Origin: Spinellus fusiger
Lineage: Eukaryota; Mucoromycota; Mucoromycetes; Mucorales; Phycomycetaceae
Reading direction: 5' to 3'
Length of the DNA stretch: 64,000 bases
Assembly (NCBI GenBank): GCA_025094145.1
Contig: JALLLS010000002.1
Coordinates: forward strand, 806,001 to 870,000
Of the stretch, positions 1-64,000 are shown in pieces. The notes beneath the pieces are model-generated. The model had not been told where the DNA came from, ran no database searches, and saw nothing but the letters and a program-made list of their open reading frames with translations. The first letter of the stretch is position 1. Every line of letters begins with the position of its first letter. A program made the position numbers and the translations under genes.

Positions 1-545
1 TGAAATAGACAACATAGAACACAGTAACCATTCGATTACAATATACTTTCTAAAGGTTCGTTGCTGAACTCATCAATAGTTACAGCAATCAAGTCTCCAA
101 TGGTTTCTCTTTTTTAGCACTCGCCAGAACACACCTGTAATACCACACCTGTTACCCTATAGCTATATCATATCCTTTACAAACATCCTGGAGCTAAATA
201 CAAGAAGCAGATTTTCTCTATCCATTCTAAACTTGACAGGCTTTTACTTTTGGCTATTTAAAAGCAATAATTAGATAAGCCTTGATTTTCAAAACTAAAA
301 CTACTTTACTTGGCTTTGCTTTGGCACATTCTTTAATTTTCCTCAGCCTCTGTTGATAATTGGTAGACCCAGTTAAATGATAATACTCTTTTGTTGTGTA
401 CTGTATAATGTTATGGTTTGTTTTTTTCATTTCTACAGCAACAGTAAACATGACTTTTCTCTTTGGGTTGAAATACACGCCGTACTTCTTCCAATATAAA
501 ATATCCTAACTCTATATCAGTGTTTTTTTTATCATAGTGGGATCC
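1..545 (-). pseudogene. Decayed Fanzor/TnpB-like nuclease fragment (runs off left edge)
   Basis: Read on the minus strand, about 478-254 encodes a 74-aa stretch whose start (VYFNPKRKVMFTVAV) matches the layout of the RuvC-I strand seen in the intact Fanzor of this window (VLIDPGRRDLLFC), followed by a tail containing TKEYYHLTGS and a basic helix as in other fungal Fanzor proteins. Lower down (about 105-30) another frame gives IAVTIDEF, like the strand that carries the alternative RuvC glutamate just before the zinc ribbon. The catalytic Asp of RuvC-I appears as Asn, and several stops and frameshifts separate the pieces, so this is a dead copy. The remainder would lie left of the window. The call rests on motif resemblance only and could be chance in the weaker segment. 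Confidence 0.45.
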
Positions 546-1661
546 CCATCTTCTCTTCTTCTATTGAAATTAAATTCTATTGTTTTTTTCAAGAGCCAAG
601 TCTTCAATGCCAATGAACAGGAACAATGAGCTTGATATATGTTTTATAAGAGACTTTATCTTGAAATCCAAAACTCTGTAAAACATTTTCAGATAGCCTG
701 TGTATCCTCTTGGAAAACTTCATGTTAAAAACACCAATAAGCAATACTCAATGATACTCACATATTGTCAGTGTAAAGAAGAATTTGACAAAATGGTGAA
801 GAACCTAGACAGGGAGTGCTATCTGACATTGTAAGAATAATAATTTATATGCTTCTCTTTATATCTTAACAATATGTTCAAGAGGCAAGGAAGGAAAGTT
901 CCAAGAGATTTAGTTTTTATATATTTATATTTACTACTTTTCTGATCAGACTACAAAGAGATAGATATGCCTCATCAATAGCTGCCCTTATGTCATAAAT
1001 CAAATGATTCTTTTCAAGCCATTATAGCCATCCTTGATAAAAGAGTTGATAGTAGCATTTTTCTTGATAATCTTTTTAATATCTAAATTCTCCATGGACT
1101 ATACGTGTGTGAGATTCGTTGGATGAGAAAATGAATTGTTTGTTAGAAGAGTTTAAGTTTACCATGAATGTAGAGTGTATTCTCCATAATAGTGTTTATA
1201 TAAGAATCTTTCAATTGAACGTATACATCAACCAAGCATTGAGTAGTTATATTATCAGTCGTGTTTAAATAGATGATGATGGGGTATTAATCATTGAATG
1301 TGTCTCAAGTCTGCAACAACTTATGCGGAAGGCTGTTACTATTTGTTACACATTTGCCTATCATCATGTCAAATTAGATACTAAATGTTTTGGGTATAGA
1401 TACCATCTGGACTTCTTTGGCTTAAAGAACATAATGATTTACAAAACAATTGAGCCCTAAAAACAGTTTAATGAACATGTTGACAGGTAGTTATAATTCT
1501 TGATTTTAAGGAGTCTTTTTAACAGCTTTGGACAGATTGATTTAAAGGCATCTTTCTGGTAAATGTTTGGTATCCTCAACTCAGATTTTTTGTAAACACT
1601 TTCTAATATATATAATAGATCGTTATTTTATAAGAGAGAATAAGATGAACTATGGCCTATC
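546..1661. other. AT-rich intergenic DNA, no gene seen
   Basis: There is no open frame with recognisable content on either strand. The segment is AT-rich, carries many stops and ends at the target duplication of the solo LTR. It may contain further decayed parts of the Fanzor-like fragment, but I could not support any. Confidence 0.5.
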
Positions 1662-2190
1662 TGTGATTATTCAGACAAGTAGAAAGTAACGAGACTGAAC
1701 AAAGATAATTTTTATTAAGTGAAGAGTGGTTCATTATTTATACTTTTTTGTGGGTGCTTATCCTTCAGTGGCATTCTACCTTTTGGTAGTTAATGATTAG
1801 TCCATGGCATAGCTTATTGATATATGCAACCGTATGGTTGGTGTAGATGATTTATCCTATGGTAGTTTACATAGGTGTAGCCTTATGGTTGGTTCATTGA
1901 ATAAGCACACCATTATAGAGCCATCTATTATGTCTTCACTTTTAATTGCCTTTGATAGGTCTTATTTAATCCACTAAGGATTTATAGATGAAGGCAGCTC
2001 ATTAAGTGTCCAATAATAATTTGAGCTTAGAAGGTTGATTTGTAGTTACGACCGATCAGTGAGATGATACAGAGATGTACTATGGTACTTGTGTGCACTC
2101 AAGCTTTCATAGAGTATTCTGAATGTCACAGCATACTACTCATGTTGACCAATTCATGAAGAATCTTTGGATTGAAGTCGGAACACGACA
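1662..2190. mobile_element. Solo LTR, family A, with 5-bp target duplication CTATC
   Basis: A 529-bp unit begins TGTGATTATTC and ends GAACACGACA (TG...CA ends, TGT/ACA inverted). It is flanked by a perfect 5-bp direct repeat CTATC at 1657-1661 and 2191-2195. The same sequence recurs inverted at 44252-44829 and direct at 45062-45978, so it is a dispersed repeat. It contains several copies of a short motif around CCTTATGG. No internal retrotransposon region is attached, so it is a solo LTR left by LTR-LTR recombination. Its insertion splits a short zinc-knuckle-like reading frame on the minus strand. Confidence 0.85.
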
Positions 2191-2344
2191 CTATCCCTTT
2201 GCAGTTGGAGCATATCACTTTAGGGTCTTTACTGGCCCTATGTCTTTTAGTCATCTTTTTGGATTGCTTCACACCTTTGATTTGCTTTCTCTTCTTACCA
2301 GGGGATGTGCCGACTTTACTGAGAGAGTTTAGAAACAATACCAC
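2191..2344 (-). pseudogene. Remnant ORF ending in a zinc-knuckle motif split by the solo LTR
   Basis: On the minus strand a basic peptide (GKKRKQIKGVKQ region) leads into KDPKVICSNCKGI and then runs into the LTR. If the LTR and one copy of the CTATC duplication are ignored, the frame continues GHSSSYS and then stops, which gives a C-x2-C-x4-H layout with Ser where the last Cys of a CCHC knuckle would be. It is probably the tail of an old transposable-element or nucleic-acid-binding protein. No start and no upstream exon were recognised. Confidence 0.4.
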
Positions 2345-5300
2345 TTTTTTCTGTACACATTATTTACCATCGCTTTATACATAATATTTGAGAGAAGAAC
2401 AATTTAATAATTTGAGAAAGCAGCACGTTATTAATCTTTTGTAATAGATCTATATTCTCAGTAGATTGATAAAAACTTAGAGATAGTTTATGCCTTAATA
2501 AGTTTTAGGATGTCCCAAGAATTCTTATTATTGTCTATGACTTCTTGGGTCCAAAAGTATTTGTTTAGTCAACATACGATTAACTCTGCTATTTTTTATT
2601 CAACTTCTTTGTCGTTCTTTTATACTTCTACTCTATTCTGATTATTACTACAGTTAGGATTTAATACAAGTGTTAATGATATAATGAGAGAATGTCGATG
2701 GTAGCATATTTATTATTAGTACCTAACGTATTTGGAAGGCTCTTTTGTTGTTGTTGCTGTTATGAAATACAGCCTTCCCACTCTCAATTGGTTACTTTAA
2801 CAAGAAAATCGGTCAAATTAACCAATTGAAAGTAGAAAGTCTATTGCTCCTCACTATACATAGTTTCCCAATTATCACCCTACCACCATCAGACTTCTTG
2901 ACACACTTTAATTTCTTTAGTGGAAACCTCCGAGTTTTCTTTTATATTAATTTGCCTTTATCTCTGTTGTCGATTAAATTGTATTTTAGTTTAGATGATT
3001 AAATGCTGAATCAGTATGACCCATACCTAGTGATACACCTTTCCCTTATGCCTCTCAATTAGTATGAATTATTATCCTATCTTTTTTTCTGGTCTTAAAA
3101 TAGACATGTAATTCACATTATAGAACGATATCAAGTCAACTGATGTTATCTACAGATATATTATGTAACATGGGGTTACAATTAAAGGCATATACAATCT
3201 TATATTTCGAAGAGACTTGTTAGGTTGTTTATTACTGTTTGATAAGGCGGATAATGTCTTAAAATAGACGGAAAATAAGAAAGATGGTACTAATCTATAT
3301 GAACAGATTTATTATCAAAGAAGTTAAAAAAGAGCTCACGATTCTTTTTTAAGGGACCACATTATGGTAATTAAATATCGTCTATACATTTCTCTATCTG
3401 CTGTTAATTTTTCTTCTTCAATGGAAAATTCTTTGGATAAGCTTTTTAATAATACTATAAATCACTTATCAATTCCCGAATGCTCGATATGTTGGTTCAT
3501 GGCCATTAATTGATATTTTGCCTATCATGGCTGCTGATGGTTATGTTGTGCTCGCATAGTGTAGAAGTTCTGAAAACAAACAAATAAAAGACTCATACTC
3601 CGTGATATAAATAAATCATCGATCTAATTGATCTATTACTAAATAAATTTATGCAGATGTAGAGTATAACTTAAGGTTGGTACTATTTTCAATTTTTACT
3701 TTATCACAAAGTTTACAACTTGAAACTTTTGTGAAACATACCAGTTTTCTGTAGATACAAGGTTTTATCCTAAAATTAGACGATTGGTAATTTAGTGAGA
3801 CGATTCAAATACAAAATTAGACAATGTGAAAAAAAAAGCATAGAAATCAAATATCATTTGTTGACTTATTTGTCTGAGACATCCATAAATGACTTTTGAC
3901 TGCATCAATAAAAACACACATACCGTTGTCTTCTAGATCGTGTACAAATAGACTTGCCTTGTAGACATCTTTAAGCCACTATCTCACTAGAGGAAGAATT
4001 AGTAACCCCTTTTTAAGGTAGCTCCACGTCTTTTTAATACAAAATGCTCCCAGGACAACCTTTGCCTTGCTAAATTGATTCAGCAATGGACATCATGCTC
4101 TTGGACGCATTGACACTTGTTCCACAAAATACTATAGTTTCTATAGATGGATATCGAGTGAATTGGTCTTTTTGTCTTCTCCCTTTTTAGTTCTCCATAA
4201 CCATAATGAGGCCTCTGCTACAAACCTTTATCATTCTAGTGTTAATGTGGTGTTTTATTTGATTTTTGTTGTTGCTTGATGCTTCATCTAAAAAGCTCAC
4301 AGGTAAAGTACATGATTGTGTATAATTTTATAATAAATCAGAAATAAGCTATATCTTATCTTGATGATCTGTTGTTAACAATGATTTTAATGGAAGAAAG
4401 ACAGTGTATGCATATGGGTGGCTTATTCTACTATCATTTTACTATGCTCTATGCTCTTTCTTCTTCTTCCAAAGAGTGTCTTTTCTCTATCTACACTTGT
4501 TCTTTATGTTAATTATTATTTACTTGTAAAGGCAGTGTATGATATGCACATAGATTCTTATAACTAAACCCAACATAAGGAAAGACTCTACACAACCACA
4601 ATTCAGATACTTTTTAACAAGAACCTTTTCCATGAGATTTATTATGTTTGTCCAAGAAAAATCTTATTATACTTCAATAAAAAAAAGGTCATTCTCTTTT
4701 TTTTTTACTAAAAAGAAAGTATTAGAATGTTCATGAATGATAGTTGATTTGCTTGCTTTTTTCTCTTGAACTCTAATTTTCAGTTTATTGTCTCAAACTA
4801 GATTTCTAATAATCTAATCTTAAGATAGATATCTGTAATATATTAAAAGAAAACACAAAAACATACTATCATTGTCAGTTGTTTTTATAAATTTATAAAA
4901 AGAACAATCAGTATTGTCATCAGCATGTCTCAACAATGGAAGATATAGTTTATCTTTAGGCTATTTTAGGTATAAATAATGGAATATGGGTGTAGCATGA
5001 GTCCATAACTATCTTATGCCTTATTAGAAAGTCTTTGCATGTGAAATTCACAACTAAATGTGGGGTTGCTGTATTGTTAAATACTACTAACTACTATATA
5101 TATTTAACTTTTCTCTCGACACCAATATTATAACATACATTAAAAAGTGATTATTTCAGTACAATGTATTGCGTTAAATCATAGTTATAGATTGATCTAT
5201 GAAGATATATAATCAAAGATTGAAAAGTAAATAAATATAAATATAAATATATGATTGCTATAAAGGTTGAAAGCTCAAAGAAATACATGTGCCAGAGATC

Positions 5301-6700
5301 ATAGTTACTGAATTTAAGTAATGAATTCTAGAATGACGTGAAAAACGTTTTGACACCACATCCCAGTAACCATTTTCTTTCCATACTTTAATCTTATATA
5401 TTTGTAAGTTTGTAGGTTGATTGTATACAAGTATCAGAACTTTAACAGAAAAATAAACACATACTTATATATATTTATATATAATACTCTCTATTATCAA
5501 TAAAATAATGAAATAAAACCATCATGATAAAGTGTAACAAGTAAATGTTAACTAGGATTTTAGATATTAAGATAGCTTTCTAAAACCATTTTATCAGGTA
5601 GCGTCACTTGTTATAAAAAGAACCTTTGGTCTTCCAGCACCTCAGTTTTACCCCTAAATTTTAATGTGATACCATGGCTGAGAATATCTTGAATGTAACA
5701 GTGACATTATGTTGTTTTATAGAATTTTGATTGCATTATTTCATAAGAATACATATTCATTAAGAAACTAAATTAAATATAAAAGGAAAATTAACTGGGA
5801 TTTCATCTGGTAAATCCGTTTATGGTAAATCCATTGTACACCATCTTAGTTAAATAGAGTTGTCCTTATTTTCTTTAGACACAAAGATATACTATTTTTG
5901 AGCAAAGTTTATCACTATAACAATAAAATATTTTAAGGAAATCGACATGTACATTAAAGATCAATATTCTACTGTAGAACATAAATCAAACACACATGTA
6001 TAAGTATAAGCAGATGGTATAAGCTAACATAAAAAATTATTTAACTATTGAATAAAAATAATAAGTTTTATTCTGTATCTTAGTACTTCAAATCTATCAC
6101 AATTGAATACTGTAATCTTTTGTCACTGATGTAGTAAAGATTTAATAGATACAAAAAATAACAGCGTGAAAACTAATATTGATTAAAAAGAAAGAAACTT
6201 CCAGGTTCCAACTTTAATCTTGTATTCTACTTAAATATAGTAATACTTTAAATATACCACTATAGTAGAGAGCATTTTTAAAATTAAACATTGGTGATGT
6301 GTGAGAAATATGTTTTATCTAGATAAATAATGCATTGATGATTTATGATTGAATATATTATAATAAATATTTGTAAATAAGCAAAAAACATACTTAGCTA
6401 GATATTTATACTGAACAAGACAAATGACTATCTTATGCATAAAATAAAACAAAAGATATTAACATGAGTGTGAACTTGAGGATTGCTTCAAAAGATAGCT
6501 TGTATTCAGTTACATGAACAGTGAGATGACAGTAAAAATTATATATTTAAAATTTTGCTGACTATCTTACATGTTTCCAGTATTAATCAGGATACTATCA
6601 AAGAACACCAAAATACCATAAGTCGATTATGTGTATTTCTAAATTAGTTCATCTATGAAAAATATATAGAAACATGAGTGTCCTTGGCTTTTTGAAAACG
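2345..6700. other. 4.3-kb AT-rich region with no gene recognised
   Basis: Both strands show only short frames without recognisable domains, and no tRNA fold or inverted-repeat element was spotted. The stretch is very AT-rich with many homopolymer runs, as expected of decayed intergenic or old transposon DNA upstream of the lipase gene. Confidence 0.5.
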
Positions 6701-6708
6701 TATAAATA
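6701..6708 (+). promoter_or_regulatory. TATA box of the lipase gene
   Basis: TATAAATA lies 81 bases upstream of the lipase start codon, followed by a pyrimidine-rich leader (TCTTCTTCC). Spacing and context fit a core promoter. Confidence 0.6.
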
Positions 6709-6781
6709 GAGGTAAATTATTGTTTAAGTTGATAAGTATCCAACTCTTCTTCCTTCCTCCCTTTGGAAAAGTATATCTGGA

Positions 6782-8310
6782 ATGAAATTTACTGCCTTGA
6801 CTTCTGTTGCCATTGGTCTTTTTATTGCCTGTGCTTCAACAGCTAATGCTGCTCCAAGCCTACCTAGAAGAGAAGCCCAACTCCCAGAAATTATTCAAGG
6901 GCGCACTAGTCCTGCCAAGAATGTTCCTTCTGTCAGAACGGATGCAGAAACCCGTGCTTTGGCCATAAACCCTCCCCTTCCCCTAAATGTTGAACAGAAA
7001 GGTGGATTTGGATTAAATGCTTCAGAGTTCGATTTGCCTGCGACTTCCTCCTTTGTCTTACTGCCTCTTGCCTCATCATCAAAGGTTACATCTTTGAAAA
7101 CATATATGTCGCTTGCTGCTAGTTCCTACTGTCCTCTTGTGTGCCCTGGTGGTATCTGGAGTTGCCGTAACTGTCTCAATGGCTTTACTCTTATAAGATC
7201 TTTCAAAACCTCTGCTTTTGATGTCAATGGCTATGTCACTAGAAACGATGAATCCAAGGAGATTCAGCTTGTCTTCAGAGGTATAAAATTAATAATTAGA
7301 TGATGAAAACCTTACTTATTATTTATCAGGATCTCTTACTATTCCAAACTGGGTTGCTGTGAGTTTACTATTTTAGTTGCTAATTGTCATCATTCTTTAA
7401 TACTTAAATTTATGCACACTAGAACTTATCCTTCTTTAAGAAGAGATACCCTCCAGTTGCCAATGCAAATGTTCACAGTGGTAAGTACTGTAGCTATTTG
7501 CTTAAGAGAATATTAATTTATTAATATATACTACAGGTTTCTATGATGCCTACATGACTAGTCAGTCTACTGTGGTTTCGGTTATTCTTGACCAATTGAA
7601 TAAATATCCCTCTTACAGAGTGTTGGTTTCAGGGTAAGCACTACATATTCATTTGAAAGAAATACACACGATAACATTTATTTTGATTTAGTCATTCTCT
7701 TGGTGGTGCTCTTGCTACATTTGCCACTCTTGATCTTTATCAGCGTGACATGAGACTTTCTAACAGAAATCTTTTTGCTCAGACTTATGGTAAAGTCTTT
7801 TATGATCAATGCCTTATATTCATGCACTAGAATTCTAATATTTTATTTGATAGGTGCTCCTCGTGTTGGTGATGCCAACTTTGCCTACTACTTTACCTCC
7901 ACTGGAATTTCTCTTGAGCGCACTGTAAACAACCGCGATAGTAAGTGTATTGTCTACAATACGATTTCTTTTTTCACTATTCACCACCCCGTGTTTTCAA
8001 TTAGTCGTCCCCCATCTTCCTCCTCAGTCATTTGGTTTTCTTCATGCTGGTATTGAATACTGGATCACCAAAGACCAGAACGTCGTCAGTAAGTGTCACA
8101 ACTACACAAATCAATAAACTGAAATACTTAACTACCGTGTCGTATCCGCTAGAAGTCTGTGATACTTCCCTTGATTCAGGTGATTGCAGTAACTCGATTG
8201 TTCCTTTCACAAATATTCACAATCACGTTGCGTAAGTACATATGTTTAATATTAAAGTGATTACTCACATGAAAATAAATAGATACTTTGGTATTATTCC
8301 TATCTGTTAG
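6782..8310 (+). CDS. Secreted triacylglycerol lipase, class 3 (Rhizomucor miehei lipase type), 9 exons
   Basis: This enzyme hydrolyses ester bonds of triacylglycerols outside the cell. Splicing 6782-7280, 7330-7358, 7423-7480, 7537-7633, 7692-7789, 7854-7940, 8005-8088, 8153-8231 and 8283-8310 gives 352 aa with every junction in frame; Rhizomucor miehei prepro-lipase is of similar length. A signal peptide (MKFTALTSVAIGLFIACAS) is followed by a propeptide. The core shows the FRGS oxyanion segment, the lid-like TIPNWVANLSF, the nucleophile elbow GHSLGG (Ser230), NNRDIVPHLP (Asp289) and NHVAYFG (His342). The Ser-Asp spacing of 59 equals that of the miehei enzyme. Cysteines in YCPLVCPGG, SCRNC, VCDTS and SGDCSNS suit the known disulfides. 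A TATA box lies upstream and AATAAA at about 8371. I see no broken frame, so it is probably functional. Confidence 0.93.
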
Positions 8311-8985
8311 GGCTTTAAGCCTAAACAAGCCTTTTTATTATGTGCTTTTAAATTAATATATGAAAACATTAATAAAAATATTAGTGTATTTTTACCTATT
8401 TTTCTTCTTCTGATGGAGCTTCAAGATCCAAAGAAATTCTGAAAGAATTGTCAAGTGGGATGCAGCAACTAAGCTATGACTATTCATTCTCTGGCATCAA
8501 AAATTAGATAATTTTTCAACTTGAATACTTCAATTTTGTATCATTATATTTATTCTTTTTTGGAATGTGTGAGGTATAGACTAAAGCATTTCAATAGGTA
8601 AAGGGTAGTATGTTTCGTATAAAATAAGAGCTTTCATTATCAAACTATATAACAATTCATATGATTTTTTTTCTTCTTTTTTGTTATTCATTAAGGCCTA
8701 CCATATAATTCATATACTAACAATATAGTTGTTGTTGTTGTTGTAAATTTAGTGGACATTCTTTTGTATTCCAGCATGATAATAACATCCAATATTTATT
8801 GACATATATTTATACACTATTTTCATAAAGTACTCGCACAACCTCGGAAAAAAATTGTATTTTTTATTTTTCATTTTTTTACACGTGAAAGATATTATTT
8901 CTTCAACAATGAGATTACAGATTTACTATAGAGATGGACAGGAAAATGCTATTGATGAATCGAGAAATAATAAACTCATATTGAT
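8311..8985. other. Lipase 3' region and AT-rich spacer
   Basis: It contains AATAAA near 8371 as a likely poly(A) signal for the lipase and a short GTT/GTTG repeat near 8729. No other gene was recognised. Confidence 0.5.
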
Positions 8986-9480
8986 GGATACAGATAAAGA
9001 ATAGTTTTCTCTTCAAAATAGGGTAGACTAGAGTACTTCGTTGAACTTGGAAAACCACCTGAGGAGCCTCAGTCAAAGCCCAAGGCCACCAAAAAGGCTA
9101 CAACTTTATAACAGAAAAGTGTGCATTATCATTTAAGAAAGCACACTTTCATTAAAAGAATGGATAGACGTGTTGTAAGTTATGGCTATGGCTATTTATT
9201 TCTTCCGTGGTAATCTCTTGAGCTTAATCTCATCGAGCAACTCTGGTCTATTGTGAAGAGTAGGCTTAAAAGGAGAAAGCTATTAGAGAGTGAGACGTTA
9301 GATATGAGGATCACTGAAAAAAGTATATATAAATCTTTTTGGTGATATAAGCACCTTTCTTTAATGGAAAACAAGGCTATAGAGAGTTTATTAAATTAAA
9401 TTATCCATACCATTGGTTTTATCATTGATTCTATTTGGAGTGTCACTAACCTATGGTTAAGACGAGAGGCAGTGAAGCTT
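8986..9480 (+). pseudogene. Tc1/mariner transposase C-terminal remnant
   Basis: Frames around 9040-9400 read, with stops and shifts, like the second half of a fungal Tc1/mariner transposase: GYLFLP, then SLELNLIEQLWSIVK (catalytic Glu region), RLKRRKLLESETL and a basic tail. The N-terminal half and terminal repeats were not found. Several stops make it non-functional. It belongs to a different subfamily from the element that starts at 10363. Confidence 0.65.
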
Positions 9481-9899
9481 TTTTTTGTATTCTTTATTGA
9501 ATAGGCCGACACATTATGACGTGCGGCACTCGAGGTAGTGAAGCTTGGTATAATATATTTCAAAGAAATTTGTGTACACCTCGGGGATTTAGATGCCATC
9601 ACTATACATATCTCAAATCATTTATCACTGAAGTGGCTTCATACCTGAGTGTCACTACCAAGAATTTTAACAATTATAGAATAATCCATGGAGCTCATTT
9701 TTTGTCCAAGCTAAAATATATTTCTGTATAGAAAAAAGTAATCTAATTTTTATTAAATATGTTGGTATTAAAAAAAAATACCTTGAACGGTATATATTCT
9801 ACATTAAATTCAATGGTATGCAATACTATTTAAAAGTAAGATGTCAAATGTCATACAGTGATCAAAAGAAACATTAGCAGGTCTTGGACTCTGACTCTA

Positions 9900-10290
9900 T
9901 TTCTTGTATGATATTCTACTCGCCTTTCATAAAAAGATAAACTTAAGAAAATTGGGGCAAAGTTTTTTTTGGTCGGAAAATCTAAAACTTGCTAGTACTA
10001 AATTTTTACTCAATGCACTATTAAGTTGCTTAAGAAATGTATTAAAGGTAGGTATACTCATGATAGAGCTTCAGATTTTTTAGGCTCTTCAATGAATTCA
10101 ATTAGGCATTTTTGGGATACTCTTGACTGTAATATTTAAAATAAAATGATACATTGAGATACTCGTCTGAGTCTGGAGGATGCGCTGATGTTGGAATAAG
10201 AGAAAATACCCATTGAAGCTACCAGCTATCCCACTTCCAGCATGTAGTGGGGGTATAAATTCTTCACCAATGCTAAGGATAACACTAATA
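9900..10290 (+). pseudogene. Second degenerate Tc1/mariner transposase tail
   Basis: Near 10090-10230 the plus strand reads MNSIRHFWDTLD, SLEDALMLE and KIPIEATS, matching the order LNPIEHLWD...LL.EW..IP of Tc1 transposase C-termini but with stops inside. Only the end of the gene is left. It lies directly upstream of a separate element with intact terminal repeats. Confidence 0.5.
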
Positions 10291-10362
10291 ACCGAGGAGG
10301 ATTTAACATCAGTTCATAAAATTATATTGTCTTTGTATTTTATGTATAAATTATGAGAAATA

Positions 10363-11749
10363 AAGTGACCAAACAAATGTAATCGACGGTTTCAAATGCA
10401 GATTTCCTTTTCCTTTTCCTTTTTTTTTTATTTTAGATTCATACTTTATCTTAATGGTGTTATAACTTCATTAATTCATTAGATAAAGACGTGAGGTTTT
10501 CAATAAATAAAGATAGTAGTATTGGTAATACATAAAAGAAGTTTTATTTGTAGGATACTTAATAGCCACTGTGGACACCCTTGGCATCAATGACTGTCTG
10601 GCATCTCCGCCCCATGCTGGCAATGAGGGTGTCTGCCATTTCCTTTGATATTCTACCCCATTCTAGTATCAGGGCCGCCTCCAACTTCTTCTTGGTGTAA
10701 TATACTATCCTGTTCTTCCTGATAACCTTCTTGAGGTGGCCCCACAAATGCTCAATTGGATTGAGATCGGGACTTTGTGAGGGCCAGTATGGAAGAGTTT
10801 CCACACTCTTTGCTGCCTTCCATTCACGAGTTTCCTTGCTCGTATGAGGTCTAACATTGCCCTCCTGTAGGTGGTAACTGACTCCGGGGTTTAGGAGAGA
10901 GATACGCTTGAGCTCAGAGCAGTAGGCTTCTCCAAGACATTGATGTACTTGGCGGAGTGTATCCTACCCTCCACTACGACCCATCTCCCAACACCCTCCT
11001 CACTGAAACAGCCCCATACCATCACTCCACCACTTCTAAACTTCCTCATTTCTAGGACATTCTTAGGCTCAAAGGCCGTACCAGGCTGCCTGATGACTTT
11101 TGCGCCCCTGTCATAGCTCATCAGTTCCACTCTAGACTCATCGGACCAGACGACCCCTTGCTACTGCTCATGGGTCCAACCAACGTGCTCATGGGCCCAC
11201 TGGAGCCTTGCCTCTATATGTTTCTTGGTGAGAAGAGGATTCACCACTAGACTGAAAGATTAAAAGCCCATCTCATCAAGGTACCTCTTCAGAGTCTTGT
11301 CTGATACCTTGATGGCCATGCTTAACCTAATGGCCTTCTTGGTCTGATAAGAATCACTGACTACTATTCTTCTCTTCTCAACCACCGGAGGGCCCTGTCG
11401 TTCAACTTTCTTTGTTGGCCACTCTTGGGAGAAGGTACTACCAAGCCCGTCTTCTTGAAGTGTCTCACAATATCTCCTACAGTGGTGGGAGGAACATTAA
11501 ACATGAGAGATGTCTCGGCCAGAGTGTTGTTCATGTTCAGCACCTCATGGAGAATGGGCTGAACAGGTCTCGAGGCTTGTCTATTTCCCATAAATCTTGG
11601 GGGTCTTGGTGAAGATTTTCACGGTGTTGGATGAGTCAGACATTAGAGAAAAAGAACTGTTATTAAAGAAAGAAAGAATAGTGTTTATTATTTTTGGTAT
11701 AAAAATAGCCCGGAATTTGAAACCATCGATTACATTTGCGGGGACACTT
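10363..11749 (-). mobile_element. Tc1/mariner element (DD35E type) with both TIRs and TA duplication; dead transposase
   Basis: A 1387-bp element starts AAGTGACC and ends with the inverted GGACACTT. The inner terminal repeats share CAAATGTAATCGA and GGTTTCAAAT, and TA flanks both ends (10361-10362, 11750-11751). The transposase lies on the minus strand: HTH part near 11591-11364, WSDESRVELMS with the first Asp near 11140, VMVWGCFSE, and SPDLNPIEHLWGHLKK with the Glu near 10740. The second catalytic position reads QEGN, where QED is normal, so Asp is replaced by Gly. Thirty-five residues separate that position from the Glu. Frameshifts near the N-terminus and in the middle also break the frame, so it cannot make an active enzyme. 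Confidence 0.85.
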
Positions 11750-11751
11750 TA

Positions 11752-12657
11752 ATTGTACAATATAAGTTGGTCGGAATATAAAACTAGTACCTATATTTCT
11801 TGACATTACTTAGTATGTTTTATTTCATATTGCAACAGCCTTATGGTTTTGCTAACAATAGAAGTAGTGATTTTAGTGAATAAGGACAGCAGTTAAATAT
11901 ATTCGAAACTTGTTTTTTATTTGAAAATATTATAACTTGGCCAATTGATTTACAGTTTACAATATACTTCTGGAATATACACCGATAAACCATGAGGCTT
12001 ACTTATATTCCAGCTTACTTATGGATGTTTCAATAAATGAACGTATATCTACGATTGTTATTATTTTTATAGAAATTTAATTATTCATTATTCATTTTTA
12101 CCTTATAATAGCTTTATTATAGTTCCTTTGGATGAATCATAAGTTTAAAGTATCCGGAATGAGTTTATTATTGTCGATAAATGGCTAGAAAATAACGTCC
12201 ATTGTTAAGATTTATTAAATGCTAGGTGTTCAGCATGGATTCAAATTACAGACTGACTATATTTCTATCCCATACTCTGTTATGACAATACACTTATGAA
12301 TTATTTAGATATAGACCTAATACATTCAATCAATAGAGAAAACAGTATGAATGAAAAGCAATAACAATTCATGCAGATCTATTAATTAGGAAAATGACTG
12401 TAATTAGAAATCATACTATCATTTGCTTCAGTCACTTAAGATTCCAAGGTTGGTCATTCAAAGTGTTGAATGATTTCTTAATTTTTTTTGTCTATTGTCT
12501 TATGAACACTTTTTATATTGATTGAAGGTTAAGAGTTTATATCTCACATTGCCATGAACTTATAGAGGCATGAAAATTGAGTATTCAAGTCGATAAAGTC
12601 GCCCTGAAATTTAAATATATGCAGTTTTTTGTCTGATTATCAGAGTAGTATTTGTCA
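11752..12657. other. AT-rich spacer, no gene seen
   Basis: No recognisable coding frame or RNA gene. It lies between the Tc1/mariner element and the 3' end of the checkpoint gene on the minus strand. Confidence 0.5.
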
Positions 12658-15600
12658 TTATGTAAATGAACCAGTACGTGCCAACACTCCCAAAAGTCGT
12701 TTACCACTTTTTTGTAAAGTTGGCTCTGATATTTCCTGTACAAATCCGATCTTTTTGTTTTGTTGCTCCTTTGACCGCAAATAAAAGGGTGAACAATGTC
12801 AGTCTTATAATGTATACATAAAATTTTGTGCTTACTTTTTGCCTTTGATTGACAGATCCAAAACCTTGACGGGCTCCTGTGTCAGATGAACCGCCAATAA
12901 CACCGTTGGCTTCTGATAATAAGCTGGTGAATCTTTCTAATCGACCGGGTGTTCGGAGCAAGGGCTTTGTTACTAAAAGTGTCTCGAGAGCATTTGTGTC
13001 AACTCTTTTAGTTTCAATCTGAACGAATTTTGCAAAGCAGTCAGTCCAGTCATCAATATCAACATTTTTCTTGCGTTTTACACCAGGAGCTGACTTTCTG
13101 ACTATTGCTGGAATATCATCTGATGCTGATTCTAATACATTGACTTGCTATATATCATGAAAATCGTATTATTAAATGAAAATAATGTGAGCTACTTAGA
13201 CTTCTACAGTAATTACCTTGACACTAGAAATAATATTGTTGCTGTATTGTTCTGTTTCTTGTTCGTCATCGTCATCGTCATCGTCTTCAATTGCAGTATT
13301 TCTTTTCTTTACAGCTAGTTCTTCCTTCTCTTCTTCACCATCACTAAGTAGAAATACTTCATCCTCATCTGGTAAGGGTTGGGCTGCTTTTGCAAATGCT
13401 GCAGTTTTCGGGTCTTTGGCTATTATTAAACAAGCATAGAACAATCAATATCGCCTTTTTTTATCGTTAATAACATGCTTCAAATATATTACCTAATGTG
13501 TCTAATAGATTTCCTTCCTCTTCACGCAGCTTCCGTCGCTTAGCAGATGCTGCTCGACGAATAGCAACCAAATCCATGTCATCATCATCATAGAAATCAT
13601 AGTCATCTAGCATCAATCCTGCTTCTTTGGCAGCTTGTCTTCTACGCATTCCACCTCCCGTAATATCACTCATTAGGCGCTGTGTCATATTTTTGTCTAA
13701 TTCAGCCATATCCTTACTGATAAATAACAAAACATAAGTATATGATCTTTTATATGCTCAAGACCGATTACTTACTTATAGGCAGCTCTTAATGTTCCTT
13801 CATCTATCTGATCAGTCTCCTCATTAGCTTCCACCAACAAGTCATCTTGTTCATATTCGTCTAGATTCTCTTCATTTTCATCCATTTCTGGACCTCCAAG
13901 ACCAAAGAATTCATCTTCGCTTTCTTGTGCCTCTTCTTCAACATATTCACTTCTTTCCATTGTTTGTTTCTGAGGCATGGGTTTTTTTCTATTGGACTCA
14001 TCTAACGCCTGTATTTCTTCTACTTCTTCCACCGGATTCTCAATATCACTTAATATTTCTTCCATCTCAACGTCGCTTAAGTCCAGCTCAAGAGGACGCT
14101 TTATCAAACGAGACAACAGCTTCTTTGGCTCATCGTGTGCCTCTCCACTATCATTGGTGCTTTCTACAATAGAAGGATCGTTTGTCTACATAATAGTTAA
14201 TAGCTAAACCACTGTTTTAAATTTTATACATCTTTAACCCTACCTTTACTTGGTTCTTGAAGAAATTAATAATAGAGTTCTTTGGTTCTGCCTTTTTAGG
14301 TATAATATGCCTTGTTAATTCAGCATCATCCAGCGGATTGCTTTTTCTATTGCGTCTTCGCTTATTTTTTAAACTTTGCATTTGTAATTGTTCATCGTCT
14401 GAGGAAGCACCACTCTCTTTATCTTTTTTATTTTCCATTTCTGTGGTGTCGTCTGCATTATCATCATCATCCACATTGTCTGCATCATCGTCTTCATCTT
14501 CTCCAGAGTATTCCAACTCCTCCAATTCTTCCTCGGGCACATCCTCCTTGTCACTATTATTCCTATCTTTTGTGAAATGATGTTTAATCTGAAGATGCAT
14601 ATAGGCAGCTTCTTTTTCTCTCATCAAGCTTTCCTTGGCTCTTTCCTCTGCTGTTGCAAAGCTACCCCTCGCCCGTGCCTCTTCCTCCATTCGCTTACGA
14701 CGTTCTAACATCTCTTTAGCAATACAGTCTTGGAGCCGCATATTTAGATCACGATGAGGAGAATTGGATGTACGCATAGAGGACCAAGCCATTGCCATGA
14801 CGTTGGGGTGTTGAGGGAAAGGTGGTTTTTGGTGTGTGAGCCCTGGCTTGCCAATAATCTCAATATCACTATCACTATCCTCATAAGCTGGTGCTTTCTT
14901 CTTTTCAGCCTCATTGTTTACTAGCACCGGTTCTGTCACTCTGTTCAATAAAATAAGAGGGAAATTGTATATACGCATTATTCTAACATCCAAACCGTAA
15001 TTACCTTTTTTCTATGGGTTGTTCTATAACTCCCTTTGTGTTTTCAAACTTCTCCAAGAATTCAGCCAGTGTCTTCTTTTTGGACCTTGGCTGGAGGATG
15101 ACCTGCATAGAGCGCTGAAGTCGTTCTGCCTCTTTTCTCATTTCCAAAAGGTCTTTTTTAGATAATCCCCGTTTCCTTTGTGAGGATGTATTTTCAGTAG
15201 CACTTTCCTCATTACTCTCAAGAAATAGAAAGGATGACTTTGGTTGAGCTGTTTCATTATTTCCGGATAGTAATTCAGGAACACCCGTTGTTTTTAACTG
15301 TCCTAGGATATCATTCAGTGCATCCTCTTGTTCCATGTCGTCTGTCTGTTGGGAACCCCCCGTGTGGGCCTGTAGTTTTCTCGCTAATCTCTTCTTGGCT
15401 GCCTTTGCTACAGATGTCTGCTCTGTCGCTACATTGGAGGATTTCTTTTTCTTCTTGGCTTCTGGTTTCTTTCGCTGCAGCGAAGCTTTAATGCGCTCAC
15501 TCTCTGAATCTGACTCTGAGCTCGAGGCATTGTTCTCTAGTACTTTGGCAAGAATGGCTTTGAATTGTGCATTACCGGAGGTCTTGGGAGGTCTTGCCTT

Positions 15601-16014
15601 TTTCTTTTCTTTTTTCTTTACTGTTTTGGGTGCTTCTGTAGTGTGGGTAGGTGGGTTGAAAGCAGTAGTAGAAGAAGAATACTCTGGCAACTCCACAAAG
15701 GTCACTTTTTTAGTGGGAGAAGGGCCCAGTAGGCCGGGTGTTTTAAGAATGGAGGGAGTTGTAAATAATGCAGTGTCGTCGTCGTCGTCGTCCACTTCAT
15801 GACCAATGTTCTTAAATCGGAGCATGTTCTTCAGTTTGTTGGAGATGTTCAAGTGGATAAGTGTGTTGTTATCATCGAGATTATCTTCATCTTCAGAATC
15901 GGATAGATTGTATAGCTTTTGTTTAGGCACTGTTGCTGGTGCAGGACTTGCTCCTGTGGTGGTGACAGGCGTAGGACTGTTAGGAAAGAGTTGTTCATCG
16001 TCACTTATATCCAT
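12658..16014 (-). CDS. mrc1: Mrc1/claspin-like DNA replication checkpoint mediator, 7 exons
   Basis: Mrc1/claspin travels with replication forks and carries the checkpoint signal from the sensor to the effector kinase. Exons on the minus strand are 16014-15005, 14940-14244, 14185-13776, 13716-13493, 13419-13217, 13147-12836 and 12768-12658, giving 988 aa with all phases consistent. The protein is largely disordered, acidic and Ser/Lys-rich. A helical stretch GLSKKDLLEMRKEAERLQRS sits near residue 300. The MRC1-like domain follows: EDEFFGLGGPE at about 660, then the DEY/DDLL stretch, DITGGGMRRRQ and the AKDPKTAAFAKA segment. The C-terminus has KSGKRLLG. Serine-acidic clusters and SQ/TQ pairs fit kinase targets. 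It is divergent from tsr1 with about 1.7 kb between the starts. The family call is firm; small exon shifts are possible. Confidence 0.85.
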
Positions 16015-16961
16015 GGTGCTTAAATACAGGTGCTATTGGTGGTACTGGTGTTGTTATAAGGATAAATCTGGTGTTGACTATAGTGTGCTCTATAGTATAA
16101 TGTTGGACGATGTATGTGTCTGTATCTGTAGGAAGCGTGAAAACAGCAAATCCAGACAAGCAAGGAAAGTCCCAAAAAAAGTAAGAGACTTGAAATAGGC
16201 AAAAGAAACTGAGAAATTGAACAGTCCTATTTTTTTTTATTTTTCGCGTCTGTTTCCTGTAACAAACTCCATAAAAATACGAGAAACCGTGTCCATCTGC
16301 TCCAGACCAGTGTATAAAGGATAGGTCTACTTGTATGAGTGAGTGAGTGGGTGGGTGAGTGAGTAGATGGTAATAAACTTGTATAGGGCAGTATAAGTGG
16401 TTATAGAATACACAATCAACAGGCGTATCTCCATGAATTAGCATGGAAGAGTGCAGTCTATCTATCTTTGTTATTTCATCGTAGAGGCTTTATTGAGATT
16501 TAACAGAAAACAGACACGACTACGTGTAATGAATAAGGCCTGCATAAAGACCATTGGAGAACCAAAAGCAATAATATATATGAAATTCTATTCCAAGTAA
16601 TTAAAATAAAGAACGATCTATTTCTTCATAGGGTGGTGAGTGAATTCCTTTGTATACTTGAGTCTAGTCAATAGTTAGCTTATAAACTATCTTTATTTTA
16701 CATACTTGACTCTATGAAACTACAACATCAATGTCTCCAAAAACATAAATAGGATTCTTGTGTATGCTACATGTTAGGGATACACTTCTTCATCTATAAA
16801 TCCATTCATAATTCAATGAACAACCACAAGTCTTTTCAGCCAATCCTGTCTTTTTTTTTTTTTACTTCAACAGTGCATTTCATAATATCCCTACTAAAAC
16901 GATTGAGTTAATTCATTTATTAGACTTGTAATGAAGGCTATCTATCTTTTTTCTTTTTAAA
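16015..16961. other. 5' region of the checkpoint gene and spacer
   Basis: No gene is seen. It contains a (GTGA/GTGG)-type repeat near 16337-16365 and the shared upstream region of two divergent genes. Confidence 0.45.
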
Positions 16962-17127
16962 ATAATACCAATACCAATACTTAATACTACATACTACATA
17001 CTAATACTAATACTAATACTAATACTAATACTAATACTAATACTAATACTGATACTGATACTGATACTAATACTAATACTAATACTAATACTAATACTAA
17101 TACTAATACTAATACTAATACTAATAA
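16962..17127 (+). repeat. Hexanucleotide (ACTAAT)n microsatellite
   Basis: About 165 bp of near-perfect ACTAAT units with a few variant units (ACTGAT, ACATACT) near the start and middle. It sits between the divergent mrc1-like and tsr1 genes. Confidence 0.95.
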
Positions 17128-17736
17128 TACAACTCAGTTTTATCTATTTTTTTTTCTTTACTCTTTAGCAATAATGCAGTTCATATCTGTCAGTGTCCAT
17201 TCTACACCAACAACACATGTGTAATATTCTCCTTAATGTCTGTGTACTTATCTCTGTGGCTAAGTTCCCTCCAGCTAAAATCAGTGACGGTGATTGCGCT
17301 GCTTTAAGCACGCCCACCCAAATGGTAATAAGAAGCAAGAGAAATAAAAATAAAACTTTTTTTTTCTTACAAGTCATTAAGCGACTTGTGCTATTCTATA
17401 ACTGTATATTTGTAGGTGTTTACTTTAATTCGACTTTTTTTTTTCTTTCTTTCTTTCAATACTGCTTGTTCTATAGTGGAAGGAGGGGGGGAAATACTAT
17501 GGCTACTGGTTCAGTAGTAAAAAGCATAGTAAGAAGATATTAAAAAAAAAAAAAAAAACGAGTATAGATACATAGATAGATACATGCATAGGTGTAGAGG
17601 TGTATCCCAGTATAAATGTAGATATCTCCCCCTGTGCTCTTTCTCTCTCTGTCTCTACCTTTTCTCTCTTTATTATCAACACCTATACTAACAATACACT
17701 GGACAAACAATAAAAGAAGAATAAAAGAAGCTTATC
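17128..17736. other. tsr1 upstream region
   Basis: It contains an A-run near 17541, a TATAAAT near 17611 and a CT-rich tract at 17636-17680 just upstream of the tsr1 start. No separate gene was recognised. Confidence 0.45.
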
Positions 17737-20652
17737 ATGGGAGAGCATCGCCATCGTCCTGGATCGATGCATCAATCGAACAAACCTTTCAAGTCTCGCC
17801 ACGCAACAAAGAGTTCTATTCGTGAAGCCACTAAAGGAAAAGTCGACCGAACCACTGCCAAACAGTCCACGGCTGCTAGCAAGGTGACAAGCAGACTCGA
17901 CCGTCGTAACACAGCTCGTACTCTCCAACAAACCAAGCGAGAAGAAATCACCAGAACCAAGAGACTGTTTGAAGGCCGTCACGGTGCTCCCAAGATTGTT
18001 CCTGTGCTGCCTCTGTGCCCTGACAGTGATGTAGAGGGTGCTATTGCTTCTCTTTATCAGTGTCTGGGAGAGCAGCTGACGGGGGATCCCAGTCTCTCTT
18101 CAGTATTGAATGTAGAACGGTTCAAGCAAAAGATTCAATTTGTGCCTTTACGCCGTAACTTTGTGGATGTGTTGGATGCCTTTAAAGTAGCTGATTTTGC
18201 TATTATCCTTATGTCTGCACAAGTGGAGGTGGATAAGTTTGGCATTAGCTGTCTTTTGGGTGTGCTTAACCAGGGATTGGTCAATGTTGTGCCTGTAGTG
18301 CAGGTAAGCGTATAGTCATGCATTAGAAAAGAAAGAAAGCTGTCTTATATATATATACATCTTTCTCTATTGACACTCTCTACCAACAAAAGCACATGGA
18401 GGCCACACCTACCAAGCTGCGTACTCAGGTGAAGAAGTCATTGTTGGCATTCACTCGTCAATTCTTTCCTGAAGAAGAGCACCTGTTTTCGTTGGACAGT
18501 GATAATGATGCTATGAATGTGATTCGTTATTTGACTTCTCAGCGTCCCAAGCCTCTGACATGGCGTGATCTTCATCCTTACATGCTTGCTGATGAAGTGG
18601 AGTATGAGCCTACAAGTGAGGTAAGTGCCTCATGGAAATAGAGAAAGAAAAAAAGAAAAAAAGAAAAGAACCAAACAACTCACTAGCCAATATAACTTAG
18701 GAACAAGGCACTCTCAAAATCACTGGATTTGCTCGTGGCAATCCCTTTAATGCCAATCGTCTAGTGCATCTCCAGAACTATGGTGATTTCCAAGTGTCCC
18801 AGGTGAGTTCACTGATAAATGATAAGAATGAGGAGGAGGATAATAACAAGGATAATAACAAGAGTACAATACTCACACACGATCCATGATGTAGATCACC
18901 TCTGCACCTCTTGCAGTAAGAGAGCACGAAATGCAGACAGATGCTGCAGTACTGGACACACCTACTGGAGAACAAGATGACTTGGTAGCAGAGAATGAGC
19001 CTGACTTTATGGACAATGAACAGACCTGGCCTACAGAAGAAGAGTTGGCAGAAGCTGATGGTAAAGCATTAGACCCCTCTCTTCTTTCTCTTTGCTTTGG
19101 GCTCTTCACAAGGAGAGACATTTAACTTGTACAACTTTCTTTCATTCATTCGTTAGAGCGTGTGCGTGCCATGGGAGGTTCTTCTGATATGGACGCTGAT
19201 ACTCAAAAGGCAAAGAAGAGAGTGCCCAAGGGTACCTCTGCTTACCAGGCATCATGGATCATTGATGACGAGGAGAACAGTGGTTACTCTGAGGACGAGG
19301 ACGATGAGGAACCAAGTGCCATGGAGATGGACGATGGAGAGGATGTTGAGTCTGTAGGAGGTGAATTTAACCAAGAAGACTATGAGGACATTGAGCTGGA
19401 AGAAAAGAGACCTGATGAGGATGAGTTTGATCAGGAAGAAGAAGAAAGACAGTATGCAGAGTACTTGAAGCAGCGTCAAGATGAGTTCAAAGATCACACT
19501 GAATTCCCTGATGAAATTGATACACCTGGTCATATTCCTGCTCGTGAACGATTTGCTCGTTACCGTGGTCTTCAGTCCTTCCGTACTTCTCCTTGGGATC
19601 CTTATGAGAACCTGCCAACAGACTATGCTCGCATCTTCCAGTTTGAAAACTACACAAGAACCAAGGCACGTGTTGTGAGTCAGGCCATTGTTGGTAATGT
19701 GAAGCCTGGAACTCGCATTACTCTTTGGGTTCAACAAGTTCCTCGTGGTGCCTATGGTAAGTAAAGAAAATGTGTGTCTGTTGTGTTGAGGGGGAAATTG
19801 ATGGTGTTTATTAGAGGCATTTGATAAATCACGCCCATACCCTGTATTTGGTCTTCTTCAGTTTGAGCACAAGGTGTCTTTGCTCAACATCCAGATCCAG
19901 CGCGACAATGCCTACGAAGAGCCTGTCCGCTCAAAGGTAAGAATAAAGAATTACCCTTCTGCCTTTGTTGTATTGACTGTTCTTCTTCAAAGGATCCTAT
20001 GGTCATGCACTTGGGATTCCGGAGGTACACTGTTCAGCCCATCTATTCCCAGAACAGCAACAAGGGAACCAACCATGTTCATAAATACGAGCGCTTCTTA
20101 CACCTGGGCAAATCATCTTTTGCTACTGTGTATGGCCCGGTTGTGTTTGGCAAAGTCCCCTGTGTGTTCTACAAAGAGACAGAAGACGTGAATGAACCCA
20201 TCCTGGTATCTACTGGTATGTTCGTCAACACAGATGTCAAGCGCATTGTTGCCAAGCGCATTGTGTTGAGTGGACATCCCTTCAAGATCCACAAGAAGTC
20301 TGCAGTGGTTCGCTATATGTTCTTCAATCCAGGTAAATCATAGTAAACCTCCTGCTTCTTGCTTCTTGATGTGTGAAGGTCTAATGTTTGTTGTATAGAG
20401 GATATTCACTGGTTTAAGCCTGTGCAGCTTCAAACAAAATACGGCCGTGCAGGTCATATCCGAGAATCCCTGGGTACCCATGGCTATATGAAGTGTATTT
20501 TTGATGGGCCACTTACACAGCAGGATACTGTGATGATGCCCCTTTATAAGCGTATGTATCCCAAGTGGAATACCATCTTATGGACAGGTGGCTTGGACAA
20601 ATCTACTCAGGCCATTGGTGAATCCAAGGCGATGGTCATTGATATGGAGTAA
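17737..20652 (+). CDS. tsr1: Ribosome biogenesis protein Tsr1, 8 exons
   Basis: Tsr1 is a nucleolar-cytoplasmic assembly factor of the 40S subunit, a catalytically dead relative of the GTPase Bms1. Exons 17737-18303, 18393-18620, 18701-18802, 18895-19060, 19157-19756, 19815-19936, 19993-20332 and 20399-20652 join in frame into 792 aa (yeast Tsr1 is 788). The basic N-terminus ([20 protein letters not shown]) is typical. The AARP2CN-type part lies around [17 protein letters not shown], followed by an acidic linker ([15 protein letters not shown]) and the conserved C-terminal block with [28 protein letters not shown]-like basic strands and [17 protein letters not shown]. No G1 Walker motif is seen, as expected for Tsr1 rather than Bms1. 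The frame is intact, so it is very likely an active housekeeping gene. Confidence 0.96.
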
Positions 20653-21087
20653 GACATTATGACACTGCATAAACGACACTTTCTTTCATGCCTTGTATTT
20701 TACTGCATTAATAATAGAATAGAATAAAACAGATAGGCAGACATTATTGGATCAATAGACAAGTGGATAGATCGTTGCATAGGGTTTATATGTATAAAAT
20801 AGATAGGTACAACTATCTATGGATCACCCTATAGCCCTCTATTGGTAGAACAGGTGTATCTACATGGAGCAGAGTTACACGTGTATTAGGAATAGCTTAG
20901 CCATTGTTGTTGCTGTTGTTGTTGTTCTCTATAGTCCATAGTTCAACTTATGAAAAAAAGGCACAATGAATTGTGTCTGGTACAGCTATGTCTGATACAG
21001 TAGACAGTGTGCAAATAGACAGTGACTGTGGAAATACAGTCTTATGTATTTATTTGTGCTGGCTACTTCTCTTTCTTTCTTTAAACA
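20653..21087. other. Spacer between tsr1 and the mtSSB gene
   Basis: It contains AATAGAATAAAAC-type poly(A) signals near 20715 and a GTT repeat near 20910. No gene is seen. Both flanking genes run in the same direction. Confidence 0.5.
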
Positions 21088-21870
21088 ATGTCTGCACTTT
21101 TCCGTACCACTGCCACAGCCAGCAAGTTTGCTAGAGTAATACACTATCTCTCCGTAAACAAATAATACACTGCTAATACTACTTTTTTAGTCTTTCTCTT
21201 CTACACCTGCCAGAGCCACCCGTAAGTCATAGCATAAAAAGACCCAGTAACTCACAAATCCAGTCAACAAGATTCAGTTGATTGGTCGCGTCGGTTCTGA
21301 CCCCATTGTACAGAATTTTGATAATGATAAGAGCGTTACCAACTACACTGTCGCCACTTCCGAGACCCGTCCTGATAAAGAAGGTAGCGTATTTTTCATT
21401 CCATCTATAAGAGGTGTATGTTATTGTTTATTTATCAATAGAATGATGGGTCTTTATTTTTCCGTGGACTCTAGGCAACTTGGTCAAGCGCACTCAATGG
21501 CACCGTGTTTCTGTCTGGAACAGCCCTGAATGGATCACAGAGAGATTAAAGAAGGGGTAAATTGTGGGAAGAAATGGAAATGGAAACAAAAGGAAAGTAA
21601 GCTGCAGTGCTAAAAATGCAATGTCTCTAGTGATCTTGTTTACGTGGAGGGTCGTTTAAACTACAGTGATTACACTGACAAGGAGGGTGTTCAGCGCACA
21701 AGATCTGAGATTAAGCAATGTAAGTAGATAAAACTGCCAATGATTTCTGCCTCTCTTCCTCCTGTATGGACTTGTCACTTGTGCTGACTTTATTTAATAT
21801 TCTAGCCCAACTTAAGATTCTTGCTCAATCCAACCGTAACCGTGAAGCAGAGGGCGAGAACGAGGAATAA
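21088..21870 (+). CDS. rim1: Mitochondrial single-stranded DNA-binding protein (Rim1/SSB), 6 exons
   Basis: This protein coats single-stranded mitochondrial DNA during replication. Exons 21088-21135, 21191-21221, 21264-21383, 21475-21556, 21631-21719 and 21806-21870 give 144 aa, all phases agreeing. The N-terminus (MSALFRTTATASKFAR plus SFSSTPARAT) is rich in Ser, Thr and Arg and lacks acidic residues, as in a mitochondrial presequence. The OB-fold follows with NKIQLIGRVGSDP, NYTVATSE, KRTQWHRVSVWN and GDLVYVEGRLNY, and a short acidic tail (EAEGENEE). Length and motif order match fungal Rim1 and bacterial SSB cores. A poly(A) signal AATAAATAAA lies near 21930. Confidence 0.93.
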
Positions 21871-23129
21871 AAACTGTCCCTTAATCCTCTGCTGTATGAT
21901 TTGTAAATTTACTGCATGTGTGATCAAAGCATAATAAATAAATTTTATTGTGACTGTTGATAGTGTCTCCGCTTGTATTCTATTTTCCTATAAAAACGGC
22001 CCACAAGAGACAAGAACAATCTGTATTTTTTGTTCTCTTTTGCTGCTGTCTATTTTCTTCTGCTACGTAAGTCACGCTTTTCTTTCTCTTTCTCTATTCT
22101 TTTCTCTATTCTTTTTGGGGTTGTTTGAGACAGTGATGATAATTCCAAATTATCCTTGAGCAATTTATTATGGTTATCCGTTTTGGATACCGGTTGCAAT
22201 GTAGCTTTTATTATGTCATAGTTACACTGAGTCTTAAAAAAGAGATATACAATAGTTTGCTGGTTTACATATGAACAATGTCACTTATCAAAAAAAAACA
22301 CTCTCTAGGCAAGAAATATGGACTTGACAAAATATAAGTATTTCAGATAGATAAATATTTAAAATATGAATAAACATAAACAAACATTTAAAAACAGTCA
22401 CACCTATTTTTATGGAAATAATAACAGAAAGCACATTGAAAACAGTCATAAATATAGACATGTTGTAAAAGAATAAAGGACACTTTATTAGTGACACTTT
22501 ACATTTTTATTCTATTGACAAGTAAACAACCTACCTGATTTCAGTTGATGTGTACTTGTTTAGTTACACTTGGTCTACTCTTAAATTTGAAAGGTATTAA
22601 AAGGAGCGGGAAGCTAGTGTAACTAAGGAAAGGAACTGTGGTGCAGGGTCATTTGTTTGAAGGTCCTATAGACATGGGTATGGAGTGTGAGCTCATCATC
22701 CTAATAATAATAAAAACCTATCACGTAGATCGATAATGACACGCCCAAGAGGGTTTTCTGACTTCCAACTGCCCATTACTTGTTATTGTGTCTCGGCCAT
22801 CGACATGGATCAATGACTGTGGACAAGGCGTACAGTGTACACAAAAATAGAATATTTAACCAATGTGCTTATTAGAAAGATAACTAGTATGTAGTATGAA
22901 TGATGTTAAGATGATGTGGGTTACATGCTATCCTATACCTTTAGAATAGGCTGTAAACAATGTCTATACTCTTTAATAGCCTACAGTACTTCATCTTTCA
23001 ATAAAAGACTATATTGATCTATTCAAATGCTTCTGGTCCGTGTTGACATCCTGAAATTGATCCGAGCATTGAGTGGCCTTTTTTCTTTCTTTCTTCTTTC
23101 TTCTTATTGACATCCTCACATTGGCCATT
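21871..23129. other. Spacer, no gene recognised
   Basis: Short frames only. The segment lies between the mtSSB gene and an acyl-carrier-protein pseudogene. A CT/TC-rich tract lies at 22076-22120. No tRNA fold was recognised. Confidence 0.45.
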
Positions 23130-23345
23130 CTACCTGATAACATTTATGGCAGTTGTGATCTTATCAGGATCATAGTTGAGAACATCAGTACAGAGCTGTG
23201 GCTCAATGGCCATCACCAGCCTAGTAGTATTCAGGCTGTCCAAGCCAAGATCCTTGATACAATAGGCTTCATCAGAAAAGTTGTCACCCACTATACCACA
23301 GCTCTTAAAGATAGACAAGAAATATCATTTGACTTTTGAACCTGA
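23130..23345 (-). pseudogene. Mitochondrial-type acyl carrier protein pseudogene fragment
   Basis: A 62-aa minus-strand frame contains KDLGLDSLNTTRLVMAIEP, the phosphopantetheine-attachment helix of acyl carrier proteins (Ser in GLDSL kept), then PDKITTAINVI, which fits the last ACP helix. The first ACP helix upstream is only partly readable and is interrupted by a stop (KVK then stop). There is no mitochondrial presequence or other exon in view. I read it as a partial, decayed copy of a nuclear mtACP gene; a spliced live gene with an unseen upstream exon is less likely. Confidence 0.6.
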
Positions 23346-23897
23346 AGAGTAGAAAGAGCAGACATATGATACATGGACAGACAAGGACCAAAAAAAGAAA
23401 AAGACAGTATCTTTGATATCATTGGCTGCAGGATAGACTACAGAACAATTATTTACATGTACAGCGTATCAAAAAGAAGGAGGCTAATAAAAGAGCATAT
23501 TGATGGTAAATAATGTTAAGAATAAAAAGTCAGTGTTCCATTTAAAACATCGAATGGCGTTAATAGTCACATGGCTTTTGTTTCTATTGGCTCAACTATT
23601 TCTTTAGTGCCAAAAAGTTAAAATGATCAGGGAAAATAAATGCAAAAATAGTATATTATGTCCCAATTGGGATGTATAAGGCTCTTTTACACACCAGGAG
23701 ATCTTTAGGATATAAAAAGAAATAGTTGAAATAAAATTGTTTAAGAAATGACATCGATTTGAGGAGCGAAAATAAATTAAGATGTACTCATGTTAGTTTT
23801 TAAATAAAAACTATGTAGATTTACCTGTAGATATCTGAATCCCAGAGAAAACCACCTTCGATGGGGTGATATATAATATGAATACAAATAAGAATAT
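23346..23897. other. AT-rich spacer
   Basis: No recognisable frame. It lies downstream (on the minus strand) of a Fanzor-like tail. Confidence 0.45.
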
Positions 23898-24125
23898 CTA
23901 TTCTTTTCTACAGAATGGAACTGGTCGGTGGAGACCCTTTAAACACTCTTCTGTAATTGTATAGATATTCTTTGATGCATTCACATTTCTGTTCCAAACA
24001 ATTCCACAACCTTGGCAAGCGCGGATATTGTTGAAATTCACTAATACCTCAGTGAGGTTATTTGTAATATAAGTATGGCAGATCTTGAGAACAAAAAGAA
24101 ATCTCACAAGCCATTTGCTTAATCA
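23898..24125 (-). pseudogene. Fanzor/TnpB-like C-terminal tail (zinc ribbon and RuvC-III), decayed
   Basis: The minus strand encodes ICHTYIT, about 20 residues later ACQGCGIVWNRN and VNASKNIYTI, ending HRPVPFCRKE and a stop. This is the order of the last part of TnpB/Fanzor proteins: first Cys pair, second Cys pair, the W-N-R-D strand with the third RuvC Asp, and a trailing R-P..F tail. Here the RuvC-III Asp reads Asn and the first zinc-ribbon pair has only one Cys. No N-terminal or RuvC-I/II part was found upstream. It is a truncated dead relative, of a different clade from the intact gene at 47498. Confidence 0.6.
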
Positions 24126-25140
24126 GAACCACCAAAGTAATCCAGACTACAACAACATTCTAGAAAGAAAAAGAATTCCTTAAAGAACAGTTGCCTAGTT
24201 ACCTGTTGTGATCAAATTGTGTGTTGTGTTCCTGTTCATGTACGGTCTTTGATTTCCCTAGACTATCCTTTGTAATAATACTCTCTTTCGTAGTCCCTGC
24301 TAGAGACCCAATATCTATACATTTATCTCTCTAGTGGTCTTGTTGATAACCCTAGTGCCCTTTATTGCAGAATAAAGGAGATATTTTACAATAAAATCAC
24401 TTTATGGAATTCTATGGCCTTGAAATACAAAACCAAAACTATACACACTGTAGGATAGGGCAGCCACCCTTCCCAGTCTGCTTGGATGTTCTATGAAAAT
24501 CATAGCTATTGCCTGGGAATGGCAGAATAGACAAATTCACAGTCAAAGAAGAAATAGAAAACTAATATAAAAAGTGTAATTGTCTATATCTTTAATAAGA
24601 TAGACTTTAATCCAAACAGCTTCCTAGCGTATAAACAAGATAGGCTTTAAGAACTTGAACAGCTGACTGTTTCTTGTTCTCGACTTGTTTTCTTTGGTTG
24701 GCTAATGTGTTTGAAAAAAACCTTTTCACTGTCTGTCTGTCTTAGCATTGACTATGGACTGTGCGATTAAACACTATAAAGTTGGATAAAAGGAAGAAGC
24801 AAACCTGACATTACAACTCAATCACTGTATCTATTGTTTAACATAATATGCTATCCTTAAGCCCACAGTATAACAATCAAGCACATGTCAATATGAGCAT
24901 AACTGAGCAAGGTAATGTGCCATTATTAACAAAGAGAAACAATAGAAGGAAGTTGTAGACACTACCAAGGACTATTCTAGTGATAAAAAGGTAGGCAGTG
25001 TCTTCATCTGGGCTTGAGCTCATTGTAATCTATCTCCCAAGGATAAACCATTATAATGTTGGGATATAGATTCTATTGCTATGAAGGGAGTGTACTTTGG
25101 CAGTAGCTATAGTACATAATATATCATTAGCTATACTATT
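24126..25140. other. Spacer, no gene recognised
   Basis: Short frames without recognisable domains on either strand. The missing N-terminal part of the Fanzor-like tail would be expected here but was not found. Confidence 0.45.
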
Positions 25141-25342
25141 ACAATAAACAATTTTATTCATCAACACTATATTCTATTGATAATACAATTTGATAGTGAG
25201 GTATACTACAAAAGGAAATAACAAATTGGACATCCATAAACCCTTTGATTCTAATCATTGTTCCATATAAGGTGCGTTTTTTTCTGTCTCAAAAGGAAGG
25301 ATATAACTGTTAAAGTCCAGAAAATCTTTGGGTGTGTAGCTT
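25141..25342 (+). repeat. Diverged copy of the internal region of the TRIM-like element at 54730-55433
   Basis: The stretch starting ACAATAAACA and running through CTATTGATAATACAATTTGATAG to TTTGGGTGTGTA is clearly similar to 54978-55163, including CAAAAGGAAA, CATAAACC and AAAAGGAAGGATAT in the same order. The flanking LTR sequences of that element are not present here. In the 54.9-kb copy the stretch reads as part of a 79-aa frame; here it has stops. Confidence 0.7.
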
Positions 25343-25789
25343 ATCAAGTTACTAAGATAATTAAAAGAGCGCCGTCTGCTTTGTAGAGTCCAAACATCAT
25401 TGTGTGTGTGTGTGTGTAAGCCACTTGAGACAAGGTTTCTGTTCTATCTGTGCATAATAGAATTGAATAAAATAGGATGTATAGGACAAATAGAATAAGG
25501 TTTTATGTCCAACTTGTGAATTAGTGCAACACAAGTAAGCTTTTTAAAAAGATAGGGTCTCTATCACGCCACCTACTTCATTTCTAAGCACCTTATAAAG
25601 GGCCCCAGAAAGACTGCATAAAGGACATTTTAAAAGGACATCTTAAAAGGACATCTTAAAAGGACAAGAAATACCCACACCCACAGACCACAGCCTATCC
25701 ATGTTCTACCCATCAGCAGCATCACCTGCCTTGTGCTTAGCATAAAGAGAATAGAAAGTAAAGTACAAAATAAGGTAGTGTTTATTAGA
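25343..25789. other. Spacer with short direct repeats
   Basis: It includes a (GT)n run near 25401 and three tandem copies of AAGGACATCTTAA-like sequence at 25622-25668. It forms the 3' flank of the membrane protein gene on the minus strand. Confidence 0.45.
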
Positions 25790-26823
25790 TTAACCGAGAA
25801 GAGGAGCATTCTCAGCAGAGGAGCTGCCCTTGATAAAGAGACGGGCAGGATAGACAAAAACAATAATGGCAGCAGTCAAAGCACCCCAGTGGATCCAAGC
25901 ATCGGTCTGGTTAGTGAAGACAGCAACAAGTCCCAAACCAATGACAAAGGCACCCGTCAGGTCACCCTTCTCCTTCTTGTACTCAACGTAACCAATAGCA
26001 GTGGAGGTCAGGAAGAGGATACCAAAGAGAACAAGGATACGAAGGAATACAGAGGGTCCCTCAGCACTTACACCAGTAAAGGCCTGGAAGACGTTGACAA
26101 CAGCAAAGAAGACAATCCAGCCGTGCCACAAGGAGAAGGGAGCATGGATGAAGACCTTGTCGTAGATGTTACCGCTGGCTGCGAGGTTCTTGAGTCTGTC
26201 TATTTTAGGGAAAAGAACGGTGTTCATCAATGGAGATACAGACGCAGAGGTGTACATTGTTACTATTCCTATTCCTATTTCTATTTCTATTCCTATTTCT
26301 ATTCCTATTATTTTTACTTACAGAATACAAAGCTCACAGAAGAAGCAGTAAGGAGTACGAAAACCAAAGCAATGATGGAATGTCCCGATTTCTACAAAAT
26401 AAGCCCGGTGCAGGTGAATAAAATAGAACAATGGAAAAGAGCCCGGGGATTCACTTACCAAGAGAGCGAGCCAGGCTGTGCTCAACAAGACAGAGATAAC
26501 AAAGTGCCATCCAACGACGTGCAAGGCAACATCGTGGGCAGGCTCAAACCATTGGTAGATGACAAAGCCACCCAACAAGAAGTGGATAGCAGTCCAGACA
26601 TAGGCAATCCAGAAGGCTGAAAGGGAGATGTATGAGCCAAAGAACCGCCAGCACACTAGGACAGGGCTTCATAGCAACACTTACATGGGGTAATATAGGT
26701 CCAGGATCCGTGGCTTACTTCATCATTGGGAGGAGGTGCTACTACACTGTAAACAGTGGCTGACAGGAAGAAGAGGTAGACCAATACATTGGCCACCTTT
26801 TGAAAGATGTGTAGCTTAGTCAT
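25790..26823 (-). CDS. Multi-pass membrane protein of unknown function, 4 exons
   Basis: Exons 26823-26685, 26616-26459, 26391-26322 and 26262-25790 join in frame into 279 aa. Hydrophobic segments suggest about seven membrane passes: VLVYLFFLSATVYSVVA near residues 14-30, the Trp-rich WIAYVWTAIHFLLGGFVIYQWF, HFVISVLLSTAWLALL, SIIALVFVLLTASSVSFVF, a loop, then WIVFFAVVNVFQAF, VFLRILVLFGILFLTSTAIGY, GAFVIGLGLVAVF and ALTAAIIVFVYPARLF. Trp/His-rich membrane segments loosely recall TspO/MBR-like proteins, but I cannot assign a family. Intron 3 contains a TAGGAA-type hexamer repeat just before its acceptor, so the start of the last exon is the least certain part. A minus-strand TATATAAA lies about 55 bases upstream of the ATG. 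Confidence 0.75.
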
Positions 26824-26878
26824 AAAAGAAAGGAAAAGGAAGAATAGGGAAACCCCAAGAGAAAGGAAAATACTATGG

Positions 26879-26886
26879 TTTATATA
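26879..26886 (-). promoter_or_regulatory. TATA box of the membrane protein gene
   Basis: TATATAAA on the minus strand sits about 55 bases upstream of the start codon at 26823, in a fitting position for a core promoter. Confidence 0.5.
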
Positions 26887-27890
26887 GTTTTCTGTTTTTT
26901 TTTATTGTTTCTATAAAAGAAGCTATAAGCGAATAAGATCAGAAATTAGTGTGGGTATGCATGTAGGCCAGCTTGAGAAATAATGAGAGGTGAGGAAGTG
27001 ATGGCTGAATAGCACCGGTGGTACGACCCGAATTGATTGTGCTGAGTGTGTGGTGGGATGTCTGTTCTGTGCTGAATGGGTGCTGAATGAGGGGAGGTGG
27101 AGTGATCTCATTTTGATTTTGTGGTGCTGTATCTCTCTTCTCTTAGTTTGAATCTTCTAGTATAGGTAGCACACTATGAAAATGTCCCACCCACAGCTCT
27201 GTCTTTTTCCTTGCTTTTTTCCTTGCTTTTTTCCTTCTCTTTAACCAGGCACAAGAACTACAGCCCTTGTTTGTTCTCTATAATGGGCCACATCCATCAC
27301 CTTTCTTCTCTTTCTTTCCCTGTGTCTCTCTTTTAGGAATTGAAAAAGAAGAAAAAAAGGCATTCGACAGTGTAGGACAGAGAAAAGTTTATTTCTTAGA
27401 CTTCCTTGCTAGTGTCAGTCTATCAAAAGCTCAGACATGAGAAGCAGTGGGAAATGACAAACAATATTTACTCAGGGACAGTCCATCCTCCACACTTGCA
27501 GATATGTCTTGTATTTCTCCCTAAGACTACAGCATCGTGCGAGCCAGCAGGCTAGGGTAACCATGGAGATCGTGTGACACTGACAAAATAGCAAATATCA
27601 GCCTGTTCACAAGACGTGACTGCTGGAGTCACTACAGAGGTTTGCTCACTACTGTGCATTGCAAGGAAGAGAAGGGAAGAGAAGGGAAGAGGATGAAACA
27701 ATCAACTCCAGCCCACTGCTGAGTTAATTACCTGTCACTTCTCCCCGCTCCAGAAAACGAATAAGCGAACCAAGACTGTGAGACTGGAGGAGAATAAGAC
27801 TGTTGGAGAGAGTAGTTGGGAAGGCCTACGCTGGACTGTGTGGGGAAGAACCTCAGGACCATCCTAGGCCCAACAACTGCCACAGGGATT
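26887..27890. other. Divergent intergenic region, possible gene relic
   Basis: No secure gene. A minus-strand start at 27659 reads MHSSEQTSVV up to TSCEQ, and after an apparent acceptor LREKYKTYLQVW follows and then a stop near 27475. The join would resemble a twin-Cys Mdm35/TRIAP1-like protein, but no usable donor exists and the second Cys is missing, so I leave it as a possible relic. Confidence 0.3.
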
Positions 27891-27954
27891 TCTGTATTTC
27901 CTTATTTCTGTATTTCCCTATTTCCCTATTTCCCTATTTCCCTATTTCTGTATT
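27891..27954 (+). repeat. Short tandem repeat (TATTTCCC/TATTTCTG units)
   Basis: About seven 8-bp units of CTATTTCC and variants lie in the upstream region of the kinesin gene. Confidence 0.8.
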
Positions 27955-28062
27955 CTTATCTCTTTGTCTCCATCTCCATCTCTCTCTTCTCTGCTCTTTT
28001 TCAGTTGAACTTTGTGCAAAATTAAAATTAAAAAATAAAAAAAACAAAAAATAAAAAAAACA

Positions 28063-28069
28063 TATAAAA
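28063..28069 (+). promoter_or_regulatory. TATA box of the kinesin gene
   Basis: TATAAAA followed by GGGGG lies 118 bases upstream of the kinesin start codon, followed by a CT-rich leader. Confidence 0.5.
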
Positions 28070-28180
28070 GGGGGAAGAAAGACCCTTTATTTTTTCCTTT
28101 TTCTATCAGTTGACTTTTTTTTTTCAACTCGTGTTTCCCTCTTCTCTTTCCTTCTTCCTCTCTTTTTTATCATTGGTACC

Positions 28181-32169
<3,989 letters not shown>

Positions 32170-32510
32170 GCACAGTGAAGTTCTTTCATGTCTATTTTCT
32201 CCCTGTCCTTATTTTGTTATTTCTTGTTCAATATTCTTTTGATGTCTGTTTTTTCTATACCCAAGTGAAGTGTTAAAATTATGAAATTGCAGTGACTAGT
32301 GCTATATTTTATTGTTATTTCTTATTGGCCTTTTCATAATGGTGATATTTAAATGTGTGTGTGTTTATATATATATATAAAAGTGAGATCCGGGGGTACA
32401 TTAGAATAGCAAAATAGATCCATAGATCTATGTGTATATTTAAGAAGAAATAGAAAAACAAATGATTTTATGCAGTGAAATGTACATGACGAGGAAGAGT
32501 AAAAAGTAGA
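32170..32510. other. Convergent 3' region between kinesin and carrier genes
   Basis: It holds the 3' ends of two convergent genes. A short (GT/TA) run lies near 32355-32380. No gene is seen. Confidence 0.5.
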
Positions 32511-33643
32511 TTACTTGGGACTAAGACCAGATTTGAGGGTTTCGTAGACTGGGAAGAATATACCACAAATACCAAACCACCATAGACTTCTAGGAATAGC
32601 CCCTGCGAAAAAGGCACGACTCATATGAACTGTTCTCTCTACAGGGTGTGAATGTTGAAGGGCTATTTTGTGGATCATTTCTCTTGCTACTTGTGTGGCA
32701 GTAAGAGGGACTTTGTTGGGAATTGATTTTTGTGTGATGAGTCTTGTGCGGAGAACATCCATGGGCGTAGTAAAGTAACCTGCCAAGAATCCACTGATTC
32801 CTCCATACATAATACTTCTGAAGGTGGGGATATCAGCTTCAAACTCTTCAAAGGGAGTACTTGCTGTGACTGAGTCAAAAGAATGTCTGCCAGAGTTGCT
32901 AATCCAGTGATCTCTCACTGATCTGTGGTGAAATGCCTTGAAATTCTCATATGACACTAACAGAATGATCATAAATGGCGAATCTCTAGCAGCAATAGGC
33001 CAGAATCCTTTCAATAGCCCTCGAGGACCTTCTTCTTTCAGTGTCTGCTTCACAACAAAACTTGTTGTGACCCTCCCATCTTTAGTAAGACTGCTGTAAT
33101 GGTCTGTCTGTAGTCTGCGCACCCAGATTAGAAGACAAGCCCTAAAAGACATAGTCTGCTCTCAATGACTTACTTGGCTGTAATGACTTCACGGGGTACT
33201 TTGATAAGACTGGATGCTAGATCACCAATCACCGCAGAAAGGGCAGTAGCAGGGACAGTTCCTAGCCATGGTATTTTATTGTTGCTCTTATCCTTGCTAG
33301 GCAAGAGATGCATTTTGCAGAACTCATAGGTACTGAAGCGTGCTCCTCCCTGTCCAGCAGCACCCAGAGCAGATACAAGGAATCCTTTGCTTAGACTATG
33401 GGCTGTTTGGCGTGTAAAGATAGATCTCCATCCATTGGTTGGGTCTGCCTGAATACGTGTCTTGATAGTGTCAAGTGGATGCATACAAGAATAGGACAGG
33501 GAAAGGCCAATAGCACCAGCAAGAAAGTGACCTAAAATAGTAGACAGAACCTGTTGAGCTTCCACAGGTAATAAAACAGGGCAACTAAAGCCTCTCTTAC
33601 GCTTGAAGGCTTCCAATTGGCCTGGGGAATTATCAGAAACCAT
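32511..33643 (-). CDS. Mitochondrial carrier family protein (SLC25), 2 exons
   Basis: SLC25 carriers exchange metabolites across the inner mitochondrial membrane. Exons 33643-33174 and 33114-32511 (59-nt intron) give 357 aa. All three repeat signatures are present: HPLDTIKTRIQ, VPREVITAKLQ (restored by choosing the acceptor at 33115) and TPMDVLRTRLI. Helix-rich segments such as GHFLAGAIGLSLSYSC, SALGAAGQGGARFSTYEF and GGISGFLAGYF fit. The VPxEV second repeat preceded by an IGDLASSLIK helix recalls the S-adenosylmethionine carrier branch, but the substrate cannot be assigned. The open frame extends upstream of 33643 without an ATG, so I use the first in-frame ATG (MVSDNSPGQ). It is convergent with the kinesin gene. 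Confidence 0.85.
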
Positions 33644-36600
33644 GTTCAAGAAGAGTATGAACAAACTAGCAAGAGAGAAAGGAGGGAGTGTCTTATATCC
33701 CTCTGTGCTGTTTCGAAATGACTCTTTCCATGGGCCAATCAGCAAAGGCAATGAAGATAAAGCATCTTAACGATCCCTTGCTCATATTATCTTTGCTGTG
33801 ATTGGTCTGTTCTGGCAGAATCTCAGGTTGCCTTAAGATAAGCTCAATAACCAAGACTAGAATAAGAGATAATAAAACTGCCCATATATTTCATTCGTTC
33901 TTTATATATAGTATCTTCTTTGTCTGAAAATGCATCTGTAGCCATGACTTTATCTACACTAATGCACAAACAACCCATATATCAAATTTAATATTTTGTA
34001 CCATGCTTAGCTCAGGACGGTATGTGCTGTTCAAAATGACTTTCTATGTCATCTTACTTTTCTTCAAAGAAAAAGATAGCTGCATTGCACTCCCTTAAGA
34101 CGACACCTAGCACACTACATTGTATATCTATTTGAAAAAAGAAAAAAGAAAAAAGAAAGAAAGAAAAAGAAACGATAAAGCTAGTACGGAATAGGATAAG
34201 TATCTACTGCTTTGATAGGTGCTGGTCTTGGTGGTAGAAACAGGTTAATAAAAGGACGAGATAAGAATTAAACAGAGCCCAATAATAAAAGGAAGATTCC
34301 CCTCAGGAGAAAATATTTTATTTGCCCTGTAATTATTATCTGTGTGGAATATTATTCTTTATGGGATCATTTGTTCTAATGTCTTTCTTTTTTTTAGAAT
34401 GTATCCAGGGATGGGCTTTTACTATACTATTTGAATAGAAACAACCAGTCTAACAACTCCACTGTGGTAGGAGTTTATAAGCCTAAATCAAGGCAGAATC
34501 TACATCGTATCTCAACTCAGATGATAAAAGCATTGACATGAGTAGAGAATGTAGCAAATCCACCCGCTGCTGTCTGAAGGTCATCTTTAGGATGGATATG
34601 ATATTATAGATACTTCATTGGTGTATTATTTATAGTATATTATCATTATAATAACGGAGGCAATGGTGCATTTATATTACTTATAATACACTCAATCCAA
34701 GTAATAGTAATAAAAATAAAATAAAATAAAAAATAGAATTTATAGTGTAAACCAACAAGACCAGATGAATATAAGATTCAAATTCGGATTCAAATTCACG
34801 CTATTTCTTTGAGGCTTTAGATCTTTAGGATAATTCAATGTGTCACTTGTGGTAATATGTCTTTTAACGGAATAATTCCCATCTTCCTATAACAAATACT
34901 ATTGACAAGAATAGAATTTCAACCCCACATCTTTACTTTTCTTCTAGACAACTAAATGAAAATATTAGAAAGATAAATAGTAGGTGAAGTACACCTGGTG
35001 ATATTAGTAAAATAGAAAATAGACTTCTCAGGTGAGATAAACACTTTGAGTAGGAAATATCCCTGTTAAAGTGTCCTACCAATAGAGGAAGATATAGCAC
35101 AATACTGAGATGTATAACAGTAGTATTTATAGACTACATGGTTTTATTTTGTGGATGATGTATGCTGATTGAGCATTGAGTCTCTTCTTCATCCATGAAA
35201 TTCCAAGACCATGAAAAAGGTATACATGAAGAACACATTTTAACTAAAAGTGGATGATTTGTCGAAAAGAAAGTTTAAGCAGAAAAAACAGGGGGTAGAT
35301 ACAAGGATATTATTTTATAATGTAGTGTGGTGGGATGGGGTGTAAGACATAAGAAATAAATGGAAGTTCAAGTCATATTTAGCTATTTCTATATTTAGGT
35401 AGTTTTGTTAATAACTAAGTATGTAAATATGTATCTTAGTTGTATTGTATTATCTACAAGTCAATGACCAGTGTCGATTAAAGGCTCTACATAACACCTT
35501 TACCTTGAACTGTTTATTGAATATATTGATTTGATACTATAAAAACGTCGATTCCCTTGGGAAAAAAAACACTATATTTCTCGGTGATGATAGTTAATTC
35601 TTTTAAGCTTTTATAGAAACCTATTCTCACCTAGAAGAGGGTAGAATGAATTCAGTCATAGGCAAATAAGCATCTCCATTAGATGTATAAGTCACGACTA
35701 TCTATCGTGTGCTCTGATGAATTATTGAATGATACATAAGTTATTCTTGTAAAATAGAATGCAGACCTTTTTAATACAATGGACACACGCTGATGAATTT
35801 GGTACAGTTGACATACTAAGGAATGGCTTCAGTAATAAAAGACTTCAAGATCTGTACATAGTACTAGACAATAGAGACTCCAGAAAGTGTATCTGTGGCT
35901 TTATAATTTATTGCCCCAAGTATTTTGACTAATTTAATTTCAATTTTTCTCTGTTCTTCATGCGAATTTAAAATAAAATAAAAAGTTATCTACATTAACA
36001 GAATATAAGATGCACTGACACTTGAAAATGGAAGAAGGCTAATGATCTTACTTACTCTCTCCTCTAGAATGGAGTAGATAAATTAGACATAGTTATATTT
36101 TGAATATTTCATAATCTTTAATTTATTTTTTTAGAAGATTTCAGTTTATCTCTAAGGAATTCATAAAACTATAGGTATAGGAAAATAAAGTATAGAAATG
36201 AGATGACCCAGATGTTGAAATGGTTAAATATTACTTGAATTGCCTTTTATGGAATGTTGGTCATGGCTACTCCGATAGTAAAACAAACACTAGCAATCTC
36301 CTCATAGACACACACACACATCCTTTTCTATCGATGAAGATGCTTTAGTGTAGATAAAGTATAAATAGCTATATATGACCTCAAAAAATATATAATTGGT
36401 CAGTATTTGAATATAAACAAATATATTTTTAAATTGACTAAACTGTGTCTTTTCAAAGACCTCATATTGTAATCTGTAATTTAACAGGGATATTAATAAG
36501 ATTATCGAGTACAAAACAGACAAAATTAGTTGGATATCGGAGCCAAGAACTTATATTATATCATACAGAGTAGTATATAAATCAAACTAAAGATATATAG

Positions 36601-37753
36601 AATAAATATGGTAATAACACTCTTACCAATAATTAGAAATAGTTTCAGTATCATTAGGATCACTCTCAATAGATCTTAAAAGAAAGAGGTATATATGAAA
36701 TAAAGATAATCTTCTTTGTTCGTAGTAGTTAAAGTGGTTGGAGGAAAACTCTTTTTAATAGTTTCTCATCATCATCACTTTTTAATTATATCTTTAGTTT
36801 GATATGAGTTGTTATCAATCAATGTTAAAATGAAAACTAGAATAACCTCTTTTCTGAAGTTTCTAATCTATTTTTTATCGACCATTTTACTATTTTTTTC
36901 TGGATAAAAAAGGCATTTTCTGTGTCTTCAATTGTCTTTATATATAGACTACATTAAACATCAATGCGCTTACAATAATAAAATATATCTTTGTTTTATT
37001 GAGTAATTCGACTTATTTAATTATATTGGTGATATAGTAGATTGATATGAACTGTCATGAATTATTTATTTTGTATATCCAACTATTTATTAAGATAATC
37101 ATTCTTTTAAAAGATAACAATTAAACAGGATTAAAGAGGTGTCTTCATAACTGATGAGATGGAAAAATAAAGCTACATGAAAACAACCTATGTATATTTA
37201 ATACAACCATCTCTGTACCAGGAAAATAACTTCTCTTTTAAAGTATTCAGATATCTATGACGACATGAATGTATTCCATAATATATGACAGCTATACCAT
37301 TAGCTATATAATAATAATCAAAAGAGTGAGTGTTTTGTACGAGGTCTGCGATGGAATCATCAGAATTGTCAAATGTTTATTCGGCTGGTACAGTATCAAT
37401 GATACACGTACTCAATGCAATGTCCTAGTAATGTCTGTATATTCAAGAAATTGTCTCAATGGTCTTATAAAATATTCCGGCATCTCTATCTTTTGTTAAT
37501 CGGTACTTGAGAATATATTCATAGTTTGTAAAAAAAAAAACTGTAAGGACTTAAGATAATAATGCATGCAGGAAGCTATGACTTACTATATAATATGTGT
37601 ATGCCCTGATAGCATTCCTGAAACTCTTATCAGTTTCTAATCAATGTTTACAAAATTCAGCTGATCACACATCTTAATAAATGAAAATATTGTAAGATTT
37701 ATGTTGATATATGCTTGTTTAAAATGCAGAGGCAATAAATACTACTTTAATAA
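33644..37753. other. 4.1-kb AT-rich gene desert
   Basis: No frame with recognisable content on either strand. Purine-rich runs (GAAAAAA type) lie at 34133-34170. It could hold decayed repeats I cannot name. Confidence 0.5.
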
Positions 37754-37755
37754 TA

Positions 37756-39131
37756 CAGTCCCACGTGATAAGTGACTGGAAAAAATATTAATTTTTTTGA
37801 ATTTTATTTTTTTTGAAAAATAAAGGTATTTCTATCAGTCCAATATGTTCATAATAAAAAGTTCATGGAATAACACGAGATTTGGAACAGTTGTTCTTTA
37901 GATGATTATCTACATTTTCATTATATAAATATTTCTCAGTACTTTGTAGCAAAGCCTTTATTCTTCATCACAGCAGAGCACCTCCTTGGCATGCCATCAA
38001 CTAAATTTTCCAAAAATTCATTTGGAATCTTCTCCCATTCACTACGCAAGCATTGTTCAAGCTGTTGTGCATTGGCTATGCTTTTTCGATGCAGATTGAT
38101 CTTCTTTTCAAGATAAGCCTAAACATGTTCAATTGGGTTAAGATCTGGACTTTGTGTAGGCCAAAAATCAAAACCTTCGATCCTACATCTCTCCTGTTTG
38201 TACCATCTGCTATATCCTCCAGTATGGCAAGGAGCACTGTCTTCTTGGAAGAGCATGGTCTCATTGAGGTTCTTTTGAAATTTCTGGAACCAGGGAAGAA
38301 AGTATTTGGCAAGTACATTGACATACTTGTCTTGATCAACTGACCCCTCCAAGAGTACAAGAGGTCCTACACCTCCACGCCAAAAGCAACCCCAAACCAT
38401 GACTGAACCTTTGCCATACTTGTATGTCCTTTGCATATGACGCTCCTCATACCTCTCACCCATTTTTCTGATCACTCTAGTTCCTTTATCGTTGCCCACA
38501 ACTGTGAAACGAGACTCATCAGACCAAACGACGTTACTCCACCTATCCACTGGCCAATCAACCTTGTTTCTACGCCATTCCAATCGCCTTTGCTTATGAG
38601 TAAGTGTCATACCAGGTTTCCTTGATGGTGAGCATGAAAAAACCCGAGTTCATTCATGTATTTTACAAATGTGCTACGGCAAATATCCACGCCTGCATCA
38701 TTGATATTCTTCAAATGATATGCAATTGTTTTCATAGGGTTTCTGCGAATAGATAAAACAATTGCCAGTTTTGAAATAGATGAAACCTTTTCAGGTCTTC
38801 CTGTACGCACTTTAGTTCGATTTATGCCTTCGTTCTTATACAATTGGATAATCCTGCCCACTGTGCTCACTGGGATGTCAAGATCGTCAAAAATCTCTTG
38901 ATAAGTAGCATATCTTTTCCATTGTCCAATGATTTGACCTCTAATAAATATATCATGCTCCCTTCTTTTAATAGAAGTATCTTCATGTTCTTGGCTAAGA
39001 GTTGGCTGATTTTCATTGCTTGAAGACATTTTTTGAATAAGTTATAAAAGAAAAGAAAAGAGGTCTATTTTATTTTTGAAGAATAAAAAAGGAAATTAAT
39101 ATTTTTTCCAGTCACTTATTACGTGGGAGTG
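37756..39131 (-). mobile_element. Nearly complete Tc1/mariner element of DD36E type
   Basis: A 1376-bp element has long terminal inverted repeats: CACTCCCACGT then ATAAGTGACTGG and AAAAAATATTAATTT on one side, the inverse (CAGTCCCACGTGATAAG) on the other, and TA at 37754-37755 and 39132-39133. The transposase is on the minus strand from ATG 39029. Its N-terminal HTH part (to about 38607) is separated by a single frameshift from the catalytic part (WSDESRF, GSVMVWGCFW, QEDSAPCHT, SPDLNPIEHV), after which a stop replaces the usual Trp, and the C-terminus (EWEKIPNEF, MPRRC) ends near 37930. All three acidic residues are present, with 36 residues between the second Asp and the Glu. It is a recent insertion with only light decay. 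Confidence 0.88.
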
Positions 39132-39410
39132 TAGGGTATGACACAAAATAAATTATGTTATTAAACAAAACTCATAGTAATTCAAAGAAAGAGATGTGCA
39201 CAAATAGAAAACTATATACTATTTTCACAGCTTTTAAAAGGAGTACAATACATGTATTTATTGAAATTTATATAGATCATGATAGTATTATGTTACCTAA
39301 AAACAGGTTGTGATGAGTATAAAGGGAAGAGAATTGCTGCAGGCTTTATATATAACTCTGTGCTTCAACAACATATATACTCTCTATTAATGACTTACTC
39401 TTTCTTCTTT

Positions 39411-40506
39411 TTATGTCATACGTACATAAGTTGAAAATCGAGACTGAGCATTCAAGTCAGAACCTGATGATACTGCGTTAGATGTACTGGTAAACATGTC
39501 TGTAGATTCACTCAAGGCTGTTTTAGGTAATACACGACGACTAAAAAGACAGAATCTTCAGGATACTCATTTTCTCTTTCTTTCTAAAGTACTACTTACT
39601 CTATGCTATCTGTTCTTTCTATTTTTCTCTTCTCTCCTAATTGACTCTGATGACTATAATTAGTATTGCCCTGAAATAGAATAACTCGTGGTGATGACTT
39701 ACCCATGCATCGTAGGAGCTTTCTGGATCTAATCGCTCAACATACTCCAAGGGCATAGAATTTGTACGTCTTGGTACTGGCACAAGATTAGTGAATGGCC
39801 GGCGTGTATCCTTTGGTTTGGATTGTCTCGTGAAAAAGGGCGGTAACTTTAAATGAGCTGAAGAATAGCTTCTTTCTAGCGAGCTGCGTTGTTTTGTAAG
39901 AGGTATTATTTCATTAAGATTGTCTATTGACATATTCATTACTGATGTGTTATTTTGAGTATGTTGAGTTCCATATGGTATATTGGTTCTATCATTTGGT
40001 GTTGAAACAGAATTCCACAATGGCTTGTTTGTTGAGCTCTCTCCTTGACTGCTGGTAGGTACAGTGTTGTTGGAGTTGTCTGTATGGGTGGGGTTGGTTT
40101 TGGGTCTTAATACGCTAGGAATAATATCCATAAACGAACCCACATTGGACATGTTTTTGTTGGCATCTTTCATTGGAGTATCTTCAATCATAGACGAGGC
40201 CCTGCTAAGCATAGAGACATACTTCAATACAGGTATATATGCCTTGTTGGGCTGTTCTTCTAACACAAGTCTCCATCCCTTTGAGGTGGATTGTGGTGTA
40301 AGTAATGGGAATGCGTAAGGCTTGTCTGCAGGCGTGGATACAGACGATGGTTGAAGAGCTGTCTGCTCATTACTATTAACTGTCTTTGATGTGACAGGTA
40401 TAAACAGAGGGTGAGGGTTACGTTTGATAGTTGACTGGAACTCATCCAGAGGCTTTAGTGTTGTTTCATTTGGGTTCAAGAAAGATGAAAGCGCTGACTT
40501 GAACAT
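39411..40506 (-). CDS. Unknown Ser/Thr/Pro/Asn-rich protein, 3 exons
   Basis: Exons 40506-39703, 39670-39600 and 39540-39411 give 334 aa with consistent phases. I do not recognise a family. The protein is polar and probably mostly disordered: the N-terminus MFKSALSSFLNPNE, a segment GWRLVLEEQPNKAYIPVLKYVSMLSR, a Met/Asn/Thr-rich middle, then a basic-aromatic patch LPPFFTRQSKPKDTRRPF and NLVPVPRRTNSMPLEYVERLD. The intron between exons 1 and 2 is short (32 nt), so that junction is doubtful; without it the protein would end 21 codons later. It has no close neighbour gene and is flanked by transposons, but it has an intact long frame and no transposon signature. Confidence 0.55.
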
Positions 40507-40929
40507 TGCTTGCTATGTAGTTTGTTGGTAGAAGGTGAAAAGAAGTCAAGTTTTTTTTACCTTAATAAACATGCGTCGGGATATCTACAGATTACGTCAT
40601 TCGTTTATGGGTGACGTGGAGAAGAGGAAAATCATTGTCTTTGAATCAGCTAACGAGCTAAGAAAAATGAAAGGGCAAGGAGTATATGTGGTTTGATACG
40701 GAACTACTACAGCAATCAACACTCTTATTTGTTTATCTATTTAGTAAAATGAGTCTTATATTTTATTAAACAAGCTAAGAGCTTTTTTTTTTGTAAGGAT
40801 TTAATTTTATTTAAATCTTTAGCAACAGATACACGTCACACTGAGCGGTGATGCTGTGGAGGAACTGGTAAAGGGAGAATATCAATGTAGAACCAGGAAT
40901 TAAATATATACACTTAGCCAACAGTGTCT
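40507..40929. other. Spacer, possible 3' trailer of the LINE
   Basis: A T-run at about 40783-40793 would be an 11-base poly(A) tail for the minus-strand LINE. Near 40828-40845 the minus strand reads QCDVYL, resembling QCDVWLC upstream of the HTH gene at 54 kb, perhaps a zinc-finger relic. Confidence 0.35.
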
Positions 40930-43913
40930 CTTTCTTTGAGGAAGAGAGAAACAGCTATAAAAGAAGAATAAATAATAGTAGACGGAGAGAAAGGAATGTC
41001 ATCAAAAATCAATTGCCAATGGGCACGCCACAGTTCACCAAGCACACTGCCAATAATTTGATAGCTTCTAAGATCCGGTGGGTCGGGAGGGAGCTAAAGA
41101 GAGAAAAATGTGGGATAGAATATCGGATTGCTTGGGCGAAATGAAAGGGGGAAAAAATGTGTATAAAGAGCACACCACACAGTCCACTTGGCTGGACACT
41201 CTACTAGAAAAATGCTCAATAGTGGCAGTGAATTGAGAGCAGACTCGATACTGTGGAGACGAGAGAAATGTTGGACATAAGGATTCAATATTCCAAGACC
41301 ACCACTGGCCCGAGGAAGACATAGAGTGGCAACTTCAATAGGAGGAAACATCTGCTTCATCAGAAACTTGCTAATGATAGAGTGGAGTGATTGGAAAAAG
41401 GTGTGAGGAAGAGATGTGATGCGGATAACATGCCAAAGGGTATATAGAATGAGAGAATGAATAGTGGTGTCTCTGCCACGAACTGAAAGAAAACGTTGGC
41501 TGTGTATATTGGTGGCTGCTCTTATCTTTCCAAGTAGCTGTGTATAGGTAGATTACCTTTGAAATAAAAATAAAAAAGTAGATACTCAGGGTAGACCAAA
41601 GCAGTAGGGCATGTATTGTCAAACCAAGCTGTAATACCCACCTCAATGAGCAATGGCTGTCATTCAGGAAGAAGACATCCAGAGAGAGAAAAGGCATGAA
41701 TCTTGTGAAGGTTCATCCTGGCATTGGATGCCTGTCCATATATTTTCAAGTGGTGTAGTATCCGTTTCAAGTCTACTGGATCCTGAAGAAAGATAACTAC
41801 ATCATCAGCATAAGCTTGAACACAAAGAGAATATGTGGGAGGAGGGGTGACTGATGGTGACAGAACAGGAGGAAGAAACCCTTTGAACAAGCTGTCTTGC
41901 AGCAAACTCAACAGAAAAGGCTCAAGAACAAGATTAAAGAGAATAGGGGAAAGAGGATCACCCTGTCAAAGACCACAACTTTGCCTAACTGTTTGTGAGA
42001 GACGTCCATTGACAATGATGCGAATACTAGTAGAAAAGAAAAGAGCAGTGATACTATCTACAAGAGATCGCTTAAAGGAGAAAGCTAGTAGTGTCTTGGT
42101 GAGCCAGGACGGGTGAACTCTATCATATGCCTTTTCTTGATCAAGAAGAAGGCCTATTACTGTTGAATTCGTATTCTTTGCACGTTCCATGGCCAGACGA
42201 ACCAAGATTCCATTATCAGCAATAAATTATCCAGGAAGAAAGCCAGTCTGACAAGGATTGATACAAGTACAAGCTACTTTAACCATCCTCCCATTGACCA
42301 AACGGGTGAATACTTTCGCATCACAGTTGATCAAAGAGATGGGTTGCCAATTCTTCAAAGTAGAGAGATCACCTTTCTTGGGCAAAAGGCACATGCTAGT
42401 TTCCTGCCAAGAAGGAGGGAAAAGAGCAGACAAGAGAGCATCGTCGTAGACCTGACATACAAGACTGGCATAGTCTTGCTGCCTGAATACTAAATCTGAA
42501 ATCCCATATGGCAATCCATCTGGGCCAGGGCTACTGCACCAAGGAGCATGCCAAACACCCTGTTGTCTGTCCTCAATAGCGAGTGGCACCAGAAGATCCT
42601 CTTGTTGTTGAGTACTTATCTTTCTATTTTCTGGTATCTGTCCAAGCAGAGTATTGACTGAGTCTTACTCAGTTCTCTCTGGTGTGAACAGAGTAGTATA
42701 GAAGGCCTGTGTGGCTTCTGTCGTGGTAGGAGGAGTGTCACATAGTGCATTGGTGGTAGGATGATGAAGGGGCGGTATGGTTTGTTGAGTTTGTTGTGTC
42801 TGGATTGTGGCTTTAAGGTCCCCAGGGGATTCCTCACCCTGTTCCCGCCAATGTTTCCCAGCACGCAAAGCAGCAATATCCACTGCTTCCTGTTGAAGTT
42901 CAGCAATCTCTCTATTCAATGTGGCAAGTGTTGATATTCTTAATTCGGCAGGAGGACAGCTGCGAAGGAAGTGATTACGTCTACTCTGTAGTTCTCAAAG
43001 CTTACGCTCTCTCCATGGTTTGTGTCAACGTCCAAAAGACTTGGCTACTCCACTAACAGTTGATTTTACCTGCTCCCATTGTTCTTGAGGAGAGGATGAA
43101 TGGTCTAACAACGGCAAAAGATTGCTAAGGTGAGTGTTTAACTTTTGACAGAAGCGTTTGTTGCAAGTGAGAAGGGGGTTAGCTCTCCAAAGGCCTCGTC
43201 CACTCTTAGGAGAGATTAAATAAAGAGAAAAAGAGAGTAAAGGATGATCTGTCCAGGCAGGATTAATAAAATCCACAGAGGAATCAACCAAATTGTCAGT
43301 CGGAGAGAGAGAAGCATAAACATAGTCAATAGCTGACATAATTCTATCATTATGGCGGAAGGCAAGTATAGGTATAGAGCCTGTGGGTGTCATACAATCC
43401 ACAAACTGTTCTTTTAGCATATCATGCCAGTCAGCTGGAGCATTGCTTTGAGAATTAGGATGGGCATAAGAGAAGTTGAAATCCCCCATCAAAAGAAGAC
43501 GATTGTAACAGTTGTCTAAATCTGAGAAGGGAGCAGAGCAAAGGGTGGATGAATGAGAAAGAGTATATAATACCATAATGTAAAATGGAATAAAGTATTT
43601 GCTAGCATGGGAGACTTGAGCAAGAATAGCTTTGTCATCTTCAGGAATAGGAATACGTTCCAATATGACTTGTAGGGTGGATGATACAATACCACAGCTG
43701 TAGGTCCAAAGAGAGGAATGAGCACAAAACTGTGAGTTAATTTGTGATTGTAAGGAAGGTGTGGAAGCATGTGTTTCTTGTAGGGCAAGGATATGAGCAT
43801 CTTGGCTGCGTAAGTGTCAAATGAGATGGGAGCATTTTTTGGGATTGGATATTTTGGCAAGGCTGTTGCAATTAAGACTTGCAACTTTGATAATGGTAGA
43901 TTTCTCTATCATT
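40930..43913 (-). pseudogene. LINE ORF2: APE-type endonuclease and reverse transcriptase, broken
   Basis: ORF2 starts at ATG 43913 right after the ORF1 end. The endonuclease part has VASLNCNSL, ILALQETHA, LLMGDFNF, IDYVYASL and WTDHPLLS. The reverse transcriptase part has SSPGPDGLPYG, NWQPISLINCDAKVF, QTGFLPG, LLDQEKAYDRV, then RQSCGL, a stop, QGDPLSPILF, and AYADDVVIF with the catalytic YADD. The C-terminus reads LGELWRAHWQLIFDD. At least two stops in otherwise alignable sequence and several frame changes show decay. The domain order fits I/L1-like fungal LINEs with an APE endonuclease. Confidence 0.85.
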
Positions 43914-44203
43914 AAAGATTAAGTCTAAAAGGCTTCCTGGCATGACGGGGAGGGTTGGTATGGGAAGGAACTACAGATGTCAAGGACTTGACACCTTTGG
44001 AGACACCTCTACTTGTAGTGCTCTTTGCTATTGACTTGAGTGTTGTTGTAGATACACTTGACTTATTATTACGCAGTGCTCATCCAATTGTCTGTGAGGT
44101 GCGTGGTGAGAGATAAGGGAACTTGTTAAATTCCATGGAAGAATTATCAGACTCAAGAACAAGATACTTTTATTAAAACAATTGTGACATGTCTATTTAG
44201 TAT

Positions 44204-45005
44204 TGTTGTAGATGTGAAGGTTTTCCTCACCTGAAACACATATAGGACAAGTGTTGTGTTCTGACTTCAATCCAAAGATTCTTTATGAATTGGTCAACAC
44301 AAGTAGTGTGCTGTGACATTCAGAATACTCTATGAAAGCTTGAGTGCACACAAGTGACATAGTACATCTCTGTATCATTTCACTGATTGGTTGTAACTAC
44401 AAACCACCTTCTAAAGCTCAGTGTACTATTGGACACTTAATGAGCTGCCTTCATCTATAAATCCTTAGTGGATTAAATAAGACCTATCAAAGGCAATTAA
44501 AAGTGAAGACATAATAGATGGCTCTATAATGGTGTGCTTATTCAATGAACCAACCATAAGGCTCCAACATGTAGTCTACCATTAGGTAGAACACCTACAC
44601 CAACCATAAAGCTACACCTATGTAAACTACCATAAGATAAATCATCTACACCAACCATACGGTTGCATCTATCAATAAGCTATGCCATAGACTAATCATT
44701 AACTACCAAAAGGTAGAATGCCACTGAAGGATAAGCACCCACAAAAAGTATAAATAATGAACCACTCTTCACTTAATAAAAATTATCTTTGTTCAGTCTT
44801 GTTATTTTCTACTTGTCTGAATAATCACAACAAGAGAGGGAGATCCATCCCTGAATTTACTGAGAAGCTATTACTGTGTAACTTAGACCTTTGTAGCATA
44901 GAAAAAATATGTATATAAGCAGACCAAGATTCATACAATGAATCTTTGAGAAATATATCCTTTAATTCAAACAAACACACCTATTGTTTTTTGGGTTTTC
45001 CAACA
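44204..45005. mobile_element. Solo LTR, family C (TGTTG...CAACA), interrupted by a family-A LTR
   Basis: It starts TGTTGTAGATG and ends GGGTTTTCCAACA, with a 4-bp direct repeat GTAT at 44200-44203 and 45006-45009. It contains a TATATAAG motif near 44911. Removing the inserted family-A LTR and one ACAAG leaves 219 bp. Confidence 0.65.
44252..44829. mobile_element. Solo LTR, family A (inverted), target duplication ACAAG
   Basis: This 578-bp inverted copy of the 1662-2190 LTR begins TGTTGTGTTCTGAC and ends TGAATAATCACA. Perfect 5-bp duplications ACAAG lie at 44247-44251 and 44830-44834. It is inserted inside the family-C LTR, so it is the younger of the two. Confidence 0.85.
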
Positions 45006-45061
45006 GTATAAATAGACAGGTGGCTGTGTTATTAAGAATAATCTATTACTGTTTTTAGGAT

Positions 45062-45978
45062 TGAGATTGTTTGGACAGGTAGAATTAACAAGACTGAACA
45101 AAGATAATTTTTATTGAGTAAAGAAAGGCTCATTATTTATACTTTTTGTGGGTGCTTATCCTTTGGTGGTTTCTACCTTATAGTAGGATAATCTATTCTA
45201 CCTTATGGTAGTCATGATAGTCAACCTTATGGCTGCTTCATAACTATAACTAAATGGTTGTTGGGGACATTCTGTTAAATTTGAAAAGGAATTAATCAGA
45301 CTCAAGAATGAGATGCCTTTTATTAAAACAATTTTACATGTCTATTTATACTAAATAGACAGGTGACTGTGTTATTGAGAATAATCTATTACCGTTTTAG
45401 GATACTTGATAATAATGGCCTGTACAGTAGACTTTAATATGTGGTGTCTTAACTATGAATTATGTTGTAGAAAGGAGACAACTTAATAATTGGTCTGTGA
45501 CTGCTACCATTGTCTTCATGATTACAACACATTCTACCTTATGGTAGAATTCACTCTCTTTGACCTTATGGTTGGTGTCTATATTACTACCTTATGGTAG
45601 TATTAATAACTGCCACCTTATGGTTGGCTCATATGTTTTACTTAGTTGTAGTATTATTAGATTCAACCCTATGGTTGGTTCCTGGGATAAGCACTCCATT
45701 ATTGAAACCATTAATTATTGAGTCTTTACTCAATTGACTCTAATAGGTCAATATTGTTCTATTAGAATTATTAATGAAGATGGCTCTTGTTAAGTGTCCA
45801 ATAGTACACTGAGCTTTAGAAGGTGGTTTGTAGTTACAACCAATCAGTGAAATGATACAGAGATGTACTATGTCACTTGTGTGCACTCAAGCTTTCATAG
45901 AGTATTCTGAATGTCACAGCACACTACTTGTGTTGACCAATTCATAAAGAATCTTTGGATTGAAGTTGGAACACAACA
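45062..45978. mobile_element. Solo LTR, family A, enlarged by a nested family-B LTR
   Basis: It starts TGAGATTGTTTGGACAGG and ends GGAACACAACA, collinear with 1662-2190 except for an insertion at about 45259-45529 and an expanded array of CCTTATGG motifs. No target duplication is seen (AGGAT before, GTAGC after), which points to recombination after insertion. It abuts LINE ORF1 sequence. Confidence 0.65.
45259..45529. mobile_element. LTR family B copy nested in a family-A LTR
   Basis: It begins TGTTGGGGACATT and contains CTTTTATTAAAACAATTTTACATG, also found at 44167, plus AATAGACAGGTGACTG. The end is placed at ATTACAACA from the TGTTG...CAACA symmetry. No target duplication is visible, so the right boundary is approximate. 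Confidence 0.5.
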
Positions 45979-46238
45979 GTAGCCCAAGAAGAATCTTTTG
46001 CTATTGGAAGAGAATGGTCTGTATCATCTTCTCTGCACTGTATCACTGTGGGAGTGACAGTTGCTGGTGCTGCTGGTGTTTGTGCCCTGAGTGCACTAAT
46101 TTCAGCCTGTAAGACTGTGATGGTTGCCTTGAGCCTCATGTTCTCTTCCATAAGGGCCGAAACAATCTCAGCCTGGGTCAAAGCATTAAGCAGTTGTTCA
46201 GCAGAATTGGCAAACATGGTGTATCTACTGCTATTCAA
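45979..46238 (-). pseudogene. LINE ORF1, N-terminal part (truncated by LTR insertion)
   Basis: ATG 46238 opens a frame with a leucine-rich coiled-coil stretch (VSALMEENMRLKATITVLQAEI), a Thr/Pro-rich linker and KDSSWATV, where the sequence switches abruptly to LTR DNA at 45978. SWA-like motifs of this kind are common in ORF1 proteins of fungal LINEs. The remaining C-terminal part lies at about 43917-44106 beyond the LTR nest and ends with a basic tail (RHARKPFRLN). Confidence 0.6.
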
Positions 46239-46378
46239 GTGGTGTAGACCTGAAACTTGGACAGTAGGTGGGGAGGTGGGTGATGTTGATGGATTGTGTT
46301 TTTTGATGGATGATTTTCAAATTTGGATAGACTTACAATTTTGGTTTTAAAAAAATCCTCCTGATGAGAAGGAGAGAT

Positions 46379-46451
46379 GCCGCGATAGCTCAGCTGGGAG
46401 AGCGTTAGACTGAAGATCTAAAGGTCGTGTGTTCAATCCACACTCGTGGCA
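46379..46451 (+). tRNA. tRNA-Phe (GAA), no intron
   Basis: The 73-nt sequence folds as a full cloverleaf: acceptor GCCGCGA pairing with TCGTGGC, D arm GCTCAGCTGGGAGAGC, anticodon arm TTAGA CTGAAGA TCTAA with anticodon GAA, a variable loop AGGTC, T arm GTGTG TTCAATC CACAC, and discriminator A. Internal A and B boxes are present. Downstream, a short CCGCTCATATGAGCGG hairpin precedes a T-run near 46483 that can act as the Pol III terminator. A LINE ORF1 begins 141 bp upstream on the opposite strand. Confidence 0.96.
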
Positions 46452-47497
46452 GTTTCGCCCGCTCATATGAGCGGTGTTTAACTTTTTATATAATATTTGT
46501 TGGGAAGTATGGTGATAAAAGAGAAAAGAGAGACTTATTTCTATTGTATGAAGTACTTTTTTTCTTTATAGATGTTGTCAAGCCAGCACAATATATCAGA
46601 TGGATGACCAATCACCTCTTGAGTGAACCCTATTCAAAATAGATAGATAAGCTGTTATGGATAGAGTGATTTGCACAAAAGTCATTGCAACTGTCCAAAT
46701 AATGATAGATACCAAACAGAAAGTAGAGACATTGTGATATGACCAAGAAATGGCAGCTTACTGTAAAGAATGAGTGAGATGAATCAGTCATATAATCCTA
46801 TGAGTTACGTACTTCTTTTTTTTCATATAGGATAGTTAGGTTTGGAATATACATACTTATTCAATGACCAAAATGTTAAGAGAAGCACACTAGAACACTA
46901 CTGCTTCAGATTGATATACAGAAATGACTCCAATCACTTGCATGTATTTGGAAAGCTCTCTTTATCAGTATAGAGTATATACTAGCATTGAACAAGGTTG
47001 TCTGAATTATATACGGCACAACCAAGACACATTGAGAAGAGATATATTGAGTGGTGTACAGGATGCTGTTATCTCAGACCCCATTTATTAAAGAAACGAG
47101 AGGTTAACAGTTTATAAATAAATAAAACAGCTACAGAATCAATGGTATTGAATAAAGCATCTAAGTCGTAGCGTATTTAATACATTTTATAGATCTTTTA
47201 GAGATAATATAAAAGTACAACAGCCTGCATTAGAATGTATATCTTTTGGTGGTGATTTCCTTGAAGTTCTTCTATATTTAGTAATCATTAAAGTATAAAA
47301 GAATAACAAACAAGTTGAATAAAAAAGAGCAGAGTTAATTGTACGAACTAAACCAATACCTTTGGACCTAAGAAGTCATTAACGACACCATCACATCAAT
47401 GGATGATAAATAATAGCTGACACTATTCAGTGTTGCTAATAAAATAACTATTTATTTCCTCTTTCTTATTGTATTTCTATCTATTCTTTCTGAACTA
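46452..47497. other. Spacer between tRNA-Phe and the Fanzor gene
   Basis: About 46503-46580 is closely similar to 51283-51360 (GGTGATAAAAG.GAAAAGAGAGAC and following), the left part of a Tc1/mariner fragment, so a small element piece sits here. The rest is AT-rich with no recognised gene. The left end of any element carrying the Fanzor gene should lie here, but I could not identify terminal repeats. Confidence 0.45.
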
Positions 47498-49796
47498 ATG
47501 ATGTTATGCAGCCAACAAGATGTTAATGAAGTAAAGAAGATACAACATGCTTATAGAATCAATATAGGGTTCTTACATATATTTGATTTTTATAGGAGAC
47601 TATAGCAAGTTCTTCGTGTGCGAATCCTACCAGAGTAATAACAGTTAAGACCTCTTTACATGACACTGGTTGGAGATCGGATTATCTACCTGTTTTGAAA
47701 AATCTGGTCTATAACATCAATACCATTGTTTCTCATACTTATGCATTCTCCAAGTATATATTGATCCATCTACTCGAAAATGAAGATGGATCTGCTTTGA
47801 ATGATTGCATAACTAAGGATTTCTTCCGTGAGGTGTTTTTGTCGCTCATTAATAAGCAAATCAGAGAGGGTAGTGCTTCCGGTAAAACACGTCTCACACC
47901 CAAGGTGCGTCAAATAAGAGAAAAGATCAACCCTCTGAAGAATGACTACTGTCAATATGCGTCCTACACTCCAATCAAAATAACCAATGCTCAACAAATC
48001 TCCATTTATGAAAGCACCAAGATACACACATCCTACATTAATAATATTGTGTCTCAATTTGGGAATCGTCTTAGAATGTTCTTCAACATCATCCTGCGAC
48101 AAAAAGAAAGAATTGCCACATTGAACTATGCCATGAAAGCCAAAAACTATTCTGAGGAGGCTATTGCAAATATTATTAGATTAAATGTGTTGGATGTGTG
48201 TACGCAAATCAAACGAGATATTTCGACAAAAACTGTTCCCAATGCACCCGTAGATTTCTTGAACAAAAAGGCCATTAGCCAAGTACAAGAACTGCTATCC
48301 TGCTATCCTCCCAGTTATAGATTTGCTAAAAACTCTATCTATTATGATGTTAAAGCCAATCCAACCAAGCACATGTACGTATTTGCTAAGCTGGCCCAAC
48401 TATGTGAAGAGAATAGAAACAAATCCTTTAGTTGCTTCCCACTTCGTAAAAGCTTCATTCCCTCTCACATTACGATAGATACTAAGATACTCAACCACCC
48501 TATCTTGAAAAACAAAAGCTACACGGGCGAAAAGTTTGATCTTTGGGGTCAAGTCGTCAATCTAAAATCAAAGGTGTTCAAAAGTCAAGGTATAGATAGG
48601 TCAATGAGATTCCAAGGTACAATAGAAACCGATGGTGTGGCAGTGTCGGTGATCAAGCAAAACTTTATGTCGAGAGGTTCCTCAGGTGGTAGCCGCAAAG
48701 CACCTATTGATGAGGATCACATTGAGTCTATTGAAGAGTTATCTCAAGCTGCATTAGTAGAGACAAAAGACAGATGTGTACTCATCGATCCGGGTCGTCG
48801 AGACCTATTATTCTGTATGCAAGAAAACAGTACACCCGATAATAAATCCATCTACAGGTATACAAGTAATCAACGAGCCAAAGAAACAAAGTCAACCCAT
48901 TTCAAGAAGCTTCGACAGAACCTCAAGCCTCCATCCATCCAAAGACTAGAAGACAAAATTAGTCAAGTTCCTGCTTCAACAGTAAAACTCAAAGAGTTCA
49001 TCAAATATATACAAACAAAAGCAAGTGTGTCGGAGGACTTGATATTGTATTACGGCAATGAAACAATGAAAGATGATAATGGGCAAACAAAAGACAGTGG
49101 TATAAAAGAAAAAGGCCCCTCAAGTGCCAATTCTCTTATTATGAAACAATCGCTACTACCATTTCGAAAGATGAAGCTATCGAGTCATATCAATAGATTG
49201 CAGTCTGATAAACGACTAGCCCGAGACTTGAGAGCCAAGTTTAGAGAAGATCCGGTGTTGATCTTGGGCGACTGGTCAAGCACAAATATGAAGTTCCATG
49301 AACCAATAAAGGGGAAGGGCATGCGGAGGATGTTGAAGAAAGAAGGATTCAAACTCTATCTTATCAATGAATTCAAAACATCGAGCCTGTGTCCTGAGTG
49401 CAAGTACTCACCTTTGGAAACATTTAAACATGTCAAGAACCCCAGCCCTATCAACGAACAAAAATGCCCAAAGTTAAATGTCATGGTCTTCTCAGGTCAT
49501 TTTCTTAATTCTATATCAAAAAAGAAACTCATATTTCTCTCTCTTCAAATAGGTGTTCAAACCAAAATTGTATGGACAAGACATTGAGGCTTTGGAATCG
49601 TGATCTAGCTGCTACATTGAACTTTAGACATATTCTAATGTCTCAAAGGGAAAATGGTACTTACCAGGGCGCTTTTGTAGATATAACAAAAGAAAGCATG
49701 ACTCCAAGGATACAACTAGAACCAATAAAAGGTCCAAGCCTTCTGGTTTATCCTTCTCCTCCCCAGTTATCGCTGGAGCCTCGGTTGACTAACTGA
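47498..49796 (+). CDS. Fanzor (eukaryotic TnpB-like RNA-guided nuclease), apparently intact, 3 exons
   Basis: Fanzor proteins are eukaryotic relatives of TnpB; characterised members cut DNA guided by an RNA encoded near the gene. Exons 47498-47530, 47596-49472 and 49553-49796 (introns of 65 and 80 nt) give 717 aa without a stop. RuvC-I is VLIDPGRRDLLFC (Asp409), preceded by the Fanzor-typical ETDGVAVS strand. At the classical RuvC-II position the sequence reads LGDWSS with no Glu; Glu603 in LINEFKTSS, just before the zinc ribbon, is in the place where Fanzors use an alternative Glu. The zinc ribbon has CPEC (610, 613) with KCPKCSNQNC (635-643), and RuvC-III is LWNRDLAAT (Asp654). The N-terminal half is basic and helical. 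The intron junctions restore the ribbon, which supports both the splicing and past selection. Transposition partners and terminal repeats were not found. Confidence 0.88.
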
Positions 49797-50049
49797 CGGA
49801 AACCCATGATACAGGTAAACTACCTAAAAAGTGATAATGAAGTGTATCTTATTCGATTTTGTCATGCAAATAGATATTATAATATCTAGTATAATATAAT
49901 TGACATTGACATTGACATTGAACGTGTTATATTTCCCTAAAACATCACTAGAAAATGGATCTCACCAATACACCCTACCTCCATAATACTTGGTGGATCT
50001 CATATGTCAGTAATATACAGTTCTATATAATAAATGATTAGGCGGCAAA
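49797..50049 (+). other. Fanzor 3' flank with palindrome and hairpin; candidate guide-RNA region
   Basis: It contains a perfect 16-bp palindrome AGATATTATAATATCT at about 49872-49887, a (TTGACA)n run at about 49899-49921, and a hairpin at 49958-49999 with arms GATC-T-CACCAA and TTGGTGGATC and a 21-nt loop. In TnpB and several Fanzor loci the guide RNA overlaps the end of the gene and the right end of the element, so a structured RNA here is plausible. The sequence itself shows no more than the folds. Confidence 0.3.
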
Positions 50050-50895
50050 CCAATTTTTATTTTTGAAGAATAAAAAATAAAATAAAGGTCCTTTTCTTTT
50101 CTTATATATAACTTATTTTTAAAAAAAATGACTTCAAGCAATGAAAATGAGCCAAATATTAGCCAAGAACATGAAGATGGTCATATCAAAAGAAGAAAGT
50201 ATGATATTCTTATCTAAGGTCAAATTATAGGACAACGGAAAAGACGTGCTACTTATTAAGAGATTGTTGACAATCTTGATATCCTAAAGAGCACAGTGGG
50301 CAAGACTCTTCTACTGTATAAAAACAAAGGCATAATTCAACTTAAAATGCATACAGGAAGACCTGAAAAGGCGTCATCTACTTCAAAACTGGCCATCGTC
50401 TTGTCTATTCGCAGAAACCCTATGCAAACAATTGCATATCATTTGAAAAATATGAATGATGCAGGCGTGGATATTTGCCGTAGTACATTTCTAAAATACA
50501 TGAATGAACTCGGGGGGTATTTTTCATGCTCACCATCAAGAAAAACTTGTATGACACTTACTCACAAGCATAACCAATGTAAAACAGCTTGAACAATGCT
50601 TGTGTAGTGAATAGGAGATTCCAAATGAATTTATGGAAAATTTAGTGGATAGCATGCCAAAGAGGTGCTCCACTGTGATAAAGAATAAAGGATTTTCTAC
50701 AAAGTACTAAGTGATATCTTTATAATAAAAATGTAGACAATTATCTAAAAAACAACTATTCCAAATTTTGTGTTATTCCATGAACCTTTTATTATGAATA
50801 TTTTTGACTGATAGATATGCCTTTATTTTTCAAAATAAAATAATTTCAAAATAAAATAGTTGATTTTTTGACTAGTAACTTATTGCTTGGGAGTG
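50050..50895 (+). mobile_element. Internally deleted copy of the DD36E Tc1/mariner element
   Basis: The left part matches the leader and N-terminal transposase of the 37756-39131 element (MTSSNENEP..., RPEKASSTSKLAIVLSIRR, DAGVDICRSTFLKYMNELG), with stops. After MTLTHKH the sequence jumps to the C-terminus (VKQLEQCL, IPNEFMENLVDSMPKRC), so the whole catalytic core is deleted. The right terminal repeat is kept in decayed form (GTAACTTATTGCTTGGGAGTG), while the left outer repeat is lost. It lies just downstream of the Fanzor gene. Confidence 0.75.
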
Positions 50896-51280
50896 CATTT
50901 CTCTTAATGTATTATTTGATCTTTAACTTTCTACTATAAATAATGTATCTTTTTTATAATAAAAAGAAATAACCACAATATACAAAGGACGAGTTGAAAT
51001 TCCTCATAGTTTTCAAGATGAATTCACAAAACTGAACAACTGAATGGTATAAGGTGTAGAAATAGCATTTTGGTATTCAAAATACTTACAAGACCGAATG
51101 ATGATGATTTAATAATATTGTCTCCGAATGTAATTCCGTACATTTCAATTCTATGATGTAGGAATAGTTATCAGGGAGTAGAAATAACAGTTCTCTAATA
51201 TTCTTAATAATAAATCATAACCTGGACACACATGAATGAGAAAACTCGGAATCAAACAATCATATTTACTATATTTGGAA
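50896..51280. other. AT-rich spacer
   Basis: No gene or element was recognised apart from decayed transposon flanks. Confidence 0.4.
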
Positions 51281-51961
51281 GCATGGTGATAAAAGGGAAA
51301 AGAGAGACTTATTTCTATTGTATGAAGCACCTTTTTCTTTATAGATGTTGACTTGTCAACACAGTATTTCATATGGATATTCAGAATATTAGATTTGTGG
51401 AGAATAGGACAAGACAAAATATGGAAGATGATAGGGTATTTATTGCCGGTTTACGGCTAGACTAGAGTTGGCTGTGATTGTGAGTGTGATTGAGAGGAAA
51501 AAGCCTATAGTTTACAATAGTATTAGGAACATTAAAGAGTGTAAATCATTGTTGTATTTAGAGAGTCATGGAAAATATAAAAAAACAAAACAAAAAAAAA
51601 CAGTGAATGAGAGGAACCTCAGACACATGGAAAAGGTCATTAGAAGGGGTTCATTTGCCTCATATAATCAGCTGAAATTAGAAATGTTGGAGTTTGAGGT
51701 GGATGTATGTAGAAGCACCATGATCAGCTACTGCAATCAGTTGGGGCTTGTATCTTTTTCTGTAGACCACAAGCCAGCCTTAACTAAAACACACACAAAG
51801 AGAAATGGCTTTGTTGGGCTAAGGAATATTTCAACTGAACAAACAACTAGTGGAGAAGTGTCATTTAGTCTGATGAGTCCAGGTACACCGTGAAAGAGAA
51901 CGATGGAGGTGTCCATGTCATCAGAAAAGTTTGAGAAAGGTATGATCCTAATCATAGTGTT
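51281..51961 (+). mobile_element. 5' fragment of a Tc1/mariner element (same family as 57692-59321)
   Basis: From about 51345 the sequence is collinear with 58075 onward. The reading frame gives VIERKKPIVYNSIRNIKECKS, LEFEVDVCRSTMISYCNQLGL and KPALTKTHTKR, then, in another frame, SDESRYTVKEN, matching the N-terminal half of the 58-kb transposase. It breaks off at about 51961 where a TGTTGTATCC LTR-like unit starts. The rest of the gene is missing. Confidence 0.7.
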
Positions 51962-52199
51962 TGTTGTATCCAGAGTCAATACAGAGACATGTCTAACATA
52001 AGTAGCACCAATCAATTGTGTTAACACTGATAAGTAATTAGGGTAATGTGTGTAGACTCAACTACAGGAGATACATAAGTGTAACTATGGCAATTGATTA
52101 GTATATAAAGAGTTGTATATTCCACTAAATAAAAGCATCTATTCTTAGATAAAGTTCTGTCATCTATTAGTCTCTTTATTCTTTAGTTCGGATAAAACA
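51962..52199. mobile_element. Probable solo LTR (family D)
   Basis: A 238-bp unit starts TGTTGTATCC and ends GGATAAAACA, with TATATAAAGAG near 52099 and AATAAAAGC near 52124 in LTR-like order. It sits exactly between a broken Tc1 fragment and a truncated LINE end. No target duplication was found, so the call depends on the ends and promoter layout only. Confidence 0.4.
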
Positions 52200-52554
52200 C
52201 TCAGGATTGTCCAAGTTGCTCTAAGTATCCCTCGTTGGATTTCGAATCACCACAGGATGACGGTTATCTTTTTGGTGTCCTGGTTTCCTTGCTGACTTTA
52301 TGGCCTTTTTGTATGTCTATTCTTAACTTATTATTTTACCATCATCTCCCCTCATTCTCATCATTTTTTCCCTCATTGAGGTTTTATATTCTCTGTCCAT
52401 CTGTCTCTTATTCTTCTGTATTTATTTTTTCACTTAATTAATTAGAGTATCTATATGTTTATCCTTTTATTTTCAAACGATCTCACAGGGTGGCTAATAT
52501 GCTCAATGCGCGAATAGCGAATCACGCCCAAAAATAAAAATACTTTGAACTGTA
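52200..52554 (+). mobile_element. Severely 5'-truncated LINE 3' end
   Basis: CTCAGGATTGTCC... through TGGCTAATATG and CAATGCGCGAATAGC to ACTTTGAACTGTA is clearly collinear with the reverse complement of 56550-56880, the 3' end of a larger LINE copy. Only the last codons of ORF2 and the 3' UTR remain, as expected of aborted target-primed reverse transcription. Confidence 0.75.
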
Positions 52555-52819
52555 GAACATAAATCTCAGATTGGCTAAGTCTATTTACAATTAACTCATA
52601 CACAATGAGAAAATAAGTGTTTGTGTGAGCATATTCTATAATATTTATCGGAGGGGTTTTTTTGTTGTTGATTGGCATTAATGAGAAAATAGATTGAGGA
52701 TAGAGGAAGATAAATTAATGATTAAAGAATTAATATCTTTAGGCAAAAAATTGATTGGAATATAATATGTAAACGATTTTGATTGATAGTGTTTCCACTG
52801 GTCGAGTGACATTAGTTCT
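52555..52819. other. Spacer
   Basis: Short AT-rich interval between the LINE end and the 3' end of the tandem-HTH gene. Nothing else is seen. Confidence 0.4.
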
Positions 52820-53923
52820 CTAAGAAAAAATATTGAGTTCCTTTACGATCCTGTAGAAAGTAGATTTAGAAATTGGATTACTCATGCTCGCGTGTAATTC
52901 ACTCATTGACTGGGATGTGTTATGTTTCCACTTTCGAACTAACTCTAGTTTGTCTTCTTTGGTAACCTTACTTTTTGTCTGTATACCGTCTATGGAATCA
53001 AGAACTCCATTTTCCCTGAATTTTATCAAGACTTTTGACACATTTGATATGCTGGTACCAACTATATCAGCAATTTCATTCAGGGTAAGGTCATTAACGA
53101 CGTATTTATGTAGAATGAGGTTGCGCATTTTTTCATCAATATCTTTCTCGTCGATATAGGTTCTATGGTTATCTTCAGTACCAACTGACGGTTCCTTTAA
53201 GACTTTGGAAGTACTTGAATCGCTAGTGCCAATCATTTCATTAGTCTTTATTAGGGTAAAGCCTTTGTCTTCATTCGTTGTCTTTGAATTGATAAGAGAT
53301 TTAGTAGTATCTCCATTAACAGTAGCCTGTTTCTTTATAATTCTGGAAATAGTCGTTTGGCTAATGTCAAACATCTCAGCAATCAGTTTTTGGCTTAGGC
53401 CATTGACATTGTGCTCGTGTAGAATGGTCCTGCGCATGTCTTCATCAACAACAGTCTTCTTTTTACGAGATTTAGAGACACTATCAGAACTATCAGATTG
53501 TTCTTTCAAGACTTTGGAAGCAGTCGAATTGCCAGTATCGGTCTTCTTAGCGTTTTGGTTTTGCTTGAGACTAGTGACATTGCACTTATTTAGAGTAGTT
53601 TTGTGTATATCTTCATCAACATCCTTCTTTTTAAGAGATTTAGTAGTATCTTCAGTAATAACATGCTCTTCTTTTATAATTCTGCCAACAGTCGTTCGGC
53701 TAATGTCAAACATCTCAGCAATCAGTTTTTGGCTTAGGCCATTGACATTGTGCTCGTGTAGAATGGTCTTGCGCATGTCTTCATCAACCCGTTTGCCTTT
53801 TCTACAAGTATTTTTGGTGGTGACTATTTGTTCATCGATAGTTGTTTTATTAGCGCTGGATTTATTTTTAATATCATCAGTTCTCTTTTTGCTTGTTGTT
53901 TGCTTGGCAGTTGAGTTAGACAT
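52820..53923 (-). CDS. Tandem helix-turn-helix protein, transposase-derived DNA-binding domains without catalytic core
   Basis: An uninterrupted 367-aa frame starts at ATG 53923. It carries repeated homeodomain-like HTH units of the type that begins Tc1/mariner and pogo-like transposases. Unit 1 (residues 46-85) and unit 3 (159-198) both contain DEDMR.TILHEHNVNGLSQK and LIAEMFDIS.TT..RIIK and lie exactly 113 codons apart, with nearly identical DNA. Unit 2 (about 102-141) and a fourth stretch (about 220-243) are degenerate and share STxSKVLKE. Unit 5 (262-303) is diverged (MRNLILHKYVVNDLTLNEIA). A C-terminal second-type HTH (320-364) ends KSTFYRIVKEL. Lys/Ser/Thr-rich linkers separate the units. 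There is no DDE domain, stop or frameshift. It may be a domesticated gene or a recently formed element relic. Confidence 0.7.
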   Translation of the reverse strand: MSNSTAKQTTSKKRTDDIKNKSSANKTTIDEQIVTTKNTCRKGKRVDEDMRKTILHEHNVNGLSQKLIAEMFDISRTTVGRIIKEEHVITEDTTKSLKKKDVDEDIHKTTLNKCNVTSLKQNQNAKKTDTGNSTASKVLKEQSDSSDSVSKSRKKKTVVDEDMRRTILHEHNVNGLSQKLIAEMFDISQTTISRIIKKQATVNGDTTKSLINSKTTNEDKGFTLIKTNEMIGTSDSSTSKVLKEPSVGTEDNHRTYIDEKDIDEKMRNLILHKYVVNDLTLNEIADIVGTSISNVSKVLIKFRENGVLDSIDGIQTKSKVTKEDKLELVRKWKHNTSQSMSELHASMSNPISKSTFYRIVKELNIFS

Positions 53924-54729
53924 TAGATAATACAAGCAATAGATAATAAATAATGGATTTTCTTTTTGTAAAAGACACTTTTTTATTAAGCATCTTTTAC
54001 ACAGCCACACGTCGCACTGAGAGGTCTGACTGGGAAAACATGATGGACACAAGTCACTTGCAGAAAATTACAAAATTACAAATAGAAAAGGAAACAGAAC
54101 TAGCTAGAAGAAAAAGGAAAAATAAGACAAAGAGAAATAAGGTAAATGTACACTAGACTATGAAATGTCTTTGTTTTTGTTTTCGTAGGTGAGGAGGGAT
54201 CGAGCATGTTCAGTGACGGTGGAAGAAAGGAAAGGAGAGTTGAAGTGACTGGCCCAATAACCATGCCAATAAATAATGGAATAGGCAAAAGAGAAATAAA
54301 ATCTCGACATTTCAAACTGCGATGCTGATATGTTAAGTCATTGATTTATTCGCTATAAACAGCAGTCACATCCTTCTATCGACACGTCATACAGGTGTAT
54401 TTAATCATGGCTACTTTACGACTTTGTACTTTTTAATCACAATAGCAAACTGTTATTACCTGTAATCACCAATATACTATCAAATGCATCTCATAAATAC
54501 ATACAAAGAGTAACACCAATAATAATAATCCTAAAAAAATAAATTATTTTATTATTATTAAAAATAAGGGAATAGGTACCAGCAAAGAACAATTGATTCT
54601 ATAAAACTGTAGGATATAGGGTATTGAAATCATCAATATCTCCCAATGAAATGTAATCAAGATGTTTAAATTGTACAAGATAAATAAAAAGCTCAGGAAC
54701 TAAAGGTTACTCAAATAGTTGATCCAGAG
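53924..54729. other. Upstream region of the tandem-HTH gene
   Basis: The open frame continues upstream of 53923 without an ATG and reads QCDVWLCKRC, a Cys-rich stretch similar to the QCDVYL read near 40840; a relic of a zinc-finger transposase tail is possible. No other gene is recognised. The remainder is AT-rich. Confidence 0.4.
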
Positions 54730-55433
54730 TGTCGTCTTTGGGTTTTTAGGCCAAAGGTATACGGAGCATTAGAACGTGTAGTTAAACTCTGTTGTTTATT
54801 AAATGGAATGACTACGTCTTTTATACCTTTCTAATGGTGTTGGGTTCAGTGGTTAACTATCGAAATGCTATGAACTATCGACATCCTTTGATATTCGATA
54901 GAGTCTCCTTAGTTTGGTAATAAATGAGTGCTCATTCCAAAAGAAGTGATACTTCCAAATATGGAAAATGTCTTCACGACAATAAACACTATATTCCATT
55001 GATAATACAATTTGATAGTGAAGTATCCACAAAAGGAAACAATAAATGGTATACCCATAAACCTTTTGATTTTAAATACAGTTCCATAAAAGGCAAGATA
55101 TATCTAGACGTAAAAGGAAGGATATATCACCGCCTAAAAGCCAGAAAACCTTTGGGTGTGTAAATGAATTCTAGTGAGCATGCCGTCAATGGATTGTTAG
55201 TCCAAAGGAAATCCGGTCAGTTAACTTGTGGTTAAGCTCTCCTGTTTATTAATTTGTATTGCCATGTCTTTTCTAATTTTCCACTACTAATATTTAGCTT
55301 CAGGGGTATGCTATTGAATACTATGAATTATTATCCCTCAGTATTCGATGGCATCCCCTTCTCAGTTTAGTAGTAGGAGTTGATATTCCAAAAAAGGGTT
55401 GTAGTTCCAATGATAGAGAATGTCTTTACGACA
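54730..55433 (+). mobile_element. TRIM-like miniature LTR element (two LTRs, 199-bp interior)
   Basis: Two similar 252-253-bp LTRs, 54730-54981 (TGTCGTCTTTGGG...CTTCACGACA) and 55181-55433 (TGCCGTCAATGGA...CTTTACGACA), flank only 199 bp. They share the order CCAAAGG, CTGTTTATTAA, TGTCTTTT and TATTCGAT. A third, solo copy is at 57794-58072. A 79-aa frame spans the end of the first LTR and the interior, and its interior is similar to 25141-25342. The space is far too short for gag-pol, so the element depended on another element. Target duplications are not recognisable. Confidence 0.6.
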
Positions 55434-56549
55434 AGCACAATTAGGTTACTGTTTGAACCACAAAAACAACCTATTGAAAATGAGAATATTTTATATTTGC
55501 GGTCCAAAAACAACAAAATAGTCTCTTTTTTTTAAAGTATAAATTCAAAACATTAACTCTATCGTCAGTAGAGTCTTTAAAGGATAATCATCGCTGAACC
55601 GAATGATATAGATTCATCAATCTAGCTAGTAGCACAATAGATTAGACGTGAATATATCATAGTGGTGTCGTTTTATTCTAATAAAGTTCCTTTTAAGCTT
55701 TGTTACTGTTGGTTCATATTCTCTTTTTTCTCTATTGCATAATCCCACCATGTCTGACATGGAAGAGTTATCTACTAATGAAGATGTTTCAAATCGTAAT
55801 CAGGAGCTCCAGTATTAGATGAACCTTGTCAATCAAGACATCGAAGAAATACAACTTAAGAAATAACTGAAACCGACGTGAATGATAATGCATTTGGCGG
55901 AAAACTTTACTATGGAGTGTGATCTTTGGGAGAATGATGAAATATCTGAAGCAGAAATCAATACCGATGAGTGCTATGAATATGATGAAAATGAAGATTT
56001 CATTAATGCGTTATTTACTATGGAATCGCCTTCAAATCTCGGTCTATTTAGAACATTTGGATTGGCACTTAAATCTGCTTATTCTTTTGCAATTCAACAT
56101 TTATTTGAATGTGTTTAAAAAGATCATATCCTGATGGAAAAGGTTTTATTCATAGATTGTGAGTTGATCTGTGATAGAAAAAGATAGCCCACCAGTACTA
56201 TGATATACTTAAAGTTTTTCGGTAACAAATCATGATCTGGTACTAATGAATGCATTGTAAAAAGTTCTTCCCCAGTCTACTCATTTACTATATCGATGGC
56301 ATATATTGACTTGGCCAAAAAAATATAGGAACTGAATTATTTTGCGGTCTAAATAACAGCACCCTGAATGAAATGATAGAAATGAGAGACAGTTTGATAG
56401 GAAATTAACAATAATTTGTGAACATTGCCGTGAAATCCACTGCATACAAGTCATCAGAAAGCATAAAAACAAGTGGGGAGAGATACATAGACCTTGTTCA
56501 ACTCTCTTCTATCACTAAGTTTTACATTCAGTTGACCAATGCATAGTAA
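55434..56549. other. Spacer with a degenerate acidic ORF
   Basis: Near 55749-56118 the plus strand reads MSDMEELSTNED..., with stops, then DECYEYDENEDFINALF and GLALKSAYSF up to a stop. The acidic start and hydrophobic end look like a broken small gene or retroelement gag relic, but I recognise no family. Confidence 0.3.
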
Positions 56550-57690
56550 TACAGTTCAAAGTATTTTTTATTTTTGGGCGTGATTTGCTATTCGCGCATT
56601 GGGCATATTAGCCACTCTGTGAGATCGTTTGAAAAATAAGAATAGACATAGAAACACTTCAAATAAAAAAGTGAAAAGAATAATGCAAAGAGAAAGGAAA
56701 CAGAAAGACAGACACAAAACCTCAAATGAAGAAAAAATAATGAAAAATGAGTGGGGATGAAAGTGAATGAGAATTATGAATAGAGATCCAAAAGGCCATA
56801 AATTCAACAAAATAGGACACCAAAAAGATAACCATCATCCTATGGTAATCTGAAATTCAACAAGGGATACTTTGAGCAACTCGGACAATCCTGAGAATAT
56901 ATGTAGCAATCACACTAGCAGCTTCTGACTTTGCTAAACGGGTTAAGAATGGGTGGTAGAGGAGAGATCGGAGGAGAAGTGAGGATACAGCGTCTGTTGC
57001 TGAAGGAGTCCTTTGCACTCTATGGCGGCGTTGGCATTCCCGCTCAACACACCCATCAGCAGCCTCAATGAGCAAGCTACCAGCTGATGGCTCTACCTTA
57101 AAGTCTCAAGTAGACGTGGCTCGATCAATGGCTTGCAGCAGTATTAACAAACTGGGCCAGAGATCTCGCCATTTAACAAAAGACTTAACCGTGCGCGACA
57201 GAAGATTTAGACAATAGTCAATTGGATGAACATCTTGTGGTGATGCAGGAACTAGGAAGAACAAAAACGTGGAGCGTTCATGGTCAACGAATGTGCAAGT
57301 GAGAAAGTGGTCCCTGTTAGCCGAAGGGTGGCCACATTGGCAAGGGACTGAAGGTGTTGGTGGTAACCAAGCAATCCTCTATTTTAATAGACGATGTCTT
57401 TCTTTGCGCGTGCACGGTAGTAGAAGAATTGGATCCCAAACAGCTCTATAGAGTCCACGGGCTACCGTCACCAGCGGATTCTTGCCACGCACTAGACTAG
57501 TAATTTCACTTTGAAGACGTTCAAGATAAGCTACTTTTAATGGATATTTAGGAAGGTTATGAGCCCGTCCTATTCTTTGAGTATTTTACTAGAGTACATG
57601 TTGCTTTAGTGCAGTGCTATTAAAGTGTGATCTATCGTAGCTGTTCTAAGAGGAAACCAGAAAAGAAGCCCAGAGGCCTTATGTCTATGT
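56550..57690 (-). mobile_element. 5'-truncated LINE, ORF2 C-terminal region
   Basis: On the minus strand, with a few stops, it reads HKASGLLFWFPLRTA, then GRAHNLPKYPLKVAYLERL, WDPILLLPC, the knuckle CQCGHP...RDHFLTC typical of LINE ORF2 C-termini, and a 72-aa end (ECQRRHRVQRTPSATDAVS to IVRVAQSIPC). The 3' UTR ends at AACTGTA, the same point as the copy at 52554. It differs from the 40.9-46.2-kb LINE. The left side of ORF2 is cut by the Tc1 insertion that starts at 57692. Confidence 0.7.
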
Positions 57691-57691
57691 A

Positions 57692-59321
57692 CAGTCACAC
57701 CCAATTGAATTTAATAATTGCCTAAATTTTAATAAAATAATACCTTTATCTTTGCATAAAACTCTTATTCTTTCCAAATAGTGTTAAACCTACTGTCGTC
57801 TTTGGGTTTAACCAAAGGAAATCCGGACAGTTCAAAGAGTAAACAAAGTCTCATCTTTATTGATGGGTATTTCTCTCTTCTTTTATACTTTTCTAATTGA
57901 TATTGTCTACTAATAAAAGCTATGGAAAGACCCCTGTTACTACAGTATCATCCCTGAGATATACGCCTTGCTACTAACTCATCTTCTACCATGTGGTCCC
58001 GTTTAGGCAATTTGTGTTTCTGTTGACTTGGATGATCGATAGTTCTGTTTATGGAAATGTGATTATCCGACACTACACACTATGTAAAATAGATATTCAA
58101 AAATTCACAGTTGTGAAGAATAGGATAGGGCAAAAGATAGAAGATTGTGGAGCATTTATTACATGTTGAAGGCTGGATTAAAATTGACTGTCACTACAAA
58201 CGTAGTTGAGATGAAAAAGCCCACAGATCAAAATAGTATCAGAAGCATCAAAGAACGTGGGTTATCATTGCGTTTAAAGAGTCACGGAAAACATAAAAAA
58301 AAACCAGTGAGAGGGACCTCAGACACCTGGAAAAGGTCATTAGAGAGGACCCATTTGCCTCATATAATCAGCTGAAATTGGAAATGTTGAAGATTCAGGT
58401 TGATGTATGTAGAAACACCATGATCATTTACTGCAATCAGTTAGGGTTCGGATCTTTTTATGTATATCACAAGTCAACCTTAACTGAAAAATACAAAGAG
58501 AAACAGCTTTGTTGGGCTAAGGAACATGTCAATTGGACGAGCGACCAGTGGAGAGGTGTTATTTAGTCTGATGAGTCCAGGTACACCGTAAAAGGGAACA
58601 ATAGTGGTGCGTGTGTCATCATAAAAGTTAGAGAAAGGTATGATCCTAATCCTATTGTTCCAACAATAAAGTTTGGTGGCGGTGGGGTCATGCTTTGGAG
58701 CTGTTTTTGGGCGGGCGGATTTGGCCCATGAGTCTTTGTTGATAGCACTGTAAACCAAGACGAATATATCAAAATTATGGCTGGTGAGTTCTATCCTTTG
58801 TTCATGGAATTGAATTAGAAAGAGGATAGGGAGTTTCTGTTACAAGAAGATGGTTCTAGTTGTCATACTGGGGCCTATGCTAGATAGTGGAAAGAGACAC
58901 ATCAGACTAGGCATTTTGATAACTGGCTCACACAAATCCCTGACTTGAGCCCAATTGAACACATCTGGTGGGCTATAGAAAGACTAATTGAGGAAAGAAG
59001 GGTATCTATTACCAATGTTGAATGTTTGAAGGCTCTACTTGCAGAGGAGTGGGAGTGAGTTGGTGTTGAACTTGCACAACAATAAATTCAAAGTATGACA
59101 GATAGATGCCAGGCTGTCATTGATACCAAAAGAGGCCATACAAAATATTAATTATATTATTATTATTTTATTTTCTATAATTAAATATGTTGAACTTTGT
59201 TGTGTGGAAGTTTGAAGCTTCTATATCAAATGTGGAGTGTTTTATTTAATGTTGAACATAGTCTATCTATTTTGTCCTGATATTTATTCTCAAAAGTATT
59301 CAATTCAGTTGAGTGTAACTG
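57692..59321 (+). mobile_element. Tc1/mariner element (DD35E type), broken, carrying a nested solo LTR
   Basis: Terminal inverted repeats CAGTCACACCCAATTGAATT and the inverse (AATTCAGTTGAGTGTAACTG) bound the element; TA precedes it and CA (mutated TA) follows. Without the inserted LTR it is about 1.35 kb. The transposase (plus, from about 58140) shows IQVDVCRNTMIIYCNQLGF, WTSDQWRGVI, SDESRYTVKG, GGGGVMLWSCFW, QEDGSSCHTG, PDLSPIEHIWW and DRCQAVIDTKRG. All three acidic positions are kept, with 35 residues between the second Asp and Glu, but at least six stops and one frameshift break it. Confidence 0.82.
57794..58072. mobile_element. Solo LTR of the TRIM family nested in the Tc1 element, duplication CTAC
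   Basis: This 279-bp unit starts TGTCGTCTTTGGG and ends GATTATCCGACA, with CTAC at 57790-57793 and 58073-58076. It is similar to the LTRs at 54730 and 55181. It lies between the left terminal repeat and the transposase gene. Confidence 0.75.
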
Positions 59322-60214
59322 CATTTCTTAGTGACAAGTGTTTCTTAATAAGTAAATAATAGAAATGACAAGATTAAGTCTAAGAAATATTTATAATGGG
59401 TTGATCTTTTATACTGTGTGCAAATAGAATATTAGTTTGTTAGAGTGTACACATCTTATTTAAAGTGTACTGGTAAAGAAAGAAGAAGAAAGGTCTGTAA
59501 GTCTCCAATCCAACTGTAAAGCAGAAATAAGTCGATGTTTTAATTTCAAGCATATTTCTCACGGTGAAGAGTGTGCATCCGTCCATCTCAGTGATACATC
59601 TTTGTGAGCAGTGAATGCACTACAGTCCACAGTAGGTTAAAACGGAACCCTGTACACCAATATAGAAATAGGCCTGTTTTAGACTGTTTGTTCTCTCTCA
59701 TCAACCCTATTTTGGTATCACATCCTAACACTACAGGATAAGCAGCAGTAACATTGTCATTGGCTGTAAAATATATTTATTTATTCTTTTTGTTCTGTCT
59801 ATGATGGGTGTTTAGTCTGTGTGCCTTTGTGTACAAGTGAGTTGCCTTGTCTTTCTAATGATTTATCCATAGTATGTCTACACCTAGTTATTAGCTAGTT
59901 ATTAGCTAGTTAGTACTTAGCCAGCACCTAGCCAGCACCTAGCCAGCACACCTACTGAAGAATCAATAAGCAAATTAACCCAGAAATGGACTAGGATCTT
60001 TATTAAAAAATATCACTTGTAGATCTCTTCCCATAAAAGTATGTTCATTTTGTCATTGTTATTTACTGTGCCATGTCGTGTCTCTGCTCTTCATAAAGCG
60101 GACCACTAGGGCTAGAGTGTACAAGACAAACGCAATCCAGCTGCACGTTTTTACGTCTGTACAAACATAGCGTGCAAGATAAAGTCTTATTTTTCTTTCT
60201 TTTCTTTTCTATTA
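59322..60214. other. Spacer downstream of the GSK-3 gene
   Basis: No gene recognised. A small tandem repeat (TTAGCTAGTTA, then AGCCAGCACCT three times) lies at about 59885-59957. Confidence 0.45.
59885..59957 (+). repeat. Short tandem repeat (TAGTTATTAGC and CCAGCACCTAG units)
   Basis: Two adjacent short arrays of 11-bp units share the core CTAG. They look like simple slippage repeats. Confidence 0.8.
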
Positions 60215-61833
60215 TTAATCCAGTGAAGATAAACGCATCTCCTCCAGTGATGTAGGTGTGAATTGATGCACATCTATGCCTTTAAAGCGTAGACTCTCGT
60301 GGCAATGTAGGGGAACTAGACTGTGGAGTAGATCAGGACGGATTGACAGTTCTATTCCACACGAGTTAGATAGGACAAGGACAAGGAAAAAGATGTTTAC
60401 CTTGATGGCTGAAATCAAACAGTGGAGGCAGGTCTCGCCCTGTAGCCATTTTGGTGTCTGGGTTGCGAAGTTCATCAAAGAAAGGATGAACAAGTGCCTC
60501 ACTAGCAGTGAGACGTGTATCTGGTTCGTATTGTAGAATGCGTGAAATCAAGTCAATGGCTTCTGGAGGTGTCCTTGAGCGGAAGACCTTTATGGATGAA
60601 ACAGCCTTAATAAACAGCCTTTTTCATGTTCTCTCATTCTTTACCTTTGAAAAGGGATGTGACTTGATCTGAGGGAAGTCCTTGTCAGTGTAGTGGGGAT
60701 TCATTGTGATGATCTGCTCTTTCGAAGGTGTGCCAAGGACTTTGATGATCTCCACCAGTTGGTCAATGCCACTTTCTCCCGGAAACAAAGGCTGTCCTAA
60801 TAATAACTCCCCCATGACACAGCCTGCAGACCAAATGTCAATGCTTGTCTTGTAGCAAGTAGCACCAAAGATCAGTTCAGGTGCTCGATAGTAGCGCGAA
60901 CAGATATAAGCTACGTTGGGTTCTCCAGAAACAAGTATTTTTGCACTACACATTATCAGTCCATGCCCAAGCCATGCCCAAGCCATCCTTACCTTCCAAA
61001 ATCACACAACTTCAATACACCTGTCACTGGATTTACAAGCAGATTCTGGGGCTTAATATCACGATGGCATATTCCCAAGGTGTGTGAATAAGCCAGTGAC
61101 CGGAAGAGTTGGTACATGTACAGCTTGACAATTAGCATAGGCACTTGCTGTTTAATTTTGGTGTAGTGACGAGACACACGGTACACTGTCTCTGGCACAA
61201 ACTCCATGACCAGATTCAAATACACCTCATCTTTCTTAAAGCGAGTGAACAAGCGGTAGAACCATACCATACCCTACAAGTGAGTCTTTCAAGCCAACAC
61301 AAGCAATTCTAGTCTGCAGTGTTGATCAGACTATCATTTACCTTTGTGTCTCCTGGTGTGTAGAAATAGGCCTTAAGAGCACACACATTGGGATGGTTCA
61401 TTAACCGCATAATCTGCAATTCGCGATTCTACAGTAGAGGAGTGTGTGAGATGTGTGTCTTTGCACTCTCTGCTGGGTCTATGCCACACTCCATCCTATA
61501 GTCTATCTACTGCATTTACCTTGAACCTTCTGTCCTGGAGCACTTTCTTAATAGCACAGTCCTCGCCACTGTGGACAAGTTTTGCCTGATAAACCACTCC
61601 AAAGGATCCATTACCAATCACCTTTTGATGTGTGTAGTGTAGCTGAATATCCTGTCCTGTTTTGCCATCCTTGGCAGGCACTCTTAATGTACGAGACATA
61701 TCTCCTGGAGTGCCTGTGGATATAGATAAGTATATACAGATACATAGATACATAGATACATAGATATATATTAGCAAAACATCAAAGAACACCCACCAGA
61801 CAGCTTAAAATGACTAAAATTTGAGGTGGACAT
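60215..61833 (-). CDS. GSK-3/shaggy-type serine/threonine kinase, 7 exons
   Basis: Exons 61833-61797, 61713-61520, 61428-61342, 61234-60993, 60945-60645, 60587-60401 and 60351-60215 give 394 aa with consistent phases. The ATP loop GNGSFGVV (46-53), CAIKK (Lys68), the GSK-3 signature [11 protein letters not shown] across a junction, the catalytic loop [16 protein letters not shown], the activation loop [14 protein letters not shown] with the regulatory Tyr, and [14 protein letters not shown] are all present. The C-terminal lobe ends [14 protein letters not shown]. Exon 4 has a second acceptor at 61274, which would add [13 protein letters not shown] before KDEVYLNLV; the shorter form matches family proteins better. 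It is divergent from the bZIP gene about 1 kb away. Confidence 0.94.
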
Positions 61834-62670
61834 GCCAGTGGAATTCAGTGAAGTGGCTGTTTTTGGGAAATTCATAAGCCAGCAGGAGAAAGCAAAAATG
61901 AAAACAGAAAGAAAGCAGTAGACAGTGTCATTGGAGCTACTACAAAACCCTAAATATGAAAAAGGGAAAAAAAATAAGAAAAAATAAGAGGGAGCTTAAT
62001 GCGGGCAATGAAGTGCCGTGATTGAACCCGTGCGTCACTCTAGGCTTGGTTGTGTTCCTACTCACCATAAGAAAGGTAAGCCAATGAATTCAATGAACGC
62101 CAAGAAAGTGCAATGACTTGATGAGGCATTTTGACAGTGCAGTAAAAAAAAGAAAAAAGAAAAAAGACAGCCAAACAACTGTGTCCATGTTAAGCAGTCA
62201 TGGTGTGCTATAGACAACTGTAAAAGAAAAGAAAAGGGAAAAGGGAAAGATTTGGGGGAGGGAAAGTGCCTCCAAAGCACTGCTACAGTGAGGATGAAAC
62301 GAGTCAATAGAAACGTGTCTTAACACTTTTCTCTAATTAAGTGCTATTTAAGTGCTATTTACTCTTACAGTCACTATAATGAGCCAATCAGCATTTCCCA
62401 TCCCAGGAGAGAGGACTTTGTGGGGGGAGGAGGAGAGAAAGAGGGCTCTTACTGATACACTTCTACAGAAAGAACCCTCTGTGAATTGACAGCTACCATG
62501 GCTTGTTATCTAAAAAAGGATGATCTCTTTCTATTTTTGATAAAGTTGGATGGAGATAAAGTCATAGATGCACTTGTTTGTGATTGGACAGTGTATTTAC
62601 ACTGCTTAATGTGCTTGGTGTGCTTGGTGTGCTTGGTGTAAATAACAGCACACAAACCTACAGCAGTGGA
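61834..62670. other. Divergent upstream region of the kinase and bZIP genes
   Basis: It contains A-rich runs (AAAAGAAAAAAG near 62146-62166) and a short GTGCTTG repeat near 62610-62637. No gene is recognised. Confidence 0.45.
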
Positions 62671-62783
62671 ATGCACACATTTCTCTATTAAAAGAACAAA
62701 TCTACTCTCCTCACTGACTCATGGATGTATTCACTTACTGACTCACAATACCGTAGAACATGGCAGTCACAACCCCACAGTAG
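62671..62783 (+). promoter_or_regulatory. Cluster of short upstream ORFs before the bZIP gene
   Basis: Three tiny ORFs precede the main start: MHTFLY at 62671-62691, MDVFTY at 62721-62741 and MAVTTPQ at 62760-62783, each ending in a stop. Another ATG at 62725 is in frame with the main protein and would add 44 residues. Short uORFs of this kind control translation of Gcn4/ATF4-type mRNAs. Whether all lie within the transcript is not known. Confidence 0.5.
62715..62745 (+). promoter_or_regulatory. Two TGACTCA (Gcn4/AP-1) sites
   Basis: Perfect TGACTCA motifs at 62715-62721 and 62739-62745, 24 bp apart, lie just upstream of a Gcn4-like bZIP gene, which suggests autoregulation. They overlap the uORF region, so they would be in the leader or in a downstream promoter. 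Confidence 0.5.
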
Positions 62784-62856
62784 CGAAGGATTTAAAGCAC
62801 AGATCCTTCTATCTTGCTTCTTGTCTTGTTCCTGTCACAAGTCCCGCTTTTTCATA

Positions 62857-63792
62857 ATGAATGATCACTATGAAAGTGAGGGAAACAGCCTCAATAGAGG
62901 TGGTCTGAATACGTCTTACCTATTTCCACCTCTGAGAAATAAAGCAGTTCAATATAACAAGGAAGACAGCAGCGACTATGACCAGACACCCGACCAGGGG
63001 TTATTATGGGAGAACCTCGATACATTCTCTATTCCCCGAGCACCAGCGTCTGAAGCGTATGGTTCATCCAAGAGAATAGATACAACTCCACCCTACTATA
63101 AAAACAACAGCGGAAACAACAGCAATGACTACAGTAATAATGACTACAACACTAGCATGGACTACAATAATACCAGTAGTACCAATAATACCAGTAATAA
63201 TGACTATACTACCAGCACCAGCACTAACACCAGCACCAACAAAGAACAGGGACAAACTAACACCTCTTTACTGGCAGAGACATCCACAAGCTTCAACATA
63301 TCCTGGGGAGGCAATGATATCCCTCCCACAGATATTCATCCACAAGAAGAGCCCATGTCCAATGTATCCAGCCGACCCCTCCCTAAACCTAGAGGTATTC
63401 GTAAACTACCCGAGCCTGAACCTGGAGAAGACGGACTGCTGGATGAAGACACATTGAAGCGCAGAAAGGTGATGCTTTCTACTTAGTAGTCCCCCTTTAA
63501 TGATCATGAAGCTCCTTGCCCTGACTTTCCTGGTTAGAATGCCTCAGCAGCACGAAGATCACGCATGAGAAGACTACTAAAGATTGAACATCTCGAGGAC
63601 CGAGTGAATCAGCTCCTGACAGAGAATTCTAAGCTTGTGCTGAACAATGCATTATTAGAGTCAGAGAAGAAGAGCATGCATGCAAAAGAGTCTGAGTACA
63701 AGAAGAGGATCAAATACTATGAAGAACTCACAAAGTCCTATGGAATACTAATAAATGAACCTTTCCCAGACACGGGCAATGGTAGTGCTTAA
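62857..63792 (+). CDS. Gcn4-like bZIP transcription factor, 2 exons
   Basis: Exons 62857-63468 and 63538-63792 give 288 aa. The first 200 residues are acidic and Asn/Ser/Thr-rich (NNSGNNSNDYSNNDYN and similar), likely an activation region with PLPKPRGIRKLPEPEPGED before the DNA-binding part. The basic region LKRRKNASAARRSRMRR spans the exon junction; N..AARRSR is the Gcn4-type DNA-contact signature. The leucine zipper follows as heptads in IEHLEDRVNQLLTENSKL and continues to about residue 265. Upstream are two TGACTCA sites and several short uORFs, both hallmarks of Gcn4/Cpc1 control. Membership in the Gcn4 branch rather than another bZIP branch is an inference. Confidence 0.85.
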
Positions 63793-63928
63793 ATAGAGAA
63801 AGAAGGAGAAATAGGACGTAAAGACATGGCCATGGTTAGGATATTTTCTTTTTATTGTTCTAGTGTTTATTATATTATATTATAAAAGACAAGGCGATGG
63901 ATTGGAATGATTCAATTGTGAGTTGTGT

Positions 63929-64000
63929 TTACAGATCAAGTAGAAGATCACCCCCTGCTACATGTTGTGCAGGAATAACATTCGGTTGGTTCATCATATC
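63929..64000 (-). CDS. Possible 3' end of a gene continuing beyond the window
   Basis: From the right edge the minus strand is open for 23 codons (MMNQPNVIPAQHV then GGDLLLDL) and ends with TAA at 63931-63929. The LLDL end looks like a natural C-terminus (clathrin-box-like), and an AT-rich 3' flank follows. The stretch is too short to name. Confidence 0.35.
   Translation of the reverse strand, partial: DMMNQPNVIPAQHVAGGDLLLDL

What the first reader, a model, noticed from the sequence alone, without database searches (positions are those of the whole stretch)
47498..49796. Apparently intact Fanzor nuclease gene with two introns
Splicing gives a 717-aa frame with all expected catalytic and zinc residues (Asp409, Glu603, Asp654, four or more Cys). 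The classical RuvC-II Glu position reads GDWS, and the Glu in NEFKTS takes its place, a rearranged active site reported for Fanzors. Both intron removals are needed to restore conserved parts, so the gene was under selection recently. An intact eukaryotic RNA-guided nuclease is the strongest candidate for an active, little-described system here.
Basis: partly seen in the sequence, partly recalled or inferred. Interest (0 to 1): 0.85.

Follow-up and report, generated by a model that had tools for sequence, protein, structure and literature searches.

The report
Decayed copy of fungal Fanzor transposon
The gene is a real relative of the fungal RNA-guided DNA cutter Fanzor, but comparison with its sister copies shows that it is a broken transposon copy that only looks intact because one intron was drawn in the wrong place.

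Summary
The 717-aa spliced frame can be read exactly as described. It is a Fanzor1 of the clade of Parasitella PpFz1 (structure 9cf0, E 2.7e-165). Asp409, Glu603 and Asp654 align with the metal-binding Asp383, Glu541 and Asp606 of SpuFz1, so the rearranged-glutamate reading is right.

"Intact" is not borne out. Aligned with 13 other near-complete copies from the same genome, this copy is one base short near 49444 and again near 49663; none of the 13 shares either loss. In the family, intron 2 runs 49496-49552. The stretch removed by the proposed donor at 49473 codes for VKCHGLLR, part of a motif seen in 25 of 120 relatives. The proposed intron 2 therefore masks a frameshift. With the family splice the protein ends before its second zinc pair and third catalytic Asp. 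All 14 aligned copies carry a disabling lesion.

Private changes show no codon-position bias (112/112/106): selection acted on the source element, not on this copy.

The element family has defined ends, often a decayed Tc1/mariner-type region before the Fanzor gene (absent here), and short derivatives without the gene. An ordinary, decayed member of a known kind.

The parts
46485..49891 (+). Fanzor element copy; left end truncated, transposase region absent, right end complete
   Evidence: similarity to the left-end module of L044 begins at 46485; right end shared by the 33 copies read
46485..46605 (+). remnant of the left-end module; about the first 85 nt of the module as seen in L044 are missing
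   Evidence: 46485 matches L044 3362, while the module starts at L044 3277
46617..47497 (+). upstream part of the Fanzor module, shared by copies
47498..47530 (+). exon 1 (ATG here and in 4 of 13 other copies; 9 of 13 have AAG, with an ATG three bases on in 8 of these 9, not in L021)
47531..47595 (+). intron 1, GTAAAG..ATAG, supported
   Evidence: donor kept in 14 of 14 copies; two acceptor forms, both in frame (by eye)
47596..49495 (+). exon 2 in the family model; holds Asp409, Glu603 and the first zinc pair CPEC
49444..49445 (+). one base fewer than in 13 of 13 other aligned copies: frameshift
   Evidence: PpFz1 row
49496..49552 (+). intron 2 in the family model, GTCATT..ATAG, 57 nt
49553..49796 (+). 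exon 3: second zinc pair CSNQNC and RuvC III Asp (WNRD); out of frame in this copy with the family splice; one more base missing near 49663
49797..49891 (+). right end; putative guide-RNA scaffold
   Evidence: 92.1% mean pairwise identity over 14 copies, between coding (94.0%) and introns (90.9%, 83.8%) but below the upstream noncoding part (93.3%), so not specially conserved; kept in the short derivatives L048, L053, L054
49872..49887 (+). terminal hairpin, 6 pairs, one of them covarying (U-A 12, U-G 8, C-G 8, other 3, of 31 distinct rows)
49892..49911 (+). host flank; would be the guide if the right end makes an omega-RNA
   Evidence: inference from the Fanzor mechanism (PMC10432273, passages)

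Best explanation
This is a decayed, truncated copy of a multi-copy DNA transposon of a fungus whose Fanzor relatives are mostly mucoralean. Fuller elements run: left end, a decayed Tc1/mariner-type transposase region, a Fanzor1 gene with two introns, right end with a terminal hairpin. In working copies (inferred) the Fanzor1 protein would bind an RNA made from the right end, whose 3' tail copies the flanking host DNA, and would cut matching DNA next to an AT-N motif, as measured for PpFz1; that would favour keeping or copying the element at its site. The window copy lacks the transposase region, and its nuclease frame is broken ahead of the second zinc pair and the third catalytic Asp, so it most likely makes no active nuclease. 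Shown: membership, multiple copies, lesions, corrected intron 2, neutral private changes. Inferred: omega-RNA, guide, cutting, role in mobility, and that the transposase region once served this element.
For: Homology to PpFz1 and SpuFz1 with aligned catalytic residues. 64 matching pieces from 40 scored of 619 first-look DNA candidates. One base short at 49444 and at 49663 against 13 of 13 other aligned copies. C-x-GLL-x-C motif in 25 of 120 relatives. At least one frameshift, stop ahead of the catalytic Asp or lost splice donor in 14 of 14 aligned copies. Private substitutions 112/112/106 by codon position against 55/58/89 for shared ones. Left end, mariner-like region, Fanzor upstream region in this order in 7 of the 12 loci, about 5 independent ones after merging those with the same flank.
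Against: No RNA data. The window copy is one of two matches that cover the query 1-592 without a stop, and it has only 13 private substitutions over 664 codons, so it is not long dead. The family donor GTCATT is not a textbook 5' splice site either (from memory), so use of the donor at 49473 cannot be excluded. Mean pairwise dN/dS is 0.41 (with the exon 2 end one base too far, which puts exon 3 out of frame), and shared alleles are enriched at third positions, so the source element was under selection. The transposase region of the element itself is too decayed to show a domain above Pfam's cut-off.
Confidence: 0.85

Rival explanations
1. One reading: the cryptic donor at 49473 is used, the 717-aa protein is made and is an active nuclease with a shortened zinc-ribbon loop.
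For: The frame is open and keeps D409, E603, D654 and the CPEC and CSNQNC pairs.
Against: It deletes a motif seen in 25 of 120 relatives that is coding in the sister copies; it is needed only because of a one-base loss private to this copy; the tail after 49663 is out of the family frame.
Confidence: 0.05
2. The two missing bases are assembly errors and the gene is intact with the family intron 2.
For: Both losses are single bases, and single-base indels are common among the copies.
Against: Several one-base indels are shared between copies at different loci (codon 330 in L016 and L021, 485 in L020 and L021, 660 in L012, L014, L017 and L019), so many are real; the sequence round 49663 also differs by substitutions; open exon-length frames of a host kinase, recognised by eye as GSK3-like, lie in the same window.
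Confidence: 0.07
3. A single Fanzor gene domesticated by the host and kept for a host function.
For: One of two matches that cover the query 1-592 without a stop.
Against: It sits inside a repeated element with the family's right end and shows no sign of selection on its private changes.
Confidence: 0.02

Closest known systems
PpFz1, Fanzor1 of Parasitella parasitica (PDB 9cf0-9cf3; PMC11423790, sections 4 and 5 and passages seen)
   Same: Best solved relative (554.6 bits, aligned over 22-504 and 520-671); DPGRR, EFxTSS, CHGLLRC (family frame) and WNRD motifs; its TAM 5'-ATN-3' agrees with ATA or ATT next to the left end of 11 of 13 distinct copies, or 11 of 14 with the divergent L011.
   Different: No FRI insertion: 15 residues against 93 between aligned blocks. 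The window copy is frame-broken.
SpuFz1 and the Spu-1 / ghost elements of Spizellomyces punctatus (PMC10432273, passages seen)
   Same: Catalytic Asp383/Glu541/Asp606 align with 409/603/654; elements that keep the ends but lack the gene; a conserved motif outside the left end.
   Different: There, ends are 30-nt inverted repeats, 19 loci have full-length genes and no transposase was found inside; here the two ends differ, a decayed Tc1/mariner-type region lies inside several elements, and no intact gene was found among the copies scored.
Fanzor1 elements of Mucorales and Fanzor1 captured by Mariner (Bao and Jurka 2013, PMC3627910, passages seen)
   Same: Fanzor1 in repeated fungal DNA transposons; Mariner association known; MCi-2 has variable 5' regions, a constant 3' part and a target-duplication pattern ATAATTNNNN(N), reminiscent of ATAATTACTG here.
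   Different: The passages seen do not describe this left end, transposase region, Fanzor order for a mucoralean element; no consistent target duplication was seen here.

Membership tests
Fanzor1 | Sequence homology to characterised Fanzor1 | tested here: met
   E 2.7e-165 PpFz1, 4.4e-46 SpuFz1, 1.4e-10 GtFz1
Fanzor1 | RuvC triad with rearranged Glu (E-x6-CxxC, PMC10711439) | tested here: met
   D409, E603 then FKTSSL then CPEC; they align with SpuFz1 D383 and E541, and D654 with D606 (alignment; numbering offset 394 worked out by hand). The D-to-E spacing, 194, is longer than the 120-160 of that paper's pattern.
Fanzor1 | C4 zinc ribbon followed by RD, in frame in this copy | tested here: not met
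   Second pair CSNQNC and WNRD are out of frame with the family splice; in frame only with the proposed cryptic donor
Fanzor1 | Lies in a transposon with defined ends | tested here: met
   Right end in all 33 loci that the end probe hit; left end, truncated in the window
Fanzor1 | omega-RNA from the 3' end | tested here: inconclusive
   6-bp hairpin in 94.6% of cells; of 500 shuffles 25 reach the paired percentage, 36 the cells with double change, 12 the covariation score, 217 the number of covarying pairs, 500 the number of pair types
Fanzor1 | RNA-guided cleavage of double-stranded DNA | not testable with these tools
   needs an assay
PpFz1-type Fanzor1 with FRI domain | about 100-aa insertion in RuvC binding cyclophilin | tested here: not met
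   15 residues between aligned blocks against 93 in PpFz1
Tc1/mariner composite | Tc1-type HTH and DDE transposase in the element | tested here: inconclusive
   The region in six loci with the family's left end is 72.6-75.6% identical over more than 1.2 kb to a solo Tc1/mariner-type element but decayed: of three pieces of it scanned, one gives PF01498 at E 0.027, below the cut-off, two give nothing. PF01498 3.9e-09 and PF13358 1.2e-09 were found in L043, whose copy is 87% like the solo element, lacks the family's left end and may be a separate insertion. Absent from the window copy.
Crypton (tyrosine recombinase) element | tyrosine recombinase | tested here: not met
   one PF00589 match below the cut-off in the whole genome (C135:222236-222754); its surroundings were not examined

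The most novel reading that the evidence does not exclude
The many right ends of this family act as a scattered bank of guide RNAs that a Fanzor made elsewhere uses in trans, each end carrying its own flanking sequence as guide. There are 364 first-look right-end candidates, 40 scored; 22 of these 40 coincide with none of the Fanzor matches, which itself scored 40 of 619.
Probability: 0.08. Interest if true: 0.55.

Novelty: new member of a known kind. Interest (0 to 1): 0.24.

Why it matters
It shows how a spliced gene model without transcripts can make a dead mobile gene look intact, and that sister copies in the same genome expose this. The family itself is a usable test case for how Fanzor genes, transposase regions and gene-less derivatives with the same ends amplify and decay together in one fungal genome.

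Tried and rejected
Target-site duplication: among copies for which I had both ends, only L034/L047 shows a possible 6-bp repeat (AGTATA), by eye; none is claimed. Tyrosine-recombinase (Crypton) mobility, suggested by AGTA-N6-ACT at the right junction, was dropped because the genome shows one sub-threshold recombinase match. Targeting of tRNA genes was dropped: of the 44 loci then held, only L009 (the window itself) and L011 had a tRNA gene. Helitron ends (CTAG after a hairpin) were considered from memory; the left end does not begin with TC, and no Helitron search was run. The zinc-ribbon candidates were first taken for more copies of this gene; the eight loci fetched do not match the window protein at 1e-3 and belong to another repeat family. 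A plasmid search found nothing. In one search I set the end of exon 2 one base too far; its stop counts are superseded. No structure was predicted: the alignment to solved structures speaks to the clustering question, and a spliced protein would not count as the window's own. On rechecking the claim that the element carries a recognisable transposase was weakened, and confidence in the best explanation lowered from 0.86 to 0.85.

Full report
Observation. Removing 47531-47595 and 49473-49552 from 47498-49796 gives a 717-aa frame with the residues named. The protein matches PpFz1 of Parasitella parasitica (9cf0, 554.6 bits) and SpuFz1 (8gkh, 160.7 bits). 137 database proteins reach E <= 1e-3 among 7993 scored; of the 120 listed, those with names are mostly from Mucoromycota (Pilaira, Rhizopus, Parasitella, Gilbertella, Mucor and others), with some Coemansia and relatives. 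The best is 50% identical over 85% of the query, so no near-identical annotated protein was found there. The genome is 38.1 Mb in 197 contigs; the organism was not identified.

Active site. In the alignment, with an offset of 394 worked out by hand for the fusion tag, D409, E603 and D654 fall on D383, E541 and D606 of SpuFz1, which coordinate the metals in its structure (PMC10432273, passage). SpuFz1 has the same GDWS. E603 sits six residues before CPEC, the rearranged glutamate position of PMC10711439 (passage), though the D-to-E spacing is longer than in that pattern.

Copies. The whole-genome DNA search scored 40 of 619 first-look candidates and gave 64 matching pieces. Fourteen near-complete copies (window, L010-L022) were aligned; the other loci fetched, L023-L038, lack parts of the gene and were left out. 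The window copy is one base short near 49444 and one near 49663; no other of the 13 shares either. For the first, the motif search found the longer form in 14 loci (L010-L018, L020-L022, L029, L030) and the shorter one only in the window's own sequence (L009, L057); L019 did not fit the search pattern but has the longer form in the alignment. With the longer form, exon 2 reads KNPRPYQRTKMPKVKCHGLLR and meets exon 3, CSNQNC; PpFz1 has NPRPHNQEKQPKVLCHGLLRCKNMSC (the same stretch as in P0004). 25 of 120 relatives show a C-x-GLL-x-C motif (the other 95 were not examined one by one). Hence intron 2 is 49496-49552. The proposed donor at 49473 removes conserved coding sequence and restores the frame only because a base is missing upstream.

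State of the family. With the corrected model every one of the 14 copies has a frameshift, a stop ahead of the catalytic Asp, or a lost splice donor. The least damaged other copy is L015, with no frameshift but a changed intron 2 donor and a late stop. In the protein search (74 of 587 candidates scored, 77 matches) only the window copy and the L015 place on contig C2 cover the query 1-592 without stops. Intact members may exist among unscored candidates.

Selection. In the first 664 codons, minor alleles carried by two or more copies fall 55/58/89 on codon positions 1/2/3 (85 synonymous, 117 not). Singletons fall 112/112/106 (92 synonymous, 238 not; 21% synonymous expected for equal random changes). 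The window copy has 13 singletons, 6/3/4, of which 3 are synonymous. The source element was selected; inserted copies decay freely. Mean pairwise dN/dS was 0.41 (computed with the exon 2 end one base off, which affects exon 3).

The element. The right-end probe hit 33 of the loci L001-L056 and reached the end in all; 26 of the 33 end in TCTAGTA, the other 7 differ slightly (counted). The left end reads ATTACTGAAAAATCAC... In seven of the 12 loci fetched with the left end (L045, L046, L047, L049, L050, L052, L056) left end, mariner-like region and Fanzor upstream region follow in the same order; four (L048, L051, L053, L054) lack the mariner-like region; in L055 only the left end and part of that region were seen. 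L046/L047 and L049/L050 share their left flanks, so the seven are about five independent loci. The region is 72.6-75.6% identical to the solo Tc1/mariner-type element in these seven but decayed: no open piece over 100 aa in the five copies looked at (L044, L046, L049, L052, L056), and only one of three pieces scanned gives a weak Tc1 HTH match (E 0.027, below cut-off). Clear HTH and DDE_3 domains were found in L043, whose mariner copy is 87% like the solo element and which lacks the family's left end, so it may be a separate insertion. Whether the region ever served this element is open. The window copy has no such region and a truncated left end, similarity beginning at 46485. L048, L053 and L054 hold both ends but no Fanzor exon 2, within about 0.9-1.1 kb, like the ghost elements of S. 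punctatus (PMC10432273, passages). The right-end search gave 364 first-look candidates, 40 scored; 18 of the 40 coincide by position with places and 22 do not, but itself scored only 40 of 619.

Guide RNA and TAM. The last 92 nt compared (49800-49891) have 92.1% mean pairwise identity over 14 copies, against 94.0% for exon 2, 93.3% for the upstream noncoding part, 90.9% for intron 1 and 83.8% for intron 2, so they are not specially conserved. A terminal 6-bp hairpin forms in 94.6% of cells; one pair covaries. The covariation score is reached by 12 of 500 shuffles, the paired percentage by 25, the cells with double change by 36, but the number of covarying pairs by 217. This is suggestive only. 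The three bases outside the left end are ATA or ATT in 11 of 13 distinct copies (exceptions L054 and L021), or 11 of 14 if the divergent L011 is counted; copies with shared flanks were counted once and the truncated window copy was left out. This agrees with the ATN TAM of PpFz1 (PMC11423790), but the bases could partly belong to the element. On the right, ACT begins 6-8 bases into the flank in 19 of 33 copies, against a mean of 1.6 and a maximum of 6 in 267 control positions further out: an insertion preference of unknown cause.

Literature. Seen: sections 4 and 5 and passages of PMC11423790; passages of PMC10432273, PMC10711439 and PMC3627910. A full-text search for Fanzor with Mucorales found one paper. 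No claim of absence from print is made beyond these searches.

Verdict. A real Fanzor1, correctly recognised, but a decayed copy with a mis-drawn second intron; low interest as a candidate active system.

Noticed in passing
window 23685-24943 (-) and loci L001-L008: A second repeat family carries a TnpB-like zinc ribbon (CHTC..CQSCGIVWNRDVNASKNI, PF07282 2.2e-09). The eight best of 150 scored zinc-ribbon matches (457 candidates) belong to it; the other 142 were not checked. None of the eight matches the window Fanzor at 1e-3.
   Followed up: partly
window 57694-59329: Solo Tc1/mariner-type element with broken transposase and, by eye, similar terminal repeats at both ends; 39 other places at 86-90% identity among 40 scored of 826 candidates.
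   Followed up: partly
window 46378-46452: tRNA-Phe (GAA) gene ending about 32 nt before the Fanzor element copy.
   Followed up: partly
right flanks of the 33 loci: ACT begins 6-8 bases outside the right end in 19 of 33 copies (background mean 1.6): an unexplained insertion-site preference, AGTA-N6-ACT.
   Followed up: partly
window 50010-50900: Another repeat, 39 other places at 80-94% among 40 scored of 395 candidates, directly downstream of the Fanzor copy.
   Followed up: no
left end of the element (L044 3277 on) and window 49824-49835: ATCACTTTTTA near the left end recurs inverted near the right end (CTAAAAAGTGAT): possible transposase binding sites; seen by eye only.
   Followed up: no
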